A DNA stretch of 64,000 nt. Origin: Rhodoferax sp. GTDB lineage: Bacteria > Pseudomonadota > Gammaproteobacteria > Burkholderiales > Burkholderiaceae_C. Under the pieces are notes generated by a model. The model was not told the origin of the DNA. It did no database searches and was given only the letters and a program-made list of their open reading frames with translations. The stretch lies in contig NZ_JAQTMS010000025.1 of NCBI RefSeq assembly GCF_028714215.1, positions 1-64,000 on the forward strand, given 5' to 3'. The position numbers and the translations under genes were made by a program. Numbering within the stretch: position 1 is the first letter of the stretch; every line of letters starts with the position of its first letter. Shown here piece by piece: positions 1 to 64,000 of this stretch.

Positions 1-15
1 CTGTGGAGATAAACG

Positions 16-115
16 GCCACCGAAACGGTGGCACCAAGGGTTGGGGCCGCGTTAGCGACCCCGTTTTGCCGCTTTGAGCGGCTCACAATTTGAAAGCCCC
101 CGGCTTTGCCGGGGG
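16..115. repeat. Cluster of four consecutive short hairpins
   Basis: Four near-perfect stem-loops sit head to tail: a 7-bp stem with AAA loop (16-32), GGGGCCGC/GCGACCCC with GTTA loop (43-62, one mismatch), GCCGCT/AGCGGC with TTG loop (68-82) and an 8-bp stem CCCCCGGC/GCCGGGGG with TTT loop (97-115). No gene is recognisable between base 1 and the end of brnA at 328; the rest of that stretch shows nothing I can name. The cluster could be the terminal region of a mobile element lying mostly outside the window, or a set of terminators. I cannot assign a family. Confidence 0.55.
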
Positions 116-327
116 ATGGTTACTCTCAATGGACGGATGCATATATTTCCAAGAGCGTCGAACACCGCAGCCAGCCGCTGCCGGAAGCGCGGAGCGCTCG
201 CTGTTGGGAGGACTGAATTGCGGCTGATTCATGACAAAGCTGTTGCGAACGTCACTGCGGTTCAATGTCAATTTGCCAGCGTGATTGAGCCGCCAACGTT
301 GTTAACCCGGCCCGTCGGAGCAAGCAC

Positions 328-537
328 TTACGACCAGTTCAAATTGAGCTTGCGATGGGAAGCGGCACAGTCTCGCAAATACAAATTGATGAGGCTCTGG
401 TACGGAATGCCGGCTTCTTGCGATATCGACTTGAAGTAATCGATTGATTCTTCGTCAAGGCGAATGGTAATTTGCTTTTTAAGCTGGGCCGCATACGGGT
501 TTTTCCTCGCAGCGGTGAAATCATATTCTTTGCGCAT
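328..537 (-). CDS. brnA: BrnA-type antitoxin
   Basis: Small 69-residue protein beginning MRKEYDFTAARKNPYA, the usual BrnA opening, followed by a ribbon-helix-helix-like segment (KKQITIRLDEESIDYFKSI, about residues 20-38) and a helical C-terminus. Members of this family neutralise the BrnT ribonuclease and repress their own promoter through the RHH fold. It lies 9 bases downstream of the brnT stop on the same strand, the canonical toxin-first order of brnTA operons. Length is slightly short for the family but the fold core is complete. The call rests on the sequence opening plus the neighbour. Confidence 0.82.
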   Translation of the reverse strand: MRKEYDFTAARKNPYAAQLKKQITIRLDEESIDYFKSISQEAGIPYQSLINLYLRDCAASHRKLNLNWS

Positions 538-546
538 GGGTCACCT

Positions 547-828
547 TCACGGGTAAGACTTTGATTCTTTGGCACTTGCTTTGCGGGCTGAGATGATTCG
601 TATGACGTTGCCCTCGACACGATAGCAATGACACACCAGAAGCAAGCGCAGCGCGCTGCTCAAACCAAGCAAAACGAAACGGTCTTCGTTTTCGGAGTGG
701 TCTGGGTCGTCAATCAGCTTGGCCCGCTCGTCAACGAAGACGGATTTGGCCTCATCAAAACTGACCCCATGTTTCTTTGCGTTTGCCGCAGCTTTGCGCT
801 CATCCCATTCAAAGCTCAGACTTCTCAT
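547..828 (-). CDS. brnT: BrnT-type ribonuclease toxin (DUF497)
   Basis: A 93-residue protein with the BrnT/DUF497 pattern: FEWDERKAAANAKKHGVSF near the N-terminus and IRIISARKASAKE near the C-terminus. The family is a RelE-like fold RNase that blocks translation when not bound by BrnA. It is followed at once by brnA, so the pair reads as a complete type II toxin-antitoxin module. A candidate promoter region lies in the 172 bases upstream (829-1000), where I see no other gene. No truncation is visible, so the toxin is probably functional. Confidence 0.87.
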   Translation of the reverse strand: MRSLSFEWDERKAAANAKKHGVSFDEAKSVFVDERAKLIDDPDHSENEDRFVLLGLSSALRLLLVCHCYRVEGNVIRIISARKASAKESKSYP

Positions 829-1000
829 GGGCGAATGATAACTACAACGTAGTTACAAATCAAGCGGTGTTTGGCGTGAGATCGAAGGGGAAGGTTTAAC
901 GAAAGAAGCGGACTTCCCCGTCCCAAGCGAGCCGCGACCGGTCGGGGTTGCGGTTAACGGCAACTTGAAGTTTTCGCTGAAATCCGGAACCCCGGCGCGC

Positions 1001-1537
1001 TCAGGTCGGCAAAGGCCTTTCTTGCAGCATGTACTGGGCCGGCCCATCAGGTGTCACGACGATCTTGACACGCCGAAAGCCCGACTTCTCGTAGCAGCGT
1101 ATTGCTCTCAGGTTGGCGGGGTCCGGATCGGTCTGGATTTTGGTTACTGCCGGGTCTTGGAAGAGCAACTTGACCATAGCGATGACTACCTGAGTTCCGA
1201 GCCCTCTTCCAAGGTGGGTGTCCTCGGATAAGAACTGATCGATTCCGCGAACGCCGGGATCGGTTTCCTCCTCCCACCAGCCGCCGCCGCATCCGATTGG
1301 CACGTATGACTGGGCATAGGCAATCGCCTGCCCGTGAAGCATGGCGATGTAGGGCGTGACCCGCTCTTCTGCCATGACTCTTGGCAGGTACTTGGCCCTG
1401 GTTTGCGCGGGCGTGAGCCGCTCATCCCTATCGCCCCACCACTCAAGGACGTGTGGCCGTTGCAGCCATTCGTGCAGCAGTGGAATGTCCGGCTCCGTCA
1501 TCAGGCGGAGCGTGACTGGAGTCAGTCCGGTGGGCAC
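1001..1537 (-). CDS. AAC(6')-Ib-like GNAT acetyltransferase
   Basis: About 178 residues from a GTG start. The ORF extends upstream to an ATG at 1648, but that extra part does not look like the family. The body follows the AAC(6')-I aminoglycoside acetyltransferase pattern closely: VTLRLMTE at the start, VTPYIAMLHGQAIAYAQSYV, then GGGWWEEETDPGVRGID, LGRGLGTQVV (acetyl-CoA loop), KIQTDPDPANLRAIRCYEKSGF and TPDGPAQYM. The tandem Trp and the Asp of PDGP are kept. Family members acetylate the 6'-amino group of aminoglycosides. Resistance is inferred from similarity only, and an intrinsic housekeeping role is possible. No clear ribosome binding site precedes either start. Confidence 0.8.
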   Translation of the reverse strand: MPTGLTPVTLRLMTEPDIPLLHEWLQRPHVLEWWGDRDERLTPAQTRAKYLPRVMAEERVTPYIAMLHGQAIAYAQSYVPIGCGGGWWEEETDPGVRGIDQFLSEDTHLGRGLGTQVVIAMVKLLFQDPAVTKIQTDPDPANLRAIRCYEKSGFRRVKIVVTPDGPAQYMLQERPLPT

Positions 1538-1599
1538 GGTAAATCGTTTTGTGCCGCCTGACGCTGACGATGAACGGACGACAACGGTGCACTCGCCGA

Positions 1600-1737
1600 C
1601 TCCTCGTGGCCGAACCAGAGCGGGAGCGTGCGCAGCACGCGTTCGCATTCGTCCTCGATGCCGGTGAGTGGACCGCGGATGTTCATGATGCGGCTTTCAG
1701 GAGATGCAATTGTCAGAAAGTGGCGCTTCATGGGCAT
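1600..1737 (-). pseudogene. N-terminal fragment of a second GNAT acetyltransferase
   Basis: From an ATG at 1737 the reading frame gives SRIMNIRGPLTGIEDECERVL then RTLPLWFGHEESA. This resembles the opening of GNAT proteins that begin with an IR.. strand followed by a CERVL..LPxWFGxEE helix. After about residue 47 the similarity stops and the frame ends as junk overlapping the AAC(6')-like gene. I read it as a gene cut off by the event that placed the AAC(6')-like gene beside it. Only about 46 codons survive. Confidence 0.5.
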
Positions 1738-1815
1738 GTCGTGGATCGTTTCGTCGGGAGGAGCCCTTGGCGTCTGGCGTCATGTCCGGAGCAGGATCTT
1801 CTCCATGCACCGCTC

Positions 1816-2439
1816 CTATTGCGCCTTCTTCGCCACAATGAACACAGCCTTGTTTTTGCCCGGTTGCCATTGGTAGTCGATCCCGAAACCGGCTTCGGTC
1901 AAACGGGTTACCAATTCTCCTGTGGTAAAGACCTTGACCAAGGGCAGAAAACCTAAAAATCTTCCAATGGGCGCGACAAGCTTCAGAAACTTCATGGTGT
2001 CTCCCAGGCAGGCCGTGCTGGTGACGAAAATGCCGCCGGGTTTGAGCATTTGGTGCACCCTGGCGATGACCTCCTCCTTGTTGTCCAGCAGGTGCAAGAT
2101 GTTGAGCCCCAACACGGCATCCAGGGTTCGATCGGGAGCGCTGAAATCAGCTATGGCCGAGCACTTGAAAGTGATGTTTTTGATATGTCCCGCGTCCGCT
2201 TTGGCTTGGGCGATTTCAATCATCTTGGATGAGATATCCGTCGCCAGAATATGTTTCACATAAGGCGCATGGGCCATGGCGGTCGACCCGGTTCCGCAGC
2301 CAAACTCCAGCAGCTCCATGTCCGGCCGGAAATATTCGCGCGTGACCTGCAGCTTCTTTTCGTAAGCCGCCTCATCGGCAACGGGTTGCCTCGAATAGCG
2401 CGCCGCGATTCTGTCCCAAAATTTGACCGACCGATCCAT
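1816..2439 (-). CDS. Class I SAM-dependent methyltransferase
   Basis: 207 residues from the ATG at 2439, which has a good GGAGG site seven bases upstream; longer in-frame starts lack one. The Rossmann SAM-binding signature LLEFGCGTGSTAM appears near residue 44, followed by ILATDISSKMIEIAQ (motif with the acidic ribose ligand), DAVLGLNILHLL and LKPGGIFVTST. The substrate cannot be told from sequence; small-molecule methyltransferases of the UbiE/type 11 class look like this. It follows the membrane protein gene by 25 bases on the same strand, so the two are likely co-transcribed and may act together. Confidence 0.85.
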   Translation of the reverse strand: MDRSVKFWDRIAARYSRQPVADEAAYEKKLQVTREYFRPDMELLEFGCGTGSTAMAHAPYVKHILATDISSKMIEIAQAKADAGHIKNITFKCSAIADFSAPDRTLDAVLGLNILHLLDNKEEVIARVHQMLKPGGIFVTSTACLGDTMKFLKLVAPIGRFLGFLPLVKVFTTGELVTRLTEAGFGIDYQWQPGKNKAVFIVAKKAQ

Positions 2440-2464
2440 CGCCGCCTCCGTTTGCGTCTTGCCC

Positions 2465-3103
2465 TTATCGCGCAGTGTCCGTGTTGGTTGCCGGCTTGAC
2501 CCCTTGTACCTTCTCCACCGCGGGATCACCGGCCCTATCGACCAAGGCCACTTCACTCAAGCCCAGTTCCGTTTGCATGTACTCGCGAACTGCCATCAAG
2601 GAAAAGGCGAATGTGGAAAATCCAAAAATCCCCAAATACGACGCAAAGAAGCACGCTTGCGAAGCAAACGACAAGTTCCGAGTGGTTCCTTTCGCCAGCA
2701 TTTCAGCCAGCGTGCTATTCGGCGGGAATACCTGCGCATCCAGGCTGGCGTATAGCGCGGAGTGGTAGCCGACAATGCTCGCCGCAGTGAGGATGATGGC
2801 GACCAGTGGCAGCCACGACACCATAAAACGCCCGACGATCCGGCTGCGTTTGCCCCAGCTTTCGGGGCGCAGGTACGTGCCGATTCGGTGCCGCCGATAA
2901 AACACGAACGCCACTATGAGAAAGCAAAACATCGAACAATAGGCGGTCAAAAATAATGTGTGTTCCTGGTAGGTCGGGATTACTTTTCCAGCGGTTACCG
3001 GAATAGGAAGCGCCGCGGCAATGACCGGTGCCGAGCCCATATAGCCACGAAAGAAGCTGGCGAACTTATTCATGCGGCCGAGTTGATGGCTTGTCTCCGT
3101 CAT
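2465..3103 (-). CDS. Hypothetical multi-pass membrane protein
   Basis: 212 residues from an ATG preceded by GGGAGG; an upstream ATG (3151) has no such site. At least three strong hydrophobic spans are visible: HTLFLTAYCSMFCFLIVAF, FMVSWLPLVAIILTAASIV and ACFFASYLGIFGFSTFAFSL, plus a weaker one after residue 22. The C-terminal tail is polar and probably cytoplasmic. I do not recognise the family. It heads a two-gene unit with the downstream methyltransferase. The 223 bases between it and the convergent-side dehalogenase gene hold no gene I can support. Confidence 0.65.
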   Translation of the reverse strand: MTETSHQLGRMNKFASFFRGYMGSAPVIAAALPIPVTAGKVIPTYQEHTLFLTAYCSMFCFLIVAFVFYRRHRIGTYLRPESWGKRSRIVGRFMVSWLPLVAIILTAASIVGYHSALYASLDAQVFPPNSTLAEMLAKGTTRNLSFASQACFFASYLGIFGFSTFAFSLMAVREYMQTELGLSEVALVDRAGDPAVEKVQGVKPATNTDTAR

Positions 3104-3326
3104 AGATGCCTCCCACGCAAGATAGACCATGTTGGACCGGACCGCCGGCACAGGCGATCACGCTGGGGGTTTGAAGAGGTCCCTCTTTTGTTGGAGCAAA
3201 TTATGACCGGGCGCGATGCGGGTTGGCGCGGAGTTGTGGATGCCAGGGCAAACCAAGTCTCAATCGTGGCAGCTTGCCAACACTGTTCGCTCAGCCGTGT
3301 CCTGAAGGTGGACGCTGAGCAAACGC

Positions 3327-4235
3327 CTACCGGCCTTGCCCAAAAAACGCCAGCAGCGCCGCCGCCGTCTGCTGCGGCAACTCCTCCGGAATGAAATGCC
3401 CGGCCGGCAGGGCTTGCCCGGTCACGCTGCCGGCGCATTGCGCCTGCCAGAGTTCCAGCGGCTTGAACAACCGGTGCACCACGCCGCGCTGGCCCCACAG
3501 CAGCAGCGTGTCGCAGGCGATCTTGTCGCCTTGGGCGCGGCTGGCGCGGTCGTGTTCCAGGTCGATGCCGGCGCTGGCCCGGTAGTCTTCGCAGACGGCG
3601 TGAAGGGTGGCCGGGTTGCCGAAACAGCGTTCGTACTCGGCCAGCGCCGCCGGCTCGATGTGGTCCAGGCCTTGCGCGCCCCAGCCGCCCAGTTTGGCGT
3701 GCAGATAGGCCAGCGCGCTGCCCATGATCATGGTCTCGGGCAGGGGCGCCGGCTGGATCAGGTGAAACCAGTGGTCGTAGGCGCACGCAAATTCAAAGTC
3801 GGTGGCGGCGTACATGTCCAGCGTCGGTGCGATGTCGATCAGGCACAGCCGTCGCACCCGCCGCGGGTGGTCCAGCGCCAGCCGGTGCGCCACGCGGGCG
3901 CCGCGGTCGTGGCCGCAGACATCAAAAGAAGCCACGTCCAGCGCGTCCATCAGCGCCACCATGTCCTGCGCCATGGCACGTTTGCTGTAGTTGCTGTGGT
4001 CGGCCAGGCCCGGTGCCTTGGACGAGTCGCCGTAGCCGCGCAAGTCCGGCAGCACCAGATAGAAATCGTGCTTCAGCTGGCGTGCCACCCGGTGCCACAT
4101 CACATGGGTTTGCGGAAAACCGTGCAGCAACAGCAACGCCGGCCGGCCGGCCGGCAAGCCGCGCGAGACCCGGGCCTGGATATGCTGGTCATTGAAGTCG
4201 AAGTAGCGCGTCTCAAAATCTTCAAACCAGTGCAT
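3327..4235 (-). CDS. dehH1: Fluoroacetate/haloacetate dehalogenase (alpha/beta hydrolase)
   Basis: 302 residues, the usual length. Every residue described for fluoroacetate dehalogenase catalysis is present at nearly the published numbering of the Rhodopseudomonas enzyme: nucleophile Asp110 in GHDRGARV, carboxylate-binding Arg111 and Arg114, Asp134, halide-binding His155-Trp156 in YDHWFHL, Tyr218 in CEDYRA, and the catalytic base His280 in AGHFIPEE. The oxyanion region is LLLHGFPQTHVMWH. The enzyme hydrolyses haloacetate to glycolate plus halide, including the C-F bond in some members. It lies 51 bases after the SnoaL-like gene. Epoxide hydrolase is the main alternative, but the double Arg and His-Trp pair argue against it. 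Confidence 0.88.
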   Translation of the reverse strand: MHWFEDFETRYFDFNDQHIQARVSRGLPAGRPALLLLHGFPQTHVMWHRVARQLKHDFYLVLPDLRGYGDSSKAPGLADHSNYSKRAMAQDMVALMDALDVASFDVCGHDRGARVAHRLALDHPRRVRRLCLIDIAPTLDMYAATDFEFACAYDHWFHLIQPAPLPETMIMGSALAYLHAKLGGWGAQGLDHIEPAALAEYERCFGNPATLHAVCEDYRASAGIDLEHDRASRAQGDKIACDTLLLWGQRGVVHRLFKPLELWQAQCAGSVTGQALPAGHFIPEELPQQTAAALLAFFGQGR

Positions 4236-4286
4236 CAGGCGTTCTCGTGTTCAGGGGATTTTTTGTCGTGTCCGGCAGCGGCTGCC

Positions 4287-4775
4287 TCAGGGCTGGCCGG
4301 CCAGGAATTTTTTCAGGTTGGCGCCGGCTTGCGCCTGCACCTTGGCGCGCAGCATGGGCGTCCAGCTCAGCAGCAGGCCCGGCGCCCCCAGGGCCTGGCG
4401 CGACCAGCGCCAGAAGCTGAAGCGGTCCCTGTGGCTGGCAATCAGGCCCTCCGGGGTGAAGGTGAACTGGGCATCGATGATGTTGTGCACCAGCCGGCCG
4501 GTGGCGCTGAAGCGGTAATGCGCTTCCCAGTGCGCGCTGGCGCTGCGGCCATCGGCCTGGACGGCGCTGAACTCCAGTTTCCACTCCTCGCGCCCCTTGG
4601 CCTGGGTGGCGGCGCACAGCATGCGCCACATGCCGCCGGCCTCGCGCCGTCCGCGCAGCGAGAACACCGGGTCGTCAAAGCGCACGTCCGGCGCGTAGCA
4701 ACTGACCATGTTGTCGGCGTCCAGCGCCTGAAAGGCGCGATAGAACTTGGTCACGGTTTGTTGGTTGGCATTCAT
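4287..4775 (-). CDS. SnoaL/NTF2-like protein
   Basis: 162 residues with the SnoaL-like cone fold pattern: an N-terminal helix pair (TVTKFYRAFQALDADNMVSC), YAPDVRFDDPVFSLRG, then alternating strands ending IDAQFTFTPEGLIASHRDRFSFW. Family members bind small hydrophobic ligands, and some are isomerases, dehydratases or hydrolases; the function is not predictable here. It lies between the ABC transporter ATPase gene (105 bases upstream) and the dehalogenase gene (51 bases downstream), on the same strand, so it may belong to a haloacid or amino acid catabolic transcription unit. Confidence 0.75.
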   Translation of the reverse strand: MNANQQTVTKFYRAFQALDADNMVSCYAPDVRFDDPVFSLRGRREAGGMWRMLCAATQAKGREEWKLEFSAVQADGRSASAHWEAHYRFSATGRLVHNIIDAQFTFTPEGLIASHRDRFSFWRWSRQALGAPGLLLSWTPMLRAKVQAQAGANLKKFLAGQP

Positions 4776-4880
4776 GGGGGCTCCGGCAAGAAATGAGGGT
4801 GCTGCGCGAGCGCGAAGGTTACCGTAAATTCTCCAATCACGTGCGCCAGCGCCCGCGCCCGGAAAACAGCGTCGCGGCGT

Positions 4881-5642
4881 CTACTTGAGCGCCGACAGAA
4901 ACTGTTGCAGCTCGGGCGTGCGGGGCTGCGTGAACAAGGTCTCGGGCGCGCCCATTTCATGCACCTTGCCCTGGTGCATGAAGACCACGCGGTCGCTGAC
5001 CTTGCGCGCAAAACTCATCTCGTGGGTCACGATGATCAGGGTCATGCCCTCCAGCGCCAGCCGCTCCACCACCTGCAGCACCTCGCCCACCAGCTCGGGG
5101 TCCAGCGCCGAGGTGATTTCGTCGCACAGCAAGACTTCCGGGTTCATCGCCAGCGCACGCGCAATCGCCACCCGCTGCTGCTGCCCGCCCGACAGGCGAT
5201 CCGGCAGGCTGTCGAACTTGTCGGCCAGCCCGACGCGCTCCAGCAACTGCTCGGCGCGCTGGCGGGCCTCCATCTTGGGCAGAGCTTTGACCAGGGTCGG
5301 CGCCAGCATCACGTTGCGTCCGGCGCTCAAGTGCGGGAACAGGTTGAAGCTCTGAAAAATCATGCCCACGTTCTGGCGCAGTTCGCGCATGGCCCGCGGG
5401 TTGCCGGGCTGCAAGGCCTGGCCGTCGACCCGCAGCTCGCCCTGCTGAAAGTCTTCCAGTCCGTTGATGCAGCGCAGCAGTGTACTTTTGCCGGAGCCGC
5501 TCTTGCCGATGACGCACACCACCTCGCGCCGCCCGACCTGCAGATCGATGCCCTTGAGCACTTCGTGGGTGCCATAGCGCTTGCGCAGGCCGCGGATATC
5601 GACCAGCGGAAAAGACGGTGCGGATTCGGAAGTTGAGGTCAT
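4881..5642 (-). CDS. Polar amino acid ABC transporter, ATPase
   Basis: 253 residues from an ATG that overlaps the stop of the upstream permease gene by four bases. All ABC motifs are present: Walker A GKSGSGKST, Q-loop MIFQSFNLFPH, signature LSGGQQQR, Walker B VLLCDEITSALDPE and H-loop VTHEMSF. The subgroup resembles GlnQ/HisP/GltL-type ATPases that energise uptake of polar amino acids. It is the last gene of the binding protein - permease - permease - ATPase operon. The substrate is probably an amino acid or ureido amino acid, judging from the divergent catabolic genes. Confidence 0.93.
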   Translation of the reverse strand: MTSTSESAPSFPLVDIRGLRKRYGTHEVLKGIDLQVGRREVVCVIGKSGSGKSTLLRCINGLEDFQQGELRVDGQALQPGNPRAMRELRQNVGMIFQSFNLFPHLSAGRNVMLAPTLVKALPKMEARQRAEQLLERVGLADKFDSLPDRLSGGQQQRVAIARALAMNPEVLLCDEITSALDPELVGEVLQVVERLALEGMTLIIVTHEMSFARKVSDRVVFMHQGKVHEMGAPETLFTQPRTPELQQFLSALK

Positions 5643-6289
5643 GGTTGGGGTCGGAGTTTTTGCTCGATGCGCCGGCTCCACATCGACAGCGGCAGGCACA
5701 GCGCGAAATACATCAAGCCGACGCAGCCGTACACCAGAAACGGCTTGTAGGTGGCGTTGGCAATCAACTGGCCGGCCTTGGTGATCTCGACGAAGCCGAT
5801 CACGGAAGTCAGCGCCGTGCCCTTGATGACCTGCACCAGGAAACCCACCGTGGGTGCCACGGCGAGGCGGCTGGCCTGCGGAAAAATCACGTGGCGCAAC
5901 TGCTCGCGCAGATTCAGCGCCAGGCTGCTGCTGGCCTCCCACTGGCCGCGCGGCACGGCGTCGACGCAGCCGCGCCAGATCTCGGTCAGGTAGGCACTGG
6001 TGTAGAGCGTCAGGCAGACCGCGGCGGCCAGCAGCGGCGAGGTGTCGACACCCAGCAGGGCCAGGCCGAAGTAGGTCAGAAAGATCTGCATCAGCAGCGG
6101 CGTGCCCTGAAACAGTTGCACGTACAGCGCGACGCCGCGCCGGGCCCCGGGCCAGCCGGCCAGCCGGGCCAGCAGCAACGCCAGGCCGACCAGGCCGCCG
6201 CCGACAAAGGCGATCATGGACAGGCCCACGGTCCAGCGCAGAGCCAGCAGCAGCTGGTGCACGATGTCCCAAAGTGTGAATTCGACCAT
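5639..6289 (-). CDS. Polar amino acid ABC transporter permease (HisM type)
   Basis: 216 residues with about five membrane spans. It carries the family signature QLFQGTPLLMQIF at about 58-70 and the cytoplasmic coupling (EAA) loop, REQLRHVIFPQASRLAVAP. The arginine-rich C-terminus follows the last span. It pairs with the next permease upstream to form the channel of a three-component importer. The gene starts 18 bases after the first permease and overlaps the ATPase start by four bases, so translation is coupled. Confidence 0.92.
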   Translation of the reverse strand: MVEFTLWDIVHQLLLALRWTVGLSMIAFVGGGLVGLALLLARLAGWPGARRGVALYVQLFQGTPLLMQIFLTYFGLALLGVDTSPLLAAAVCLTLYTSAYLTEIWRGCVDAVPRGQWEASSSLALNLREQLRHVIFPQASRLAVAPTVGFLVQVIKGTALTSVIGFVEITKAGQLIANATYKPFLVYGCVGLMYFALCLPLSMWSRRIEQKLRPQP

Positions 6290-6307
6290 CTTGCTATTAC
6301 CGTGCCC

Positions 6308-6964
6308 TCAGCGGCCGAAGATGAAGCGCGGCCCCAGCCAGTTCAGCGCCTGGCGCAGCAGCACGGCCAGCAGCAGGTACTCGGCGGTGACGATGATGTA
6401 GGCCTCGAAGCTGCGGAAGGTGCGGCTGGAGATCAGGTTCGCGGCGTAAGAGGCTTCCTCGGTCGAGATCTGGCTGCACACCGCCGAGCCCAGCATCACG
6501 ATGATGATCTGGCTGACCAGCGCCGGCCAGACGCGCGCGAGTGCCGGCGGCAGCACCACGCGGCTGAATGTCTGCCAGCCGTTGAGCGCCAGGCTTTGCG
6601 CCGCCTCCAGCTGGCCGCGCGACGTCGCCTCGATGCCGGCGCGGATGATTTCACTGGCGTAGGCGCCCAGATTGAGCACCATGGCCAAAATACTGGCGAC
6701 CTCGGGCGAGAGCCGCACGCCGGCCGCCGGCAGGCCAAAGAAGACAAAGAACAGCTGGATGATGAAGGGCGTGTTGCGGATCAGCTCCACATAGCCGCCC
6801 ACCAGCGCCCGCAAGCCGGCCCCGCCGTGCCCGCGTGACCAGGCGCAGGCAATGCCCAGCAGCGTGCCCAGCAGCGCTGCCGCCAGGCTCAGCAGGCTGG
6901 TCAGCGTCAGCCCCTTGAGCAGCATGGGCCACTGCGCCAGCACCACCAGGAAATCAAACGTCAT
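6308..6964 (-). CDS. Polar amino acid ABC transporter permease (HisQ/M type)
   Basis: 218 residues and several hydrophobic spans. ELIRNTPFIIQLFFVFFGLP is the typical motif of the second permease in these importers, and the EAA loop reads EAAQSLALNGWQTFSRVVLP. It begins 44 bases after the substrate-binding protein stop and forms a heterodimer with the following permease. No frameshift or missing segment is seen. Confidence 0.92.
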   Translation of the reverse strand: MTFDFLVVLAQWPMLLKGLTLTSLLSLAAALLGTLLGIACAWSRGHGGAGLRALVGGYVELIRNTPFIIQLFFVFFGLPAAGVRLSPEVASILAMVLNLGAYASEIIRAGIEATSRGQLEAAQSLALNGWQTFSRVVLPPALARVWPALVSQIIIVMLGSAVCSQISTEEASYAANLISSRTFRSFEAYIIVTAEYLLLAVLLRQALNWLGPRFIFGR

Positions 6965-7008
6965 GCGACCTGCGCTCTAAGGAATTGCAGTCAACGCGCC
7001 ATTGCGCC

Positions 7009-7800
7009 CTATTCCGGCAGGTTGCCGGTGCCGCGGCCCAGCCAGCGCTGCGCATAGGCTTCCAGCGTGCCGTCGGTCTTGGCCTGCTTGATGATGGCGT
7101 TGACCTTGTCCAGCAAGGCCTGCTCGCCCTTGCGCACACCGATGAAGTTGGGCGAATCCTTCAGCAGCAGCTTGTACTCGGCCTCGATCTGCGGATTTTT
7201 TTGCACCGCCAGCGCGGCCACGGCGGCGCCGGTGGCGATCAACTGAGTCTGCTGCGAGACGAAGGCGGCGACGGTCGAGTTGTCGTCTTCAAAGCGCTGG
7301 ATCTTCAAGGTGGGCGGCGCCACTTGCTGCAGCACGTCGTCCTGGATCGTGCCGCGCGTCACGGCAATGGTCTTGCCGCCCAGATCGGCAAAGTTCTTGA
7401 TGGTCAGCGCTTTCGGCCCGAACACCGCCTGGTAGAACGGCGCGTAGGCGATCGTGAAGTCGATCACCTTCTGGCGCTCGGCGTTCTTGCCCAGGGCCGA
7501 GACGATCAGGTCGATCTTTTTGGTTTGCAGATAGGGAATGCGGTTGGGCGTGCTGACCGGCACCAGTTCCGCCTTGACGCCCAGCTTGTCGGCAATCAGC
7601 TGCGCCACGGCGACATCGAGCCCCTGCGGCTTGAAGTCCGGACCCATGAAACCGTAAGGCGGAAAGTCGGTCGGAATGCCCAGGGCAATCGACTTCTTCG
7701 CCAGCACCTTGCTGAGCGAATCATCGGCATGGGCCGGAGCCGACAGCAGCACAAGACCGGCCAGCAGGCCGGTGACGCAGGAGAGGAATCTGGATTTCAT
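7009..7800 (-). CDS. Periplasmic amino acid-binding protein of the ABC importer
   Basis: 263 residues from the ATG at 7800, which starts a classical Sec signal peptide (MKSRFLSCVTGLLAGLVLLS, cleavage after AHA). An upstream extension to 7923 is unlikely because it would bury the signal. The mature part begins SLSKVLAKKSIALGIPTDFP and contains the SBP family 3 pattern PPYGFMGPDFKPQGLDVAVA, a ligand-binding aromatic/acid region. The gene leads the importer operon and is transcribed away from the RpiR regulator. Its upstream region carries two identical palindromes that are likely operators. Confidence 0.92.
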   Translation of the reverse strand: MKSRFLSCVTGLLAGLVLLSAPAHADDSLSKVLAKKSIALGIPTDFPPYGFMGPDFKPQGLDVAVAQLIADKLGVKAELVPVSTPNRIPYLQTKKIDLIVSALGKNAERQKVIDFTIAYAPFYQAVFGPKALTIKNFADLGGKTIAVTRGTIQDDVLQQVAPPTLKIQRFEDDNSTVAAFVSQQTQLIATGAAVAALAVQKNPQIEAEYKLLLKDSPNFIGVRKGEQALLDKVNAIIKQAKTDGTLEAYAQRWLGRGTGNLPE

Positions 7801-7949
7801 GGCGTAGCGATGGCAAAAGTTGAACATGCGCTGGCTAGGCAAGTTGCGTGCCACGCGCCTGCCGCGGGGTGCCGTCAACGCCGATGCGCCCTCTGCCGCA
7901 AAACGACGGACGCTGGCGGGCATCGAATTTGCATGATGGGCTGCGAGCC

Positions 7950-7996
7950 ATGAAATTGAGGTTTCATAGAATATTGATATGAAACAGAAGTTTCAT
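7950..7996. promoter_or_regulatory. Two ATGAAA-N6-TTTCAT palindromes (candidate RpiR operators)
   Basis: Two copies of the same 18-bp palindrome occur in the divergent intergenic region: ATGAAA (7950-7955) with TTTCAT (7962-7967), and ATGAAA (7979-7984) with TTTCAT (7991-7996). Both have a six-base spacer of unrelated sequence, and the centres are 29 bp apart. The arrangement is what a dimeric repressor bound at two sites would use. The divergent RpiR regulator is the obvious candidate. The sites sit between the importer operon and the catabolic operon and could control both. Confidence 0.65.
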
Positions 7997-8072
7997 GCTG
8001 GTGCGGGCCATGCCTCAAATTGGTGAGGTCCGCACCGAAGTTGAATACCCGTCCCTCCGCGATAGCCCAAAA

Positions 8073-8948
8073 ATGACCCAACCCTGCGAATCCCTGGCCG
8101 CCAAAATCCGCCAGGCCTACGACGCACTGTCCGTCACCGAGCGCAAGCTGGCCGACGTGGTGCTGACCCGGCAAAAGGATTTGCTGAGCTACTCGGCGAC
8201 CGAACTGGCGAAGCTGGCCGGCGTCTCCAAGGCCAGCGCCGCGCGCTTTTTCAGGCGCCTGGGTTTCGCCGATTTCCATGCCTTCCGGCAGCATGTGCGC
8301 AGCCAGGTGTCGCAGCAATCGCCGCTGTTTCGCATGGACCTCAGCCGGACCCGGCAAAGCGCCCTCAGCCGGCTGGAGCAGCACGTGCAGCAGGATGCGC
8401 TGCGCCTGCGCGCCCTGCTCGACGGCGCCAGTGACGACACGCTGGAGCGTGCCCTGGCGCTGTTGACGCAGGCCCGCCGCATCCTGGTGGTGGGCTACCG
8501 CAACAGCGCGATGACGGCCTTCCATGCGCATGCCCTGCTGTCGCAAGTGCGGCCCGGTGTGCAGTTGCTCAACGACATGGCCGGCCAGGCCGCCGAAATG
8601 CTGGCCGACCTGGACGCCACCGACGTCCTGCTGGTGCTGGACTTCAGACGCCGCACGCGCCGCCTGGCACCCCTGGTGGCGGCGGCGCGCAGCGCCAAGG
8701 TCCGCCTGCTGCTGCTGACCGATGCCCAGTTGTCGGCGCTGACCTCGCAAGCCGCGGTGGTCCTGCATTGCCCCAGCCCCGGTGCAACGCCAATGCAGCA
8801 GATCTTCGACTCCTATGTGGCGGCGGTCAGTCTGGTGAACTACCTGGCCGGCGCCGTCGCCGCCCGGACGCGCAAACAGGCGCGCAGCCGCATGGCCCGC
8901 ATCGAGGACTTGCATACGCTGCTGCACGATCTTGAAACCGATTCTTAA
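8073..8948 (+). CDS. RpiR-family transcriptional regulator (HTH-SIS)
   Basis: About 291 residues from MTQPCESLA. A start at 7995 is possible but falls inside the second palindrome, so I prefer 8073; neither start has a strong ribosome site. The N-terminal HTH reads LSVTERKLADVVLTRQKDLL then ATELAKLAGVSKASAARFFR, the RpiR pattern. The SIS domain follows: RRILVVGYRNSAMTAFHAHA, DVLLVLDFRRRTRRL and AAVVLHCPSP. SIS domains bind phosphosugars or other small ligands. It starts 122 bases from the first palindrome and is followed after 18 bases by the ammonia-lyase gene, so it likely regulates the flanking importer and catabolic genes in response to their substrate. Confidence 0.88.
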   Translation: MTQPCESLAAKIRQAYDALSVTERKLADVVLTRQKDLLSYSATELAKLAGVSKASAARFFRRLGFADFHAFRQHVRSQVSQQSPLFRMDLSRTRQSALSRLEQHVQQDALRLRALLDGASDDTLERALALLTQARRILVVGYRNSAMTAFHAHALLSQVRPGVQLLNDMAGQAAEMLADLDATDVLLVLDFRRRTRRLAPLVAAARSAKVRLLLLTDAQLSALTSQAAVVLHCPSPGATPMQQIFDSYVAAVSLVNYLAGAVAARTRKQARSRMARIEDLHTLLHDLETDS

Positions 8949-8966
8949 CCCTTGGGTCTTTTCCTC

Positions 8967-10193
8967 ATGTCCGAACTTCCCAGCATCGCCAGCACGGTTT
9001 TCCTGAATCCGGCGCGCCAGCGCAGCCAGCCCTATGGCGCGCAGCGCGCTCAAATCCTCCGGGCCGCGGCGCTGGCGCAAGCAGAACAGGCGATCACGGC
9101 CTGGCCCGGCTACCGAGTCACGCCTTTGCACGCCCTGCCACAGCTGGCCGGCGCGCTGGGCGTGGCCGCCATCCATTACAAGGACGAAGGCTCGCGCTTC
9201 GGTCTGGGCAGCTTCAAGGCACTGGGCGGCGCCTATGCCGTGGCCCGCTTGCTGTGCCGCGAGCTGGGGCCACGCCTGGGCCGCAGCCTGGGCAGCGCCG
9301 ACCTGTTGCTGCCGCAAGTGCGCCAGGCCTGCGCCGGCATCACCGTCAGCTGCGCCACCGACGGCAACCACGGCCGCTCGGTGGCCTGGGGCGCGCAGTT
9401 GTTCGGCTGCCGCTGTGTCATCTACATCCACGCCACGGTGAGCGAGGGGCGCAAGCAAGCCATAGCGCGTTACGGCGCGCAAGTGGTTCGCACCGCCGGC
9501 AACTACGACGAGGCGGTGCGCCAGGCCGACCGCGACGCTCGCGCCAACGGCTGGTTCGTGATTTCCGACACCTCCTACCCCGGCTATATGGACGTGCCGC
9601 GCGATGTCATGCAAGGCTATCAGCTGATGGTGGCCGAGGCGGTCCGGCAGTTGGACCAGTGGCCCACCCACGTTTTTGTGCAGGCCGGCGTGGGCGGTTT
9701 TGCCGCCGCCGTTTGCGCCTATTTCTGGGAGCGCGATGCCGCCCGGCGCCCCTTCTTCGGGGTGGTGGAGCCGAGCGCGGCCGACTGCCTGATGCAAAGT
9801 GCGCGCAACGGCCGGGTTACCGCCGTGACGGGTGAGCTGGACACCTTGATGGCGGGGCTGGCTTGCGGCGAGGTGTCCCTGCTGGCCTGGGACATCCTGG
9901 CGCAGGGCGCCGATGCGTTTTGCAGCGTTGATGACCAGGCGGCGGTGGCCACCATGCGCCTGCTGGCGCACCCGCTGGGGGCGGACCCCGCGATCGTGGC
10001 CGGCGAGTCGGCTGTGGCGGGTTTGGCAGCAGCCATCGGCGTGCTGCGCGACCCGGCGGCCCGCGCCGCACTGGCGCTGGACGCCAGCAGCCGCCTCCTG
10101 TTCTTCGGCAGCGAAGCCGACACCGACCCGGCGCTGTACCAGCAACTGGTGGGCGCCAGTGCGGACGATATCCGGCAAGGCGCAGCGGCATGA
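8967..10193 (+). CDS. dpaL: 2,3-diaminopropionate ammonia-lyase
   Basis: 408 residues, a PLP fold type II enzyme. The PLP lysine is Lys84 in GLGSFKALGG, preceded by YKDEGSRF. Asp132 in ATDGNHGRSVA and Asp201 in DTSYPGY match the catalytic aspartates known in E. coli YgeX, and QAGVGGFAAA binds the cofactor phosphate. The enzyme converts 2,3-diaminopropionate to pyruvate and two ammonia, and the E. coli enzyme accepts both enantiomers. It overlaps the following M20 hydrolase gene by four bases, the same pairing as E. coli ygeX-ygeY. Threonine dehydratase is a less likely alternative. Confidence 0.9.
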   Translation: MSELPSIASTVFLNPARQRSQPYGAQRAQILRAAALAQAEQAITAWPGYRVTPLHALPQLAGALGVAAIHYKDEGSRFGLGSFKALGGAYAVARLLCRELGPRLGRSLGSADLLLPQVRQACAGITVSCATDGNHGRSVAWGAQLFGCRCVIYIHATVSEGRKQAIARYGAQVVRTAGNYDEAVRQADRDARANGWFVISDTSYPGYMDVPRDVMQGYQLMVAEAVRQLDQWPTHVFVQAGVGGFAAAVCAYFWERDAARRPFFGVVEPSAADCLMQSARNGRVTAVTGELDTLMAGLACGEVSLLAWDILAQGADAFCSVDDQAAVATMRLLAHPLGADPAIVAGESAVAGLAAAIGVLRDPAARAALALDASSRLLFFGSEADTDPALYQQLVGASADDIRQGAAA

Positions 10194-11440
10194 GCGCTCC
10201 GGCAATCAACGCACAGCGACTGTTGGACAGCCTGCAAGAGTTAGGTGCGTGCGGCGCCTTGCCGGGCGGCGGCGTCAATCGGCTGGCTTTCAGCGACGCC
10301 GACAGATTGGGCCGCGACTGGACCGTGGCGCGCATGCGGGCGCTGGGCATGACGGTCAGCGTGGACGGCATCGGCAATGGCGTGGCCGTTTATCCGGGCA
10401 GCGAGGAACTGCCCCCGGTCATGATGGGATCGCACATCGACACCGTGCGCACGGGTGGCCTGTACGACGGCAACCTGGGTGTGCTGGCCGGCCTGGAAGT
10501 GATTGCCACCCTGCGTGATGCGGGCCTGCGCACCCGGCGCCCGCTGGCCGTGGCCTTTTTCAGCAACGAGGAGGGCGCGCGCTTTCAGCCCGACATGATG
10601 GGCAGCCTGGTCTATGTCGGCGCGCTGCCGCTGGCGCAGGCGCTGGACACGTCGGGCATCGATGGCGCTACCGTCGGCGACGAACTGCAACGCATCGGCT
10701 ACCGGGGCACGGCGCCGGTAGGCCAACCGCAGGTCGACAGTTTTATCGAGCTGCACATCGAGCAGGGCCCGGTGCTGCACCAGCAAGGCTTGCCGATCGG
10801 CGTGGTGGAGGGCGTGCAAGGCATCTCGTGGACCGAGTTCACCCTGGAGGGCAACGCCAACCACGCCGGCACCACGCCCATGGCGCTGCGCCGCGACGCG
10901 GCGTACGCGGCAGCCTGCATCACCACCTTCGTGCATGACCTGGCGCTGCGCTACGGCGGGCGTCAGATCGCCACTGTCGGCTCGATTCAGCTCACGCCCA
11001 ACCTGATCAACGTGATTGCCCAGCGCGCCGTGCTGACGGTGGACTTGCGCAACACCGATGAGGCCATGCTGGCGCGCGCCGAACTGGAGGTGCTGGCCTA
11101 TGCGCAACAGACGGCCGCCGCCCAGGGCGTGACTTGCCGCCAGCGAACACTGGCACGCTTTGAGCCGGTGGCCTTCGACCCGGCGCTGGTGAACCTGGTG
11201 GAGCAGCAAGCCCGTGCCCTGGGCCTGGCCACGCTGCGCCTGCCCAGCGGCGCCGGCCACGACGCGCAGATGCTGTCGCGCGTCTGCCCGACGGCCATGA
11301 TCTTTGTGCCCAGCGTCGACGGCCTGAGCCACAACGTGCGCGAGTTCACCACGCCAGAGCACTTGGCGCAGGGTGCCCAGGTGCTGCTGCAAGTGGTGCT
11401 GAAGCTGGCCAACCGCCCACAGAGTGCTCTTGATTTTTAA
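10190..11440 (+). CDS. M20 family N-carbamoyl-L-amino acid hydrolase / allantoate amidohydrolase-like
   Basis: 416 residues. Metal ligands typical of the AmaB/HyuC/AllC group are visible: His82 in GSHIDTV, Asp93 in LYDGNLGV, the Glu pair 127-128 in FFSNEEGARF, His189 in ELHIEQGPVL and a late His in LSHNVREF. The dimerisation domain includes the family pattern NANHAGTTPMALRRDA. These enzymes remove a carbamoyl or ureido group from the amino group of L-amino acids or related compounds, releasing CO2 and ammonia. Translation is coupled to the diaminopropionate ammonia-lyase by a four-base overlap, so its product may be that enzyme's substrate. Confidence 0.88.
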   Translation: MSAPAINAQRLLDSLQELGACGALPGGGVNRLAFSDADRLGRDWTVARMRALGMTVSVDGIGNGVAVYPGSEELPPVMMGSHIDTVRTGGLYDGNLGVLAGLEVIATLRDAGLRTRRPLAVAFFSNEEGARFQPDMMGSLVYVGALPLAQALDTSGIDGATVGDELQRIGYRGTAPVGQPQVDSFIELHIEQGPVLHQQGLPIGVVEGVQGISWTEFTLEGNANHAGTTPMALRRDAAYAAACITTFVHDLALRYGGRQIATVGSIQLTPNLINVIAQRAVLTVDLRNTDEAMLARAELEVLAYAQQTAAAQGVTCRQRTLARFEPVAFDPALVNLVEQQARALGLATLRLPSGAGHDAQMLSRVCPTAMIFVPSVDGLSHNVREFTTPEHLAQGAQVLLQVVLKLANRPQSALDF

Positions 11441-11458
11441 ACCGGATTGGAATTTGTC

Positions 11459-12418
11459 ATGCCCCGTTATGTGAACGTCGCGCTGGGCCAACTGGGCCCG
11501 ATCCAGCGCCAGCACAGCCGAACCCAGGTGGTGGCCCGGCTGTGCGCCCTGATGCGCGAGGCGCACGCGGTCGGCGCGCAGCTGATCGTCTACCCCGAGC
11601 TGGCGCTGACCACTTTCTTTCCGCGCTGGTACATGCAGGACGAGGACGAGATCGACAGCTTCTTCGAGCGCGAGATGCCCAGCGCCGCCACGCTACCCCT
11701 GTTTGAACTGGCGCACAAGCTGGGCGTGGGCTTTTACCTGGGCTACGCCGAACTGGCGCAGGAACAGGGCAACAAGGTGCGCTACAACTCCTCGATCCTG
11801 GTCGACCGCAGCGGAACCATCATCGCCAAGTACCGCAAGGTCCACCTGCCGGGCCACCGCGAACATGAGCCCTGGCGGCGCTTCCAGCACCTGGAAAAAC
11901 GCTATTTCACACCAGGTCGGCGTTTTGACGTGACGCCGGCCTTTGGCGGCGTGGTCGGCATGGCCTTGTGCAACGACCGGCGCTGGGCCGAGACCTACCG
12001 CGTGATGGGGCTGCAAGGCGTGGAGATGGTGCTGATCGGCTACAACACGCCGGTGCACAACGCGCCGGCGCCGCAGCACGACGACTTGTCGCTGTTTCAC
12101 AACCAGTTGGCGATGCAGGCCGGCGCTTACCAGAACGGCTGCTGGGTGGTGGGCGTGGCCAAGGCCGGGGTGGAGGAAGGGGTCGACAGCATCGGCGGCA
12201 GTTGCATCATCGCGCCCTCCGGCGAGCTGGTGGCGCGTTGCCTGAGCAAAGACGACGAGATGGCGCTGGCGCGTAGCGACCTGGACTTTTGCGCGGTCTA
12301 CCAGAAAACCACTTTCAATTTCGACCTGCACCGCCGCCCCGAGGCCTACGCCATGATCGTCCAACGCAAAGGCCTGACCCTGGCCGCCGATGGCACGCCG
12401 TGGGCAACTGCTGAATAA
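11459..12418 (+). CDS. N-carbamoyl-D-amino acid hydrolase (nitrilase superfamily)
   Basis: 319 residues from MPRYVNVAL; an ATG four codons earlier is also possible. The nitrilase triad sits at the positions known from Agrobacterium D-carbamoylase: Glu47 in YPELALTTFFPRW, Lys127 in KYRKVHLPGHRE and Cys171 in ALCNDRRWAE. Other family stretches such as FQHLEKRYF and MQAGAYQNGCW are kept. The enzyme hydrolyses N-carbamoyl-D-amino acids to D-amino acid, CO2 and ammonia. It follows the M20 hydrolase by 18 bases, so one operon encodes hydrolases for both stereochemical series plus a lyase. Confidence 0.92.
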   Translation: MPRYVNVALGQLGPIQRQHSRTQVVARLCALMREAHAVGAQLIVYPELALTTFFPRWYMQDEDEIDSFFEREMPSAATLPLFELAHKLGVGFYLGYAELAQEQGNKVRYNSSILVDRSGTIIAKYRKVHLPGHREHEPWRRFQHLEKRYFTPGRRFDVTPAFGGVVGMALCNDRRWAETYRVMGLQGVEMVLIGYNTPVHNAPAPQHDDLSLFHNQLAMQAGAYQNGCWVVGVAKAGVEEGVDSIGGSCIIAPSGELVARCLSKDDEMALARSDLDFCAVYQKTTFNFDLHRRPEAYAMIVQRKGLTLAADGTPWATAE

Positions 12419-12455
12419 ATCCCTCTGTGTCCGCTAGCAGACAGACATCACTATA

Positions 12456-12505
12456 AAGATGCATTTATATTGAATCTTTTCAAAGATTCATGTAAGATGC
12501 ATCAT
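12456..12505 (+). promoter_or_regulatory. Two candidate NsrR boxes upstream of the NO reductase
   Basis: Two adjacent 11-1-11 inverted repeats fit the NsrR pattern (AAGATGCATTT and its complement). The first is AAGATGCATTT-A-TATTGAATCTT at 12456-12478. The second is AAGATTCATGT-A-AGATGCATCAT at 12483-12505. Each arm matches its partner at roughly 8 of 11 positions. They end 65 bases before the NO reductase start, suitable for repression lifted by NO. The nsrR-like gene is the next gene downstream. Confidence 0.65.
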
Positions 12506-12570
12506 TAGTAAGCTTCGATTCGAACTTACATCCACGTCTGTTTCAACGCTACCGATAAGGAATCCTCGCC

Positions 12571-14850
12571 ATGCACGCAACGCGCAAACTCTGGACCTGG
12601 CTGGCCGTCATCTGTGTACTGTCTTTTGCCGTTTTAGGCTGGGTCGGGACCGAGATCTACCTGACGGCGCCGCCCATTCCCAAACAAGTCATCAGCAGCA
12701 ACGGAACGGTGCTGTTCTCCGAGGGACAGATCCAGCGCGGGCAGGAAGCCTGGCTGTCGGCCGGCGGCCAGCAACTGGGCACCGTCTGGGGCCACGGCAG
12801 CTATGTCGCGCCGGACTGGTCGGCCGACTGGCTGCACCGTGAAGCGCTGGCCTTGCGCGCGATCTGGTCGCAACGCGATTTCGGCAAATCCTTCGAGCAA
12901 CTGAGCATTGGCCAGCAAGCCGAACTCAATGGCCGGCTGAAGCACGAAATGCGGCGCAACACTTATGACGCCACGACCGACAGCATCGCCGTTTCGGCGG
13001 ACCGTGCCGAAGCGATAGAACAAGTCAGGCAGCATTACACGGGCTTGTTCGGCAACGACCCCTCCCTGGACAAGCTGCGCGAGCAGTACGCCATGAACGC
13101 CGGCTCCCTGCCCGACCCGCTTGACCTGCAGGCGCTGCCGGCCTTCATGTTCTGGGCGGCTTGGTCGGCCGCCACCGACCGACCGGGCCAGACCGACCTG
13201 AGCTACACCAGCAACTGGCCGCACGAAGCGCTGGTCGACAACGTGCCAACGGCCGGTGCCGGCATCTGGTCCATCGCCAGCATCATCTTGATGATCGCCG
13301 CCATCGCCGGCATGATCCTGTACCACTCGACGACCCGGGAGGAGGGCGATCCGACGCCACCCAAGACCGATCCGCTGTTCGACCTGAAACCGACGCCGTC
13401 GATGAAGGCGACGCGCAAATACTTCTACGTCGTGATCGGCCTGATCCTGGCCCAGGTCGCCATGGGCGCCCTCACCGCGCACTACGCGGTGGAGGGGCAC
13501 AGCTTCTTCGGCTTCCCGCTGGCGCAGATCCTGCCCTATACGGTGAGCCGCACCATCCACACCCAGTTCGCCGTGCTGTGGATCGCCACCGCCTGGCTGG
13601 CCACCGGCCTGTACATCGCGCCGGCGATCTCGGGGCACGAGCCCAAATACCAGAAGCTGGGTGTCGACCTGCTGTTCTACGCCCTGCTGTTCATCGTCGT
13701 CGGCTCCACCGCTTTTGGCTGGCTGGGCTCACTGCAGCACCTGGGCAATGGTTTCAGCTTCTGGGTCGGCAACCAAGGCCTGGAATTCACCAGCATGGGA
13801 CGCGTCTGGCAAGTGCTGCTGTTTGTCGGCCTGCTGTTCTGGGTCACCTTGCTGGGGCGTGGCCTGTGGCCGGCCCTGAAGACGCCGTCCGAGAGCCGCG
13901 GCCTGATTGCCATGGTGTTCCTGGCCGCGCTGTGCATCGGCGGCTTCTATGCCACCTCGCTGACCTGGGGGCCGCATACGCATTACTCCATGATCGAATA
14001 CTGGCGCTGGTGGCTGGTCCACCTGTGGGTGGAAGGCTTCTTCGAAGTGTTTGCCACCGCCGTGATCGCCTTGTTGTTCACCCGCCTGGGCCTGATCCGC
14101 GCCAGCACGGCCAACAGCGCGATCGTGCTGGAAACCATCGTCTTCCTGTTCGGCGGCATCCTGGGCACCTTGCATCACCTGTACTTCACCGGCACGCCGA
14201 CCTTTGTGATTGCCATCGGGGCCATGTTCTCGGCGCTGGAGGTAGTGCCGCTGGCGATGATAGGGGTGGAAGCCTATCGCAACTACCAGCGTTCCAAGGC
14301 GGCGCCCTGGGTGCAGACCTATAAATGGTCCATTCTGTGTTTCATCGCCGTCGGCTTCTGGAACGTGGTGGGCGCCGGCCTGCTGGGCTTCTCGATCAAC
14401 ACGCCGATCGCGCTGTACTACATGCAAGGCCTCAACATGACGGCGGCGCACGGCCACGCCGCGCTGTTCGGCGTCTACGGCATGCTGGGCATAGGCTTGC
14501 TGCTGTTCTGTCTGCGCGGCTTGTCGGATCGCGCCGCCTGGTCGGATCGGCTGCTGGCCCCCATGTTCTGGTCGCTCAACATCGGCCTGGCCATGATGGT
14601 GTTCATCTCGCTGGTGCCGGCCGGCATTTACCAGGCCTGGGCCAGCATCACCCAGGGCATGTGGTTTGCGCGCTCACCCGAGGTGGTTCACTCCAAGCTG
14701 ATGGAAACACTGGTCTGGCTGCGCGTGCCGGGCGACCTGGTGTTTGCCCTGGGCACTGTGTTCCTGGCCTGGTTCGCCCTGCGTTTGCTGACCGGCGGCA
14801 AGCGCTCACTCCAGGCGGCGGTGCCGCTGGTGGGAAACAAGAGCGCCTGA
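12571..14850 (+). CDS. norZ: Quinol-dependent nitric oxide reductase (qNOR)
   Basis: 759 residues, the normal length of single-subunit qNOR. The N-terminal extension, with one membrane anchor and a cytochrome-c-like domain lacking a CxxCH haem motif, contains GQIQRGQEAWLSAGGQQLGT. The C-terminal half is the NorB-type haem-copper oxidase core with many spans and the histidine ligand regions TIHTQFAVLWIATAW, HLWVEGFFEVFATA, GTLHHLYFTGTP and NMTAAHGHAALFG. It reduces two NO to N2O at the cytoplasmic membrane using quinol. The start has an AAGGAA site. It stands alone, without norD/norQ, next to nsrR and ytfE, so detoxification rather than full denitrification is likely. Confidence 0.95.
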   Translation: MHATRKLWTWLAVICVLSFAVLGWVGTEIYLTAPPIPKQVISSNGTVLFSEGQIQRGQEAWLSAGGQQLGTVWGHGSYVAPDWSADWLHREALALRAIWSQRDFGKSFEQLSIGQQAELNGRLKHEMRRNTYDATTDSIAVSADRAEAIEQVRQHYTGLFGNDPSLDKLREQYAMNAGSLPDPLDLQALPAFMFWAAWSAATDRPGQTDLSYTSNWPHEALVDNVPTAGAGIWSIASIILMIAAIAGMILYHSTTREEGDPTPPKTDPLFDLKPTPSMKATRKYFYVVIGLILAQVAMGALTAHYAVEGHSFFGFPLAQILPYTVSRTIHTQFAVLWIATAWLATGLYIAPAISGHEPKYQKLGVDLLFYALLFIVVGSTAFGWLGSLQHLGNGFSFWVGNQGLEFTSMGRVWQVLLFVGLLFWVTLLGRGLWPALKTPSESRGLIAMVFLAALCIGGFYATSLTWGPHTHYSMIEYWRWWLVHLWVEGFFEVFATAVIALLFTRLGLIRASTANSAIVLETIVFLFGGILGTLHHLYFTGTPTFVIAIGAMFSALEVVPLAMIGVEAYRNYQRSKAAPWVQTYKWSILCFIAVGFWNVVGAGLLGFSINTPIALYYMQGLNMTAAHGHAALFGVYGMLGIGLLLFCLRGLSDRAAWSDRLLAPMFWSLNIGLAMMVFISLVPAGIYQAWASITQGMWFARSPEVVHSKLMETLVWLRVPGDLVFALGTVFLAWFALRLLTGGKRSLQAAVPLVGNKSA

Positions 14851-14923
14851 TTTCGGGGCCATGCCCCACGGACTTGAACCGACCGGGGGCGCCCGCCGCG
14901 CCACCCGGTTTTGCCGCGCCCGC

Positions 14924-15394
14924 CTACCTGGACGTCGTCAACTTGACCGCCGCGCGGCGTTTCGGCAAATTGGGCAGCCCGGCGCCGGACGAGGGCACCA
15001 GATCGGCCAGCGTGACGCCGTCGAGCACCTGCATATAGCTCTGCAAGGCCTGGTGCAGAACACTCTTCAGGCCGCAATGCCCGGTCAGCCGGCAACTGCC
15101 ACTGGCCGAGTCGAAGCACTCCACCATGGTGAAGTCGGTCTCGGTATGGCGCACCACGGCGCCCAGCGCGATGTCCTTGGCCGATTTCAGCAGGCGCAGG
15201 CCGCCGCCGCGGCCACGCGTCGTTTCCAGCAAACCCTGGTTGGAGAGTTCCACCACGATTTTGGTCAGGTGGCTGCGCGAGATGTCGTGCGCGTCGGCGA
15301 TCTCGGTGATCGTCACCGGCTCGGCGCGCCCCTCGCTGGCGGCGCAATACATCAGCACGCGCAGGCTGTAGTCGGTCCAACTGGTAAGTTTCAT
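14924..15394 (-). CDS. nsrR: NsrR-type Rrf2 nitric oxide sensor repressor
   Basis: 156 residues from the ATG at 15394, preceded by AGAGGA. An Rrf2 winged helix opens the protein (MKLTSWTDYSLRVLMYCA, ITEIADAHDISRSHLTKIV, GGGLRL). Three cysteines, Cys93, Cys101 and Cys107, in the C-terminal part match the Fe-S cluster ligands of NsrR in number and spacing. NO damage to the cluster releases DNA. The gene is convergent with norZ (72 bases between, containing only a 5-bp GGGGC/GCCCC hairpin) and divergent from ytfE, sharing a 135-base intergenic region with candidate boxes, so autoregulation is plausible. Confidence 0.9.
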   Translation of the reverse strand: MKLTSWTDYSLRVLMYCAASEGRAEPVTITEIADAHDISRSHLTKIVVELSNQGLLETTRGRGGGLRLLKSAKDIALGAVVRHTETDFTMVECFDSASGSCRLTGHCGLKSVLHQALQSYMQVLDGVTLADLVPSSGAGLPNLPKRRAAVKLTTSR

Positions 15395-15459
15395 CGCAAG
15401 ATCCTCTGGGTGGCCAATGGCGCCGCTCTGGGAAGTCCGAAAGCCAGGCAGCGTCTTAA

Positions 15460-15514
15460 AAGATGAACAAGTAATGCATTTTATCGGATAAAATATGCAC
15501 ACCGTATGAATCTT
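15460..15514. promoter_or_regulatory. Candidate NsrR boxes between nsrR and ytfE
   Basis: Two imperfect 11-1-11 repeats occur in the divergent promoter region: AAGATGAACAA-G-TAATGCATTTT at 15460-15482 and AATATGCACAC-C-GTATGAATCTT at 15492-15514. Arms match at about 7 and 8 of 11 positions. Both contain the AAGAT-like and TGCA/TTCA elements of the boxes in front of norZ. The second box ends 15 bases before the ytfE start codon, so binding would block ytfE expression. Confidence 0.55.
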
Positions 15515-15529
15515 TGAAAGGAAACCTCA

Positions 15530-16255
15530 ATGAACGCTCGAATCGAATTGCCGGAACCGCAGCTCTTCCTCAACCGCGCCGACCAGGCACTGGGCCAGAT
15601 CGCGGTGCAATTGGCCGGTGCCACCGCCGTCTTTCGGCGCCTCAAGCTCGACTTCTGTTGCGGTGGCCAGATCAGCCTGCGCCAGGCCGCCCAGGACCGC
15701 AAACTGGACCTGGCAGCCGTGCTGGAGGAACTGGCCGGCTTGCAGCGCGGCAGTGACTTGCCCCACAGCACGGCGCCGGCGGCCTTGATCGACCACATTC
15801 TGGAGCGCTACCACGCGCTGCACCGCGTCCAACTGCCCGAGTTGATCCGGATGGCGCGGCGCGTCGAGGCGGTGCACCGTGAGCATCCCGATTTGCCGGC
15901 TGGCCTGGCGCAATTGCTGGAGGCCATGGAACGCGAGTTGTTGAGCCACATGGAAAAAGAGGAAGCCATTCTCTTTCCGATGCTCAAGGCCGGCGGCAAT
16001 CCGTTTGTGGTGCATCCAATTGGCGTGCTGCGCAGCGAACACACCGGTCATGGCGAGCTGCTGGAGCGCCTGGCTGCCATGACCCACGACGCCACGCCGC
16101 CGGCAGACGCCTGCAACACCTGGCAGGCTCTGTACCTGGGGATCAGGCAACTGAACGACGACCTGATCAACCACATTCACCTCGAAAACAATGTGCTTTT
16201 TCCGCAGTTCGAGCCCAGCCAAAGCAGCGGCAATGGCTGTGGCTGCGCGGGCTGA
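15530..16255 (+). CDS. ytfE: Di-iron iron-sulfur cluster repair protein (YtfE/RIC/ScdA/DnrN)
   Basis: 241 residues. The ScdA-type N-terminal domain contains LKLDFCCGGQISL with the conserved Cys pair. The hemerythrin-like domain carries His/Glu ligand motifs: LIDHILERYHALHR, HMEKEEAILFPM, RSEHTGHGEL and NHIHLENNVLFP. A short Cys tail, CGCAG, ends the protein. RIC proteins help rebuild iron-sulfur centres after NO or oxidative damage and may release NO. Placement beside nsrR and norZ with shared candidate operators makes a nitrosative stress role firm. A GAAAGGAAA ribosome site precedes the start. Confidence 0.93.
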   Translation: MNARIELPEPQLFLNRADQALGQIAVQLAGATAVFRRLKLDFCCGGQISLRQAAQDRKLDLAAVLEELAGLQRGSDLPHSTAPAALIDHILERYHALHRVQLPELIRMARRVEAVHREHPDLPAGLAQLLEAMERELLSHMEKEEAILFPMLKAGGNPFVVHPIGVLRSEHTGHGELLERLAAMTHDATPPADACNTWQALYLGIRQLNDDLINHIHLENNVLFPQFEPSQSSGNGCGCAG

Positions 16256-16300
16256 ATAGAATCAGACGGCTGCGTCCGGGAACGGCGCAGCCGCACCGTC

Positions 16301-16504
16301 ATGGCAAAGAAATTTCCGATCCATCCCGAGCACCCCGAGCGACTTTGCTGGGGCTGCGACAAGTACTGCGCGGCCGATGCGCTGTTGTGCGGCAATGGCT
16401 CGGAGCGCACCCAGCACCCGGTTGAACTGTTCGGCGACGACTGGAAGACCTGGGGTCACGACTATGTGGCGGAGCCGGCAAAGACCGCGCCAATGGCTGA
16501 TTGA
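16301..16504 (+). CDS. DUF3079 small cysteine-containing protein
   Basis: 67 residues matching the DUF3079 pattern: MAKKFPIHPEHPERLCWGCD, KYCAADALLCGNGSERTQHP and ELFGDDWKTWG. Four cysteines, at 16, 19, 23 and 30, could bind a metal. The function of the family is unknown. It begins 45 bases after ytfE on the same strand and could be in the same transcript, though the family also occurs elsewhere without ytfE. Confidence 0.82.
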   Translation: MAKKFPIHPEHPERLCWGCDKYCAADALLCGNGSERTQHPVELFGDDWKTWGHDYVAEPAKTAPMAD

Positions 16505-16521
16505 CATAGCGGGGCAGGGCT

Positions 16522-17160
16522 TCAGCGCCAGCCTTGCCAGCCGGTCCAGGCCGCCGCGAATATCAGAAACAAGCCGACGCCGCGCCCGATGGCGATCTGC
16601 TGGCGCGGATTGTTGCGCAGCCACAGGCGCAGGCTTCCGGCGCCCCAGGCCATGGCGCCGTAGACCAGGAACTGGGTCAGCGCGATGATCAAGCTCATGA
16701 CGCTCGCCTGCACGGCCAGCGGTCCGTACTCGGGCCGCACGAATTGCGGAAAGACCGCCACCATGAAGACATAGGCCTTGGGATTCATCAGGCAGGACAG
16801 GGCACCGCGGGAAACAGTCCGCGCCACCGTCAGCCGCGGCACAGCGCCGACCTCGCCCAGCGCCGCGGCACCACGCCACAAGCTCCAGCCGATGTAGGCG
16901 ATGTAGAGGGAGCCGGCCAGCAGCAAGGCGTTGAAGGCCAGCGGGTAAACGCTCAGCAGCAGGCCGACGCCCAGCGTCGCCATTACCACGTGCAGCACGC
17001 CGCCGCCGGCAATGCCGGCCACGGCCGCCAGGCCCAGCTTGCGGCCACCGGCCAGGGAACTGGCCATCACGTAAGCCATGTCCATGCCGGGCAGCGCGAT
17101 GATGCCCAGAACCATCAGGGCAAACAGCCAGAGGTGGCTGGTTTCGGTCAATAAATACAT
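16522..17160 (-). CDS. LysE/RhtB family amino acid exporter
   Basis: 212 residues from the ATG at 17160, with AAGGAAG upstream. Six hydrophobic spans, the opening ALMVLGIIALPGMDMAYVMA and the NPKAYVFMVAVFPQF motif mark the LysE superfamily, which exports amino acids or their derivatives. The substrate is not predictable. It is divergent from a WYL-type regulator 97 bases away, which probably controls it. Convergent with the DUF3079 gene, leaving a 17-base gap. Confidence 0.88.
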   Translation of the reverse strand: MYLLTETSHLWLFALMVLGIIALPGMDMAYVMASSLAGGRKLGLAAVAGIAGGGVLHVVMATLGVGLLLSVYPLAFNALLLAGSLYIAYIGWSLWRGAAALGEVGAVPRLTVARTVSRGALSCLMNPKAYVFMVAVFPQFVRPEYGPLAVQASVMSLIIALTQFLVYGAMAWGAGSLRLWLRNNPRQQIAIGRGVGLFLIFAAAWTGWQGWR

Positions 17161-17257
17161 GGCGTTCACTTCCTTGTTGGGGGGGTGGAGAGGACTGTAG
17201 GGCGCCATCCGGACACTATCTGTCCTGATTCATCGCTGGCCGTCATAAACTCGCGCC

Positions 17258-18235
17258 ATGGCTTCCCCCACCACCCGCGTGCTGGCGCTGCTGGAACTGC
17301 TGCAGAACTTCGATGAGCTCAGCGGCAGCGAGTTGGCGCGCCGGCTCCAGGTCGATGAGCGCACGCTCAGGCGCTATGTCACCAAGTTGCAGGGCCTGGG
17401 CATCCCGGTGCAATCCGACCGCGGACGCTACGGCGCTTACCGCTTGACGCCCGGCTTCAAGCTGCCGCCCCTGATGTTCAGCGACGACGAGGCGCTGGCC
17501 ATGTCTTTGGGGCTGCTGTTTGCCGCCGGCCTCGGGCTGGAGGGCAGCGAGACCGGTGCCCGCAGTGCGCAAAGCAAGCTGGAGCGTGTCATGCCCCAGG
17601 GCTTGCGCGCCAAACTGCGGGCCTTGTCGGCGACCATGCAGCTTGATCTGTCGCAACCGGTGGCTCCGGTGCAGAGCGCCGCGCTGCTGGAACTCAGCGC
17701 CGCCGCGCATGTGCGGCACCGGGTCTGGCTCCAGTACTGCGCTGCCAACGGTGCCGCCAGCGAGCGGGAGTTCGACTGCTACGGCCTGGCCTGGCGCGGT
17801 GGCCGTTGGTACGCCGTCGGCTACTGCCACCTCAGAAATGGTTTGCGCTCGTTCCGGCTGGACCGCATCCAAGCCGTGGCGCCACGCCCGCAATCGTTTG
17901 CGGCGCCCGCCGATTTCGATGCGGTGCGCCATCTGGCGCTGGGCCTGGCCACCTTGCCGCGGGCGCAAGCGGTGCGCGTGCTGCTGAAGACCGACATGGC
18001 GACGGCGCGCGCCGAGCTGTTCGCCGCCATCGGCTTGCTGGTGCCGATGGGCGACGCCGTGCTGCTGCACAGCCAGGTCGATGATCTGGCGTGGTACGCC
18101 CGGCAACTGGCGCGGCTGTCGTTCGATTTCGAAGTGCTGGAGCTGCTGGCCTTGCAGCAGGAGATCCGCAATGTGGCGGTTCGTCTGTTCCGACTGGGCA
18201 GCCGGTATGAGGTGAAGCCGCTGGGGTCGGCCTGA
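17258..18235 (+). CDS. YafY-type HTH and WYL domain transcriptional regulator
   Basis: 325 residues: N-terminal HTH_11 (VLALLELLQNFDELSGSELA, ARRLQVDERTLRRYVTKLQ), a linker, then a WYL domain with RVWLQYCAANGAASEREFDC, WRGGRWYAVGYCHLRNGLRS and FRLDRI, and a C-terminal WCX-like segment. WYL domains sense ligands, often nucleic-acid related or small molecules. Its start lies 97 bases from that of the LysE-family exporter on the opposite strand, so that gene is its likely target. Confidence 0.9.
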   Translation: MASPTTRVLALLELLQNFDELSGSELARRLQVDERTLRRYVTKLQGLGIPVQSDRGRYGAYRLTPGFKLPPLMFSDDEALAMSLGLLFAAGLGLEGSETGARSAQSKLERVMPQGLRAKLRALSATMQLDLSQPVAPVQSAALLELSAAAHVRHRVWLQYCAANGAASEREFDCYGLAWRGGRWYAVGYCHLRNGLRSFRLDRIQAVAPRPQSFAAPADFDAVRHLALGLATLPRAQAVRVLLKTDMATARAELFAAIGLLVPMGDAVLLHSQVDDLAWYARQLARLSFDFEVLELLALQQEIRNVAVRLFRLGSRYEVKPLGSA

Positions 18236-18253
18236 AGTGGCGGGCGATGGCTC

Positions 18254-19942
18254 TCAGTTCGCCAGCACGCCGCCAGGTCCGGCGGGCCGCTGCCGGGTGG
18301 CTATCAGCACGCCCGGGTTGAGGATGCCGGCCGGATCGGCCACCGCCTTGGCGGCGCTGAGCATCTGGCGGAACAGGTCCGGCACCTCGATCTCGTAGCC
18401 GCTGCGGTGGTCGCGACCGACCGCATGGTGGTGCGTGATGCTGCCGCCCTGCGCCACCACCGCCGCGTTGGCCGCCAGTTTGATCTCGCGCCAGGCTGCT
18501 AGCGCACTGGCGACGTCGCCGTTGGGCGAACCCAGCACGGCGATGGTGAAATAGGGCGCTACGCCGTCCGGGTAAAGGTGCGTGATGCGGCAGGAAAGCA
18601 GGCTCCCCTGACCCGTCACACGCTCGATGACGGACTGCACCTCATGCTTCACGTTTTGGTAGAAACTCTCGAACCGGTCCCAGGTGATGGCGCTCTCGAA
18701 AGTGTCCATGATGATGCCAAGTCCCACCGCCGGGTCGCGCCAGTAGGGCATGCGAATGAAGGCCCGGCGCCAGGCGCCGGCGGCGCCTTGCCGGTGTTCC
18801 TGGCTGCCCTCGTTGGCCATGGAGCGCGCCACCGCGTCGGTGTCGTATTGGCCGGCGTGATCGCGCACCAGTTCCAGGGCGCGCGCCATCCAGGGCTGCA
18901 AGGGATGGTCGGCCGACTCGAAGCCCAGCACCAGCACCGCATGGCGCCCATCGCCAACGCCCGCGAAGACGGTTTCCATGGGATCGAGCAGGCGGCAGTT
19001 GCTGGGGTTCAGGCCCGACTGCGCCAGCGCGCGCAGGCAGCGCGCGGCACTGAAGTAGTCGGCAAATTTAATCGAGGCCGAGGCCCGAAATTTCGGCTTG
19101 TCTTGCAGCCGCATCCAGGCTTCGGTGATGACGCCCAGCGTGCCTTCGCTGCCCAGCACCAGCCGGTCCGGTGCCGGGCCGGCGCCGGAGGCGGGCAGAC
19201 GCCGCGTTTGCAGCACCCCGGCCGGCGTCACCATGCGCGTGGCTTCGACCAAGTCGTCGATATGCGTGTACTGGCTGGCGTAATGTCCGCCGGCGCGGGT
19301 GGCGATCCAGCCGCCCAAAGTCGAGAACTCGAAGCTCTGCGGGAAATGGCGCAAGGTCAGACCGTGCGGGCGCAATTGCGACTCGATGTCGGGCCCGAAG
19401 GCGCCGGCCTGGATGCGTGCCGCGCGGCTCACCGTGTCGATCTCCAGCACCCGCCCCAGGCGCTCCATGTCGAGCGCAATGGCGCCGGCAAAATCATTGC
19501 CGATGGCCGCTTCGACGCCGCCGCAGACGCTGCTGCCGCCACCAAAGGGAATCACCGCCACCTTGCTGCGTGCCGCCCAGTCGAGGATGTCGACGACCGC
19601 TTGCTCGTGGTCCGGGAAGGCGACCCAGTCCGGCGGATGGGGTACCTGGCGCAGCCACATGCGGGCGCAATCGGCGTAGCTCTTGCCGTAGGCATGATTG
19701 AGCCGGTCCAGCGGCGTTGCCGAGAACATGGTCGCCAGCGCCGCCGGTGGCGCGATCCTGGGCGGCGGCAGGTCAAAGTCTGCAACGGCCGGCGGCGCCA
19801 CAGCGGCAAATTGTCCGCCCAACTGCTCCACCATGAATTGCACCGTGGCCTGCTCGCGCGCATCGAGCACCGTGTCGGCGGCGCCCCAGCCCCAGAAACG
19901 GCGCGCCGCGCGCCGGGAGAGACTTTCGACTGTTGCGTTCAT
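18254..19942 (-). CDS. FAD-binding oxidase, alkyldihydroxyacetonephosphate synthase-like
   Basis: 562 residues from the ATG at 19942, which has a GGAGAG site; the longer ORF to 20059 overlaps the gene upstream and is rejected. The PCMH-type FAD domain shows VAVIPFGGGSSVCGGVEA and GLTLRHFPQSFEFSTLGGW. The C-terminal catalytic part has ITHHHAVGRDHRSGYEIEVP, where the triple His is typical of AGPS-like enzymes and FAD-linked oxidases. In eukaryotes AGPS makes ether lipids; bacterial homologues often have unknown substrates, so I do not assign the reaction. It is followed by no related gene and lies downstream of the GGDEF-EAL gene with a 41-base gap. Confidence 0.85.
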   Translation of the reverse strand: MNATVESLSRRAARRFWGWGAADTVLDAREQATVQFMVEQLGGQFAAVAPPAVADFDLPPPRIAPPAALATMFSATPLDRLNHAYGKSYADCARMWLRQVPHPPDWVAFPDHEQAVVDILDWAARSKVAVIPFGGGSSVCGGVEAAIGNDFAGAIALDMERLGRVLEIDTVSRAARIQAGAFGPDIESQLRPHGLTLRHFPQSFEFSTLGGWIATRAGGHYASQYTHIDDLVEATRMVTPAGVLQTRRLPASGAGPAPDRLVLGSEGTLGVITEAWMRLQDKPKFRASASIKFADYFSAARCLRALAQSGLNPSNCRLLDPMETVFAGVGDGRHAVLVLGFESADHPLQPWMARALELVRDHAGQYDTDAVARSMANEGSQEHRQGAAGAWRRAFIRMPYWRDPAVGLGIIMDTFESAITWDRFESFYQNVKHEVQSVIERVTGQGSLLSCRITHLYPDGVAPYFTIAVLGSPNGDVASALAAWREIKLAANAAVVAQGGSITHHHAVGRDHRSGYEIEVPDLFRQMLSAAKAVADPAGILNPGVLIATRQRPAGPGGVLAN

Positions 19943-19983
19943 GGGTCTCTCCGTGCAGTGCTCAAGGGGGTGGCAAGGTGGGC

Positions 19984-22900
19984 TCAGCGCCGCGCAAACG
20001 CTTCGAACTCGTCGACCGGCAGCGGCCGGCTGAACAAATAACCCTGGTAGGCATGGCAACCCTGGTGTGCCAGAAAGTCCCGCTGGGCTTCGATTTCAAC
20101 CCCCTCGGCGAGGACCGCCAGTCCCATGCTGTCGGCCAGGGCGATCACCATCTTGGCGATGGCCGCGTCGTTGGGGTCGGTCAGGATATTGCGGACGAAG
20201 CCCTGGTCGATCTTGAGCTGGTCCAGCGGCAGGCGCTTGAGGTACGAGAGCGACGAATAGCCGGTGCCGAAATCATCCAGCGAAAAGCCGACGCCCCGAG
20301 TCTTGAGGGCACTCATCTTGGCGATGACGCCTTCCACATCGTCCACCAGCAGACTCTCGGTCAGTTCCAGTTTGAGCAGCTTCGGGTTGGCGCCGCTGCG
20401 CTCCAGTACCGTCAGCACCTGAGTGACGAAATCCTCGCGGTGGAACTGGCGGGCGCTGACATTCACCGCGATGCTGAGTTGCGCCAGCGCCGGCTGGCCG
20501 GCCCAGCGCTTCAACTGCGCGCAAGCCGTCTCCAGCACCCATTGGCCCAAGGCAAGAATCAGGTCGCTGTCCTCGGCCAGGGGAATGAACTCGGCCGGCA
20601 GCACCAGCCCGCGCTCTGGATGCTGCCAGCGCAGCAAGGCTTCGACGCCGGTCAGGCGGTCCTTGCCCACCACCTGCGGCTGGTAGTACAGGACGAACTG
20701 GTCTTTCAGAATCGCCTCGCGCAAATCCGCTTCGAGCGTGGCGCGTGTAGTGACCTCGGCCTGCATCTGCGGGTCGAAGAAGCGCAAGGCATTGCGGCCG
20801 GCCGCCTTGGCCTGGTACATCGCCAGTTCGGCGCGTTTCAGCGGTTCGTCGGTGCTGCCCTGCTGCTGGCTGCTCAACAAGGTGATGCCGATGCTGGAGG
20901 TGCTGTGATGCTCGCCGTTGTCGAGCTGGTAGGGCTGGTGCAGGGCCAGCAGAATCTTTTCGCCCACGGTTTCGGCCTGTCGGGCGGCCTCCCGGTCGCT
21001 GCGGCTCAGGTTTTCCAGCAGCACCACGAATTCGTCGCCGCTGAGCCGCGCCACGGTGTCGCCCTCGCGCGTGCAGTTGCTCAGACGCCGGGCCACTTGC
21101 TGCAACAGCAGGTCACCCTGGGAATGGCCCAGGGTGTCGTTCAAGGTCTTGAAGTTGTCGATGTCGACGAACAGCAGCGCCCCCTTGCGCAACGGCCGGC
21201 CGCCGCCCAGCAGCGCCTGCTCCAGCCGGTCGATCAGGAGTCGGCGGTTGGGCAAGCCGGTCAAGGTGTCGTAGAAAGCCAGGTTTCTGATCTGGTCCTC
21301 GGCCGTCTTGCGCGAGCTCAGATCGGCGAAGGCGCCCACGTAGTGGCTGGTCTGCCCGGTCTCGTCGGTGACGGCGCTGATGGTGAACCAGGCCGGGAAC
21401 AGCTCGCCGTTTTTGCGCCGGTTCCAGATTTCGCCCTGCCAGGAGCCGCTGCGTGCAATGGCGCCCCACATGGCGGCAAAAAAGTCCGCATCGTGGCGGC
21501 CGGAGGCCAGCAGTTGGGGCGTCTGGCCGACCGCTTCCAGTGCCTCGTAGCCGGTGATCGCGCTGAAGGCCTTGTTGACCCGCAGGATCTGGCGCTGTGC
21601 GTCGGTGACCATCATGCCCTGCTGCGAATCGAAAGCGGTGGCGGCAATGCGCTGCGCTTCCTCGGCCTGCTTGCGCTCGGTGATGTCGTCCATCGTCAGC
21701 ACCCGAACCACTTTGCCCTTGTAGTGCATCCGCTTGCCGCGCAGCAGGACCGGAAAGGTGGAGCCGTCCTTGCGCAAGCCGGTGGCTTCGTAGGGCAATT
21801 CATAGTCGGCCAGCATGTTTTTCAGCACCCGGTCCCGGTCCCGCGGCGCAATCCACTCGGTGTCGGAGCGGCCCACCGCCTCTTGCGAGGTGTAGCCGAA
21901 CAGCTCTTGCGCCCGGCTGTTTTGTTCCAGGCATTGGCCTTGCTCCGAGATGAAAATGGCTTCCGACGCCGCTTCGCTCAAGGCCTGGTATTTTTGGCGG
22001 TTCTCTTCCAGCGCTTCTTCCGCTTTTTTGCGTTCCGTGACGTCGCGCCCGATGATCACCAGCGCCTGGCGCTGGCCTTGCTCGTCAAAGACCGGCATCT
22101 TGCGCACCTCGAACTCGTGCGCTGTGCCGTCCTCGTCCACCATGGTTTCGAAGAACAGGGCCAGCTTGCCGGCTTGCCAGGCTTTTTCGTCGTCCACCAG
22201 ACAGGCCTCGTGGGCGGCCCGGAACTCCGGGTGCAATTGCGCCAGCTCCATCTCCGTCTTGTCCTGCCAGGCCAGACCGTGCAGGTGGAACAAACGCTTG
22301 GCCGGTTCGTTGGTGATTTGCCAGCGGCTCTCGGGGTCCTTGAAAAAAATGGCGTCCGGGATGGCCTCGATGAGAGCCCCCAGGCGCTTGTTGGTGAGCG
22401 CCAGCTTGACCACATTCTGCTTGTGCTCCGTGACGTCGCGCATGGCCACCTGAACGGCCGGCGCGCCGGCGTAGCTGATCCGCGTGGCCTGGATTTCCAC
22501 GTCCATCGCCGTGCCGTCGAGTTTGACGAACTTCTGCTCGACCATCGGCGTGACGACTTGATCGACCGGCGTGTTCTTCATCCGTGTTTGCACGATGGCC
22601 AGAAAATCCGGATGCACAAAATCAAGCACCGGGCGGCCCAGCAGGTCTTGCCCGGAGCTGGCGCCGAACATGGCGATGGCGGCTGGATTGACATAGATCA
22701 GCAGCCCGTTGCGATGCACCGCAATGGCTTCGCGCGTCCACTCGATCAGGGTGCGAAAACGCTCTTCGCTGTCGATGATCCTGGCTTGCGCCAGTTTGCG
22801 CTCGGTAATGTCCGCAATGAAGACGGTGAAGTGCCCCAGCAGCCCGCGCTGTAGCGGCGTGAGGCTCATTTCCACCGGGAACTCCGAGCCGTCCTGGCGC

Positions 22901-23751
22901 AGGGCGACTCTTTCGATGCGTTGGGTCAACACCTGTCCGGGTACGGCACCGACGAGGCTGCCGCGAAAGGCGTCGCGCTGCGCCGGCGCAAGAATGGTCT
23001 CATCCAGCGGCCGTCCCAGCGCCTCGCTCTTGCGCCAGCCGAAGATCGTTTCGGCGCGCCGGCTCCAGTCTGTGATCCGGCCCTGGGCGTCGATCTCGAT
23101 GATGGCGTCCAGCGCGGTGTCGAGAATGGCGCGCGTGCGGCCCTGGTTCTCCAGCAGCTCGCGCATCGTCTGGTTGAGTCGATAGCCCACCAGCATCATC
23201 AGCAGCGTGCCGCAGACCAGTGCCAGGGCCACCAGACCTTCCCAGGCAGCGCCGCTGTAGCAGAGCACCAGTGCCGGTGGCGCGGCCACGGCAGCCACAA
23301 AGCTCAGCATGGCGGTGCGTTGTTCCGCCAGCGAAATCATGGCCACCGTGCAGACCGCCAGCAGCAGGGTGACCAGCAAGGTCAACTCGGCACCGCGGGC
23401 CTGGCCTATCAGCAGGCAGGGGCCCAGCGCCCAGGCCGCGCCCGCCACCAGCGCGCCGGCCAGGAAAATCTTGCGCCAGCGCGCGATGGCCGGCGGCTGG
23501 GGCGCGGCACGCTGGAAAGCGCTGTATTCCAGGCAACCGATGGCCACATCGACCAGCAGCGCTGCCGTCCAGAGTGTCATTTCGGGCGCCGGAAAGAACC
23601 GCCCCAAGAGGCCGCCGATCAGCAGCGCCGCGCTGGCGGTGATCAGCAGGTTCAGCGGTTTGCGCGCGTAAGCGGTGTACAGCAGCCGGGCCTCGACATC
23701 GCCGCCGAGGTACGGTGCGGTGTCGCGCGGATGCGGAATACTGTCGCTCAT
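19984..23751 (-). CDS. Membrane-bound five-PAS GGDEF-EAL cyclic-di-GMP protein
   Basis: 1255 residues from the ATG at 23751, with GGGAGG upstream. Domain order: hydrophobic region with about six spans (30-190), five PAS/PAC units (about 205-325, 330-445, 455-580, 585-700, 705-820; each ends in a DITERK/DVTERK-like coil), GGDEF domain (about 825-985) and EAL domain (about 1010-1245). The cyclase signature reads SGDEF at 904-908 instead of GGDEF. The phosphodiesterase part has intact EALLRW (1037) and later DDFGTGYSSL and LKIDQGFV motifs. It probably makes or, more likely, degrades c-di-GMP in response to membrane or redox signals. No partner gene is adjacent. Confidence 0.93.
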   Translation of the reverse strand: MSDSIPHPRDTAPYLGGDVEARLLYTAYARKPLNLLITASAALLIGGLLGRFFPAPEMTLWTAALLVDVAIGCLEYSAFQRAAPQPPAIARWRKIFLAGALVAGAAWALGPCLLIGQARGAELTLLVTLLLAVCTVAMISLAEQRTAMLSFVAAVAAPPALVLCYSGAAWEGLVALALVCGTLLMMLVGYRLNQTMRELLENQGRTRAILDTALDAIIEIDAQGRITDWSRRAETIFGWRKSEALGRPLDETILAPAQRDAFRGSLVGAVPGQVLTQRIERVALRQDGSEFPVEMSLTPLQRGLLGHFTVFIADITERKLAQARIIDSEERFRTLIEWTREAIAVHRNGLLIYVNPAAIAMFGASSGQDLLGRPVLDFVHPDFLAIVQTRMKNTPVDQVVTPMVEQKFVKLDGTAMDVEIQATRISYAGAPAVQVAMRDVTEHKQNVVKLALTNKRLGALIEAIPDAIFFKDPESRWQITNEPAKRLFHLHGLAWQDKTEMELAQLHPEFRAAHEACLVDDEKAWQAGKLALFFETMVDEDGTAHEFEVRKMPVFDEQGQRQALVIIGRDVTERKKAEEALEENRQKYQALSEAASEAIFISEQGQCLEQNSRAQELFGYTSQEAVGRSDTEWIAPRDRDRVLKNMLADYELPYEATGLRKDGSTFPVLLRGKRMHYKGKVVRVLTMDDITERKQAEEAQRIAATAFDSQQGMMVTDAQRQILRVNKAFSAITGYEALEAVGQTPQLLASGRHDADFFAAMWGAIARSGSWQGEIWNRRKNGELFPAWFTISAVTDETGQTSHYVGAFADLSSRKTAEDQIRNLAFYDTLTGLPNRRLLIDRLEQALLGGGRPLRKGALLFVDIDNFKTLNDTLGHSQGDLLLQQVARRLSNCTREGDTVARLSGDEFVVLLENLSRSDREAARQAETVGEKILLALHQPYQLDNGEHHSTSSIGITLLSSQQQGSTDEPLKRAELAMYQAKAAGRNALRFFDPQMQAEVTTRATLEADLREAILKDQFVLYYQPQVVGKDRLTGVEALLRWQHPERGLVLPAEFIPLAEDSDLILALGQWVLETACAQLKRWAGQPALAQLSIAVNVSARQFHREDFVTQVLTVLERSGANPKLLKLELTESLLVDDVEGVIAKMSALKTRGVGFSLDDFGTGYSSLSYLKRLPLDQLKIDQGFVRNILTDPNDAAIAKMVIALADSMGLAVLAEGVEIEAQRDFLAHQGCHAYQGYLFSRPLPVDEFEAFARR

Positions 23752-23825
23752 GGGGCCTCCCTGGTTGCGCGCCGGGGCAGTTGCTGGTGTGTTCGGTTTG
23801 CCGCGGCACGGCGACAAATCTTAAA

Positions 23826-24098
23826 TCACTTGCGCTCCCGTGTGTAGGCCCACCAGGGGCGCGCTTCCTCGCCAGCCATGAAGCGCGTCACCGAGACGAA
23901 GACGTCCAGCACGCAGGGGTCCTGGCGCAAGCCCGTTTTTTCGCACAGCCTGCGGTACATCTGGATCGGGTCCTGGCCCAGCAACTGGCTTGGCTGGTGA
24001 ATACCCAGCAGCCGCAAATCTTCGGCGATCGCCGGCCCGACATTCGGCAGATCGGTGAGCGTTGCCAGGCGAGTTCGGTCGACTTTGTTTGGATTCAT
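23826..24098 (-). CDS. Cdd1-type helix-hairpin-helix protein
   Basis: 90 residues. The segment LTDLPNVGPAIAEDLRLLGI is a helix-hairpin-helix. DPIQMYRRLCEKTGLRQDP, then CVLDVFVSVTRFMAGEEARP and WWAYT, match the family annotated as pathogenicity locus Cdd1 or mitomycin-resistance-like. Such HhH units usually contact DNA non-specifically; the cellular role is unknown. It lies six bases after the GNAT gene on the same strand, suggesting a small operon of two acetyltransferases plus this protein. Confidence 0.8.
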   Translation of the reverse strand: MNPNKVDRTRLATLTDLPNVGPAIAEDLRLLGIHQPSQLLGQDPIQMYRRLCEKTGLRQDPCVLDVFVSVTRFMAGEEARPWWAYTRERK

Positions 24099-24104
24099 GT
24101 GGAC

Positions 24105-24560
24105 TCACAACTTTCTGGTCATGAAAACGCTGTACGGATCCTCCACGTAGGTGGCAAAGGGTCCGCAGTAGGAAAAGCCGAAACTTTCGTAAAGGTTTCG
24201 CGCCGGCGCGAAGGCGTTTGCCGATCCGGTTTCCAGGCTCAGCCGGCGGTAGGCGCGACGCTGAGCTTCGTCAACGATGTGGGCAAGTATCTTCCGCGCC
24301 ACGCCTTTTCTGAGATGCGAGGTGGACGTGCGCATGGATTTGATTTCGGCGTGCTGCGCGTCCAGTTCCTTGAGCGCGCCGCAACCCAGCAACTCGGCGC
24401 CTTCCCAGGCGGTCCAGAAGGTGATTTCCGGCTGGCGCAAGGCCTTGATGTCCAGCGCATGAATGCTCTCTGGCGGCGAATGCTGCGCCATGCTCTGCAG
24501 ATGTTCCTGCAGCAGTTGGTGGATTTCAGGACCTCTCAGATCGTCGACTTTGATATGCAT
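24105..24560 (-). CDS. GNAT family N-acetyltransferase
   Basis: 151 residues. The acetyl-CoA loop is HLRKGVARKILAHIVDEAQR; conserved strands include ELLGCGALKEL and the late ARNLYESFGFSYCGPF. This resembles the YsnE-like subgroup of GNATs. The substrate is unknown. It precedes the HhH protein by six bases and follows another GNAT gene by 78 bases, all on the minus strand. Confidence 0.87.
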   Translation of the reverse strand: MHIKVDDLRGPEIHQLLQEHLQSMAQHSPPESIHALDIKALRQPEITFWTAWEGAELLGCGALKELDAQHAEIKSMRTSTSHLRKGVARKILAHIVDEAQRRAYRRLSLETGSANAFAPARNLYESFGFSYCGPFATYVEDPYSVFMTRKL

Positions 24561-24638
24561 GAAATGGTTATGGCGTGGAAGGAAAGAATGCGCAGAGGAA
24601 ATGGCCAGATTTTCGGCGACCGAACGAAGGCTTGAGCC

Positions 24639-25142
24639 TCAAGCTTGCGCAGCGTTGCTGAAGCACTGAACATAGCCCTCCCACCAGTCGCCGGCCAGCG
24701 CGTGCTCGACGAAGTTGCCGCCGGTGCAGTCGCCGATCACGCGGCGCCAGAACGCTTGGGCGGCCAGATTGCTGGCCATTTGCCCGACTTCCCACTGCCC
24801 CGGTAGCTCGGCAAACACGCGCAGGGCCATGGCTTTGCCAACGCCGGCGCGGCGATATTTTTTCAGCACGAAGAACTGGTCCATCCAGCGGCCCACGTTG
24901 TTGACCTTGACCGCCGCGTCAACCAGGGCAAAGCCGGCGTAGTGACCACCGACCTTGGCGACAAACGGATGACAACGGGCATCCGTCCAATAGCGATCCA
25001 GCGCGTAGCCGTATTCGCCATGGGCATCAAGGTCCTGGTCCCAGATGTCAGACAGTTCGTACTGGTACAACTCCAGCATCCGGAGAATCGGGAGTCGATC
25101 TTGCGGCGCGGCGCGGCAGATTTCCAGGGCGGGTGCGGTCAT
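24639..25142 (-). CDS. GNAT family N-acetyltransferase
   Basis: 167 residues from MTAPALEI; a start at 25163 adds seven residues, and neither has a convincing ribosome site. Features: ICRAAPQDRLPILRMLELYQ, WMDQFFVLKKYRRAGVGKAM (acetyl-CoA loop RRAGVG) and NLAAQAFWRRVIGDCTGGNF. The overall pattern is a GNAT, probably of the group that acetylates small amines. The substrate is not predictable. It is first in the three-gene minus-strand set. Confidence 0.82.
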   Translation of the reverse strand: MTAPALEICRAAPQDRLPILRMLELYQYELSDIWDQDLDAHGEYGYALDRYWTDARCHPFVAKVGGHYAGFALVDAAVKVNNVGRWMDQFFVLKKYRRAGVGKAMALRVFAELPGQWEVGQMASNLAAQAFWRRVIGDCTGGNFVEHALAGDWWEGYVQCFSNAAQA

Positions 25143-25203
25143 GGGGTGAGAGTTATGTGCCATGCTGAACGTTGAACGTTACCAGCGTCTGGTTGACGGA
25201 CTT

Positions 25204-25851
25204 TTAGCCAGGCCGCCCCCGTCTCGTAAGCGCCAAGACTGCCGTGCAAAGCAGGAACAGCCCATAGAGCCCAGGGACGCAGCTGTCGCTACGGGCCAGT
25301 TGCAAGAAATAGCTCCGCGAGTCAATGGTGCCAGCCTTGCTTGTGTAAAAAAGAATGGTCTGAACCACAACAAGCAGGCCCAATGCAGCGTTGTAGACAA
25401 TTACAAATCGCAAGCCGAATGGCCGTCCAAGCCGCGAAAGGGCGACAAATATCAGGCTGTAGACGCAATCAAGGAAAAGAGAAACCGCCATGACGAATGG
25501 CCACCATCCTTTGACATCGACACTGTTGAACCATCCAATAACTGTTGATAGCGCGCTGGATGCTGCGAGGATAAGGAAAACAACAGCAAAACTCTTGCCT
25601 GGCGTTAGCGACCCAGTGGCCCTGGTGTTTGTTCCGAATGCTCTCGCATGCCACTCAAACACCGCGCCAATGGCGCCCGAAAGCAGGACAAAGGTCGTCG
25701 CTGGCCACACGAACATCGGCTCAAGGCGCGGAAAAGCGAGCCAGTATGCAGCACACACGAAAAACAAGCCGAGGAAAAGCGATACCCAAACGCGAACGTA
25801 AGACAGCCCTCTCATGAGTCCGTTGCGGATAGCGGCAATAGGTCTGTGCAT
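25204..25851 (-). CDS. Hypothetical multi-pass membrane protein
   Basis: 215 residues with about five hydrophobic spans (VWVSLFLGLFFVCAAYWLAF, MFVWPATTFVLLSGAIGAVF, SFAVVFLILAASSALSTVI, WWPFVMAVSLFLDCVYSLIF, FVIVYNAALGLLVVVQTILF and a final one). I do not recognise the family. Base composition is lower in GC than the flanking genes, suggesting acquired DNA. A start at Met13 (25815) is also possible. Its start is three bases from the end of the small gene upstream, so the two probably form a unit. Confidence 0.6.
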   Translation of the reverse strand: MHRPIAAIRNGLMRGLSYVRVWVSLFLGLFFVCAAYWLAFPRLEPMFVWPATTFVLLSGAIGAVFEWHARAFGTNTRATGSLTPGKSFAVVFLILAASSALSTVIGWFNSVDVKGWWPFVMAVSLFLDCVYSLIFVALSRLGRPFGLRFVIVYNAALGLLVVVQTILFYTSKAGTIDSRSYFLQLARSDSCVPGLYGLFLLCTAVLALTRRGRPG

Positions 25852-25854
25852 CGG

Positions 25855-26109
25855 CTAACTCAATACAGGGAGACAGGTTTCTGTCGCCTGAACATCGGTT
25901 CCCAATTCCTTTGCCAAGCCGCATGCATCTGGGGTTCCACGACATTCAGAAGGCAAGTAAGTCACCATAACAACTCCAGAAAAAGCAGCAAGCTGGATAG
26001 ACAACAACGTGCCACTATAGCCCAGCCATTGCAGTCGTTGCCAGGGTGTCGGTCGCCCGCCGGGGCGAGACCCGGCCTGGTGGTCCTGCGCATGATTCCT
26101 CGCAAGCAA
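25855..26109 (-). CDS. Possible small single-span membrane protein
   Basis: 84 codons. After a basic N-terminus comes a hydrophobic stretch (LLSIQLAAFSGVVMVTYL) and then a Cys-containing tail with three cysteines. It is supported by its close packing against the next membrane protein gene (three-base gap, same strand) and by the similar, lower-GC composition. No family is recognised, and the upstream end overlaps the divergent region before the VOC gene. It could be a chance ORF. Confidence 0.35.
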   Translation of the reverse strand: MLARNHAQDHQAGSRPGGRPTPWQRLQWLGYSGTLLSIQLAAFSGVVMVTYLPSECRGTPDACGLAKELGTDVQATETCLPVLS

Positions 26110-26180
26110 AACCCCACCGCTCCGCTGTGAAATGCCGCATCGCTAAGATGCCCCAACCATCCACCAGAAGGCTACCCACC

Positions 26181-26612
26181 ATGTTCCGTATTCGCGAAAT
26201 CGATCATCTTGTCCTGCGCGTTGTCGACCTGGATCGCATGCTGCGCTTCTACTGTGGCGCGCTGGGGTGCACGGTGGAGCGGCGGCAGGACGAAATTGGG
26301 CTGGTGCAGTTGCGCGCCGGCCGGTCCATCGTCGATCTGGTACCGGTCGATGGCAAGCTCGGGCGCGCCGGTGGCGCGGCGCCCGGAAAGGAGGCTCGCA
26401 ACATGGATCACTTCTGTCTGCGGGTGGAGCCTTTCGACGAACCGGCCATTCGCCGCCAGCTGGAGGCGCGGGGCATAGCGGTCGGCCCCGTGGCTTCACG
26501 CTATGGCGCGGAGGGTGAAGGCTCCTCGATCTACCTCACCGACCCGGAAGGCAACGTGGTGGAACTCAAAGGCCCACCCAGTACCTCTGTAGCTGAGTAC
26601 CAGAGGGATTAG
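26181..26612 (+). CDS. VOC/glyoxalase family protein
   Basis: 143 residues from the ATG at 26181, preceded by AGAAGG. The two beta-alpha-beta-beta-beta units start IDHLVLRVVDLDRMLRFYCG and MDHFCLRVEPFDEPAIRRQL, and the protein ends YLTDPEGNVVELKGPP. His in IDHL, His in MDHF and Glu in VVELKG are the expected metal ligands. Homologues are annotated as lactoylglutathione lyase-like or dioxygenase-like. No pathway context is visible in the neighbours. Confidence 0.87.
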   Translation: MFRIREIDHLVLRVVDLDRMLRFYCGALGCTVERRQDEIGLVQLRAGRSIVDLVPVDGKLGRAGGAAPGKEARNMDHFCLRVEPFDEPAIRRQLEARGIAVGPVASRYGAEGEGSSIYLTDPEGNVVELKGPPSTSVAEYQRD

Positions 26613-26694
26613 CGCCGATCTACTACTTGGTCGCAACAGAGTCTTGATAGCAAGCTACTAGCCTAAAGGTTCCCAAGCGTCATTTGCAATCTCG

Positions 26695-26736
26695 CCGGTC
26701 GGTTTCAGAATTTCCTCAACACTGAAACCGATCCGG
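26695..26736 (+). promoter_or_regulatory. Leader hairpin reaching the ribosome site of the PEP-CTERM gene
   Basis: CCGG plus TCGGTTTCAG (26695-26708) pairs with CTGAAACCGA (26722-26731) and CCGG (26733-26736), with one bulged T and a 13-base loop. The 14-bp stem overlaps the first bases of the likely ribosome site GGGAGC and ends eight bases before the start codon. There is no T-run, so a terminator is unlikely. Translational control or mRNA stabilisation is possible. Confidence 0.45.
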
Positions 26737-26744
26737 GAGCTTGC

Positions 26745-27398
26745 ATGAAATCGCTTAAACCACTGCTGAATGTCTGCCTGGCGATTGCCGCGTCCTGTTT
26801 TGCTTTTTCCGCCGCGGCGCAGACGGCAAGCTATTCGCTCAACGCCACCGGCGTCAGCCAGTTTGGCTCGGGCGCCTATGGATCGGTCACCCTGACGCAG
26901 AGCTTCAGCGATGTGCTGGTCAGTGTCTCCTTGCGCAGCGATCTCAACTTTGTCGACACCGGAGCGCACTCGGCCTTTTCTTTCAACCTGGGCGGTGCTT
27001 CGTCCGCCAGCGACGTTACCGGCATCAGTTTCGCGAATGGACTCCATAACGTCTTTGCCGTCGCCAGCGGTACCAGCAATTCGCCTTTCAGCACCTTCAG
27101 CTACGAGATCAACTGCGTCAGCAACTGCAGCGCCGGCGGCTCGGCTGGCGGTTATGTCGATCCGCTGAACTTCACCGTCAAGAACGCGTCGCTGGCTGAA
27201 TTTGGACAACTCTCCACCGGCAGCGGAACCGCCGCTTACTTTGCCGCCGACGTGATCAATCTGGCGGGCAATACCGGCACCATCGGTGCCACCGTTGCGG
27301 CCGTGCCGGAGCCGGAAAGCTATGCCATGTTGTTGGCCGGTCTGGGTCTGATGGGCTTCACGGCCTGGCGCCGCCGGGAGTCTGCTGTGCGCGCTTGA
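26745..27398 (+). CDS. PEP-CTERM sorting domain protein
   Basis: 217 residues: signal peptide (SLKPLLNVCLAIAASCFAFS, ending AAAQ), a Ser/Gly/Thr-rich beta-type body with one Cys pair (NCVSNC), and a C-terminal PEP-CTERM signal VPEPESYAMLLAGLGL plus a second membrane stretch and RRRE. Such proteins are sorted by EpsH-type exosortases to the cell surface, usually with exopolysaccharide. No exosortase is in the window. The next gene, 43 bases on, is a diguanylate cyclase, which suggests a biofilm or matrix link. A stem-loop overlaps the ribosome site. Confidence 0.9.
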   Translation: MKSLKPLLNVCLAIAASCFAFSAAAQTASYSLNATGVSQFGSGAYGSVTLTQSFSDVLVSVSLRSDLNFVDTGAHSAFSFNLGGASSASDVTGISFANGLHNVFAVASGTSNSPFSTFSYEINCVSNCSAGGSAGGYVDPLNFTVKNASLAEFGQLSTGSGTAAYFAADVINLAGNTGTIGATVAAVPEPESYAMLLAGLGLMGFTAWRRRESAVRA

Positions 27399-27441
27399 CG
27401 CACCGTGACTCCCAGGCAAAACGGGCGGCGGCTTTCCTTGT

Positions 27442-29127
27442 ATGAAACTTCGCAGCCAGATATTTTCCGGCTACATCCTGCTGGCCATGCTGGTGCTGCT
27501 GGTGGGCCTGACCGGATACCTGAGTCTGAACGCCATTGCCGAGGACTTTGACGGCGCCATCAACCGCACCCAACCGGTACTGAGGGCGCTCAACCGCATC
27601 CGCTTCCTGGCGACCCGGCAGGCGTTTTCCGTGGCTTCCGAATTGATACCCGACAGAGCTGCGCACGCCGGTGAAGCCTCGGACAAGAAAGTCGAACCGT
27701 CTGTTGCTGCACTGATGGCGGCGACTTCGGAATACCGCGCCTTGGTCGAGCAATACTTTCCGGACGAGTTGACCACCGTGAAGGCGGTGGAACAGGCGGT
27801 CAAGGACTTTGGGCGCGCGGTGGAGCAACTCGATCGCTACGGCGATGCGCTGGACGATCGTGCTTTTCATGTGCAACTGGCCCAGGTTAGAGTCGGTCTC
27901 AAGAGCTTGCTGGACTTGGTGGCCGAGGCGGCCGCCGACGAGGAGACGGAGTTTCAGAAACACCAGGCAAGTGTTGGTTCTGAATTGAGGCGTCATCTGA
28001 CTTTGCTGCTGGGTGCCTGTGTGCTGTCGATACTGGCCGCCATCGGTGGCGGCGCCTTGTTCGCCAGGCGCATTGCCCAACCCATCAATGTGCTGCGCCT
28101 GGCGGCTTTGCGGCTGGGCAGCGGGCATCTGGAGAGCCGCGCCGAAGTGCAGTCAAAAAACGAGATTGGAGAACTGGCACAAACGTTCAACCAGATGGCC
28201 TCCGATCTCTCCAGCACCCTGGTTACCCGTGACTATGTCGAACTGATCCTCGAATCCCTCACCGACGGCGTCATCGTGGTGGACAAGGCCGGCCGCATCG
28301 TGCGCTGCAACTCGGCCATGCAGCAGATTTGGAACAGCGTGATCACCGGGCCGATCCTGAGCCGCGCGCTGGGGGAGGTGTTTGCCAACGAAGCCATTGG
28401 GCAAGCCCTGGCGGGCGATCCGCGGACGCCCCAGTCCTTCGAAAGCAGCCTGCGCGGCGAAAGCAATCCGGGGATCATCGTCAAGGTCTCCGTCTCCCAG
28501 GTGATGCCCGGCAGTCCCAATGACGAGCGGGTGTTGCTGGTGAAGGACATCACCGCGCAGAAGCGGATGGAAGAGCAGGTGCGGCAACTTGCCTTTTACG
28601 ACCCGCTGACGAAGCTGCCCAACCGGCGCATGCTGAACGACCGATTGAGTCAAACCATGGCGGCCAGCCAACGCAGTGGACGCTATGGCGCCTTGATGTT
28701 TCTGGACCTGGACAACTTCAAACCGATCAACGACACGCTGGGGCATGGTGCCGGTGATCTGGTTTTGATGGAGGTTGCCAGGCGCCTGCTCAGTTGCGTG
28801 CGCCAGCGCGACACCGTGGCCCGCTTTGGCGGTGACGAATTTGTCGTGATGCTGGCGGAATTTGACGGCGACCAAGCCAAATCGACGCTGCAGGCGCAGG
28901 CGATTGCGGAAAAGATTCGGGCCCTGCTGGCGCAGCCTTATTCGCTGACCCTGAAAAAAGAGGGGCAAACCGAATTCACGATGGAGTATGGCTGCACGGC
29001 AAGCTTCGGCGTGGTGCTGTTCGTGGGCCACCAAGCCAGCGAGGAAGAGGTTCTGAAATGGGCCGATACGGCCATGTACCGGGCGAAGGACGCCGGCACC
29101 AATTCGATCTGCCTGTATGAGGGCTGA
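27442..29127 (+). CDS. Membrane HAMP-PAS-GGDEF diguanylate cyclase
   Basis: 561 residues. TM1 (about 8-29), a periplasmic helical sensor of about 155 residues, TM2 (about 187-207), HAMP (RRIAQPINVLRLAALRLGSG onwards), a PAS domain (LESLTDGVIVVDKAGRIVRC), and GGDEF with intact motif RFGGDEFVVML at about 463. An RxxD inhibitory site upstream is not evident. It should make c-di-GMP in response to a periplasmic cue. It may be co-transcribed with the upstream PEP-CTERM surface protein gene. Confidence 0.93.
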   Translation: MKLRSQIFSGYILLAMLVLLVGLTGYLSLNAIAEDFDGAINRTQPVLRALNRIRFLATRQAFSVASELIPDRAAHAGEASDKKVEPSVAALMAATSEYRALVEQYFPDELTTVKAVEQAVKDFGRAVEQLDRYGDALDDRAFHVQLAQVRVGLKSLLDLVAEAAADEETEFQKHQASVGSELRRHLTLLLGACVLSILAAIGGGALFARRIAQPINVLRLAALRLGSGHLESRAEVQSKNEIGELAQTFNQMASDLSSTLVTRDYVELILESLTDGVIVVDKAGRIVRCNSAMQQIWNSVITGPILSRALGEVFANEAIGQALAGDPRTPQSFESSLRGESNPGIIVKVSVSQVMPGSPNDERVLLVKDITAQKRMEEQVRQLAFYDPLTKLPNRRMLNDRLSQTMAASQRSGRYGALMFLDLDNFKPINDTLGHGAGDLVLMEVARRLLSCVRQRDTVARFGGDEFVVMLAEFDGDQAKSTLQAQAIAEKIRALLAQPYSLTLKKEGQTEFTMEYGCTASFGVVLFVGHQASEEEVLKWADTAMYRAKDAGTNSICLYEG

Positions 29128-29286
29128 GGACTGCGCGCGGTTGGCCGCGGCGCATGCGTCAACCGGCGGGTGTTAACCTACGTCCCTTCGGCCCAGCGCT
29201 ACATCCTTGAATCTGGCGCGCCGGTCGCAATCACCCCGAATCAAACCAGGCGCCTGGCAGCGCCATGACAAGAAGGAAACCTAGCT

Positions 29287-30000
29287 ATGGGCGCGCAGTG
29301 GAAAGCAAAAGGCAAGGAACTGGCGGCAAACGCCAGGGGCCGCGTCTTCGGAAAATTGTCCAAGGACATCATGCTGGCGGCGCGTAGCGGCGCCGACCCG
29401 GCCGGCAATGCGCGCCTGCGCTTGCTGGTGGAGCAGGCCCGCAAGGCCTCCATGCCCAAGGACACGCTGGACCGGGCCATCAAGAAAGGCGCCGGCCTGA
29501 CCGGCGAGGCGGTCAATTTCGAGCACGTGATTTACGAAGGCTTTGCGCCGCACCGCGTGCCGCTGATGGTCGAATGCCTGACCGACAACGTGAACCGCAC
29601 GGCGCCTGAGATGCGGGTGCTGTTCCGCAAGGGGCAACTGGGCACCTCCGGCTCGGTGGCCTGGGATTTCGACCATGTGGGCATGATTGAAGCCGAGCCG
29701 ACAGTCAAGGGCGCCGATGCCGAACTGGCCGCCATCGAGGCCGGCGCGCAAGACCTGGAGCCGGGCGACGAGGACGGCACGACGCTGTTCCTGACCGACC
29801 CCGCCGATCTCGATCTGGTGAGCCGCGCGCTGCCGGCCCAGGGTTTCACCGTCTTGTCCGCCAAGCTGGGTTACAAGGCCAAGAACCCGGTCAACCCGGC
29901 CAGCCTGAGCGCCGAGCAGTTGGAAGAAGTGGAAAGCTTCCTGGCCGCCATCGATGCCCATGACGACGTGCAGAATGTGTTTGCCGGCCTGGCCGGTTGA
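29287..30000 (+). CDS. YebC/PmpR family protein
   Basis: 237 residues with the YebC/TACO1 signature: [76 protein letters not shown] and DFDHVGMI. Family members have been described as transcriptional regulators and more recently as ribosome-associated factors easing translation of proline tracts. It starts after an AGAAGGAAA site. The gene stands alone; the 159 bases before it show only a GGCGC/GCGCC repeat. Confidence 0.9.
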
Positions 30001-30039
30001 GGCTGGACCGGTGGCGCCGGGGACGCCTGCGGCCAGTCT

Positions 30040-30939
30040 TTAAATGACCGGCGGCAGGGCCTGCGCCAGAAAATCATAGACGGCGCGGATGCGGCGGTTG
30101 CCGCGGATCTCGCGGTGCACCGCCAGCCACATCGGCAGTGACGGAATCTTCAGCAGACCGGGCAGTACCCGTACCACCTCCGGGTCGCTGCGGGCCACGT
30201 AATCGGCCACAAAACCGACGCCCAACCCAGCGCGCACGGCCTGCCACTGGACGATGAAATCGTCGGTGCGCAGGGCAAAGGACTCGCGCGTGACCGGGTA
30301 GCCCATGGCCTGAAAGCCCAGCAGGATGCCGGTATCGGCGTCGCTGCCGATCAGTTCGTGCAGCAGCAGATCGGTGGCTTTGCGCGGTACCCCGCGGCGT
30401 GCCAGGTAGTTGCGATGGGCGTAAGCGCCCAGGCCCACCGTGCCGATTTTTTTTGCGATCAGGGATGACTGGTCGGGCCGCACCATGCGAATGGCAATGT
30501 CGGCCTCGCGGCGCAGCAGGTTGCTGACCTGGTTGCTCGATACCAGCTCGATCTGGATGTCGGGCAGCGCCTGGCGCAGGCTGGCCAGCAGCGGCGGTAG
30601 CATGTGCACCGCCACTGGCACGCTGGCGGTGATGCGCACCGTGCCGGCGGTCTGCGTTTGCACGCCCGACAGGGTGCGCTCCAGTTGCAGGGCGCCGGCT
30701 TCCATGCTGCGCGCTGCCTCGCTCAGGTGCAACGCCGTCGCGGTGGGCAGCAGGCCACGCCCGGTGCGTTCGAACAGCAGCACGCCCAACTGGCTCTCCA
30801 GCTCGGCAATGTGGCGCCCCAGCGTCGGCTGGCTCATTTTCAGGGTCCGCGCGGCCCCTAGCAGGCTGCCGTGGTCCAGCGCCGCTAGGAAGGAGCGCAC
30901 CAGGCGCCAGTCGAAACCGTGCGGCAGGGAGGTATTCAT
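30040..30939 (-). CDS. LysR family transcriptional regulator
   Basis: 299 residues from MNTSLPHGFDWRLVRSFLAA. The HTH reads SLLGAARTLKMSQPTLGRHI then AELESQLGVLLFERTGRGL, and the effector domain begins about residue 90 (TVRITASVPVAVHMLPPLLA). It is divergent from the oxidoreductase/Acg-like gene pair, with 255 bases and a REP-like element in between. In this orientation the downstream pair is the most likely target. The alternative in-frame start at 30996 adds 19 unlikely residues. Confidence 0.9.
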   Translation of the reverse strand: MNTSLPHGFDWRLVRSFLAALDHGSLLGAARTLKMSQPTLGRHIAELESQLGVLLFERTGRGLLPTATALHLSEAARSMEAGALQLERTLSGVQTQTAGTVRITASVPVAVHMLPPLLASLRQALPDIQIELVSSNQVSNLLRREADIAIRMVRPDQSSLIAKKIGTVGLGAYAHRNYLARRGVPRKATDLLLHELIGSDADTGILLGFQAMGYPVTRESFALRTDDFIVQWQAVRAGLGVGFVADYVARSDPEVVRVLPGLLKIPSLPMWLAVHREIRGNRRIRAVYDFLAQALPPVI

Positions 30940-31075
30940 AAATGCATGTCTGCTATGGCTATTTATGCAATTGTGGCGCAAGCCGTTTGATTTCACAATT
31001 CCGCCTATTCACCGGCTCTGTTCGCAACTGATCATTGAAATTTTCAAAAATCATGACGCGCGCAAGGGGAGACGC

Positions 31076-31131
31076 TGTCATGCCGGACTTGATCCGGCAT
31101 CCATGGATTGCGGGTCAAGCCCGCAATGACA
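31076..31131. repeat. Double-hairpin REP-like repeat
   Basis: A symmetric 56-bp unit: terminal TGTCA and TGACA, two hairpins (TGCCGGA/TCCGGCA with CTTGA loop; TTGCGGG/CCCGCAA with TCAAG loop) and a central TCCATGGA palindrome. This is a BIME-like arrangement. A truncated copy occurs near 34510. Such units are common extragenic repeats in proteobacteria and are thought to be mobilised by RAYT-type transposases. It occupies part of the LysR/oxidoreductase divergent promoter region. Confidence 0.8.
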
Positions 31132-31194
31132 ACGCCGCATCCTCTCCTGTGCAGCAAAGTCGTGAATTTCGAAGATATCAAAAGAGGAAAAACC

Positions 31195-32205
31195 ATGCCA
31201 TCCACTGTTCTCATCCTGGGCGCTCGCGGCCGTTTCGGCCTGGCCGCCGCCCGTGCCTTCGCCGACGCCGGTTGGCGCGTGCTGGGGCAAACCCGCCCCG
31301 CTGCCGAACTGCCGGCGGAAGCGCGCATCGAGTGGCTGGCCATCGATTTGCACGACACCCAGGCGTTGACGGCGGCGGCGCAAGGCGCCACCGTGGTGGT
31401 GCATGCGCTCAACCCGGCCTACACCCACAAGGCCTGGCGCGCCCAGGTGTTGCCCATGCTGGAGGCAGCCACGGCCGTCACGCGGGCCTTGAATGCCAGC
31501 TTGATGCTGCCCGGCAATGTGTACAACTTCGGCGCCGCCATGCCCACCGTGCTGCGCGAGGACACGCCGCAGGCGGCGCAGACCGTCAAGGGCCAGATCC
31601 GCATTGCCATGGAGGCGCAACTCAAGCGCTCCGGGGTGCGCGGCGTGGTGATTCGCGCCGGTGATTTCTTCGGCAGCGGGCGCGGCACCTGGTTCGACCA
31701 GATCATCGTCAAAGACCTGCAAAAGGGCAAGTTCACCTATCCCGGCGCGCGCGATGTGGCGACCGCCTGGGCCTATCTGCCGGACCTGGCGCGAACCTTT
31801 GTCGCGGTGGCGGCGAAGCGCGCGCAACTGCCACCGTTCGAGGTGTTGCACTTCAAGGGCTACAGCATCACCGGCCAGCGCTGGCTGGATGTGCTGGACC
31901 CGCTGGCACGCGCCCAGGGCTGGGTCGAGCCGCAGGGTCATGTGCGCTTCAAGCGCCTGCCCTGGCCGCTGATGCGCATCGGCGCGCTCCTGGTGCCGAC
32001 TTTTGCGGCGCTGGCGGAAATGCGCTACTTGTGGGACACCCCGCACACGCTGGCCAATGACAAGCTCACTGCCTTGATCGGGGCGGAGCCGCATACACCG
32101 CTGGCGCAGGCGGCCAGGGCGGCGCTGGCCGATCTGGGTTGGGTGCCAGCATCGGTGCCAAGCCCGCAGGGCATGGACAGGCTGGCCCTGAATCGCATCG
32201 ACTGA
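31195..32205 (+). CDS. NAD(P)-binding oxidoreductase / epimerase-like (extended SDR)
   Basis: 336 residues from MPSTVLILGARGRFGLAAAR, where GARGRFG is an atypical SDR NAD(P)-binding glycine motif. Later regions NPAYTHKAWRAQVLPMLEAA and SLMLPGNVYNFGAAMP match atypical NmrA/epimerase-like proteins. The catalytic YxxxK is not clear, so it may be a sensor or a non-classical enzyme. AGAGGA ribosome site. It is followed after nine bases by a twin-arginine flavoprotein and controlled probably by the divergent LysR. Confidence 0.82.
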   Translation: MPSTVLILGARGRFGLAAARAFADAGWRVLGQTRPAAELPAEARIEWLAIDLHDTQALTAAAQGATVVVHALNPAYTHKAWRAQVLPMLEAATAVTRALNASLMLPGNVYNFGAAMPTVLREDTPQAAQTVKGQIRIAMEAQLKRSGVRGVVIRAGDFFGSGRGTWFDQIIVKDLQKGKFTYPGARDVATAWAYLPDLARTFVAVAAKRAQLPPFEVLHFKGYSITGQRWLDVLDPLARAQGWVEPQGHVRFKRLPWPLMRIGALLVPTFAALAEMRYLWDTPHTLANDKLTALIGAEPHTPLAQAARAALADLGWVPASVPSPQGMDRLALNRID

Positions 32206-32214
32206 GCAAACACC

Positions 32215-33393
32215 ATGCAACGCCGCAATTTCATCCGTATCGCGGGCGGTGGCGTGGTTGCCGCCGCCACGCTGTCCACGAGCGGGCTGGCAGCCTGCAG
32301 TTCCGGCCTGCCGCCCGAGGCGATCGAGGCCTGGCAGGGGCCTGGCCGCGACGTGGCCGCCGACCCGGATGTCCGGCGCTGGCTGCTGAGCCATGCCATT
32401 CTGGCGCCGCACTCGCACAACCTGCAATCCTGGATCGCCGACCTGGGCACGCCCGGCCAGATCACGCTGCGCTGCGACCTGCAACGCCTGCTGCCGCAGA
32501 CCGATCCGCTGTCGCGCCAGATCATGATGAGCCACGGCACTTTTCTGGAGTTGCTGGATCTGTCGGCCCGCGAGCGCGGCCTGCGCGCCGACATTGCACT
32601 GTTTCCCGAAGGCCAGTTCGGTCCCGAAAAGCTGGACAACCGGGCGGTGGCGCGCATCCGTTTGTCGCCCGACGTCGCAGTGCGCAAAGACCCCCTGTTT
32701 GCGCAGATTCTGCGGCGCCATACCAACCGCAACGCCTACGATCCTAAGCGCGCCGTGCCGCCCGAGGCCTGGCAGGCGATGCGGGCGGCGGTACAAGCCC
32801 ATGCACTGCGCTTCGGCTTTGTCGGTGCCGGGCAGGCCGAAGGCTTGGCCGTTCACCGTCGCATTGCGGCCGAGGCCTGGCGCATCGAGCTGACCACCCC
32901 GCGCACCGTGATGGAGTCCTACAAGGTGCTGCGCGTCGGCGCCGCCGAGATTGCGGCGCACCGCGACGGCCTGACGCTGCTCGATCCGACGGTGGAACTG
33001 CTGGATCGCGTAGGCCTGTTCGACCGCAGCAATGCGCCGGCACCCGACGACTACGCCAGCACCAGCCAGATCAAGGATTTTGCAAAGAAGCTGGATTCCA
33101 CACCCGGCTTTTTGTGGCTGGTGAGCGAGGGCAATGAGCGCGTCACGCAGATCAACGCCGGCCGCGCCTATGCCCGGGTACAACTGGCAGCCACGGCGCA
33201 AGGCCTGTCGCTGCAACCGCTGTCGCAAGCCTTGCAGGAATACGCCGAGCAGGCCCAGCCCTATGCCGACATCCATGCGCTGTGTGGTGCCACGCGAGCC
33301 GGCCAGACGGTGCAGATGTGGGCCCGCGTCGGCTATGCGCCGCCGGTCGAGCCCGCGCCGCGCCGGCGGCTGCAGGATTTCATCCACGCTTGA
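32215..33393 (+). CDS. Exported Acg-like nitroreductase-family flavoprotein
   Basis: 392 residues. The N-terminus MQRRNFIRIAGGGVVAAATL is a twin-arginine type signal, ending with AACSSG, which could also be a lipobox-like site. The mature part shows a nitroreductase-like fold seen in Acg (Rv2032-type) proteins: HAILAPHSHNLQSWIADL, LRRHTNRNAYDPKRAVPP and QALQEYAEQAQ. Acg homologues bind FMN but often lack nitroreductase activity and may sequester flavin. Adjacent to the SDR gene and a divergent LysR. Substrate unknown. Confidence 0.8.
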   Translation: MQRRNFIRIAGGGVVAAATLSTSGLAACSSGLPPEAIEAWQGPGRDVAADPDVRRWLLSHAILAPHSHNLQSWIADLGTPGQITLRCDLQRLLPQTDPLSRQIMMSHGTFLELLDLSARERGLRADIALFPEGQFGPEKLDNRAVARIRLSPDVAVRKDPLFAQILRRHTNRNAYDPKRAVPPEAWQAMRAAVQAHALRFGFVGAGQAEGLAVHRRIAAEAWRIELTTPRTVMESYKVLRVGAAEIAAHRDGLTLLDPTVELLDRVGLFDRSNAPAPDDYASTSQIKDFAKKLDSTPGFLWLVSEGNERVTQINAGRAYARVQLAATAQGLSLQPLSQALQEYAEQAQPYADIHALCGATRAGQTVQMWARVGYAPPVEPAPRRRLQDFIHA

Positions 33394-33488
33394 AGCCGTC
33401 GCTACACGGTGTAGCGCGTGGGAAAGCCGAGACGCCACGGCACGGCACGGCCTCATAATCCGAGCAGTACCGTCTAGGGGAGCCTCGA

Positions 33489-34331
33489 ATGAAGAACCGT
33501 GTCATTCACGTCAAAGGGTCGGAAGTGACCGTGGTCAGCCGTCACGAGCAGGACTACATCTCACTGACTGACATGGTGAAGCGCTTCGGCGATGAGAGCG
33601 TTCTGTACAACTGGCTACGCAACCGCAACACCATCGAGTTTCTGGGTATCTGGGAGCAAATCTACAACCCCGTATTTAAACCCCTCGAATTCGACAGGTT
33701 TAGAGCGCAGGCGGGGTTGAACAGTTTTACTTTATCGCCCAAGAAATGGATTGAAGCCACGAGTGCCATCGGCATCTACGCCAAGTCGGGGCGCGGCGGT
33801 GGCACCTTTGCCCACAAAGACATTGCCTTCGAATTCGGTTCCTGGCTCAGCCCCGAGTTCAAGCTCTACCTGATCAAGGAATTCCAGCGACTCAAGGACG
33901 AGGAGTCGCGCGCCACCTCGCTGGAATGGAGTTTTCAGCGGACCTTGTCCAAGGTGAATTACAAAATTCACACCGATGCCATCAAGGAGCGGCTGCTACC
34001 GCCACGCCTGACCGTCGCGCAAACCAGTGTCATCTACGCCAGTGAAGCCGACTTGCTCAACGTTGCCCTGTTTGGCATCACTGCCGCCCAATGGCGGCAA
34101 CTCAACCCGCGCCAGCCGGGCAATATGCGCGACGCCGCCACGCTGGAGCAACTGGTGGTGCTCTCCAATCTGGAAAGCATCAACGCGGTATTGATTCACC
34201 AGGGCCTTGTAGCCAAAGACCGCCTGCTGCAACTCAATGCCATCGCCATCACGCAAATGCGCTCGTTGATTGGCCTGGACGCATTGAAACAACTCACCGG
34301 CGCCGGCGCAAAAAGGAGAATTTCAAAATGA
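33489..34331 (+). CDS. KilA-N domain protein
   Basis: 280 residues. The N-terminal KilA-N region is clear: DYISLTDMVKRFGDESVLYN, WLRNRNTIEFLGIWEQIYNP, KKWIEATSAIGIYAKSGRGG and GTFAHKDIAFEFGSWLSPEF. The C-terminal half is helical without a recognised domain. KilA-N is a DNA-binding domain of phages and large DNA viruses, and also of many chromosomal islands. Four bases of its end overlap the start of a decayed DUF2130 gene. REP-like DNA follows. Probably acquired; role unknown. Confidence 0.87.
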   Translation: MKNRVIHVKGSEVTVVSRHEQDYISLTDMVKRFGDESVLYNWLRNRNTIEFLGIWEQIYNPVFKPLEFDRFRAQAGLNSFTLSPKKWIEATSAIGIYAKSGRGGGTFAHKDIAFEFGSWLSPEFKLYLIKEFQRLKDEESRATSLEWSFQRTLSKVNYKIHTDAIKERLLPPRLTVAQTSVIYASEADLLNVALFGITAAQWRQLNPRQPGNMRDAATLEQLVVLSNLESINAVLIHQGLVAKDRLLQLNAIAITQMRSLIGLDALKQLTGAGAKRRISK

Positions 34332-34372
34332 GCGAACCGACCATCATCTGCCCCAATTGAAAGACAGAGATC
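34328..34372 (+). pseudogene. Decayed start of a DUF2130 gene
   Basis: Starting at an ATG inside the last codons of the KilA-N gene, the frame gives MSEPTIICPN, then a TGA, then KTEI. Known DUF2130 proteins begin MSEPTIICPNCKTEIKL, so the TGA replaces a cysteine codon (TGC to TGA). Similarity ends after KTEI. The DUF2130 open reading frame is therefore both nonsense-mutated and truncated. The rest of 34373-34480 shows no recognisable coding sequence, and a 27-bp palindrome with GATGGGTC arms (34484-34510) precedes the REP-like copy. Confidence 0.55.
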
Positions 34373-34509
34373 GCCGAGAATTCAACGCCATCAAATTCCG
34401 AGACACTGTCACGGAAATTTGCCGTTGGAATACGGGCTTCTGGCAAAACAATACGCTCTGCGTGATGAATCCGATGTGCTGGAGATGGGTCACGCAGTGC
34501 GCGACCCAT

Positions 34510-34547
34510 CCGGACTCCATGGATTGCGGATCAAGTCCGCAATGACA
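34510..34547. repeat. Truncated copy of the REP-like repeat
   Basis: Bases CCGGAC, TCCATGGA, TTGCGGA/TCCGCAA with TCAAG loop and terminal TGACA match the right two thirds of the repeat at 31076-31131, with the left hairpin missing. It abuts the 27-bp palindrome at 34484-34510. The two copies flank the Acg/KilA-N segment at a distance of about 3.4 kb. Confidence 0.7.
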
Positions 34548-34621
34548 ACTACCGATTCATCCCAGCAGGTCTACCGCCTGGTGAAGGCATGCTGCACCGT
34601 AGCAGCTCGCACAGCGCCAAT

Positions 34622-35224
34622 TCACCCGGCCACCAGCAGTCCCGCCATCAGAAACATCACCAGCGCGATGCTGCTGTCGAGTACGCGCCACGCGCTCACG
34701 TGCTCGAACACTGGCCCCAACAGCCGGGCACCAAAACCCAGGGCTGAAAACCAGCACAGGCTGGCGGCGCAGGCGCCCCAGCCGAAGGTCCAGCGCCCCG
34801 GGTCGGGTCGCTGGTTGGCGAGCGCGCCCAGCAGGACCACGGTGTCCAGATAGACGTGCGGGTTCAGGAAGGTGAAGCCGAAGCAGATCGTCAGTGCGCG
34901 CAGGAGGGTGGTGCCGCCATCGTCTTTCACGTGCAACTGGCTACCACGCCAGGCGCGGCGTGCCGCCAGCGCGCCGTAGCCGGCCAGAAAGAGCGCGCCG
35001 CCAAAGCGGGTCACCGTCAACAGCATGTCGTTGCCGTGGATCACGACACCGGCGCCGCCGATGCCGCCCATGATCAGCAGCGCGTCGGACAGGGCGCAGA
35101 ACAATACCAGCGGCAGCACATGTTCGCGCCGGATACCCTGGCGCAGCACGAAGGCGTTTTGCGAGCCGATGGCCACGATCAGCGACAGGCCGGTGGCAAA
35201 GCCGGTCCAGAAATCCGCCGGCAT
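34622..35224 (-). CDS. argO: LysE/ArgO family amino acid exporter
   Basis: 200 residues with six spans and the ArgO/LysE motif SLIVAIGSQNAFVLRQGIRR near the N-terminus and FTFLNPHVYLDTVVLLGALA in the middle. The family exports arginine or lysine. It overlaps the pncC stop by one base (TGATG), so translation is coupled with pgpA-pncC. The link to cobamide or lipid functions is incidental; this order may be lineage-specific. Confidence 0.9.
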   Translation of the reverse strand: MPADFWTGFATGLSLIVAIGSQNAFVLRQGIRREHVLPLVLFCALSDALLIMGGIGGAGVVIHGNDMLLTVTRFGGALFLAGYGALAARRAWRGSQLHVKDDGGTTLLRALTICFGFTFLNPHVYLDTVVLLGALANQRPDPGRWTFGWGACAASLCWFSALGFGARLLGPVFEHVSAWRVLDSSIALVMFLMAGLLVAG

Positions 35225-35736
35225 CAGGCGGCGTGGTCCAGCAGTTCCACCAGCCGGGTGAAGGCGTGCCGCACGGTGGCGGCGCGCACTGCGGCGCGGT
35301 CGCCATCAAAGTGGCATTTCTCGGTGACGATCTGGCCCGGCACGGCGAAGCCGAACCAGACCGTGCCCACCGGTTTGGCCGGGCTGCCGCCAGTGGGGCC
35401 GGCGACGCCGGTGACGGCCACCGCCACTTGGGCCCGCGAGTGGGCCAGGGCGCCCGTCGCCATGGCACGCGCGACGCCTTCGCAGACGGCGCCGGTGCGT
35501 TGGAGTCGCCGCTCTTCGACGCCCAGCAACTCGGTTTTGGCTTCGTTGGAGTAGGTAACAAAGCCGCGTTCGAACCAGGCGCTCGATCCGGCCAGATCGG
35601 TGCAGGCGCCAGCAATCAGACCGCCGGTGCAGCTTTCGGCCGTGACCAGTTTCAGCTCCTGCTTCAACAGCAAGTCGGCCAAGCGTTGGCACAGTTGAGG
35701 TACCGAGGGTTCTGTTTTCGACAGCGTTGCGGTCAT
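35224..35736 (-). CDS. pncC: Nicotinamide-nucleotide amidohydrolase (CinA C-terminal family)
   Basis: 170 residues from the ATG at 35736, which overlaps the pgpA stop by four bases. Motifs KLVTAESCTGGLIAGACTDL, GFVTYSNEAKTELLGV and VAVAVTGVAGPTGG are diagnostic of the CinA/PncC family that converts NMN to NaMN plus ammonia for NAD recycling. This is the stand-alone enzyme without the CinA N-terminal COG1058 domain. Translationally coupled on both sides. Confidence 0.94.
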   Translation of the reverse strand: MTATLSKTEPSVPQLCQRLADLLLKQELKLVTAESCTGGLIAGACTDLAGSSAWFERGFVTYSNEAKTELLGVEERRLQRTGAVCEGVARAMATGALAHSRAQVAVAVTGVAGPTGGSPAKPVGTVWFGFAVPGQIVTEKCHFDGDRAAVRAATVRHAFTRLVELLDHAA

Positions 35737-36281
35737 TGAAAAAATCTCCAGCCGGCGATGACGAACAAGGCGCAACCGGCCGCCACCAGGTCATCGAGCA
35801 TGATGCCGAATCCGGCCTTGCGCCAGGCGCCGGGGTCGTTCGCCAGATCGATATCGTGGAACATTTGATCGGCCCAAGCCACCGGTCCGGGCTTGACGGC
35901 ATCGAAGAAGCGGAACAGGCCAAACGCCACCAGTTGCCCCCAGAATCCGGCCGGCGTCACCAGCCACAGCACCAGCCAGAAGGCCGCAATCTCGTCCCAC
36001 ACCACGCTGCTGGGATCCAGTACACGCATGTTTTTGGCGGTGACGCTGCAAGCCCACCAGCCCAGGGGCAGCGAGGCGGCAATCAGCCAGGCCCAGCGCG
36101 TGTCGTTCATCCAGGGTTGCAGCACCCAGAATGCCAGCCAGGCCCATAAAGTACCGGCCGTGCCGGGCGCGATCGGGCTCAGGCCGGAACCGAAACCCAT
36201 GGCCACGAAATGCGCCGGCCGGTCCAGCATGAAGCGGGCGCTGGGCTGCTGGGGTGCGGTCGGAAATTCGTTCTGTGGCAT
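35733..36281 (-). CDS. pgpA: Phosphatidylglycerophosphatase A
   Basis: 182 residues with the PgpA family pattern: FVAMGFGSGLSPIAPGTAGT in the N-terminal part, SSVVWDEIAAFWLVLWL and FRFFDAVKPGPVAWADQ. Membrane spans are visible around these motifs. It dephosphorylates phosphatidylglycerophosphate to phosphatidylglycerol at the inner membrane. In related genomes thiL usually lies next to pgpA; here thiL is about 8 kb away, so an insertion or rearrangement separates them. Confidence 0.93.
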   Translation of the reverse strand: MPQNEFPTAPQQPSARFMLDRPAHFVAMGFGSGLSPIAPGTAGTLWAWLAFWVLQPWMNDTRWAWLIAASLPLGWWACSVTAKNMRVLDPSSVVWDEIAAFWLVLWLVTPAGFWGQLVAFGLFRFFDAVKPGPVAWADQMFHDIDLANDPGAWRKAGFGIMLDDLVAAGCALFVIAGWRFFQ

Positions 36282-36288
36282 GGTCCGA

Positions 36289-37218
36289 TTATCGCGGAGG
36301 AGAACTTTGCGCGCCGGCGATCCGCGCCAGCCAGTCGGCCCAGAAATCGATGCAGGCGCGGATTTTCGGCAGGCGCTGGCGTTCCTGCAGCATCACGGCG
36401 TAAATCGGTACCGGGGGACTGGCAAAGTAGTCCTGCAGCAGCGTCACCAGGGCGCCGCTGGCGACCAGCGGACGCGCCAGCTGGTCCATCAGCCGCCCGA
36501 TGCCGACGCCTTGCTGCACCAGCGCCAGCATGACCGCCGAGTTGTCGGTGCGGGTCTGCCCCGATACCACCAGTTCGCCGCCCGTTTTGCCTTGAGTATC
36601 AGCACTGAGTAGCCAGCGGTTGAGCGTGGGGCTGGCGCTGCTGGCGATCAAATGGTGCCGCTGCAATTCATCCGGGTGCAGCGGTGTGCCACGTCGCGCC
36701 AGGTAGGCCGGTGCCGCATAGAGCGAGCGGCTGTAGTCGCCGATCCGGCGCGCCACCAGGGTTTCGCTGTGCGGGGTGCCGGTGCGAATGGCGATGTCTA
36801 TGCCTTCGCGCGCCATGTCTGCCATGCGGTCATCGGCGTTGATGTCGATGTGCAGTTGCGGATGGCGTTGGTACAGGGCGCACAGGCTGGGCGCCAGCAG
36901 GCCTTCGGCCAGCAGCGGGCTGACGCTGACGCGCACCCAGCCGCTGGGGCCGGCGAGCTTGCCGCTGAGTTCGCTGCCCAGCTCGGCCGCGGTCTCCAGC
37001 AGGCGCCGGCCATAGCTCAAAAAGGTGTCGCCCTCGTCGGTCAGGCTCAGGCCGTGGGTGCTGCGATGCAGCAGCCGCACCTTGACGGCCGCCTCCAGCC
37101 GGGCCAGCGAGCGTGTCACCTGACTGACCGGCACGTCGCGCTCGCGGGCCGCGGCCGACAGGGAGCCCAGTTCGGCAATGCGGGTGAACAGAGCGACGTC
37201 GTCAAGCTGGAGTTGCAT
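36289..37218 (-). CDS. LysR family transcriptional regulator
   Basis: 309 residues from MQLQLDDVALFTRIAELGSL; HTH SLSAAARERDVPVSQVTRSL then ARLEAAVKVRLLHRST. The effector domain starts about residue 90 (WVRVSVSPLLAEGLL). The subgroup looks like the CrgA/DsdC-like set that represses its neighbour. It is divergent from a small gene of unknown function (117 bases apart) and ends seven bases from the pgpA start, so it probably belongs with the genes on its other side. Confidence 0.9.
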   Translation of the reverse strand: MQLQLDDVALFTRIAELGSLSAAARERDVPVSQVTRSLARLEAAVKVRLLHRSTHGLSLTDEGDTFLSYGRRLLETAAELGSELSGKLAGPSGWVRVSVSPLLAEGLLAPSLCALYQRHPQLHIDINADDRMADMAREGIDIAIRTGTPHSETLVARRIGDYSRSLYAAPAYLARRGTPLHPDELQRHHLIASSASPTLNRWLLSADTQGKTGGELVVSGQTRTDNSAVMLALVQQGVGIGRLMDQLARPLVASGALVTLLQDYFASPPVPIYAVMLQERQRLPKIRACIDFWADWLARIAGAQSSPPR

Positions 37219-37335
37219 GGCGGAATTGTGGCGTGGTTTTGCAGAAAGTGCAAAACCAATATGGTTTTTTTGTCGTTTCCGATGCTTGGCTAATTCAATA
37301 AAGTTCAAACCATCGTCAATTCACAGGAGCCCACC

Positions 37336-37587
37336 ATGGTTACAGACTTTCCCGATGCCGCTACGCAGGCCCGTCTGCATGACCTGGCCAAATGCGAGGC
37401 CGTTCGCTTGCGCGGCGAAGCGGTCGGTGACTTCTGGCGCGGCGCCGATGCCGTGCTGGGGACCACGGCAGACCATGCGCGCCGCAGTGCGCAGCGCCTG
37501 GCCTACAGGCTGGCCCGCCGTGCGCGGGACCGCAGCACGCGTGCCGCTTCTGTCTCAGAAACCGCACTCTGCTCGCATTGCAACTGA
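37336..37587 (+). CDS. Small hypothetical protein; coding seems to continue past an in-frame TGA
   Basis: 83 residues ending CSHCN before TGA. The helical body (ARLHDLAKCEAVRLRGEAVG, then DFWRGADAVL) is not a family I can name. After the TGA the same frame runs another 36 codons to a second TGA at 37696-37698 with the same GC-rich codon style (KVCPTPRCEHPASDWG, then QTQAARKLARAEQAQAS). So either the gene is broken by a nonsense mutation or the ORF ends normally and the downstream part is leftover. It is divergent from the LysR gene. Confidence 0.55.
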   Translation: MVTDFPDAATQARLHDLAKCEAVRLRGEAVGDFWRGADAVLGTTADHARRSAQRLAYRLARRARDRSTRAASVSETALCSHCN

Positions 37588-37760
37588 AAGGTCTGCCCGA
37601 CTCCCCGGTGCGAACACCCGGCCTCCGACTGGGGCTATGGCGGCCAGACCCAGGCGGCGCGCAAATTGGCCCGCGCTGAGCAGGCGCAAGCCTCCTGACA
37701 CCCCGTTGTCAGTAGCCCTGGCGCAGCATCAGGGCTTCTTCAACAACTCAGGAAATATCC

Positions 37761-38138
37761 ATGAAAAATGCCATCAACTGGTTCGAAATCTCCACCACCC
37801 AACTCGATCGCGCGCAAGCTTTTTACGAGGCCGTGCTGGGCAGCAAAATGCGCCGCGAGTCGATGGGGCCGTCCGAAGGGGCTATCTTTGCCTACGACAA
37901 GGCGAGTGACGGCGTCGGCGGCGCCCTGATGATGGGCCCCACTGCAACGGCACCTGGCGGCAGCGGCACGCTGGTCTATCTGGATGCCTCGCCGTCGCTG
38001 GACGCGGCCCTGGCGCGCGTGGTGGCGGCCGGTGGCGCCATTGCGCTGCCGCGCCAGGCGCTGCCGCCCGGCCTGGGCTTCTTTGCCCACTTCATCGACC
38101 TGGACGGCAACCGGGTGGGGCTGCACGCACTGGTATAA
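37761..38138 (+). CDS. VOC family protein
   Basis: 125 residues: NWFEISTTQLDRAQAFYEAV, SEGAIFAYDKASDGVGGALM, FFAHFIDLDGNRVGLHALV. Pattern of a short two-unit VOC protein. The N-terminal His metal ligand position is taken by Asn-Trp (INWFE), as in many non-metalloenzyme members, so catalysis is uncertain. It is followed after six bases by a WYL regulator, an association often seen for this pair; likely an operon. Confidence 0.86.
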   Translation: MKNAINWFEISTTQLDRAQAFYEAVLGSKMRRESMGPSEGAIFAYDKASDGVGGALMMGPTATAPGGSGTLVYLDASPSLDAALARVVAAGGAIALPRQALPPGLGFFAHFIDLDGNRVGLHALV

Positions 38139-38144
38139 ACCGGC

Positions 38145-38864
38145 ATGCGCCGCGCCGACCGCCTGTTTCAAATCGTCCAGCTGATTCGCGGGCGGCGCCT
38201 GACCACGGCGGCGCATCTGGCGCAGCGCCTTGAAGTGTCGGAGCGCACCATCTACCGCGACATCGCCGACCTGCAACACCAGGGGGTGCCGATCGAGGGC
38301 GAGGCCGGCGTCGGCTACCGGCTGGGCGCCGGCTTCGACTTGCCGCCGCTGATGTTCAGCCACGACGAAGCGCGGGCTCTGGTGGCCTCGGTGCGCATGG
38401 CGCAGGTCTGGCAAGACCCGGCGCTGGCGCAGGCCTCCAACGTGGCGCTGGGGAAAATCCTGTCGGTGCTGCCGACGGCGGCGCGGGCGGCGGCGCAAAG
38501 CATGGCGGTCTATGCGCCGCCCATCGGTTTGGCGCCGACACTGCAGGCCACCCTGCAAACCCTGCGCGAGGCGGTGCCGGCACGGCGCAAGCTGCGGCTG
38601 GACTACCGCGATGCCGGCGACCAACTGACGCAGCGCACCTTGCGGCCGCTGGGTTGTTTTTACTGGGGCAAGGTCTGGACCCTGGCGGCTTGGTGCGAGA
38701 GCCGCAGCGATTTCAGAAACTTCCGCCTCGATCGGATGGACAAGGTGCAACTGGTCGAAGGCCCGGCCGGTCAGTTTCGGGACGAGCCCGGCAAAACCCT
38801 GGCCGACTATTTTCGTGCGATGTTGCCGCCCGGTGTGCCGGCGACCTGGTGGAGCGAGTTGTAG
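38145..38864 (+). CDS. YafY-type HTH and WYL domain regulator
   Basis: 239 residues: HTH at the N-terminus (RADRLFQIVQLIRGRRLTTA, AAHLAQRLEVSERTIYRDIA), DLPPLMFSHDEARALVASVR, and WYL core RRKLRLDYRDAGDQLTQRTL then WGKVWTLAAWCESRSDFRNF with RLDRM. Shorter than the WYL regulator at 17258 and lacking a C-terminal WCX-like domain. Co-directional with the VOC gene six bases upstream. Confidence 0.88.
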   Translation: MRRADRLFQIVQLIRGRRLTTAAHLAQRLEVSERTIYRDIADLQHQGVPIEGEAGVGYRLGAGFDLPPLMFSHDEARALVASVRMAQVWQDPALAQASNVALGKILSVLPTAARAAAQSMAVYAPPIGLAPTLQATLQTLREAVPARRKLRLDYRDAGDQLTQRTLRPLGCFYWGKVWTLAAWCESRSDFRNFRLDRMDKVQLVEGPAGQFRDEPGKTLADYFRAMLPPGVPATWWSEL

Positions 38865-38925
38865 GGCCACGGCTTCCTTTTTTGCGCTGCGGTACGCGCT
38901 TGCGGCAGCGATTCGAAAAAAATCC

Positions 38926-38954
38926 GGAACGCCGGCACCGGACGGACCATCTAA
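38926..38954 (+). promoter_or_regulatory. Candidate ECF-type promoter upstream of the sigma gene
   Basis: GGAAC at 38926-38930 and TCTAA at 38950-38954 are separated by 19 bases, resembling ECF promoter elements (GGAAC/TCTRA class). The -10 element ends 15 bases before the sigma start codon, so the leader would be very short. Autoregulation of an ECF gene from such a promoter is common. The match is to short motifs only. Confidence 0.3.
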
Positions 38955-38969
38955 TGGACAGGACTACCC

Positions 38970-39680
38970 ATGAACACCCTGAAAACAATTGTTGCCAAGC
39001 CGTCGGATGCCAGCCCGGATGCCGAACTGGTCACTCTGGCGCTGGGCGGTAACGACGGCGCGTTTGCGCAGATCATGCGACGCTACAACCGGCTGCTGTT
39101 TCGCACGGCGCGCAGCATTCTCAAAAACGACGACGACACGCAGGAGGCACTGCAGGAAGCCTACCTGCGTGCTTGGCGTGCGCTGGCCACGTTTCGTGCG
39201 GACGCCAAACTGTCGACCTGGCTGGCCCGCATCGTGGTCAACGAAGCGCTGGGGCGGCTGCGCCGCAGCGGCGCCCAGGTGCTGCCGCTGAATGCCTCTG
39301 TCGATGCCGATGACGAAACCCCGGAGTTGCAAATGCACGCCCATCCCGACCAGCAGCCGGATCACCTGGCCATGCGCTCGCAGGTGCGCCGGCAGATCGA
39401 GGCCCGCATCGACACCTTGCCCGATTCGTTTCGTAGCGTGTTCATGCTGCGCGGGGTGGAGGAATTGAGCGTGGAAGAGGTGGCGGCGGCGCTGGGTATC
39501 CCGCCGGCCACGGTGCGGTCCCGTTTTTTTCGGGCGCGCGCCATTTTGCGCGAGGGCTTGTCGCGTGACATCGACCTGGCGATCGGTGACGCGTTCTCAT
39601 TTGCCGGCCCGCGCTGCGACCGGATTGTCGAGGCGGTGCTGGCAAGGATTGTCCACGAGCGGGAGTCCTCCCGCCCGTGA
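38970..39680 (+). CDS. ECF RNA polymerase sigma factor
   Basis: 236 residues. Region 2 (about 32-98): IMRRYNRLLFRTARSILKND, DDTQEALQEAYLRAWRALAT, FRADAKLSTWLARIVVNEAL. Region 4 (about 138-190): IDTLPDSFRSVFMLRGVEEL, SVEEVAAALGIPPATVRSRF. A C-terminal extension follows, DAFSFAGPRCDRIVEAVLARI-like, of about 35 residues. No anti-sigma gene is next to it; the following genes encode a ferritin-like exported protein and a cytochrome c, which may be its regulon. It starts ten bases after the stretch containing the candidate promoter. Confidence 0.92.
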   Translation: MNTLKTIVAKPSDASPDAELVTLALGGNDGAFAQIMRRYNRLLFRTARSILKNDDDTQEALQEAYLRAWRALATFRADAKLSTWLARIVVNEALGRLRRSGAQVLPLNASVDADDETPELQMHAHPDQQPDHLAMRSQVRRQIEARIDTLPDSFRSVFMLRGVEELSVEEVAAALGIPPATVRSRFFRARAILREGLSRDIDLAIGDAFSFAGPRCDRIVEAVLARIVHERESSRP

Positions 39681-39717
39681 TCTGTGAGGTCCCCTGTGTT
39701 CTTGAATGGAGATTGCC

Positions 39718-40290
39718 ATGTCGTTTTTTCAAATGTCCACACCGCTGGCCGCCCGGCGCCTGTTTCTGGGCCGCTCCGGCGGCCTGCTGTTGTCGGGCGC
39801 CGCCGTGGCGCTGCTGGCCGGCAAGGACGCGCTGGCCGCCCAATCCGGCGACACCAAAGCCGGTGACGTGCAAATCCTCAATACCGCCATCGGCGCCGAG
39901 CTGGAGGCCATCGCCGCCTACCAATTGGGCGCCGAAAGCAACTTGCTCAGCAAACCGGTGCTGGAGCTGGCGCTGACTTTCCAGGCGCACCACAAAGAGC
40001 ATGTCGCACTGCTTGCCGGAACGGTGGAAAAGCTGGGCGGCAAAGCCGTCACGGCCAAGGCCAGATACGACTTTCCGGTGGCGCAACTGAAGGCGCAGCT
40101 CGACGTGCTCAAGTTCGCCGCGCAACTGGAGCAGGGCGCCGTGAGCGCCTACCTGGGGGCCGTGCCGCTGTTTAGCAACCGCGATCTCTCGAAGGCGGCG
40201 GCCAGCATTTTGGGCGATGAGGCGATGCACTGGGCGATCCTGCGCCAGGCCATCGGCGAGGCGCCCGTGCCGCAGGCCTTCGTGGCATGA
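39718..40290 (+). CDS. Exported ferritin-like protein (DUF4439-type)
   Basis: 190 residues from MSFFQMSTPLAARRLFLGRS, with GGAG upstream. A twin-arginine-like signal (RRLFLGRSGG plus a hydrophobic run) leads to a four-helix bundle: ILNTAIGAELEAIAAYQLGA, LTFQAHHKEHVALLAGTVEK, QLEQGAVSAYLGAVPLF, LGDEAMHWAILRQA. Glu and ExxH-type positions could bind a di-iron site. It overlaps the downstream cytochrome gene by four bases and follows the ECF sigma gene by 37 bases. Function unknown; an iron or redox stress role is an inference. Confidence 0.82.
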   Translation: MSFFQMSTPLAARRLFLGRSGGLLLSGAAVALLAGKDALAAQSGDTKAGDVQILNTAIGAELEAIAAYQLGAESNLLSKPVLELALTFQAHHKEHVALLAGTVEKLGGKAVTAKARYDFPVAQLKAQLDVLKFAAQLEQGAVSAYLGAVPLFSNRDLSKAAASILGDEAMHWAILRQAIGEAPVPQAFVA

Positions 40291-40688
40291 AACTGCGCCG
40301 TCGTGCCGCGCTGCTGGCAGCTTGCGCGCTCTGGGCTGCCGCCGGCGCCGGTCTGGCGGCGAGCGCGGATGCGTTGCGCGGCGAGCAACTGTATGGGCGC
40401 TGCCTCGCCTGTCACGCGCTGGCCACTGACCGGGTCGGCCCCCGGCATTGCGGCCTGCTGGGCCGGCGCGCCGGCAGCGTGGCGGGGTTCGACTATTCGG
40501 CCGCCATGAAGAAGTCCGGCCTGGTGTGGGATGAAAAAACGCTGGACCGGTTTTTGCGCAAACCGCTGGACTTGGTGCCGGGCAGCAGCATGACCTACGA
40601 CGGCGTGCCGCTGGCCAGCGAGCGGCGCGATTTGATTGCCTACCTCAAAGCGGTCGCCAACACTGCGGCCTGCCGCGCCGGGCGCTAG
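40287..40688 (+). CDS. Small exported class I cytochrome c
   Basis: 133 residues with a Sec signal peptide (RRAALLAACALWAAAGAGLA, cleavage near AASA). Haem motif CLACH at 39-43, and a methionine ligand candidate in GSSMTYDGVPL, give a c550/c-type fold. It sits in the periplasm as an electron carrier. Its start overlaps the ferritin-like gene by ATGA, so the two are coupled. The 150 bases after it hold no gene, only a weak hairpin (AAGATG/CATCTT at 40804-40818) followed by CTTTTT. Confidence 0.9.
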   Translation: MKLRRRAALLAACALWAAAGAGLAASADALRGEQLYGRCLACHALATDRVGPRHCGLLGRRAGSVAGFDYSAAMKKSGLVWDEKTLDRFLRKPLDLVPGSSMTYDGVPLASERRDLIAYLKAVANTAACRAGR

Positions 40689-40838
40689 CCGGGTTCGGCG
40701 TTGGCGGACTGCCGCCGGCGCTCTGACAGAGGTTCCTCATGAATGGCGTGTTTTGTCCCATTGCTGTCTTGAATGGCTCTGGTGCGGATATTTTTCCAGC
40801 GATAAGATGAGGCATCTTCTTTTTCATGGAAACACAAA

Positions 40839-41411
40839 ATGTCCCCCACGACACCAGCCAAAGCGGCCCTCGTCATCATCGATGTGCAACAGTCTTTTGC
40901 CCAGATGCCGTTCTGGGCGCAGGATGATCTGCCGGCGTTCCAGAGCGCCTTGCTGCGCCTGGAGGCGGGTTGCCGGGCCAAGGGGGTGCCGGTGGTGCAT
41001 ATCTTCCACGTGGGGCAGGGCGGGCCGTTCACGCTGGAGTCGGGCTTCGTCAAGCCTCTGCCCTGGCTCACCGGCGCGCCCGCGGTGCGCTTCGACAAGC
41101 ACACGCACAACGCTTTCACCGACACCGGGCTGGATCTGTGGTTGCGCCGGCGCGGCATTGGCAAGCTGATCATCACCGGCATGCGCACCGAGCAGTGCTG
41201 CGAGACCACGGCGCGCGTCGGCTCCGACATCGGTTACGCCGTCGACTTCGTCTCCGAGGCGACGCTGACTTTCCCCATGACCCACGCCGGCAGCGGCCGC
41301 AGCTATTCGGCCGAGGAGATCAAGGCCAGAACCGAGCTGGTGCTGGCCGACCGCTTTGCCCGCATCGTCGATGTAGCCACCTGCCTGGCCAGCCTGAGCC
41401 CGCAGGCATGA
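40839..41411 (+). CDS. Isochorismatase family cysteine hydrolase
   Basis: 190 residues. The catalytic triad of the family is recognisable: Asp15 in LVIIDVQQSF, Lys87 in RFDKHTHNAF and Cys120 in TGMRTEQCCET, with the cis-peptide region MRTEQ before the Cys. Substrates in this family include nicotinamide, N-carbamoylsarcosine and pyrazinamide; none can be assigned. It overlaps the EamA gene by four bases, and the GlxA-type regulator follows, forming a coupled three-gene set. Confidence 0.88.
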   Translation: MSPTTPAKAALVIIDVQQSFAQMPFWAQDDLPAFQSALLRLEAGCRAKGVPVVHIFHVGQGGPFTLESGFVKPLPWLTGAPAVRFDKHTHNAFTDTGLDLWLRRRGIGKLIITGMRTEQCCETTARVGSDIGYAVDFVSEATLTFPMTHAGSGRSYSAEEIKARTELVLADRFARIVDVATCLASLSPQA

Positions 41412-42313
41412 CCTGGGCCGCCATGCGCCCGCGCGACCTGGCGTTGGCACTGCTGGTGATCGTGGTCTGGGGCGTCAACTTTGCGGTCATCAAGATCGGG
41501 CTGGTGGGGCTGCCGCCGCTGCTGCTGGCGGCGCTGCGCTTCATGTTGGCGGCGTTTCCGGCCCTGCTGTTTCTGCGACCGCCCAAGGTGCCGCTGCGCC
41601 TGTACCTGGCGTTTGGCTTGACGATGTCGGTCGGGCAGTTTGCGTTTTTGTTCACGGCGATTCATGTCGGCATGCCGTCCGGGCTGGCCTCGCTGGTGCT
41701 GCAATCGCAGTCCATTTTCACGCTGCTGTTCACCGCCTTGTGGCTGAAGGAAAAGTGGCACGCCAACCAACTGGCCGGCCTGCTGCTGGCCGCCGGCGGG
41801 CTGACGCTGATCGGCAGCGCGCACGGCGCCGCCATGCCCTTGACCGGCTTCCTGCTGACCGTGGCAGCGGCCGCCATGTGGGCCTGCGGCAATATCGTCA
41901 GCCGGGCCGTCGGCCGCCACGGCCCGATGAACCAGTTGGCCTTCGTAGTGTGGGCCAGCCTGGTGCCGCCGCTGCCGTTTCTGGCGCTATCCTGGCTGAT
42001 CGAAGGCCCGGCCGCCATGACCACTGCGCTACAGAACTTCAGTCTCCAGACCTTCGCCGCGGTGGCCTACATCGCCTGGGCCTCGACGCTGCTGGGCTAC
42101 GCGGTGTGGAACTTTCTGCTGTCGCGCTATCCGGTCAACCGCGTCGCCCCATTTACCCTGCTGGTGCCGCTGGTGGGCCTCTGCACCGGCTGGCTGGTGT
42201 TCGGCGAGTCGCTCAAACCAATTCACTTCGCTGGCGGCGCCTTGCTCATGCTGGGGCTGCTGGTCAACCTGTTCGGCGCCCCCTTGTTGACCCGCCTGCA
42301 ATGGAAGAGCTGA
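41408..42313 (+). CDS. EamA family transporter (O-acetylserine/cysteine exporter-like)
   Basis: 301 residues from the ATG overlapping the hydrolase stop. Ten hydrophobic spans in two EamA halves: ALALLVIVVWGVNFAVIKIG, RFMLAAFPALLFL, LASLVLQSQSIFTLLFTALW, TGFLLTVAAAAMWACGNIVS and PVNRVAPFTLLVPLVGLCTG are typical of the YdeD-like subgroup. It probably exports an amino acid or metabolite. The last 13 bases overlap the start of the next gene. Confidence 0.9.
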   Translation: MTWAAMRPRDLALALLVIVVWGVNFAVIKIGLVGLPPLLLAALRFMLAAFPALLFLRPPKVPLRLYLAFGLTMSVGQFAFLFTAIHVGMPSGLASLVLQSQSIFTLLFTALWLKEKWHANQLAGLLLAAGGLTLIGSAHGAAMPLTGFLLTVAAAAMWACGNIVSRAVGRHGPMNQLAFVVWASLVPPLPFLALSWLIEGPAAMTTALQNFSLQTFAAVAYIAWASTLLGYAVWNFLLSRYPVNRVAPFTLLVPLVGLCTGWLVFGESLKPIHFAGGALLMLGLLVNLFGAPLLTRLQWKS

Positions 42314-43368
42314 AGCTCTCGGTCTGGTTGGTGCTGACGCCCAACGTGCTGTTGCTGGACTACGCCGGCCCGGCCGAGACGCTGCGCATGGCACGCGACA
42401 TGGGCGCCGCACTGGTGCTGCACAGCTGCGCACCGCAGCCGTCGGTCGCCACCTCGCTGGGTCCCAGCCTGGGCGGGCTGGAACCCTTGCCCGAAACCCT
42501 GCCGCCCCACAGCCTGGTGCTGGTGGTGGGCAACAGCAATGACGCCAAGGATTACGCCACGCCGGCGGCGCGGCAAGTGGTGCGCTGGCTGCGGACGGCA
42601 CCGCGGGCCGATACCCGGCTGGCCAGTATTTGTTCCGGCGCCTTGCTGCTGGCGCAAGCCGGTTGGCTGGCCGGGCGCCACTGCACCACCCACCACAGCC
42701 TGCTTGAAATGCTGCAGGCCATGGAGCCCAGCGCCGCGGTGGCCGACGACCGCATTTTTGTCGACGATGGCCGGGTGCTGACCAGTGCCGGCATCAGCAC
42801 CGGCATCGACCTGGCGCTCTACATCGTGGAGCAGCACGCCGGGCCCGAACTGGCCTCGCGCGTCGCCCGCCGCCTGGTGATGTACCAGCGGCGCGGTCCG
42901 CTTGACCCGCAAACCTCGCCCTGGCTGGCCTGGCGCAACCACATGCACCCGGCGGTGCACCGGGCCCAGGACGCCATCGCCCGCGATCCGGCGCGGCTCT
43001 GGACGCTGGCCGCGCTGGCCAAGGCGGCGCATGTAAGCCCGCGCCACCTGAGCCGCTTGTTTGCCCAGCACGCCGGCATTGGCGTGCTGGCCTACCAGCA
43101 GCAATTGCGGATTGCGCGGGCCAAGGAATTGCTGGCGGCGCTGCCGCCCAGGACGGTGGAACAGGTGGCGGAGCAATGCGGCTTTGCCTCGGCGCGCGAT
43201 TTCCGGCGCGTCTGGCAGCGCTTTGCCGAAGGCTCGCCGGGTGATGGGCGCCGAGCGACGCGCCCTACCTCTGCTGTGCCTCGTCAAAGCAAGTCCAGAG
43301 GAGTTGAATTTATACAATCTGAAGAAGCAAATGGCAGTTTGTATAAAAAAGTCAGGCAAATTGGGTAG
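42301..43368 (+). CDS. GlxA-type AraC family regulator with DJ-1/PfpI domain
   Basis: 355 residues. N-terminal DJ-1/PfpI-like domain (KLSVWLVLTPNVLLLDYAGP, SICSGALLLAQAGWLAGRHC) up to about 190, then a C-terminal AraC HTH (LWTLAALAKAAHVSPRHLSR, LFAQHAGIGVLAYQQQLRI and GFASARDFRRVWQRF). It likely controls the hydrolase and exporter upstream. After the HTH the last 26 residues (SRGVEFIQSEEANGSLYKKV, and so on) are not family-like and come from AT-richer DNA, so the original end may have been replaced. Confidence 0.88.
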   Translation: MEELKLSVWLVLTPNVLLLDYAGPAETLRMARDMGAALVLHSCAPQPSVATSLGPSLGGLEPLPETLPPHSLVLVVGNSNDAKDYATPAARQVVRWLRTAPRADTRLASICSGALLLAQAGWLAGRHCTTHHSLLEMLQAMEPSAAVADDRIFVDDGRVLTSAGISTGIDLALYIVEQHAGPELASRVARRLVMYQRRGPLDPQTSPWLAWRNHMHPAVHRAQDAIARDPARLWTLAALAKAAHVSPRHLSRLFAQHAGIGVLAYQQQLRIARAKELLAALPPRTVEQVAEQCGFASARDFRRVWQRFAEGSPGDGRRATRPTSAVPRQSKSRGVEFIQSEEANGSLYKKVRQIG

Positions 43369-43382
43369 CCGTTGTTTTGCAT

Positions 43383-44609
43383 CTACCGCGCCAGAGCCCA
43401 AGGCAGCTGCAGGGGCGAAATCACATCCACCGTGTGCGCTGCCGTCGACTTCATGGGCCAACCCTGTTGCACGGGTGCTACCACGTAGGCGTGCTGCACG
43501 CCCACATCCTGGCAGGCCTGCCAAAAGCCCTTGGTGACGGTGGGAGCGCCGGAAAATTTGATTTCGAAACCATACTTCTTGCTGCCCAGCTCCACCACCA
43601 CGTCCAATTCGGCACCCGCCGCCGTGCGATAAAAACTCACATCGGCGCCCTTGGGGACGAGGGCGCAAATTTGTTCCACCATCAGACCTTCCCACGAAGG
43701 GCCCGCCATCGGGTGCCCGATCAAACTGTTGACATCGGGCAGGTTCAGCAAGGCGTGCAGCAAGCCACAATCGCGCACATACACCTTGGGGGATTTCACC
43801 AGCCGTTTCCCGACGTTGACGAAATGCGGTTCCAGACGGCGCAGCATCATGGTGTCCACCAGCGAGTCGAGGTAGCGCGCCACCGTGGTGTGCGAGATGC
43901 CACCCAGTGACGCGGCAATGTTTGACGCATTGAACAATTGCCCGTGCAAATGCGCCGTCATGCGCCAAAAGCGGTGCAAGGTCTGGGCCGGCACATTGAC
44001 CCCGAATTCACGGATGTCGCGATTCAAAAAAGTGGCAATGAAATCGCTGCGCCAACTGAAAGAATAGGCATCGGTGGGGGCTGTGTAGCTCACCGGAAAG
44101 CCGCCGCGCAACCAGAGCTTTTGCAATGTGAGCAAAGCCGCCTGCGGATCGGTGTCTGGTGCCATCACCTCTCGCACCTGCAAGGGCGTCAGTTCCAGGT
44201 AGCTGACGCGCCCGGCCAATGATTCAGAGCTTTGCTGCAGCAACTTGCCGGATGCCGAGCCCAGCAACAGAAATCGCCCCGGTCGGCGCTGTGCGTCAAT
44301 TTCCGGTCGCAATTGGGCAAATACCTCGGGTACATACTGCACCTCGTCCAACACCATCAGTTGGTCCCGGTTGGCTTGCAAAAAGCCACTGCCGCTGGCG
44401 AGTTTTTCGCGGTCGCCCGCCAATTGCAGGTCAAGGCTGATGGCGCCCGGGTAGGTCGATGCAATCATGCGTGCGAGAGTTGTCTTGCCAACTTGCCGTG
44501 GACCCAGCAGTACCACGGCGGGTGAAAAAGCCAACTGCTCCTGCGCTGCTTGAAGCAGCACGCGAGGAAATTCCGGTCTTTCAGGGGGGGCTGGTTTGTT
44601 GGCTATCAT
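43383..44609 (-). CDS. AAA ATPase with DUF4143 domain
   Basis: 408 residues. Walker A VVLLGPRQVGKTTLAR (about 33), Walker B-like QLMVLDEVQYVPE, sensor SGKLLQQSSESLAGR, then the DUF4143 part with GGISHTTVARYLDSLVDTMM, LLHALLNLPDVNSLIGHPM, and RTAAGAELDVVVELGSKKYG then FEIK, a PD-(D/E)xK-like core. Such proteins are widespread, function mostly unknown, and sometimes linked to toxin-antitoxin or mobile DNA. Convergent with the GlxA gene, 14 bases apart, and its start codon overlaps an inverted repeat. Confidence 0.88.
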   Translation of the reverse strand: MIANKPAPPERPEFPRVLLQAAQEQLAFSPAVVLLGPRQVGKTTLARMIASTYPGAISLDLQLAGDREKLASGSGFLQANRDQLMVLDEVQYVPEVFAQLRPEIDAQRRPGRFLLLGSASGKLLQQSSESLAGRVSYLELTPLQVREVMAPDTDPQAALLTLQKLWLRGGFPVSYTAPTDAYSFSWRSDFIATFLNRDIREFGVNVPAQTLHRFWRMTAHLHGQLFNASNIAASLGGISHTTVARYLDSLVDTMMLRRLEPHFVNVGKRLVKSPKVYVRDCGLLHALLNLPDVNSLIGHPMAGPSWEGLMVEQICALVPKGADVSFYRTAAGAELDVVVELGSKKYGFEIKFSGAPTVTKGFWQACQDVGVQHAYVVAPVQQGWPMKSTAAHTVDVISPLQLPWALAR

Positions 44610-44648
44610 CCTTGCATTTTGCCTGTTGTACGATCAATATGCAAGGAT
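44608..44648. promoter_or_regulatory. Inverted repeat overlapping the DUF4143 ATPase start
   Basis: ATCCTTGCAT (44608-44617) and ATGCAAGGAT (44639-44648) are perfect 10-bp complements 21 bases apart; the first arm includes two bases of the start codon. A dimeric regulator could use this as an operator, which would block the gene's own expression. The start codon choice is uncertain because the AAGG in the arm is only two bases away. Confidence 0.4.
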
Positions 44649-44684
44649 AAATGGTTCGCTTTATGTCGTGATAAGGTCGCCGCG

Positions 44685-45683
44685 TCAGACGAAGTGGTCA
44701 AACGAGGTGTAGTTGTTGGGCAGTGTCTGGCCCTTGCCATTAATCAGCCGCAGGCCCAGCTGCTGATCAATCTGGCCGATCCGGGTGACCGGCGTCTGGC
44801 TGTTTCGGGCGGCGGCGGCCACGGCCTCGCGTTGGGATGCCGGCGCCGTGAACAGCAATTCGTAGTCGTCGCCGCCGGCCAGGGCCAGGCTGCGCCACTG
44901 GTCGGGGCCTATTTCGGCGCCGGGCTGGCCCGGCTCCGGCGCGCAACCGGCGCGGGCCGCAACCAGCGTGGCGCAGATATCGGCATTGACCGTGGCGCCG
45001 ATGCCGGACTGCTTCAGGATGTGGCCCAGATCGCCCAGCAGGCCGTCGCTGACATCGATCGCCGCCGTCGCGATGCCGCGCAAGGCCAGGCCCAGCGCGA
45101 CGCGCGGGGTCGGCATTTCCATGCGCAAGCGGGCCGCCTCGAATACCGGCGCCGGCACCGACAAGGTGCCGCGAAACACTTCCAGGGCCAGGCGGGCATC
45201 GCCCAGGTTGCCGCTGACATAGAGCTCGTCGCCGGCTTGTGCGCCGGAGCGCAGCAAGGCTTGCGAGCGCCCGGCCAGCACCGGCACCTCGCCAAACACC
45301 GTGATGCAGATGTTGAGCGGTCCGCGCGTCGTGTCGCCGCCGATCAGCTCGCAACCATGCGCGTCGGCCAGCGCGAACAGGCCTTGCGCAAACGGCGCCG
45401 CCCAGGATTCTTCGGCGCGCGGCAGCGCCAGCGCCAGGGTAAAGGCCAGCGGCTTGGCGCCACAGGCGGCCAGGTCGCTCAGGTTCACGGCCAGCGCCTT
45501 GTGGCCCAGCCGCAAGGGGTCCACCGTCGAGAGGAAATGGCGCCCCTCGACCAGCATGTCGCAGGAGATCGCCAACTGCGTGCCGGGGGCCGGCTGCAAC
45601 AGCGCGCAGTCGTCGCCGACACCCAGCACGGCCTGGCGTGCCGGCCGCTTGAAATAGCGCTCTATCAAGTCAAATTCGCCCAC
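44685..45683 (-). CDS. thiL: Thiamine-monophosphate kinase
   Basis: 332 residues from a GTG start five bases after the gcr stop. The upstream in-frame part overlaps gcr and is rejected. Motifs VLGVGDDCALLQPAPGTQLA, SCDMLVEGRHFLSTVDPLRL, LIGGDTTRGPLNICIT and DVSDGLLGDLGHILKQSGIG are diagnostic. ThiL phosphorylates thiamine monophosphate to the diphosphate cofactor. It follows gcr in an apaG-gcr-thiL cluster, and the usual neighbour pgpA is displaced to 35733. Confidence 0.94.
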   Translation of the reverse strand: MGEFDLIERYFKRPARQAVLGVGDDCALLQPAPGTQLAISCDMLVEGRHFLSTVDPLRLGHKALAVNLSDLAACGAKPLAFTLALALPRAEESWAAPFAQGLFALADAHGCELIGGDTTRGPLNICITVFGEVPVLAGRSQALLRSGAQAGDELYVSGNLGDARLALEVFRGTLSVPAPVFEAARLRMEMPTPRVALGLALRGIATAAIDVSDGLLGDLGHILKQSGIGATVNADICATLVAARAGCAPEPGQPGAEIGPDQWRSLALAGGDDYELLFTAPASQREAVAAAARNSQTPVTRIGQIDQQLGLRLINGKGQTLPNNYTSFDHFV

Positions 45684-45688
45684 TTTGG

Positions 45689-47722
45689 TCAGTCCTGTTT
45701 GCTGGTCGGTGAAATAGCGTTTCGCGGTGGCCAGAAAAAGCTCAAGGGTGCATGGCGCCAGCGCCGCCCAATAACCTCGCTGACGTGCACCCGGTCGACG
45801 CCGCTGACGTTGTGGGCGCGCAATGCGAGCAGAAAGGCCAGGTAAAAACTCACCCCCAGGTTCATCGCCGCCATCACCGGCAGGGCCGCCACGCACCACC
45901 ACAGGGCGGGCTCGCGCAGCACGTCCCAGCCCAGCGCCGCGCAGGCCGCGGCCAGTTGTCCAGCCGACAGGGTGACGTGGCGCACCTCCAGTTCCAGTCC
46001 AAAAAAACCGGTAAAGGAAGGAATCAGCCCCAGCATGAAGCCCAGTGAAATATTGGCGGCAAAGCCCGAAATATGGGTCCGTGTGAAGCTCGCCCAGTGC
46101 TGTGCACGCTTGGGCCCCAACAGGGTCGTGATGCGTGGGTTGTAGCGCATGGCGGAGTCGAGCCGGTGCAGCACAAACCAGTTCTCGGCCCAGCCGGCGA
46201 TGATGCTGGAGGCAAATAGCAGCACGCCGGTGACTGCGGCAAAGAAGGCGGTCGGCCCCAGCAGGGTGAGTGATTGGAAAACGTGCTCGGCTTGCTTGGC
46301 GTCAATCATGGTGTGGCCGATGGCCAGTTGCAGGGCGGCGGAAATCAGCAGCACTACCGGGAACACCAGCAGGACATTGCCCAGCACCGCCGCCACCTGT
46401 GAGCGCACCAGATGCGTGACTTCGTCGGCAAAAGCGTCCAGCGCAGAGGGCTCGCCGAGATCCTTGAGTTTGGCCGCCATCGCCGGTGCCGTCATGGCCG
46501 GTTGCTTGGTGGCCAGCGTGAAGTGCAGCAACTGGATGACGACAAAGCTCACCGCATAGACCGCGCCAGCCCAGAAACCGCTCCAGAACGCCGACAGTCC
46601 GATCGCCAGCACTGAAAATTTCAACCAGGTGGTCAGCGCGGTGATGGCACCGCCACCGGCCGCCTGGCGCAGCATGTCGCGGTATTCCGCGACGGTGCGG
46701 GTGATGTAGTGCTCGCCGGTCTCGGAACTGCGCTCGGCCACCTTGGCCGCCAGCAGCGAAGTGCTGGAGGTCAGCAGTGCGCGCAGGCTGCGTCGCTCCT
46801 GGCCCACGGTGACCAGATGCGACAGCAGCCGGGCCGTGCTGGTCCCCGGGTGGCCGGAGAGCAGACAGTCCATCAGGGCACGAATGCGCAGCACCCGCAC
46901 GCGCAACTGGCGTAGTTGGAACACCAGGTTGACTGAAATGCCATGCGCGTCCAGATGGGTGTAGACAGTGGCTGCCGCACTGCGGCAGGCCTCCAATCGC
47001 TCACGAAATTGTTGCAGTGCGGCCTGGCGTTGCTCGCTGTCCTGGGTGGGTGCTGCCAGATAGACGTCACGCAGGGTTTCAAAGTCCTGCACCAGGCAAT
47101 GAAAAGGTGCCGCCTCGCGCGCCGGCGTACTCATGCGCAGGCGCAATTCGGGCGAAAAGCCGGTGGCACGGACCTGGCTGGTGCAAAACGTGATGGCCTC
47201 CACCACCGTGGCCTGCCATTGCGAGATGACCGGTCGTGAAGCATCAGCTTGCGGCGTTGTCGGCGGCTGTAGTAAAACCGCGATCCGGCCCAGCGTGGGC
47301 TCATCGAGCGCCGCCAGCCACTGGGCATCGAAACCATGGAACAGCACCAGATCAAACAGCGCGGAGGCGTCCGCGGTTTCGGGTGTGCCCGGCAGCAGTT
47401 TTTGACGAACACGTTCAAAAAACTCGGTGATAAAGGAACTGAGCGAGGAAAATCCGTAGTCGGCCAGCAGGGGCGTGCAATCGATGGTGTCAACCAGTGT
47501 CCGCCACCAGGCCCGCCAGCGCGCCTCCAGCTCGGGACGGGCTTGCACGGCGTCCAGCAACAGTTCAATTCGTGCCAGCGTGGTCGGCACTGAACCACAG
47601 TCGCCGCGCAGCCATTCAAACAGTGCGATCAGCCACAGGTGTCGGTGCACCAATTCGGCTTGCGGGTTCAGGGCTTCCAGCAGTTCTGGCAGATCGTGCA
47701 GCGGTTTCATGCGGCGCGACAT
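45689..47722 (-). CDS. gcr: Site-specific recombinase family protein (Gcr-like, membrane)
   Basis: 677 residues from the ATG at 47722, which overlaps the apaG stop by one base. It matches the protein family called gonococcal-type site-specific recombinase (PF10136), but the sequence shows several long hydrophobic spans in its C-terminal half (FSVLAIGLSAFWSGFWAGAV, LGNVLLVFPVVLLISAALQL, LLGPTAFFAAVTGVLLFASS). That points to a membrane protein and makes the recombinase name doubtful. The function is unknown. It lies between apaG and thiL in an apparent operon. Confidence 0.88.
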   Translation of the reverse strand: MSRRMKPLHDLPELLEALNPQAELVHRHLWLIALFEWLRGDCGSVPTTLARIELLLDAVQARPELEARWRAWWRTLVDTIDCTPLLADYGFSSLSSFITEFFERVRQKLLPGTPETADASALFDLVLFHGFDAQWLAALDEPTLGRIAVLLQPPTTPQADASRPVISQWQATVVEAITFCTSQVRATGFSPELRLRMSTPAREAAPFHCLVQDFETLRDVYLAAPTQDSEQRQAALQQFRERLEACRSAAATVYTHLDAHGISVNLVFQLRQLRVRVLRIRALMDCLLSGHPGTSTARLLSHLVTVGQERRSLRALLTSSTSLLAAKVAERSSETGEHYITRTVAEYRDMLRQAAGGGAITALTTWLKFSVLAIGLSAFWSGFWAGAVYAVSFVVIQLLHFTLATKQPAMTAPAMAAKLKDLGEPSALDAFADEVTHLVRSQVAAVLGNVLLVFPVVLLISAALQLAIGHTMIDAKQAEHVFQSLTLLGPTAFFAAVTGVLLFASSIIAGWAENWFVLHRLDSAMRYNPRITTLLGPKRAQHWASFTRTHISGFAANISLGFMLGLIPSFTGFFGLELEVRHVTLSAGQLAAACAALGWDVLREPALWWCVAALPVMAAMNLGVSFYLAFLLALRAHNVSGVDRVHVSEVIGRRWRHAPLSFFWPPRNAISPTSKQD

Positions 47723-48114
47723 CAATGCAAAGTGCGGGTGCCGCCGCTGGCGCTCAAGGCGTCCAGCACAAACATGGGGATGTCGGTGTCAAATTTTTCA
47801 CCGTCCTCGGCGACACAAAAGAAACTGCCGTGCATGGTGCCGGTGGGCGTGCGCAGGCGCGTGCCGCTGGTGTATTCGAAGGCTTCGCCGGGTTTCAGCA
47901 GCGGCTGCTGGCCGACCACGCCCAGGCCCTTGACGCGCTCGGTGTGGCCCTTGGCGTCATTGACGTTCCAGGTGCGCGAGATCAGCTGAGCGCTGACTTC
48001 ACCCACATTGGTGATGGTGATGGTGTAGGCAAACACATACAGCTCCTGCTGCGGGTCCGATTGCCCGGCCAGATACTGGGGCGAAACCTGAACTCGAAAT
48101 TGGTACTTGGACAT
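47722..48114 (-). CDS. apaG: ApaG/CorD (Co2+/Mg2+ efflux-associated) protein
   Basis: 130 residues with the ApaG fold: YQFRVQVSPQYLAGQSDP, YVFAYTITITNVGEVSAQLI, SRTWNVNDAKGHTERVKGLG, VVGQQPLLKPGEAFEYTSGT and TGTMHGSFFCVAEDGEKFD. Family members are linked to magnesium/cobalt homeostasis and protein interactions. Its start is 128 bases from the divergent rpe gene. The frame ends ALSASGGTRTLH, slightly extended relative to most homologues. Confidence 0.95.
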   Translation of the reverse strand: MSKYQFRVQVSPQYLAGQSDPQQELYVFAYTITITNVGEVSAQLISRTWNVNDAKGHTERVKGLGVVGQQPLLKPGEAFEYTSGTRLRTPTGTMHGSFFCVAEDGEKFDTDIPMFVLDALSASGGTRTLH

Positions 48115-48242
48115 GGCGTCATCCTATACTGAAACATTGCGGGACAGGCCGCAGCCACACGCAGTGGGCAAGCTCTGTCCTCAACTGTTCAAGGAGCAAG
48201 CCCTGTTCCCAACGGTGCAGAACAACTGATTAAACTCCCGTC

Positions 48243-48920
48243 ATGACCTACCGCATTGCTCCCTCCCTTCTCTCGGCCGACTTTGCCCGCCTGGGCGAGG
48301 AACTGAAAAACGTCATTGCCGCCGGCTGCGACTGGATTCATTTCGACGTGATGGACAACCACTACGTCCCGAATCTGACCTTCGGCCCGATGATTTGCAG
48401 CGCGCTCAAGCCGCACGCCAAGACGGCGGCCGGCGTGGCGGTGCCGATCGACGTGCATTTGATGGTGCAGCCGGTCGATGCCCTGGCCAGCGCTTTTGCC
48501 GACGCCGGCGCCGACCTGATCAGCTTTCACCCCGATGCCTCGGGCCACGTGCACCGCAGCATTCAGGCCATCAAGGCCAGGGGTTGCAAGGCCGGGCTGG
48601 TGTTCAACCCGGCCGCGCCGCTGGACGTTCTGGACTGGGTGATCGAGGACCTCGACCTGATCCTCATCATGAGCGTCAACCCCGGCTTTGGCGGCCAGAG
48701 TTTCATTGACTCGGCGCTGCGCAAGATCGAGGACGCGCGCCGCCGCATCACTGCTTGTGGCAAGGACATCCGGCTGGAAGTCGATGGCGGCATCAAGGTC
48801 GACAACATCCGCCGCGTCGCCGATGCCGGGGCCGACACCTTTGTCGCCGGCAGCGCCATTTTCGGCAAGCCCGATTACCGGGCGGTGGTGGCGGCGATGC
48901 GGGCTGAACTCACGCCCTAG
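48243..48920 (+). CDS. rpe: Ribulose-phosphate 3-epimerase
   Basis: 225 residues. Metal-binding and catalytic motifs are intact: [62 protein letters not shown] and [20 protein letters not shown]. It interconverts ribulose 5-phosphate and xylulose 5-phosphate in the pentose phosphate and Calvin cycles. In this lineage rpe is usually followed by gph and trpE; here a whole type II secretion locus lies between. Confidence 0.97.
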
Positions 48921-48974
48921 CGGCGCTGCCGGTTGTGGGGTGCGGGCCACCGCACAACAAGACGCCTGGAGCCG

Positions 48975-49469
48975 TCATTCAGAACTTGACTTGGTTCGGA
49001 TCGGCTTGCCTTCACTGGACACCAGCGCTGGCAGTTCCAGCGTAAAAGATACCGGTCCGTCGGCACTGGCGGCCAGGGCCGCGCTGCGGGCGGCGACCGA
49101 GTGCAGCAGCAGGCTGTCGTTGACCGCGCTGCCGACCCGGTACGGTTTGGCCGGCTTGCCGTCGATCGAAATCAGGGCATAGCCGCTTTTGGCCCGGTTG
49201 GCCACCACCCCGATCAACTTGAAGTGGCTGGCGGCGCTGTCAACCAAGGTGGCTGTGATGGCTTTTTGACCGCCACCCAGCAGCCGCGCCACCACTTGCG
49301 GGTCGGTCTGGACCTGGCGCGAGAAAGAGGGTGCGGCCGTCGGCGCAGGTGCCGATGGGACTGCGGCGCTCCACTTCAGCACCCAATAGGCGGCACTGGC
49401 GGCGGCCAGGGCGGCCAGCAAAAAGGTAGCGATCCGCAGCCACCAGAGGCTTAACGAGTGTGTCTTCAT
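48975..49469 (-). CDS. gspC: Type II secretion GspC, short form without PDZ domain
   Basis: 164 residues. One membrane anchor near the N-terminus (WLRIATFLLAALAAASAAYW), a periplasmic linker, then the HR domain (FKLIGVVANRAKSGYALISI, DGKPAKPYRVGSAVNDSLLL). It lacks the C-terminal PDZ or coiled-coil region of the 270-300-residue GspC type, so it binds GspD through HR only. It is the only gene of the locus on the minus strand, 48 bases from gspG, with a paired direct repeat in the shared promoter region. Confidence 0.88.
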   Translation of the reverse strand: MKTHSLSLWWLRIATFLLAALAAASAAYWVLKWSAAVPSAPAPTAAPSFSRQVQTDPQVVARLLGGGQKAITATLVDSAASHFKLIGVVANRAKSGYALISIDGKPAKPYRVGSAVNDSLLLHSVAARSAALAASADGPVSFTLELPALVSSEGKPIRTKSSSE

Positions 49470-49471
49470 AG

Positions 49472-49499
49472 AACGATTATCATTGAAGCGGTAACGATT
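49472..49499. promoter_or_regulatory. Direct repeat AACGATT in the gspC-gspG divergent region
   Basis: AACGATT occurs at 49472-49478 and again at 49493-49499, exactly 21 bases apart, or two helical turns, inside the 48-base region that must contain both promoters. The spacing fits tandem binding by a regulator such as a response regulator. The repeat is short, so chance is possible. Confidence 0.4.
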
Positions 49500-49517
49500 T
49501 TAAAGTGATGCAAGCCC

Positions 49518-49961
49518 ATGAAAGCAATTCCCGCAACAATGCGCCACCGAATTCAGGATGGCTTCACGCTGATCGAACTGATGGTGGTGCTGCTGATCAT
49601 AGGCGTGTTGGCGGCCCTGATTGTGCCCAACGTGCTGGACCGGGCCGATGACGCGCGCGTCACGGCGGCCAAGACCGACGTCAACAACCTGATGCAGGCG
49701 CTCAAGCTCTATAAGCTCGACAACCAGCGCTATCCGACCGCCGAGCAGGGCTTGCAGGCCTTGTTGACCAAGCCGACCACCGCCCCGGTACCGCCCAACT
49801 GGAAGTCTTATCTTGACCTGCTGCCCAACGACCCCTGGGGCAAGCCCTATGTCTACCTCAATCCCGGCGTCAAGGGGGAAGTCGATGTGATGTCCTTCGG
49901 TGCCGACGGTCAGGCCGGTGGCGAGGGTAAAAATGCAGATATCGGTAGCTGGCAGCCCTAG
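49518..49961 (+). CDS. gspG: Type II secretion major pseudopilin GspG
   Basis: 147 residues. Prepilin leader of 15 residues cut at G^FTLIELMVV, with Glu5 present; a hydrophobic helix follows, then the family body TAEQGLQALLTKPTTAPVPP, NWKSYLDLLPNDPWGKPYVY and VDVMSFGADGQAGGEGKNADI, which includes the calcium-binding loop of GspG. It is the main subunit of the pseudopilus. The stop lies within a perfect inverted repeat that continues into gspH. Confidence 0.96.
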   Translation: MKAIPATMRHRIQDGFTLIELMVVLLIIGVLAALIVPNVLDRADDARVTAAKTDVNNLMQALKLYKLDNQRYPTAEQGLQALLTKPTTAPVPPNWKSYLDLLPNDPWGKPYVYLNPGVKGEVDVMSFGADGQAGGEGKNADIGSWQP

Positions 49962-50457
49962 CAGCCTGTCGGGCTTGGAACGCGCACCCACGTTCCAAGC
50001 CCGACAGGCTGCTAGCCGCCGCAGCGTCGGGTTCACCTTACTGGAGTTGCTGGTGGTGCTCGCCATTGTGGCCATGGCCTCGGTCGGCGTCGGTTTTGCC
50101 ATGCGCGACTCCTCCATGGTGCAACTCGAGCGTGACGCCCAGCGCCTGGCCGCCCTGCTGGAGGCCGCCCGGGCCCGCTCCAGGGTCAGTGGGGTGCCGG
50201 TGCGCTGGCAGGCCAGCGCGCAGGGCTTTCACTTTGAAGGACTGGCGGCGTCCGACCTGCCGGAGCAGTGGCTGGACCCCGATACCAGCGTCGCCGGCGC
50301 CGACGGCGCCAGCGACACGGTAACGCTGCTGCTGGGGCCGGAGCCGATCATCGAGCCGCAGCAACTGCTGCTGGTGTCGCGCAGTCACCCGGATAAAAAC
50401 CTGCGCCTGGCGACCGATGGCGTGCGTCCTTTTTCCGTACTGGCAGCAGCGCCGTGA
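49933..50457 (+). CDS. gspH: Type II secretion minor pseudopilin GspH
   Basis: 174 residues starting MQISVAGSPSSL within the end of gspG (29 bases overlap); no later start exists before the cleavage site SVG^FTLLELLVVLAIVAM. The leader of about 30 residues is long for a pseudopilin, and residues 10-27 are translated from a perfect 25-bp inverted repeat. The remainder has the globular domain of GspH/FimT type (RLAALLEAARARSRVSGVPV). Overlaps gspI by four bases. It is a minor pseudopilin at the tip or base of the pilus. Confidence 0.85.
   Translation: MQISVAGSPSSLSGLERAPTFQARQAASRRSVGFTLLELLVVLAIVAMASVGVGFAMRDSSMVQLERDAQRLAALLEAARARSRVSGVPVRWQASAQGFHFEGLAASDLPEQWLDPDTSVAGADGASDTVTLLLGPEPIIEPQQLLLVSRSHPDKNLRLATDGVRPFSVLAAAP
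49958..50015. repeat. Perfect 25-bp inverted repeat across the gspG-gspH junction
   Basis: Left arm 49958-49982 starts CTAGCAGCCTGTCGGGCTTG, and right arm 49991-50015 is its exact complement; the loop is eight bases, CGCACCCA. The left arm begins at the gspG stop codon (TAG at 49959-49961) and the right arm ends before the start of the mature gspH. In RNA it would form a very stable hairpin. It has no U-tract after it, so it is not a standard terminator. It may lower gspH expression relative to gspG or be a mobile palindrome. Confidence 0.9.
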
Positions 50458-50819
50458 AGTGGCTTCCGAAGCAGCGCGGTTTTACCCTGATCGAGGTGCT
50501 GGTGGCGCTGGGCATTGTGGCGATTGCCCTGACCGCCGGTTTGCAGGCCACGGCCGCCCTGACGCGCAATGCACAGCGCCAGTCGGATGTCTTGCTGGCC
50601 CAGATGTGTGCCGAAAACGAACTCATCAAAGTGCGCCTGGCCAAGCAGATGCCCGGCGTCGGTGATGCCAGCATCCGTTGCGAACAAGCTGGGTTGGTCT
50701 TTGACGTGGCGCTGGCGGTGCGGCCCACGCCCAATCCCAACTTTCTGCGCATCGATGCCCAGGTGAGCCGGGACGAGGCCTCGGTGCTGCGTCTGTCCAC
50801 CGTGGTGGGGCGTTACTGA
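50454..50819 (+). CDS. gspI: Type II secretion minor pseudopilin GspI
   Basis: 121 residues from a GTG that overlaps gspH by four bases. Leader MKWLPKQRG cut before FTLIEVLVALGIVAIALTAG with Glu5. The rest carries the family's AQMCAENELIKVRLAKQMPG and RLSTVVGRY end. GspI pairs with GspJ and GspK at the tip of the pseudopilus. Ends one base inside gspJ. Confidence 0.94.
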   Translation: MKWLPKQRGFTLIEVLVALGIVAIALTAGLQATAALTRNAQRQSDVLLAQMCAENELIKVRLAKQMPGVGDASIRCEQAGLVFDVALAVRPTPNPNFLRIDAQVSRDEASVLRLSTVVGRY

Positions 50820-51481
50820 TGCGCGCCCGGCTGCGCGGTTTCACCCTGATCGAACTGCTGGTGGCGATCGGCCTGCTGGCGCTGATGGCGGCCTTGAGTT
50901 GGCGCGGTCTGGACGGCATGACGCGGGCCCAGGCACAGATGCGCCAGCATTCCGACGAAGTGCTGGCCTTGCAGGCCGGGCTGGCGCAGTGGGGCGCCGA
51001 CCTGGATGCGCTGGCGCTGCAACCCAATACGCCCAGTCTGGACTGGGACGGGCGCGCCCTGCGCATCCTGCGCCGTGGCACGGCAACGCCCGGCGCCGGC
51101 TTGAGCGTGGTGGCCTGGTCGCGGCGCAATGTCGACGGCGTCGGCCAGTGGCTGCGCTGGCAGTCGCCGCCCCTGCGCACGCGGGGCGAATTGGAGTTGG
51201 CGTGGCAAACAGCCGCCGCCTGGGCGCAGAATCCGGGCGACGAGGAGCGCCAGCGCGAGGTTCGCATTGCGCCGCTCGATCAGTGGCAAATTTTTTATTA
51301 CCGCGGCGACGCCTGGAGCAACCCGCTGTCCAGCGAAGGTGCCGCCGGCGCCGGGCAGGCACCCAGCACGGCCGTCATTCCGGACGGTGTCCGTCTGGTG
51401 CTGACACTGTCGGCCGGCCAGGCCATCAGCGGCGTCGTGACGCGCGACTGGGTCCGGCCCACCGTCGGAGGCGGCAAATGA
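50819..51481 (+). CDS. gspJ: Type II secretion minor pseudopilin GspJ
   Basis: 220 residues. Short leader MRARLRG before FTLIELLVAIGLLALMAALS with Glu5. Body features WRGLDGMTRAQAQMRQHSDE, LDWDGRALRILRR and QIFYYRGDAWSNP. It starts on the last base of gspI (TGATG) and ends with gspK overlapping by four bases. Tip component with GspI and GspK. Confidence 0.94.
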   Translation: MRARLRGFTLIELLVAIGLLALMAALSWRGLDGMTRAQAQMRQHSDEVLALQAGLAQWGADLDALALQPNTPSLDWDGRALRILRRGTATPGAGLSVVAWSRRNVDGVGQWLRWQSPPLRTRGELELAWQTAAAWAQNPGDEERQREVRIAPLDQWQIFYYRGDAWSNPLSSEGAAGAGQAPSTAVIPDGVRLVLTLSAGQAISGVVTRDWVRPTVGGGK

Positions 51482-52461
51482 GGCCACCGGCAAGCCACCT
51501 CGTTGATCGGACGCAACGCGGCGCCGCCCTCCTGACCGCCATGCTCACCGTGGTGCTGGTGGCCAGCCTGGCCGCCAGCACGCTGTGGCAGCAATGGCGC
51601 GGCGTGGAGGTCGAGGCGGCCGAGCGCGGCCGCACGCAGTCCGGCTGGGTGCTCAGCGGCGCACTCGATTGGGCGCGCCTGATTTTGCGCGAAGACGGAC
51701 GCAACCAGGGCGGCGTGGACCATTTGGCGGAACCCTGGGCGGTGCCTCTGGAGCAGGCGCGCCTGTCGACTTTTCTGGCCGCCGACCGCAGCGACGCGCT
51801 GGCTGCCGACGATGCCCAGGACGCTTTTCTGTCAGGGCAGATCATTGATCTGCAATCCAGGCTGAACGTGACCAACCTGGTGCAGAGCGGAAAGATCGAT
51901 GAGCCGAGCCGGCTGGCTTTTACGCGGCTGTTCGAACTGCTGGATCTGCCGGCCAGCGAACTGGCGGCGCTGGTCGACAATTTGCGCCTGATGCAGGACA
52001 GCAGCGCCGAGGGTCGCGCCAACAAGGCGGTACCGCTGTGGCCGCAGGAACTCGATGAGTTGGCCTGGCTGGGCCTGTCGGCGCCCAGCATCGTCCAACT
52101 GCGCCCCTACGTCACTATTTTGCCGGTACGCACACCGGTCAATCTCAATACCGCCCCGGTCGAGGTGATCTATGCCTGTGTCGAGGCCTTCGAGCTGGCT
52201 GACGCCGCCAACTTTGTGCGTGCCCGTAACCTGTCGCACCTGAGCTCGTTGAATGATGCCAGCAAAGCGGCCGGCGGCGCGGCGGCGCGCTTCAATGAGG
52301 CGCAGCACGACGTGAAGACGCGCTTCTTCGAAGTGCGCGGCAGCCTGCAGGTCGACACCACCACGGTGCAGGAGCAATCGGTGGTGCAGCGCGACGCCAT
52401 GGTGGTGAAAACGCTTTGGCGCAAACGCGGCGTGGCGCCGTCTGGCAGCCCTTTACAATGA
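51478..52461 (+). CDS. gspK: Type II secretion minor pseudopilin GspK
   Basis: 327 residues. After RTQRG the hydrophobic stretch AALLTAMLTVVLVASLAAS lacks Glu at position 5, which is normal for GspK, the capping pseudopilin that starts assembly. The large helical domain includes FLSGQIIDLQSRLNVTNLVQ, TPVNLNTAPVEVIYACV and RNLSHLSSLNDASKA. Overlaps gspJ by four bases; gspL starts 16 bases later. Confidence 0.92.
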   Translation: MRPPASHLVDRTQRGAALLTAMLTVVLVASLAASTLWQQWRGVEVEAAERGRTQSGWVLSGALDWARLILREDGRNQGGVDHLAEPWAVPLEQARLSTFLAADRSDALAADDAQDAFLSGQIIDLQSRLNVTNLVQSGKIDEPSRLAFTRLFELLDLPASELAALVDNLRLMQDSSAEGRANKAVPLWPQELDELAWLGLSAPSIVQLRPYVTILPVRTPVNLNTAPVEVIYACVEAFELADAANFVRARNLSHLSSLNDASKAAGGAAARFNEAQHDVKTRFFEVRGSLQVDTTTVQEQSVVQRDAMVVKTLWRKRGVAPSGSPLQ

Positions 52462-52477
52462 GTAAATAGACCCGCGC

Positions 52478-53704
52478 ATGACCACCTTAATCGTCACCCT
52501 TTCTTCAGAGCCGGCCGATGCGACGGCCTTGTACGACTATCTGTTGACCGTTGACGGCAACAGTGTGGCCGATCAGTCGCGCGCCCCGCTGGCGCTATTG
52601 CCGCAGGTCGGCAATAGCGGCGAGGTGGTGGTGCTGGTGCCAGCGCACAAGTTGTCCTGGCACCGGGTCCAGTTGCCCAAGGGCAGCCTGGGCAAGCGTC
52701 TTTTTCAGGACGGCGGACCGCCGCGTTTGCGCTCCGTGCTGGAGGGTCTGCTGGAAGAACAACTGCTGGACGAGACGGCGCAACTGCATTTTGCGCTGGA
52801 GCCGCAGGCCAGTGACGCGGCGCCGGTCTGGGTGGCGGTGTGCGACCAGGCCTGGTTGCGCGCGGCCTTGCAGGTGCTGGAGCAAGCCGGCCGGCCGGTC
52901 AGCCGGATCGTGCCGGAGTTTGCGCCCGACACGCTTGGCGATGCGCTCTACGTCATGGGTGAGAGCGAGCAGGCGCAACTGGTCTTCAGCAGCGCCGGCG
53001 GCGTTACCCTGTGGCCTCTGTCGAAGGCATCGGTGGCGCTTTTGAATTGGCCCGAAACGCGTGCCATCGTGGCCGAACCGGCGGTGGCGGCGTTGGCCGA
53101 ACAGTTGTTCAAGCGCAGTGTCACACTGCTGCAAATCGGACAGCGTCGTTTGCAGGCGCTGCAATCGGCCTGGGACCTGGCCCAGTTCGAGTTGGCCAAT
53201 TCGAGCGGCGCCCGCACCCGCAAGCGCCTGTCGGATTCCTTCACCAGTCTGCTGCGCGCACCGCGCTGGCGCGCGGCGCGCTTCGCGCTGCTGGCACTGC
53301 TGGCGGTCAACCTGGTCGGTTTGAATGCCTGGGCCTGGCGCGAGCAGTCCCAGCTCAAGGCCCAGCGGGCCGCCATCAATGGGCTGCTGATCAGCACTTT
53401 TCCGCAGGTTCGGGTGGTGGTGGACGCCCCCATCCAGATGGGCAAGGAGGTGGCGGCCCTGGAGCGCAGCAGTGGCGCCGCGACGCCCCGCGACCTGGAG
53501 GCCATGTTGGGCGTTTTCGGGTTGGCGGCCCCGCCCAGCGCAATGCCCACGGCGATTGAATTTGCCGCCGGCGAGCTGCGTTTGAAAGGGCTCAAGCTGC
53601 GCAGCGCGGAAATCTCGGCAATCACCTTCAAACTCAAACCCCAGGCTTACCTGGCCAGCACCGAGGCCGATAGCCTGGTCATCAAACAGGTGTCCGCGCC
53701 ATGA
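52478..53704 (+). CDS. gspL: Type II secretion GspL (inner membrane platform)
   Basis: 408 residues. A cytoplasmic actin-like domain (LPQVGNSGEVVVLVPAHKLS, WHRVQLPKGS, LRSVLEGLLEEQLLDETAQL, ASDAAPVWVAVCDQAWLRAA) is followed by one membrane span about residues 267-285 (FALLALLAVNLVGLNAWAW) and a short periplasmic ferredoxin-like part. GspL recruits the GspE ATPase to the inner membrane with GspM. Ends with a four-base overlap with gspM. Confidence 0.92.
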   Translation: MTTLIVTLSSEPADATALYDYLLTVDGNSVADQSRAPLALLPQVGNSGEVVVLVPAHKLSWHRVQLPKGSLGKRLFQDGGPPRLRSVLEGLLEEQLLDETAQLHFALEPQASDAAPVWVAVCDQAWLRAALQVLEQAGRPVSRIVPEFAPDTLGDALYVMGESEQAQLVFSSAGGVTLWPLSKASVALLNWPETRAIVAEPAVAALAEQLFKRSVTLLQIGQRRLQALQSAWDLAQFELANSSGARTRKRLSDSFTSLLRAPRWRAARFALLALLAVNLVGLNAWAWREQSQLKAQRAAINGLLISTFPQVRVVVDAPIQMGKEVAALERSSGAATPRDLEAMLGVFGLAAPPSAMPTAIEFAAGELRLKGLKLRSAEISAITFKLKPQAYLASTEADSLVIKQVSAP

Positions 53705-54174
53705 AACTACCTCCCTTCCTGGCAGCGCGTTGGCAGGGCGTCTCAAGCCGCGAGCGCCAACTGGTGTTGGCGGGATTGGCCTTGCTGCTGCTGGCCTTGG
53801 TCTGGTGGCTTGGCGTGGCACCGGCGCTGGCCACGCTGCGTTCGGCGCAGACCCAGCGCCAACTGCTGGATGCGCAATTGCAGCAGATGCAAAGCCTGCA
53901 AGCGCAGGCCAAGGCGCTGCAAGCGCAGCCCCGTATCACTTTTGAGGAAGCGCGGCGCTTGCTGGAGGCCTCGATCAAGCCCTTTGGCACCACTGCGCAG
54001 TTGACGTTGGCGGGGGAACGTGCCAGCGTCACTTTGCGGGGCGCCTCGGCCGATGCCCTGGCGCAGTGGCTGACCCAGGTGCGTCTGAACGTGCGCAGCG
54101 TGCCCAGTGAGGCGCGTCTGGTGCGCAACGCCAGCGGTGCCTGGGATGGCACTTTGACGCTGAACCTGAAGTGA
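53701..54174 (+). CDS. gspM: Type II secretion GspM (inner membrane platform)
   Basis: 157 residues. One span near the N-terminus (LVLAGLALLLLALVWWLGVA) preceded by SSRERQ, then a periplasmic helix rich in Gln (TQRQLLDAQLQQMQSLQAQA) and a small ferredoxin-like domain at the end. It is the partner of GspL in the inner membrane. Overlaps gspN by four bases. Confidence 0.9.
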   Translation: MKLPPFLAARWQGVSSRERQLVLAGLALLLLALVWWLGVAPALATLRSAQTQRQLLDAQLQQMQSLQAQAKALQAQPRITFEEARRLLEASIKPFGTTAQLTLAGERASVTLRGASADALAQWLTQVRLNVRSVPSEARLVRNASGAWDGTLTLNLK

Positions 54175-54950
54175 CACGGCAAACCGCCTCCCCCTGGTCC
54201 TGGGCCGCAGCCGGCGCCTTGGCCGGCTTGGTTCTGGCGACACTGCTCAACGCGCCGGCGCGCTGGCTGACCGGGCCGTTGCAGCAAGCCCTGGGTGGCC
54301 GGCTGGTGTTCGAGGATGCCCGCGGCACGCTCTGGGCCGGTTCGGCCCGCCTGGTGCTGGCGGGTGGTGCCGGCAGCAGCGATGCCGCCACCTTGCCGGG
54401 CCGGCTGAGCTGGCTGCTGCGACCCCACTGGTCTGGTTTGCGTGCCGTCTTGCAGGCCGACTGCTGTATGCAGCAAGCCTGGCGTCTGAGCGTCCAGCCG
54501 CGTTGGGGCGGCGCCCGTCTGGCACTGGAGGACAGCTTGTCGCAATGGCCGGCGCTGTGGCTGACCGGACTGGGCACGCCCTGGAACACGGTGCGGGCCG
54601 AGGGCCAGCTGACCTTGTCGACGCAGGGGCTGGCCGTGGAATGGGCGGCCGGGCGCCTGCTGCTGGCGGGCCGCGCGCAACTCGATGCGGCACAGATTTC
54701 GTCGCGCCTGTCGACGCTCAAACCGATGGGCAGCTACCGCATCATTTTGCAGGGCGGGGCGACACCCGGCTTTGCGCTGGAAACGCTGGAGGGCAGTCTA
54801 CAATTGTCGGGCAGCGGTCAATGGGTGGGCTCCAAGCTCCGGTTTGAGGGACTTGCCAGCGCTGCGCCGGAGCGCCTTGAGGCTTTGTCGAATCTTCTGA
54901 ATATCATCGGGCGTCGCGACGGCGCACGTGCCATCATCAAAGTGGGTTGA
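54171..54950 (+). CDS. gspN: Type II secretion GspN
   Basis: 259 residues from a GTG overlapping gspM. One N-terminal span (WSWAAAGALAGLVLATLLN) and a periplasmic beta-rich domain: GRLVFEDARGTLWAGSARLV, LPGRLSWLLRPHWSGLRAVL, GSYRIILQGGATPGFALETL and SGSGQWVGSKLRFEGLAS. GspN is an accessory protein present in only some type II systems. The gspD start follows after six bases. Confidence 0.88.
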   Translation: MTRQTASPWSWAAAGALAGLVLATLLNAPARWLTGPLQQALGGRLVFEDARGTLWAGSARLVLAGGAGSSDAATLPGRLSWLLRPHWSGLRAVLQADCCMQQAWRLSVQPRWGGARLALEDSLSQWPALWLTGLGTPWNTVRAEGQLTLSTQGLAVEWAAGRLLLAGRAQLDAAQISSRLSTLKPMGSYRIILQGGATPGFALETLEGSLQLSGSGQWVGSKLRFEGLASAAPERLEALSNLLNIIGRRDGARAIIKVG

Positions 54951-54956
54951 ATCGGT

Positions 54957-57059
54957 ATGAAATTAAGTCTCTTGCGGCGTCGCTCAAACGCTATTTGCTT
55001 GATCGCCATCGGTGCTTTGGTGGCCATTGCCGGCGCCGTTTTTCCCCTGAACCTGCAGGCCCAGACGGCGACCGCGGCGAAGGCCAAGGCGGGCGATCCG
55101 GTGACCCTGAATTTCAGCAACGCCGAGATCGACGCCGTGGCGCGCACCATGGCCAGCATCACCGGCTTCAACGTGGTGGTCGACCCGCGGGTCAAGGGTA
55201 CCCTGACACTGGTGACCGAGAAGCCGGTCAGCCGCGGCGCCGCCATGAACCAGTTTCTGGCGGCACTGCGGCTGCAGGGCTTTACCATGGTGGAGTCGGC
55301 GGGTCTGTACAAAGTGGTGCCGGAGGCCGATGCCAAGCTGCAAAGCGGGGCCGTGACGGTCAGCGGGGGTGCCGCCGAGGGCGGCGAACTGCCGACCGGC
55401 AACCAGATCAGCACGCAGATTTTCCGGCTCAACTTCGAGTCCGCCAACAATCTGGTGACGGTGCTGCGCCCGCTGATCAGCCCCAATAACACCATCAATG
55501 CCAATCCCGGCAACAATTCGCTGGTCATCACCGATTACGCCGACAACCTGCGTCGCCTGGCGCGCATCATCGCCGCCATGGACGTGGCCAACGCCACCAG
55601 TGTCGAGGTGTTGACGCTCAAGCACGCCATTGCGGTCGATCTGGCACCGCTGGTGCTGCGTCTGCTGGAGTCGCCTGGCACCGCAACCGTTGGCGCCGAT
55701 ACCTCGTTCAAGACCACTTTGCTGGCCGAGCCGCGCTCCAATACCCTGATGCTGCGGGCCGCCAACCCGGCCCGGGTGGCGCTGGTGAAGTCATTGGTTG
55801 AAAAGCTGGATCAGCCGGCGGCCCCCAACGGCAACGGCGTGGCCGGCAATATCTACGTGGTTTACCTGAAGAACGCCGACGCTACCAAACTGGCCGCCAC
55901 GCTGCGCGCCGCCATGACCGGTCAAACCCCGGCCGCGGCGGCACCGGCAGCGGCCGGCGCGGCCGGCACCCAGGTGGCCGCAGCCGCGGCGGCCGTGTCG
56001 GCCACCGGCGGCCAGGTGCAAGCCGACGTCGCCACCAATTCGCTCATCATCACGGCGCCGGAACCGCAATACCGCCAGTTGCGCGCCGTCATCGACCGGC
56101 TCGATGGACGCCGCGCCCAGGTGCTGGTGGAGAGTCTGATTGTGGAGGTGAACGCCGACCGGGCCGCCGAATTCGGTATCCAGTGGCAAGGTCCCCTGGG
56201 CCAGGCGGGTGACGGCGTGATCGGCCTGCTGGGGACCAATTTCGGCGCCAACGGCAAGAACATCATCAACCTGGCGGCCGGGGCCGGTACGGTGGCGCCC
56301 GGGACCGGTTTCAATTTCGGCGCGGCGCAAAAAGTCAACGGGGTTTATGTGCTGGGCTTGCTGGCGAATTTTCTGGAGTCAAGCGGTAGCGGCAATGTCC
56401 TGTCGACGCCCAATCTGCTGACCCTGGACAACGAGGAAGCGAAGATCGTGATCGGCGAAAACGTGCCGTTCGTGACCGGTTCCTACACCAACAACAACAC
56501 CAGCGGCAACACGGTCAACCCGTTCACCACGGTGGAGCGCAAGGACGTCGGCCTGACCCTCAAGGTGAAACCGCAGATCAACGAAAACGGGACCGTCAAG
56601 CTGGTGATCTACCAGGAGACCTCGGCCGTCAAGGCCGGCACTGAAACCGCCGCCAACGGGCCGACCACCTCCAAGCGCACGATCGAGTCCACCGTGCTGG
56701 TCGACGACGGGCGCATCGTGGTGCTGGGCGGTTTGCTACAGGATAAGTATTCCGGCAACCAGGATAAAGTACCCGGCCTGGGCGATGTGCCGTTCTTTGG
56801 CAACCTGTTCAAAACCGACTCGCGCAGCCGCAATAAAACCAACCTGATGGTGTTCCTGCGCCCGGTGGTGGTGCGCGACGCGCAAGCCAGCGATCGCTTG
56901 TCGATGGACCGCTACGAGCTGATGCGCTCGGGCCTGCAAGCCGCGCAACCGGTGCCCAGCCAGTTGGCGCCGATCAACGAGGCCCCGCTGTTGCCGGCCC
57001 TGCCCCTGGCCCAGCCGGTTCTTCCGCCGGCCGCTCCGGCCGTTAAAACACAACCCTGA
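54957..57059 (+). CDS. gspD: Type II secretion outer membrane secretin GspD
   Basis: 700 residues with a signal peptide ending LQAQTATA. The N0 region contains NFSNAEIDAVARTMASITGF, then N1 to N3 repeats (ISTQIFRLNFESANNLVTVL, VLTLKHAIAVDLAPLVLRLL, NIYVVYLKNADATKLAATLR) and the secretin core: GEDDA-like region NIINLAAGAGTVAPGTGFNF, VLSTPNLLTLDNEEAKIVIG, VGLTLKVKPQINENGTVKLV and GRIVVLGGLLQDKYSGNQDK. An Ala/Gly-rich loop (about residues 322-346) interrupts N3. A Pro-rich tail ends the protein, with no GspS pilotin gene adjacent. It forms the outer membrane channel. Confidence 0.96.
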   Translation: MKLSLLRRRSNAICLIAIGALVAIAGAVFPLNLQAQTATAAKAKAGDPVTLNFSNAEIDAVARTMASITGFNVVVDPRVKGTLTLVTEKPVSRGAAMNQFLAALRLQGFTMVESAGLYKVVPEADAKLQSGAVTVSGGAAEGGELPTGNQISTQIFRLNFESANNLVTVLRPLISPNNTINANPGNNSLVITDYADNLRRLARIIAAMDVANATSVEVLTLKHAIAVDLAPLVLRLLESPGTATVGADTSFKTTLLAEPRSNTLMLRAANPARVALVKSLVEKLDQPAAPNGNGVAGNIYVVYLKNADATKLAATLRAAMTGQTPAAAAPAAAGAAGTQVAAAAAAVSATGGQVQADVATNSLIITAPEPQYRQLRAVIDRLDGRRAQVLVESLIVEVNADRAAEFGIQWQGPLGQAGDGVIGLLGTNFGANGKNIINLAAGAGTVAPGTGFNFGAAQKVNGVYVLGLLANFLESSGSGNVLSTPNLLTLDNEEAKIVIGENVPFVTGSYTNNNTSGNTVNPFTTVERKDVGLTLKVKPQINENGTVKLVIYQETSAVKAGTETAANGPTTSKRTIESTVLVDDGRIVVLGGLLQDKYSGNQDKVPGLGDVPFFGNLFKTDSRSRNKTNLMVFLRPVVVRDAQASDRLSMDRYELMRSGLQAAQPVPSQLAPINEAPLLPALPLAQPVLPPAAPAVKTQP

Positions 57060-57076
57060 GCCGGGACCACGCTGCC

Positions 57077-58558
57077 ATGCGCTACCCGCTGCCTTATGCG
57101 TTTGCCCGCACCCACCAACTGTTGCTGGAAGAAGAGTCGGACCAGTTGACACTGTGTCTGCACCCCGACTCGGGCGCCAGCGCGGTGAGCGAGGTGATGC
57201 GCAAGTACCCGGTACGCCAGATCGAGGCGCTGGCCGCCCCGGCACTGATTCAGCGCATCAGTGCGGCCTACGCGCAAGGCGAGTCGAGTGCCGCGGCGGT
57301 GGTCAGCGAGGTCGAGAGCGATGCCGACCTCTCACGAATGATGCAGGAACTGCCGGCGATTGAGGATTTGCTGGAGACTTCGGACGACGCGCCCATCATC
57401 CGCATGCTTAATGCGTTGCTGACGCAGGCGGCCCGCGATGGCGCCAGCGATATCCACATCGAGCCCTACGAGCGTCACTCCAGCGTGCGCTTCCGGGTCG
57501 ATGGCAGCTTGCGTGAGGTGGTGCAACCGAATCGCGCCCTGCACGCGGCCCTGATCTCGCGCCTGAAGATCATGGCCGATCTCGACATTGCCGAGCGCCG
57601 CTTGCCGCAGGACGGCCGCATCTCCCTGCGCATCGGCACCCGGGCCGTCGATGTGCGCGTCAGCACGCTGCCCAGCGCGCACGGCGAGCGCGCCGTGCTG
57701 CGCTTGCTCGACAAGTCGGAGGGCCGGCTGAGCCTGGAAGCACTGGGCATGCAGGGCGATGTGCTGAAACGCTTCGAGCACCTGGTGACGCAGCCGCACG
57801 GCATCGTGCTGGTCACGGGACCGACCGGTTCCGGCAAGACCACCACGCTGTACGCCGCCATGGGCCGGCTTGATGCCGAGCACAGCAACATCATGACGGT
57901 GGAAGATCCGATTGAATACGAATTCCCGGGCGTCGGGCAAACCCAGGTCAATGCCAAGATCGAGCTCACTTTTGCCAAGGCCTTGCGCGCCATTTTGCGG
58001 CAGGATCCGGACATCATCGTGATCGGTGAAATCCGGGATTTCGAGACCGCGCAAATTGCCATTCAGGCGTCCCTCACCGGGCATCTGGTGTTGGCCACCA
58101 TCCACACCAATGATGCCGCCAGCGCGGTGACACGGCTGACCGACATGGGGGTCGAGCCGTTCCTGCTCAGTTCCTCGCTGCTGGGTGTCTTGGCGCAGCG
58201 GCTGGTGCGCAAGCTGTGCGTCCACTGTAAATCGGGGTCGGATCCCGATTGCCGGGATGACGCGCATGGCGCGGTAGATGGTAGATCGGGCTCTGACCCC
58301 AATTTACAGTCAACGGAGTACCACCCCGTTGGTTGCCCGTCTTGTGGCCAGACCGGCTACGCGGGCCGCTCTGGCGTTTTTGAATTGCTGGTGACCGATG
58401 ATGCCATCCGGGCGCAAATTCACAACCGCGCCTCCGAGGCCGATATTCGCGCTGCCGCCCTGGCGGCCGGCATGACCTTGATGCGCGACGACGGCGAGCG
58501 GCTGGTGCAACTGGGCCTGACTTCACGCGAAGAACTGGTGCGGGTCACGCGGGATTGA
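57077..58558 (+). CDS. gspE: Type II secretion ATPase GspE with repeat insertion in the zinc loop
   Basis: 493 residues. N1E domain to about residue 70, Walker A GPTGSGKT at 248-255, Asp box TVEDPIEYEFPG, Walker B ILRQDPDIIVIGEIRD and His box LVLATIHTNDAASAVTR. The zinc-binding motif starts CVHC at 381-384 and ends CPSC at 420-423. Between them about 29 residues (383-411) are translated from an 87-base palindromic repeat that begins at the second Cys codon. Because 87 is a multiple of three, the frame is kept. GspE powers pseudopilus assembly at the inner membrane; whether zinc binding survives is not known from sequence. Confidence 0.93.
   Translation: MRYPLPYAFARTHQLLLEEESDQLTLCLHPDSGASAVSEVMRKYPVRQIEALAAPALIQRISAAYAQGESSAAAVVSEVESDADLSRMMQELPAIEDLLETSDDAPIIRMLNALLTQAARDGASDIHIEPYERHSSVRFRVDGSLREVVQPNRALHAALISRLKIMADLDIAERRLPQDGRISLRIGTRAVDVRVSTLPSAHGERAVLRLLDKSEGRLSLEALGMQGDVLKRFEHLVTQPHGIVLVTGPTGSGKTTTLYAAMGRLDAEHSNIMTVEDPIEYEFPGVGQTQVNAKIELTFAKALRAILRQDPDIIVIGEIRDFETAQIAIQASLTGHLVLATIHTNDAASAVTRLTDMGVEPFLLSSSLLGVLAQRLVRKLCVHCKSGSDPDCRDDAHGAVDGRSGSDPNLQSTEYHPVGCPSCGQTGYAGRSGVFELLVTDDAIRAQIHNRASEADIRAAALAAGMTLMRDDGERLVQLGLTSREELVRVTRD
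58224..58310. repeat. Palindromic repeat inside gspE, RAYT-associated type
   Basis: Arms of 26 bases, 58224-58249 (ACTGTAAATCGGGGTCGGAT and CCCGAT) and 58285-58310 (ATCGGGCTCTGACCCCAATT and TACAGT), are complementary with three mismatches; a 35-base middle region lies between. The TGTAAATTGGGGTCAGAGCCC-like end resembles sequences flanking REP-associated tyrosine transposase genes in proteobacteria. Total 87 bases, in frame with gspE. No transposase gene is nearby, so it moved as a non-autonomous element. Confidence 0.8.
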
Positions 58559-58571
58559 CTGGATCAGCGCC

Positions 58572-59810
58572 ATGCCGGTTTATTCATTTGAAGCCCTGAC
58601 GGACCAGGGACAAACCCGCAAAGGCGTGATCGAGGCCGACTCCGCCAAGGCGGCGCGCGGCATGCTGCGCAGCCAGGCCCTGGTGCCGATGAAGCTGGAG
58701 GTGGTTGGCGCCGAAGCCGGTCAGGTGCCGGGCAAGGAGGGCGCGGGGCAGACTGGCGGCCGCTTCAAGCGGCGCGTCTTCAATGCCACCGGCCTGGGCG
58801 TCTGGACGCGCCAACTGGCCGGTCTGGTGTCCTCCGGGCTGCCGCTGGAACGTGCCCTGAGCTCACTCTCGGACGAGGCCGAGCGGGAGGTGGAACACCA
58901 TCTGGTGGCGACCTTGCGCGCCGAGGTCAACGGCGGCTCCACTTTCGCCCGGGCGCTGGCACAACATCCGCAGGAGTTCTCGGCCATCTTCTGTGCCGTC
59001 ATCGGCGCCGGCGAGCAAAGCGGCAACCTGGGACTGGTGCTGGAGCGTCTGGCCGATGATCTGGAGGAGCAGCAGGCGCTCAAATCCAAACTAATAGGCG
59101 CCGCGCTGTACCCGGCCATCGTGACCCTGGTGGCGATCGTGATCGTGCTGTTTCTGGTGGCTTATGTGGTGCCGCAGGTGGCGCATGTGTTTGCCAGCAG
59201 CAAGCGCGCGTTGCCGATTTTGACGGTCATCATGATCGGCATCAGCAACTTTGTGCGCAGCTACGGTTGGCTCATGTTGGTCGCTCTTGTGTTCATGGCG
59301 ATTGGCGCCCGGCTGGCGCTTGCCAACGCTCTTTTCCGTGAGAAATTCGATGCGGCCTGGCTGAACCTGCCGATCCTTGGCAAGCTGGCCCGCAGCTACA
59401 ACACGGCACGTTTTGCCAGTACGCTGGCGATGCTGGCGGCGGCCGGGGTGCCGATTCTCAAAGCGCTGCAAGCGGCGGCCGATACGCTGTCCAACCGCGC
59501 CATGCGGACCGACGCGCTGGATGCCTTGGTGCTGGTGCGCGAAGGCGCGCCGCTGGCCTCGGCGCTGGCGCAAAAGAAGCGCTTTCCCGGTCTGCTGGCC
59601 ATGTTTGCCCGCCTGGGTGAACAGACCGGCCAGTTGCCGCTGATGCTGCAGCGTGCCTCCAAGCAGCTCAGTACCGAGGTGGCGCGCCGCGCCATGCAAC
59701 TCGCCACTTTGCTGGAGCCCTTGCTGATCGTGGCCATGGGCGTCGTCGTGATGCTGATTGTGCTGGCGGTCTTGTTGCCGATCATTCAATTGAACCAACT
59801 GGTCAAATGA
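58572..59810 (+). CDS. gspF: Type II secretion inner membrane platform GspF
   Basis: 412 residues with GspF/PilC repeats: N-terminal MPVYSFEALTDQGQTRKGVI, WTRQLAGLVSSGLPLERALS, GEQSGNLGLVLERLADDLEE, and a second copy RFASTLAMLAAAGVPILKAL, LGEQTGQLPLMLQRASKQLS. Three membrane spans (about residues 174-198, 219-240, 381-405). GspF forms the membrane platform with GspE and GspL. Overlaps gph by four bases (ATGA), showing the secretion genes were joined tightly to the housekeeping gene. Confidence 0.95.
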   Translation: MPVYSFEALTDQGQTRKGVIEADSAKAARGMLRSQALVPMKLEVVGAEAGQVPGKEGAGQTGGRFKRRVFNATGLGVWTRQLAGLVSSGLPLERALSSLSDEAEREVEHHLVATLRAEVNGGSTFARALAQHPQEFSAIFCAVIGAGEQSGNLGLVLERLADDLEEQQALKSKLIGAALYPAIVTLVAIVIVLFLVAYVVPQVAHVFASSKRALPILTVIMIGISNFVRSYGWLMLVALVFMAIGARLALANALFREKFDAAWLNLPILGKLARSYNTARFASTLAMLAAAGVPILKALQAAADTLSNRAMRTDALDALVLVREGAPLASALAQKKRFPGLLAMFARLGEQTGQLPLMLQRASKQLSTEVARRAMQLATLLEPLLIVAMGVVVMLIVLAVLLPIIQLNQLVK

Positions 59811-60511
59811 CGCTGCTGTGCGCGCAGTTTGACGTCGACGCCGCCATCGTCGACCTGGACGGCACCATGGTCGATACGCTGGACGACTTTGTGCTGGCGC
59901 TCAACCGCATGCTGGCTGATTTGCCGCCACCGCATCGAAATCGTCAGGTCGACCGCGCCGATGTGGCCAGGCTGGTCGGCAAGGGTTCTGAGCACTTGTT
60001 GAAAAGTGTCCTGACCCTCGTGAACAGCGAGGTTCAGTTGGGCGGCGACCAACTGAACCAGCTCTACCAGCAGGCCTGGCCCAGTTACCAGCGCCATTAT
60101 CTGGCCATCAACGGCCAGCACGCGGTGGTCTACCCCGGTGTCGTGGCGGGACTGCGGCAGCTCAAGGCGCATGGCTTGAAGCTGGCCTGCCTGACCAACA
60201 AGCCGAGCGCTTTTGCGCTGCCCCTGCTCAAGGTCAAGGGACTGGCCGGTTTCTTTGACCTGACGTTTGGCGGCGACGCGTTTGAGCGCAAAAAGCCGGA
60301 CCCGCTGCCGCTGCTGAAAACCTGCCAGGCCTTGGACAGCACGCCGCGGCGCACCCTGGTGATTGGCGACTCCAGCAACGATGCCCAAGCGGCGCGTGCG
60401 GCCGGTTGCCCGGTGTTGCTGGTGAGCTACGGCTATAACCACGGTGCGCCGATTCGCAGCGTGGACGCCGATGCCTTCGTCGATTCATTGGATCACCTGG
60501 TTTTTGCTTAG
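59807..60511 (+). CDS. gph: Phosphoglycolate phosphatase
   Basis: 234 residues, HAD superfamily: motif I IVDLDGTMVDTLDDFV, motif II CLTNKP, motif III and IV KKPDPLPLLK and VIGDSSNDAQAARAAG. The cap is of the Gph type. It removes phosphate from 2-phosphoglycolate produced by DNA repair or the oxygenase reaction of Rubisco. Its start overlaps gspF by four bases. It is normally followed by trpE, as here. Confidence 0.95.
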   Translation: MTLLCAQFDVDAAIVDLDGTMVDTLDDFVLALNRMLADLPPPHRNRQVDRADVARLVGKGSEHLLKSVLTLVNSEVQLGGDQLNQLYQQAWPSYQRHYLAINGQHAVVYPGVVAGLRQLKAHGLKLACLTNKPSAFALPLLKVKGLAGFFDLTFGGDAFERKKPDPLPLLKTCQALDSTPRRTLVIGDSSNDAQAARAAGCPVLLVSYGYNHGAPIRSVDADAFVDSLDHLVFA

Positions 60512-60545
60512 TCACCGACAAGCTCGGGTTTGCTACACTGTTCCA

Positions 60546-60635
60546 ATGTTCATTCACCGCATTTGTATCACGGGTTGTAGCGACCGGGGAGCTTGGCCTT
60601 GGCGTACGCAACAAGGTTCGTCGCTTCGCGACTGA
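60546..60635 (+). CDS. trpL: Putative tryptophan operon leader peptide (TrpL)
   Basis: 29 codons: MFIHRICITGCSDRGAWPWR then TQQGSSLRD. Two Trp codons (TGG at 60594-60596 and 60600-60602) separated by one Pro codon are what an attenuation leader needs. It lies 103 bases before trpE. A short hairpin (GTCGC/GCGAC at 60620-60632) overlaps the end of the ORF, but I did not find a terminator with a clear U-run, so the mechanism may be transcriptional attenuation with an unusual terminator or translational. The fused upstream frame is out of use. Confidence 0.6.
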   Translation: MFIHRICITGCSDRGAWPWRTQQGSSLRD

Positions 60636-60738
60636 GGCGCTTGCCGCCTTGCCTGTTGAATGAACCGCAGCCTGCCGCGCTGCTCGCTGGGCCTACTACG
60701 CGCAGAAGGTCCCGCACTGATTTGAAAGAAACCGTTCC

Positions 60739-62250
60739 GTGATTTCTGAACTCGAATTCAAAAGCCTGAGCGCCCAGGGCTACAACCGGATCCCGCTGCT
60801 GGCGGAAGCCTTTGCCGATCTGGAAACGCCTTTGTCGCTGTACCTCAAGCTGGCGCACTCCAAGGACGGTGGCAAGCACAGCTTTTTGCTGGAGTCGGTG
60901 GTTGGCGGCGAGCGCTTTGGTCGCTACAGTTTCATCGGTCTGCCGGCCCGCACTTTGCTGCGCTCAATGGGTTTCGGCCCGGATGCGCGCACCGAGGTGG
61001 TGACCGATGGCGTGGTGGTGGAAACTTCCAGCGCCAACCCGCTGGACTTCATCGCGGCGTATCAAAAACGCTTCAAGGTTGCGCTGCGAGCGGGTCTGCC
61101 GCGTTTTTGCGGTGGGCTGGCCGGCTATTTTGGCTACGACACGGTGCGCTATATCGAGAAGAAGCTGGCGTCCTCATGTCCGCCCGATACCCTGGGCTGC
61201 CCCGATATTCTGCTGCTGCAATGCGAAGAGCTGGCGGTGATCGACAATCTGTCGGGTAAGCTGTACCTGATTGTCTATGCCGACCCGGCCCGTCCCGAAG
61301 CCTATGCCAACGCCAAGAAGCGCTTGCGCGAGTTGAAGGAGCAGCTCAAATACTCGGTCAGCGCGCCACTGGTAAAACCAACGCAAAGCTATCCGGCCGA
61401 GCATGAATTCGCCAAGGCCGATTACATCGCCGCCGTGGAGCGCGCCAAGGAGCTGATTGCCGGCGGCGACTTCATGCAGGTACAGGTCGGCCAGCGCATC
61501 AAGAAGCGTTACACCGAGTCGCCCCTGAGCCTGTACCGGGCGCTGCGCTCGCTCAACCCCAGCCCCTATATGTACTACTACCACTTTGGCGATTTCCATG
61601 TGGTGGGGGCCAGCCCCGAGATTCTGGTGCGCCAGGAGCAGATCAGCGGCGACGGCCAGACCGAACAGAAAATCACCATTCGGCCCCTGGCCGGAACGCG
61701 GCCCAGAGGTGCCACCTTGGAAAAGGACAAGGCCGCCGAAGTGGAGCTGGTGGGCGATCCCAAGGAGCGCGCCGAGCATGTCATGCTGATCGACCTGGCA
61801 CGCAACGACATTGGCCGCATCGCCAAGATCGGCAGCGTCAAGGTGACCGAGGCCTTTAGCGTCGAGCGCTACAGCCACGTGATGCACATCGTGAGCAACG
61901 TCGAAGGCACGCTGCTCGATGGCATGACCAGCATGGATGTTCTCAAAGCCACTTTCCCGGCCGGCACCTTGACCGGCGCACCCAAGGTGCATGCGATGGA
62001 ACTGATCGACCAGCTTGAGCCGAGCAAGCGCGGCCTTTATGGCGGTGCCTGCGGCTACCTGAGTTATGCCGGCGACATGGACGTGGCGATTGCCATTCGC
62101 ACCGGCATCGTCAAGGACCAGACCCTGTACGTGCAGGCGGCCGCCGGTGTCGTGGCGGATTCGGTGCCGGAGCTGGAGTGGCGCGAGACCGAAGCCAAGG
62201 CGCGGGCGCTGCTCAGGGCCAGCGAGCTGGTGGAAGAAGGGCTGGAGTGA
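60739..62250 (+). CDS. trpE: Anthranilate synthase component I
   Basis: 503 residues from a GTG. N-terminal part has the LLES motif (SFLLESVVGGERFGRYSFIG) used in tryptophan feedback binding. The chorismate-binding core includes VGQRIKKRYTESPLSLYRAL, SPEILVRQEQ, PLAGTRPRGATLEKDK, LIDLARNDIGRIA, VEGTLLDGMTSMDVLKATFP, AGTLTGAPKVHAMELIDQLE and GGACGYLSYAGDMDVAIAIR. It converts chorismate and glutamine-derived ammonia to anthranilate. trpG is not next; the following gene, a signalling protein, overlaps its stop by four bases. Confidence 0.97.
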   Translation: MISELEFKSLSAQGYNRIPLLAEAFADLETPLSLYLKLAHSKDGGKHSFLLESVVGGERFGRYSFIGLPARTLLRSMGFGPDARTEVVTDGVVVETSSANPLDFIAAYQKRFKVALRAGLPRFCGGLAGYFGYDTVRYIEKKLASSCPPDTLGCPDILLLQCEELAVIDNLSGKLYLIVYADPARPEAYANAKKRLRELKEQLKYSVSAPLVKPTQSYPAEHEFAKADYIAAVERAKELIAGGDFMQVQVGQRIKKRYTESPLSLYRALRSLNPSPYMYYYHFGDFHVVGASPEILVRQEQISGDGQTEQKITIRPLAGTRPRGATLEKDKAAEVELVGDPKERAEHVMLIDLARNDIGRIAKIGSVKVTEAFSVERYSHVMHIVSNVEGTLLDGMTSMDVLKATFPAGTLTGAPKVHAMELIDQLEPSKRGLYGGACGYLSYAGDMDVAIAIRTGIVKDQTLYVQAAAGVVADSVPELEWRETEAKARALLRASELVEEGLE

Positions 62251-64000
62251 AACGCTTTTTTATGCGCTGGCGGCATTGGTTGCTGCTGGGCGCGTGCCTG
62301 GCCGCCTTGGCCGCCTATATAGCTTTCACTTTGGGGCGCGAATACCGCGGCATTGCCGCACTGGAAACCGAGCGCCTGAGCGCCCAGTCGAAAGTGGTTG
62401 AAGACAACCTGCGGCGTCAGTTGGATACCATCAACCTGACGCTCGAGTGGATCGTGGTCGAGTTGCCGCGCTGGCAAGGGCGCCGCGACGGCCGCGGCGA
62501 GGGCTTGCAACACCTCCAGAGCCTGAGTACCGGAATGTCCTCGGTGCGCACCTTGGCGGTGGTGGATGCGCAGGGGGTTATCAGGCTGTCCAACCGGGAA
62601 GACATGATAGGGCGCAATTTCGCGCAGCGCGACTACTTCCTGTCCCCTTTGCGTTCGCTGGATGCCAAAACACTGTACGTCAGTGTGCCTTTCAATACGG
62701 TTCTGGGAACCTATACGATTGCCCTGACCCGGGTGGTGCTGGACGGCCAGGGTCAATTTGCCGGCGTGGTATCCGCCATCCTGGATCCGCTGGACATGCG
62801 GATTCTGCTCAATTCGGTGCGCTACGCCGATGACATGCGGGTCATGCTGGTGCACGGCGACGGCAAGGTGTTTGTGGTGGATTCGGAACTGAACCCGGTC
62901 TTGGGCAAGGATCTGTCGCAGCCCGGTTCCGTGCTGCGCCGACACCTCGCCAGTGGTCGCCCGATCAGCGATTTGAAGGAAGCCGACGGCGGTGCCGAGC
63001 GTCTGGCGGTGCTGCGGACGCTGCAGCCGGCCGCCTTGGCCATGGACAAGCCGCTGGTGATAGGCGTCTCACGCCAGTCGGAGGCGGTGTTTGCGCAATG
63101 GCGACGTGATCTGCAAAACCAGACTTTGACCTACCTGGGGTTGCTGCTATTCACTGGCACGGGACTGCTTTTCTACCGGCGCCAGAGTGCCCGCCAGCGC
63201 GCCAGCCGGAACCGGCTCAAGTTGGCCACCGAGGCCACCGGGGTCGGCATCTGGGAGTTTGAGCTGGCAACCCGACATTACCATTTTGATCCGGTGATGT
63301 TTCAACTGTTCGGGCTGGACCCGAAACTGGCGAATGCGCGCCATGACGACTGGCATCAACTGCTGCTGCCGGGTGAGCTTGAGCGGATCAAGGACGGAAC
63401 CCGTGCCGTGATCAGAAGTGGCGAACCGTTTGAACTGACGTTCCAGCTGCGGCGTCCGGACGGCGGCTTGCGCTACATGCACAACCGCGCGGTGTTGCAA
63501 AGCGACCATCTGGGAGGGGCGCCGACACGCCTGATCGGTACCACCCAGGATCTGACCGAGCGCAAGCTGCTGGAGGCCGATCTGCGCGTGGCAGCGACGG
63601 CTTTTGACTGCCAGGAAAGTATTGTTGTCACCGACGCGAAGCAGCAAATTTTGCGTGTCAACAGGGCTTTTACCGCGCTGTTTGGCTATACCCCGCAGGA
63701 TGCCGTTGGGGCGACGCCGCGGATTTTGAAATCAGGTCGCTTGGAGCCGGCGTTTTACGCTGCCATGTGGACCGGCATTGAGCGCGACGGGGCCTGGCAC
63801 GGTGAAATCTGGAACCGCTGCAAGAACGGCGTTGTGTTGCCGGTGTCGCTGAGCATCACGGCGGTGTGCGACGACGAAGGGCGGGTGACGCACTACGTCG
63901 CCACGCACACCGACATCACACTGCGCAAGGTCGCTGAAGAGGAGATCAAGCAGCTGGCCTTTCACGACCCGCTGACGCACCTGCCGAACCGCCGCCTGCT
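62247..64000 (+). CDS. Cache-PAS-PAS-GGDEF sensor protein (partial, runs off the window)
   Basis: About 584 codons are visible from a GTG overlapping the trpE stop (GTGA), with AGAAGG upstream; an ATG at 62262 is also possible. TM1 (residues about 11-30) is followed by a periplasmic Cache-like domain (AALETERLSAQSKVVEDNLR, VVDAQGVIRLSNREDMIGRN, FVVDSELNPVLGKDLSQPGS), TM2 (about 290-308), PAS/PAC (about 325-435), a second PAS (about 440-560, ending THTDITLRK) and the start of GGDEF (LAFHDPLTHLPNRRL) at the window edge. The catalytic motif is outside the window, so cyclase activity cannot be checked. It is likely translated with trpE. Confidence 0.9.
   Translation, partial: MKRFFMRWRHWLLLGACLAALAAYIAFTLGREYRGIAALETERLSAQSKVVEDNLRRQLDTINLTLEWIVVELPRWQGRRDGRGEGLQHLQSLSTGMSSVRTLAVVDAQGVIRLSNREDMIGRNFAQRDYFLSPLRSLDAKTLYVSVPFNTVLGTYTIALTRVVLDGQGQFAGVVSAILDPLDMRILLNSVRYADDMRVMLVHGDGKVFVVDSELNPVLGKDLSQPGSVLRRHLASGRPISDLKEADGGAERLAVLRTLQPAALAMDKPLVIGVSRQSEAVFAQWRRDLQNQTLTYLGLLLFTGTGLLFYRRQSARQRASRNRLKLATEATGVGIWEFELATRHYHFDPVMFQLFGLDPKLANARHDDWHQLLLPGELERIKDGTRAVIRSGEPFELTFQLRRPDGGLRYMHNRAVLQSDHLGGAPTRLIGTTQDLTERKLLEADLRVAATAFDCQESIVVTDAKQQILRVNRAFTALFGYTPQDAVGATPRILKSGRLEPAFYAAMWTGIERDGAWHGEIWNRCKNGVVLPVSLSITAVCDDEGRVTHYVATHTDITLRKVAEEEIKQLAFHDPLTHLPNRRL

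Follow-up and report, generated by a model that had tools for sequence, protein, structure and literature searches.

The closest described chemistry is the lower half of reductive urate degradation, a gut pathway for uric acid reported in 2025. PMC12507026 describes the conversion of ureidomethyl-hydantoin to 2,3-diureidopropionate, albizziin, diaminopropionate and finally pyruvate, with YgeY and YgeX catalyzing the steps from albizziin to pyruvate and YgeX accepting both enantiomers of diaminopropionate. E. coli-type clusters are tabulated in PMC2276186. The order and stereochemistry of the two ureido cleavages are listed by the field as open questions (PMC12990295).

Here, we analyzed a cluster of eight genes, including one for a YgeX homologue, in a 64,000-nucleotide stretch of Rhodoferax sp. 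DNA (the window). An earlier note made from the same sequence had considered this gene combination undescribed, and we likewise found no publication with this gene set among the open-licence literature. In our preferred reading, to which we give about even chances, the substrate taken up by the unit is 2,3-diureidopropionate or a closely related 2-ureido acid, which is then degraded serially, with an RpiR regulator co-controlling the importer and enzyme operons. After uptake, a D-carbamoylase would remove the 2-ureido group and then an M20 enzyme the 3-ureido group, leaving diaminopropionate for the lyase to split into pyruvate and ammonia. The enzymes would thus work in series and not on two enantiomers, and 2,3-diureidopropionate would yield pyruvate, four ammonia and two CO2 with PLP and a metal as the only cofactors.

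Gene organization and conservation of the cluster

Four genes on the reverse strand encode an ABC importer of the polar amino acid type. These are a GlnQ-like ATPase scoring under the equivalog cut-offs (4881..5642; PF00005, 128 bits), two permeases with TIGR01726 scores above the cut-off of 42.2 bits (permease 2, 5639..6289, 90.1 bits; permease 1, 6308..6964, 91.1 bits), and a periplasmic binding protein of family 3 (SBP_bac_3, 7009..7800; PF00497, 116.6 bits, gathering score 26.4). The enzyme operon lies on the forward strand and begins with the gene of an RpiR/MurR-type regulator (8073..8948). It is followed by a PLP-dependent 2,3-diaminopropionate ammonia-lyase (8967..10193; NF006058, 536.2 bits, cut-off 276), an M20 amidohydrolase of the hydantoinase/carbamoylase family, which is the proposed 3-ureido hydrolase (10190..11440; TIGR01879, 406.5 bits, cut-off 204), and a CN hydrolase, the proposed 2-ureido hydrolase (11459..12418). 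The lyase and M20 genes overlap by four bases. The genes, coordinates, overlap and catalytic residues reported in the earlier note were all confirmed, and its residue numbers are correct with starts at 8967 for the lyase and 11459 for the D-carbamoylase.

The eight-gene set is a real conserved unit in Burkholderiales, found together more often than by chance. Among 46 loci with a lyase at least 60% identical to that of the window, 26 contain all eight genes and 34 the enzyme trio (lyase, M20 and D-carbamoylase), which disposes of the chance adjacency that the earlier note had allowed for. Of the remaining 12 loci, seven are truncated by the end of a contig; the other five contain a close lyase without both partners, indicating further roles for the lyase. 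A survey of 299 genomes of the family anchored on the D-carbamoylase, which is not independent of the locus survey (G810 and G734 look like the same records as L008 and L019), identified nine places besides the window. All seven with at least 66% identity have an adjoining M20 gene, and five of them also have the lyase, the other two stopping at a contig edge. Neither M20 nor lyase was found at the two places with 59% identity. The phylum survey scored at most four candidates per genome, and its counts are lower bounds.

Plasmids of Rhizobium ACO-34A and R. daejeonense carry the RpiR, lyase, M20 and D-carbamoylase genes together with a D-hydantoinase (533 and 529 bits, respectively; cut-off 393) and a different ABC importer. 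The C. necator N-1 cluster has an extra YgeY-family hydrolase (NF009555, 391.6 bits, cut-off 321), which does not reach the cut-off of TIGR03526 (YgeY). Searches by tblastn (1e-10) revealed no hydantoinase in the window, in the 69 named loci or in 13 further loci with the complete or partial trio. A hydantoinase partner near the window cluster was discarded, the only D-hydantoinase above cut-off in this genome being an enzyme of the pyrimidine cluster on contig C63. Rough clustering of 866 ORFs, done to find further genes recurring beside the 69 loci, gave no non-cluster family present in more than eight of them.

The regulator and the operator-like palindromes

The gap between the importer and regulator genes (window 7950-7996) is occupied by two copies of an operator-like palindrome, ATGAAA-N6-TTTCAT, at 7950..7967 and, 29 bp beyond, at 7979..7996. 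The RpiR ORF opens at 7995, within the second copy, and the start at 8073 is more likely. The regulator has an HTH_6 domain (PF01418, 53.2 bits) and a SIS domain (PF01380, 54.9 bits), both above cut-off.

With up to two mismatches, the palindrome is present in 29 of 35 importer-regulator gaps, compared to 0.76 in shuffled sequences (maximum 3/35), and pairs spaced by 29 or 30 bp were found in 20 of the 35 gaps and in none of 200 shuffles. Outside the gaps, a single palindrome (at most one mismatch) was found in 489,123 bases. The motif is also present next to the regulator gene on both Rhizobium plasmids and in C. necator N-1 and two other genomes (G283 and G449). At up to one mismatch, L248 lacks it, as do L155 and L156, the loci with an oligopeptide importer. 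The two copies in the window are the only perfect palindromes in the non-coding DNA of the genome; a third perfect copy on contig C9 lies within a coding region and was hence treated as chance. To judge from these sequences, RpiR probably binds the paired palindromes and thereby jointly controls the importer and enzyme operons.

Sequence features of the three enzymes

The earlier note had compared the lyase and M20 genes to E. coli ygeX and ygeY. The lyase is 39-40% identical to YgeX and, with 356.9 bits, scores below the 532.25-bit cut-off of the YgeX equivalog TIGR03528. Its Lys84, Asp132 and Asp201 do not vary in any of the 47 lyases compared, and they align to Lys77, Asp120 and Asp189 of YgeX, its PLP-binding lysine and catalytic aspartates. 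For the M20 enzyme the parallel is looser than implied, because YgeY belongs to another M20 subfamily (26% identity over 100 residues, E=0.027), and the YgeY families NF009555/TIGR03526 were not among the 21 families listed for the window protein at E 0.001. This protein shares 45% identity with the M20 enzyme of the genome's own dihydropyrimidinase cluster and 35% with an allantoate-type fusion. In 10 of 12 lyase-adjacent loci examined, an M20 gene is paired with the lyase gene without a D-carbamoylase.

The best solved relative of the CN hydrolase is an N-carbamoyl-D-amino-acid hydrolase (397 bits). All 39 trio D-carbamoylases compared have Glu47, Lys127 and Cys171, and the CNDRR motif is present. 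By its triad, motif and closest solved relatives, the protein is a predicted N-carbamoyl-D-amino-acid hydrolase. Six positions (E137, W139, V199, P203, A204 and G227) are common to the trio enzymes, being conserved in at least 38 of 39 sequences versus at most two of 27 others. In a phylogenetic tree, from which sequences with internal stops (including L145 and L200) were excluded and in which near-identical trio rows were thinned, the trio D-carbamoylases do not form one clade, indicating that the association with the lyase was gained or lost at least twice.

The binding protein and the proposed order of reactions

In GlnBP numbering, the binding protein retains Thr118 and the carboxylate-binding Arg75, the latter present in 35 of 35 aligned cluster proteins (partial or stop-bearing translations were excluded). 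The position of GlnBP Asp157, the residue that binds the alpha-ammonium group of the ligand, is Gly in all 35. Asp is found there in six of six E. coli proteins and in six of eight paralogues from the same genome (9 of 13 PF00497 places were used); two of the eight paralogues also lack it, and its loss is not unique to the cluster. This replacement suggests that a 2-ureido acid would suit the binding protein better than albizziine. The best of five structure models had a pLDDT of 84.7 (43-64 for the other four), and the matches to this sole confident model in a structure search were opine and general amino acid binding proteins that pointed to no ligand. The enzyme trio was also found with four other importer types, and five types in all argue against over-reading any single one.

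According to the earlier note, each carbamoylase handles one stereochemical series, L or D, of a mono-carbamoylated diaminopropionate (for instance albizziine) in parallel with the other, and both freed enantiomers are substrates of the lyase. Each trio does have one M20 enzyme and one D-carbamoylase, and YgeX, a homologue of the lyase, takes both enantiomers. The albizziine proposal also lies near published work, albizziin being an intermediate of reductive urate degradation (PMC12507026). A co-regulated route for N-carbamoylated diaminopropionates is retained in our reading as well. However, a binding protein without the alpha-ammonium Asp would be poor for albizziine. Moreover, D-carbamoylases act on alpha-ureido groups, whereas the ureido group of albizziine is beta, and D-hydantoinases give mostly products of the D series, which would then also prevail in the Rhizobium clusters. 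Thus, one carbamoylase per albizziine enantiomer appears unlikely. The serial order fits better with the M20-lyase pairs lacking a D-carbamoylase, the closer relationship of the M20 enzyme to that of the pyrimidine cluster, the D-hydantoinase in Rhizobium, and the Gly residue in the binding protein.

Less likely again is that the cluster salvages N-carbamoyl amino acids in general, in both the D and L series, and that the lyase attacks one among several released amino acids (for example, beta-substituted alanines or D-serine-like compounds). Both hydrolase families often have broad specificity, and a hydantoinase lies within 5 kb of 10 of the 27 non-trio D-carbamoylases, but the lyase remains beside the M20/D-carbamoylase pair across all five importer types and the trio D-carbamoylases have conserved positions of their own. 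Supply from within the cell, with 5-amino- or 5-ureido-dihydrouracil products of the reductive pyrimidine pathway giving albizziin or diureidopropionate, is very improbable despite the dihydropyrimidinase/DPD-like cluster in this genome, since that cluster (C63) is on a separate contig with its own M20 gene and transporter, no perfect non-coding palindromes occur in the genome beyond the two in the window cluster, and the eight-gene unit has its own importer.

Comparison with known systems

SsnA was not found above cut-off in any of 11 genomes or records, including the genome of the window (nine have the trio, four of those being single plasmids only), and YgfK was below cut-off in the latter genome (best score 289 versus 835.3 bits); these two genes of the upper half are lacking there. 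YgeW had no match in the window or in the other retrieved loci. With YgfK and SsnA absent above cut-off, the substrate of serial degradation would come from outside the cell; the literature examined documents no natural source of diureidopropionate for such bacteria. We tentatively raise the possibility of a urate pathway split between organisms, in which ureidomethyl-hydantoin or D-2,3-diureidopropionate set free by anaerobes is scavenged by Burkholderiales and rhizobia. These would have an independently assembled, purely hydrolytic lower half with a dedicated importer for 2-ureido acids. If true, bacteria lacking the upper half of the reductive pathway could finish the breakdown of urate carbon and nitrogen, and a second enzyme set would exist for both ureido cleavages. 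If a carbamoylase specific for the D form takes the place of YgeW, this would also bear on the proposed R (D) configuration, and the cluster would provide a candidate regulator, operator and importer for ureido acids.

Within the same genome, the PydC-like M20 enzyme of the reductive pyrimidine cluster (C63) belongs to the same hydantoinase/carbamoylase family, but it lies on a tree branch separate from the lyase-linked M20 enzymes (L053 and L201 were excluded from this tree and near-identical rows thinned). The Lrp-type clusters (L180, L181, L204-L209, L212 and L215) share a lyase gene adjoining an M20 carbamoylase-family gene, and differ in that an M20 aminoacylase replaces the D-carbamoylase and Lrp replaces RpiR. 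This joining of a similar M20-lyase pair to an aminoacylase suggests that the M20 substrate may not always be an albizziin. The known pairs of D-hydantoinase and N-carbamoyl-D-amino-acid hydrolase resemble the window cluster in the D-carbamoylase family and its catalytic residues, whereas the cluster has an M20 enzyme and a lyase instead of a hydantoinase, as well as the trio-specific positions.

Compared to E. coli hyuA-ygeW-ygeY-ygeX (PMC12507026), the Rhizobium D-hydantoinase and trio would correspond function by function. With the lower half of the reductive urate pathway, in E. coli and in the UacY variant of C. difficile (PMC12507026 and PMC12990295), the window cluster shares the predicted removal of the 2-ureido and 3-ureido groups and the diaminopropionate lyase, and only the Rhizobium version shares the hydantoin-opening step. 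In the window cluster, a CN-hydrolase D-carbamoylase replaces the carbamoyltransferase YgeW or UacY, an enzyme of a different M20 subfamily replaces YgeY, an ABC importer and RpiR are present, and the predicted route is purely hydrolytic. In its predicted chemistry, the cluster would match this lower half, with hydrolases of other families carrying out the two ureido cleavages.

Gene organization and conservation of the cluster

The cluster (4881..12418) lies on contig C25 of the 5.16 Mb genome of Rhodoferax sp. and comprises two divergent operons. The leftward operon encodes a polar-amino-acid ABC importer (binding protein, two permeases and an ATPase), and the rightward one an RpiR regulator, a 2,3-diaminopropionate ammonia-lyase, an M20 hydantoinase/carbamoylase-family enzyme and an N-carbamoyl-D-amino-acid hydrolase (D-carbamoylase), with a four-base overlap between the lyase and M20 genes. 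The catalytic residues assigned in the earlier note are right, and invariant among relatives. The gene 3' of the cluster opens at 12571 and has no counterpart in 69 related loci. The region 12571-16255 has the appearance of a module against nitric oxide stress, with a 759-aa protein that we take from its sequence to be a quinol-type nitric oxide reductase (no NCBIfam match at 1e-20), an Rrf2-superfamily regulator and the iron-sulfur repair protein YtfE/RIC (over cut-off).

Scanning the named genomes once with the lyase as query yielded 69 loci, of which 46 have a lyase at least 60% identical. Among these 46, the M20 and D-carbamoylase genes lie beside the lyase in 34, and the complete eight-gene set is present in 26. 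A contig edge cuts seven of the 12 remaining loci, and the other five (L022, L034, L044, L045 and L052) contain neither partner within the locus DNA examined. Neither partner was seen in the 23 loci with a lyase at 46-59%; in two loci (L054 and L055; 53-54%), the lyase adjoins an M24 peptidase-like protein whose sequence resembles that of ectoine hydrolase. With the D-carbamoylase as anchor, matches at E 1e-120 were found in 9 of 299 family genomes (6 of 141 genera). Of nine such places outside the window, all seven at 66% or more have an adjoining M20 gene, five of them also the lyase, with contig ends cutting the other two; the two places at 59% have neither M20 nor lyase. A survey of the order revealed a D-carbamoylase at E 1e-60 in 20 of 200 genomes; at 61-66% there are three places in genomes other than that of Rhodoferax sp., two with the trio of lyase, M20 enzyme and D-carbamoylase and one without it. 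The gene combination is real and conserved, its distribution is patchy, and it was not found in the open-licence literature searched.

In one genome (G579, locus L246) the eight-gene cluster is complete except that the lyase match falls into two overlapping pieces, apparently through a frameshift or an error of assembly. The trio and its regulator are also present in Candidatus Dactylopiibacterium carminicum (L031), a symbiont of cochineal insects, in whose niche a recycling of urate has been discussed.

Predicted operator sites

Two 18-bp palindromes, ATGAAATTGAGGTTTCAT (7950-7967) and ATGAAACAGAAGTTTCAT (7979-7996), lie 29 bp apart between the binding protein and regulator genes. Sites with up to two mismatches occur in 29 of 35 relatives' gaps (expectation 0.76 and maximum 3 in 200 dinucleotide shuffles), and those with up to one mismatch in 20 of 35; pairs at 29 or 30 bp spacing are found in 20 of the 35 gaps and in none of the 200 shuffles. 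Only one site (up to one mismatch) was present in 489,123 bases outside the gaps, and the three perfect sites genome-wide are the two of the cluster and one within a coding region. In C. necator N-1 and two further genomes, G283 and G449 (in G449 one perfect copy, ahead of the TRAP genes and regulator), copies also lie close to the regulator, and in two Rhizobium plasmids they flank it on both sides. At up to one mismatch, the palindrome is missing from L155 and L156, which have an oligopeptide importer, as well as from L248 and three Lrp-type loci. Its recurrence in importer-regulator gaps suggests that importer and enzymes probably form a single RpiR regulon with these predicted operators. 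Since the regulator ORF opens within the second palindrome, a start at 8073 is more likely.

Predicted importer specificity and the variable hydrolase

In the binding protein, Arg75 and Thr118 (GlnBP numbering), which in GlnBP hold the ligand carboxylate, are kept in 35 of 35 sequences. The alpha-ammonium aspartate is replaced by Gly in all 35, whereas six of six E. coli homologues have Asp, as do six of the eight other such proteins of the same genome (one has Ser and one Gly). The Gly paralogue is encoded on contig C71 near two amidohydrolases whose sequences resemble histidine-degradation enzymes, and it could plausibly bind a ligand that has no amine. This replacement makes a 2-ureido acid a likelier ligand of the cluster's importer than albizziine, the example substrate of the earlier note.

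The trio is combined with a family-3 ABC importer in the window, the named relatives and Cupriavidus KK10, with an oligopeptide-type ABC importer in G179 (and, from reading ORFs, G102), with an SBP_bac_8-type ABC importer and a D-hydantoinase in Rhizobium ACO-34A and R. daejeonense, with TRAP transporters in G283 and G449, and with an MFS carrier and a YgeY-family hydrolase in C. necator N-1. In a phylum sample with up to four candidates scored per genome, the M20 enzyme was found at E 1e-110 in at least 17 of 398 genomes. Of the 16 M20 loci outside the Rhodoferax genome, the lyase adjoins in 12; three have the D-carbamoylase (one without lyase), and eight have an M20 aminoacylase and an Lrp regulator in its place. 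The core is the M20 enzyme and lyase, joined by a second, variable hydrolase, as expected if two nitrogens are freed successively.

Clusters under an Lrp regulator that combine the lyase with an M20 carbamoylase-family enzyme and an M20 aminoacylase (L180, L181, L204-L209, L212 and L215) lie mostly outside the window's order, and their substrate may be another N-blocked diaminopropionate. In L201, a DUF1028 protein (PF06267, 214 bits; 8940-9662) follows the lyase and M20 genes at the usual D-carbamoylase place and is possibly a replacement hydrolase. The Aminobacter sp. SR38 plasmid pSR7 (L147) combines D-carbamoylase, M20, dihydropyrimidinase, a further amidohydrolase and an ABC importer without lyase. 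This amidohydrolase does not pass the cut-off of any NCBIfam model (best, chlorohydrolase family and 8-oxoguanine deaminase; SsnA far below), and the locus may represent another ring-opening route.

Relationships of the hydrolases

The window M20 enzyme shares 45% identity with the M20 enzyme encoded in the dihydropyrimidinase cluster of the same genome, and 35% with the genome's allantoate-type fusion. In the M20 tree, which has long reference branches and rows collected by similarity to the trio M20, one branch (98/91) unites the lyase-linked enzymes with L203, L210, L211 and L214 (no lyase close by) and is separate from AllC, the allantoate-type fusion and the pyrimidine type. A reductive pyrimidine cluster (dihydropyrimidinase, M20, transporter and DPD-like proteins) is located on contig C63 of the same genome at about 10400-17800. 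The trio D-carbamoylases, mostly from close Burkholderiales, have six nearly invariant positions in common that most others lack, although on their tree the lyase association must have been gained or lost at least twice.

Comparison with the reductive urate pathway

According to Li et al. 2025 (PMC12507026), reduction and opening of urate produce ureidomethyl-hydantoin, which HyuA opens to 2,3-diureidopropionate; albizziin arises when YgeW or C. difficile UacY takes off the 2-ureido group, and once YgeY has cleaved the 3-ureido group, YgeX forms pyruvate. Percudani (PMC12990295) points to disagreement over which of the two ureido groups is cleaved first, and to a proposed R configuration. The D-hydantoinase, D-carbamoylase, M20 enzyme and lyase of the Rhizobium clusters correspond to this lower half function by function, and the window cluster is the Rhizobium arrangement minus the hydantoinase. 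From this match and the non-E. coli protein families, we infer that the trio's predicted activities act in series: the D-carbamoylase would first act at the 2-ureido group, the M20 enzyme would then act at the 3-ureido group and the lyase would act last. Less probable readings are the arrangement proposed in the earlier note, with two carbamoylases side by side, one for each enantiomer, general carbamoyl-amino-acid salvage, and a substrate originating in pyrimidine analogues. A diureidopropionate source is undocumented for these bacteria, which speaks against the serial, urate-type reading.

The results of gene searches also speak against that reading. Neither the window nor any of the 69 named and 13 further loci yielded a hydantoinase; D-hydantoinase was over cut-off in five of 11 genomes or records searched (four of the nine with the trio). 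SsnA was over cut-off in none of these 11 (four of the nine with the trio being single plasmids), nor was YgfK in the Rhodoferax genome. Because these tested marker genes are absent, the cluster is not a member of the reductive urate gene cluster, yet its predicted function would parallel that pathway's lower half. Its lyase is 39% identical to YgeX; the other proteins differ from those of E. coli, with an M20 enzyme matching YgeY only marginally and a CN hydrolase at the place of YgeW.
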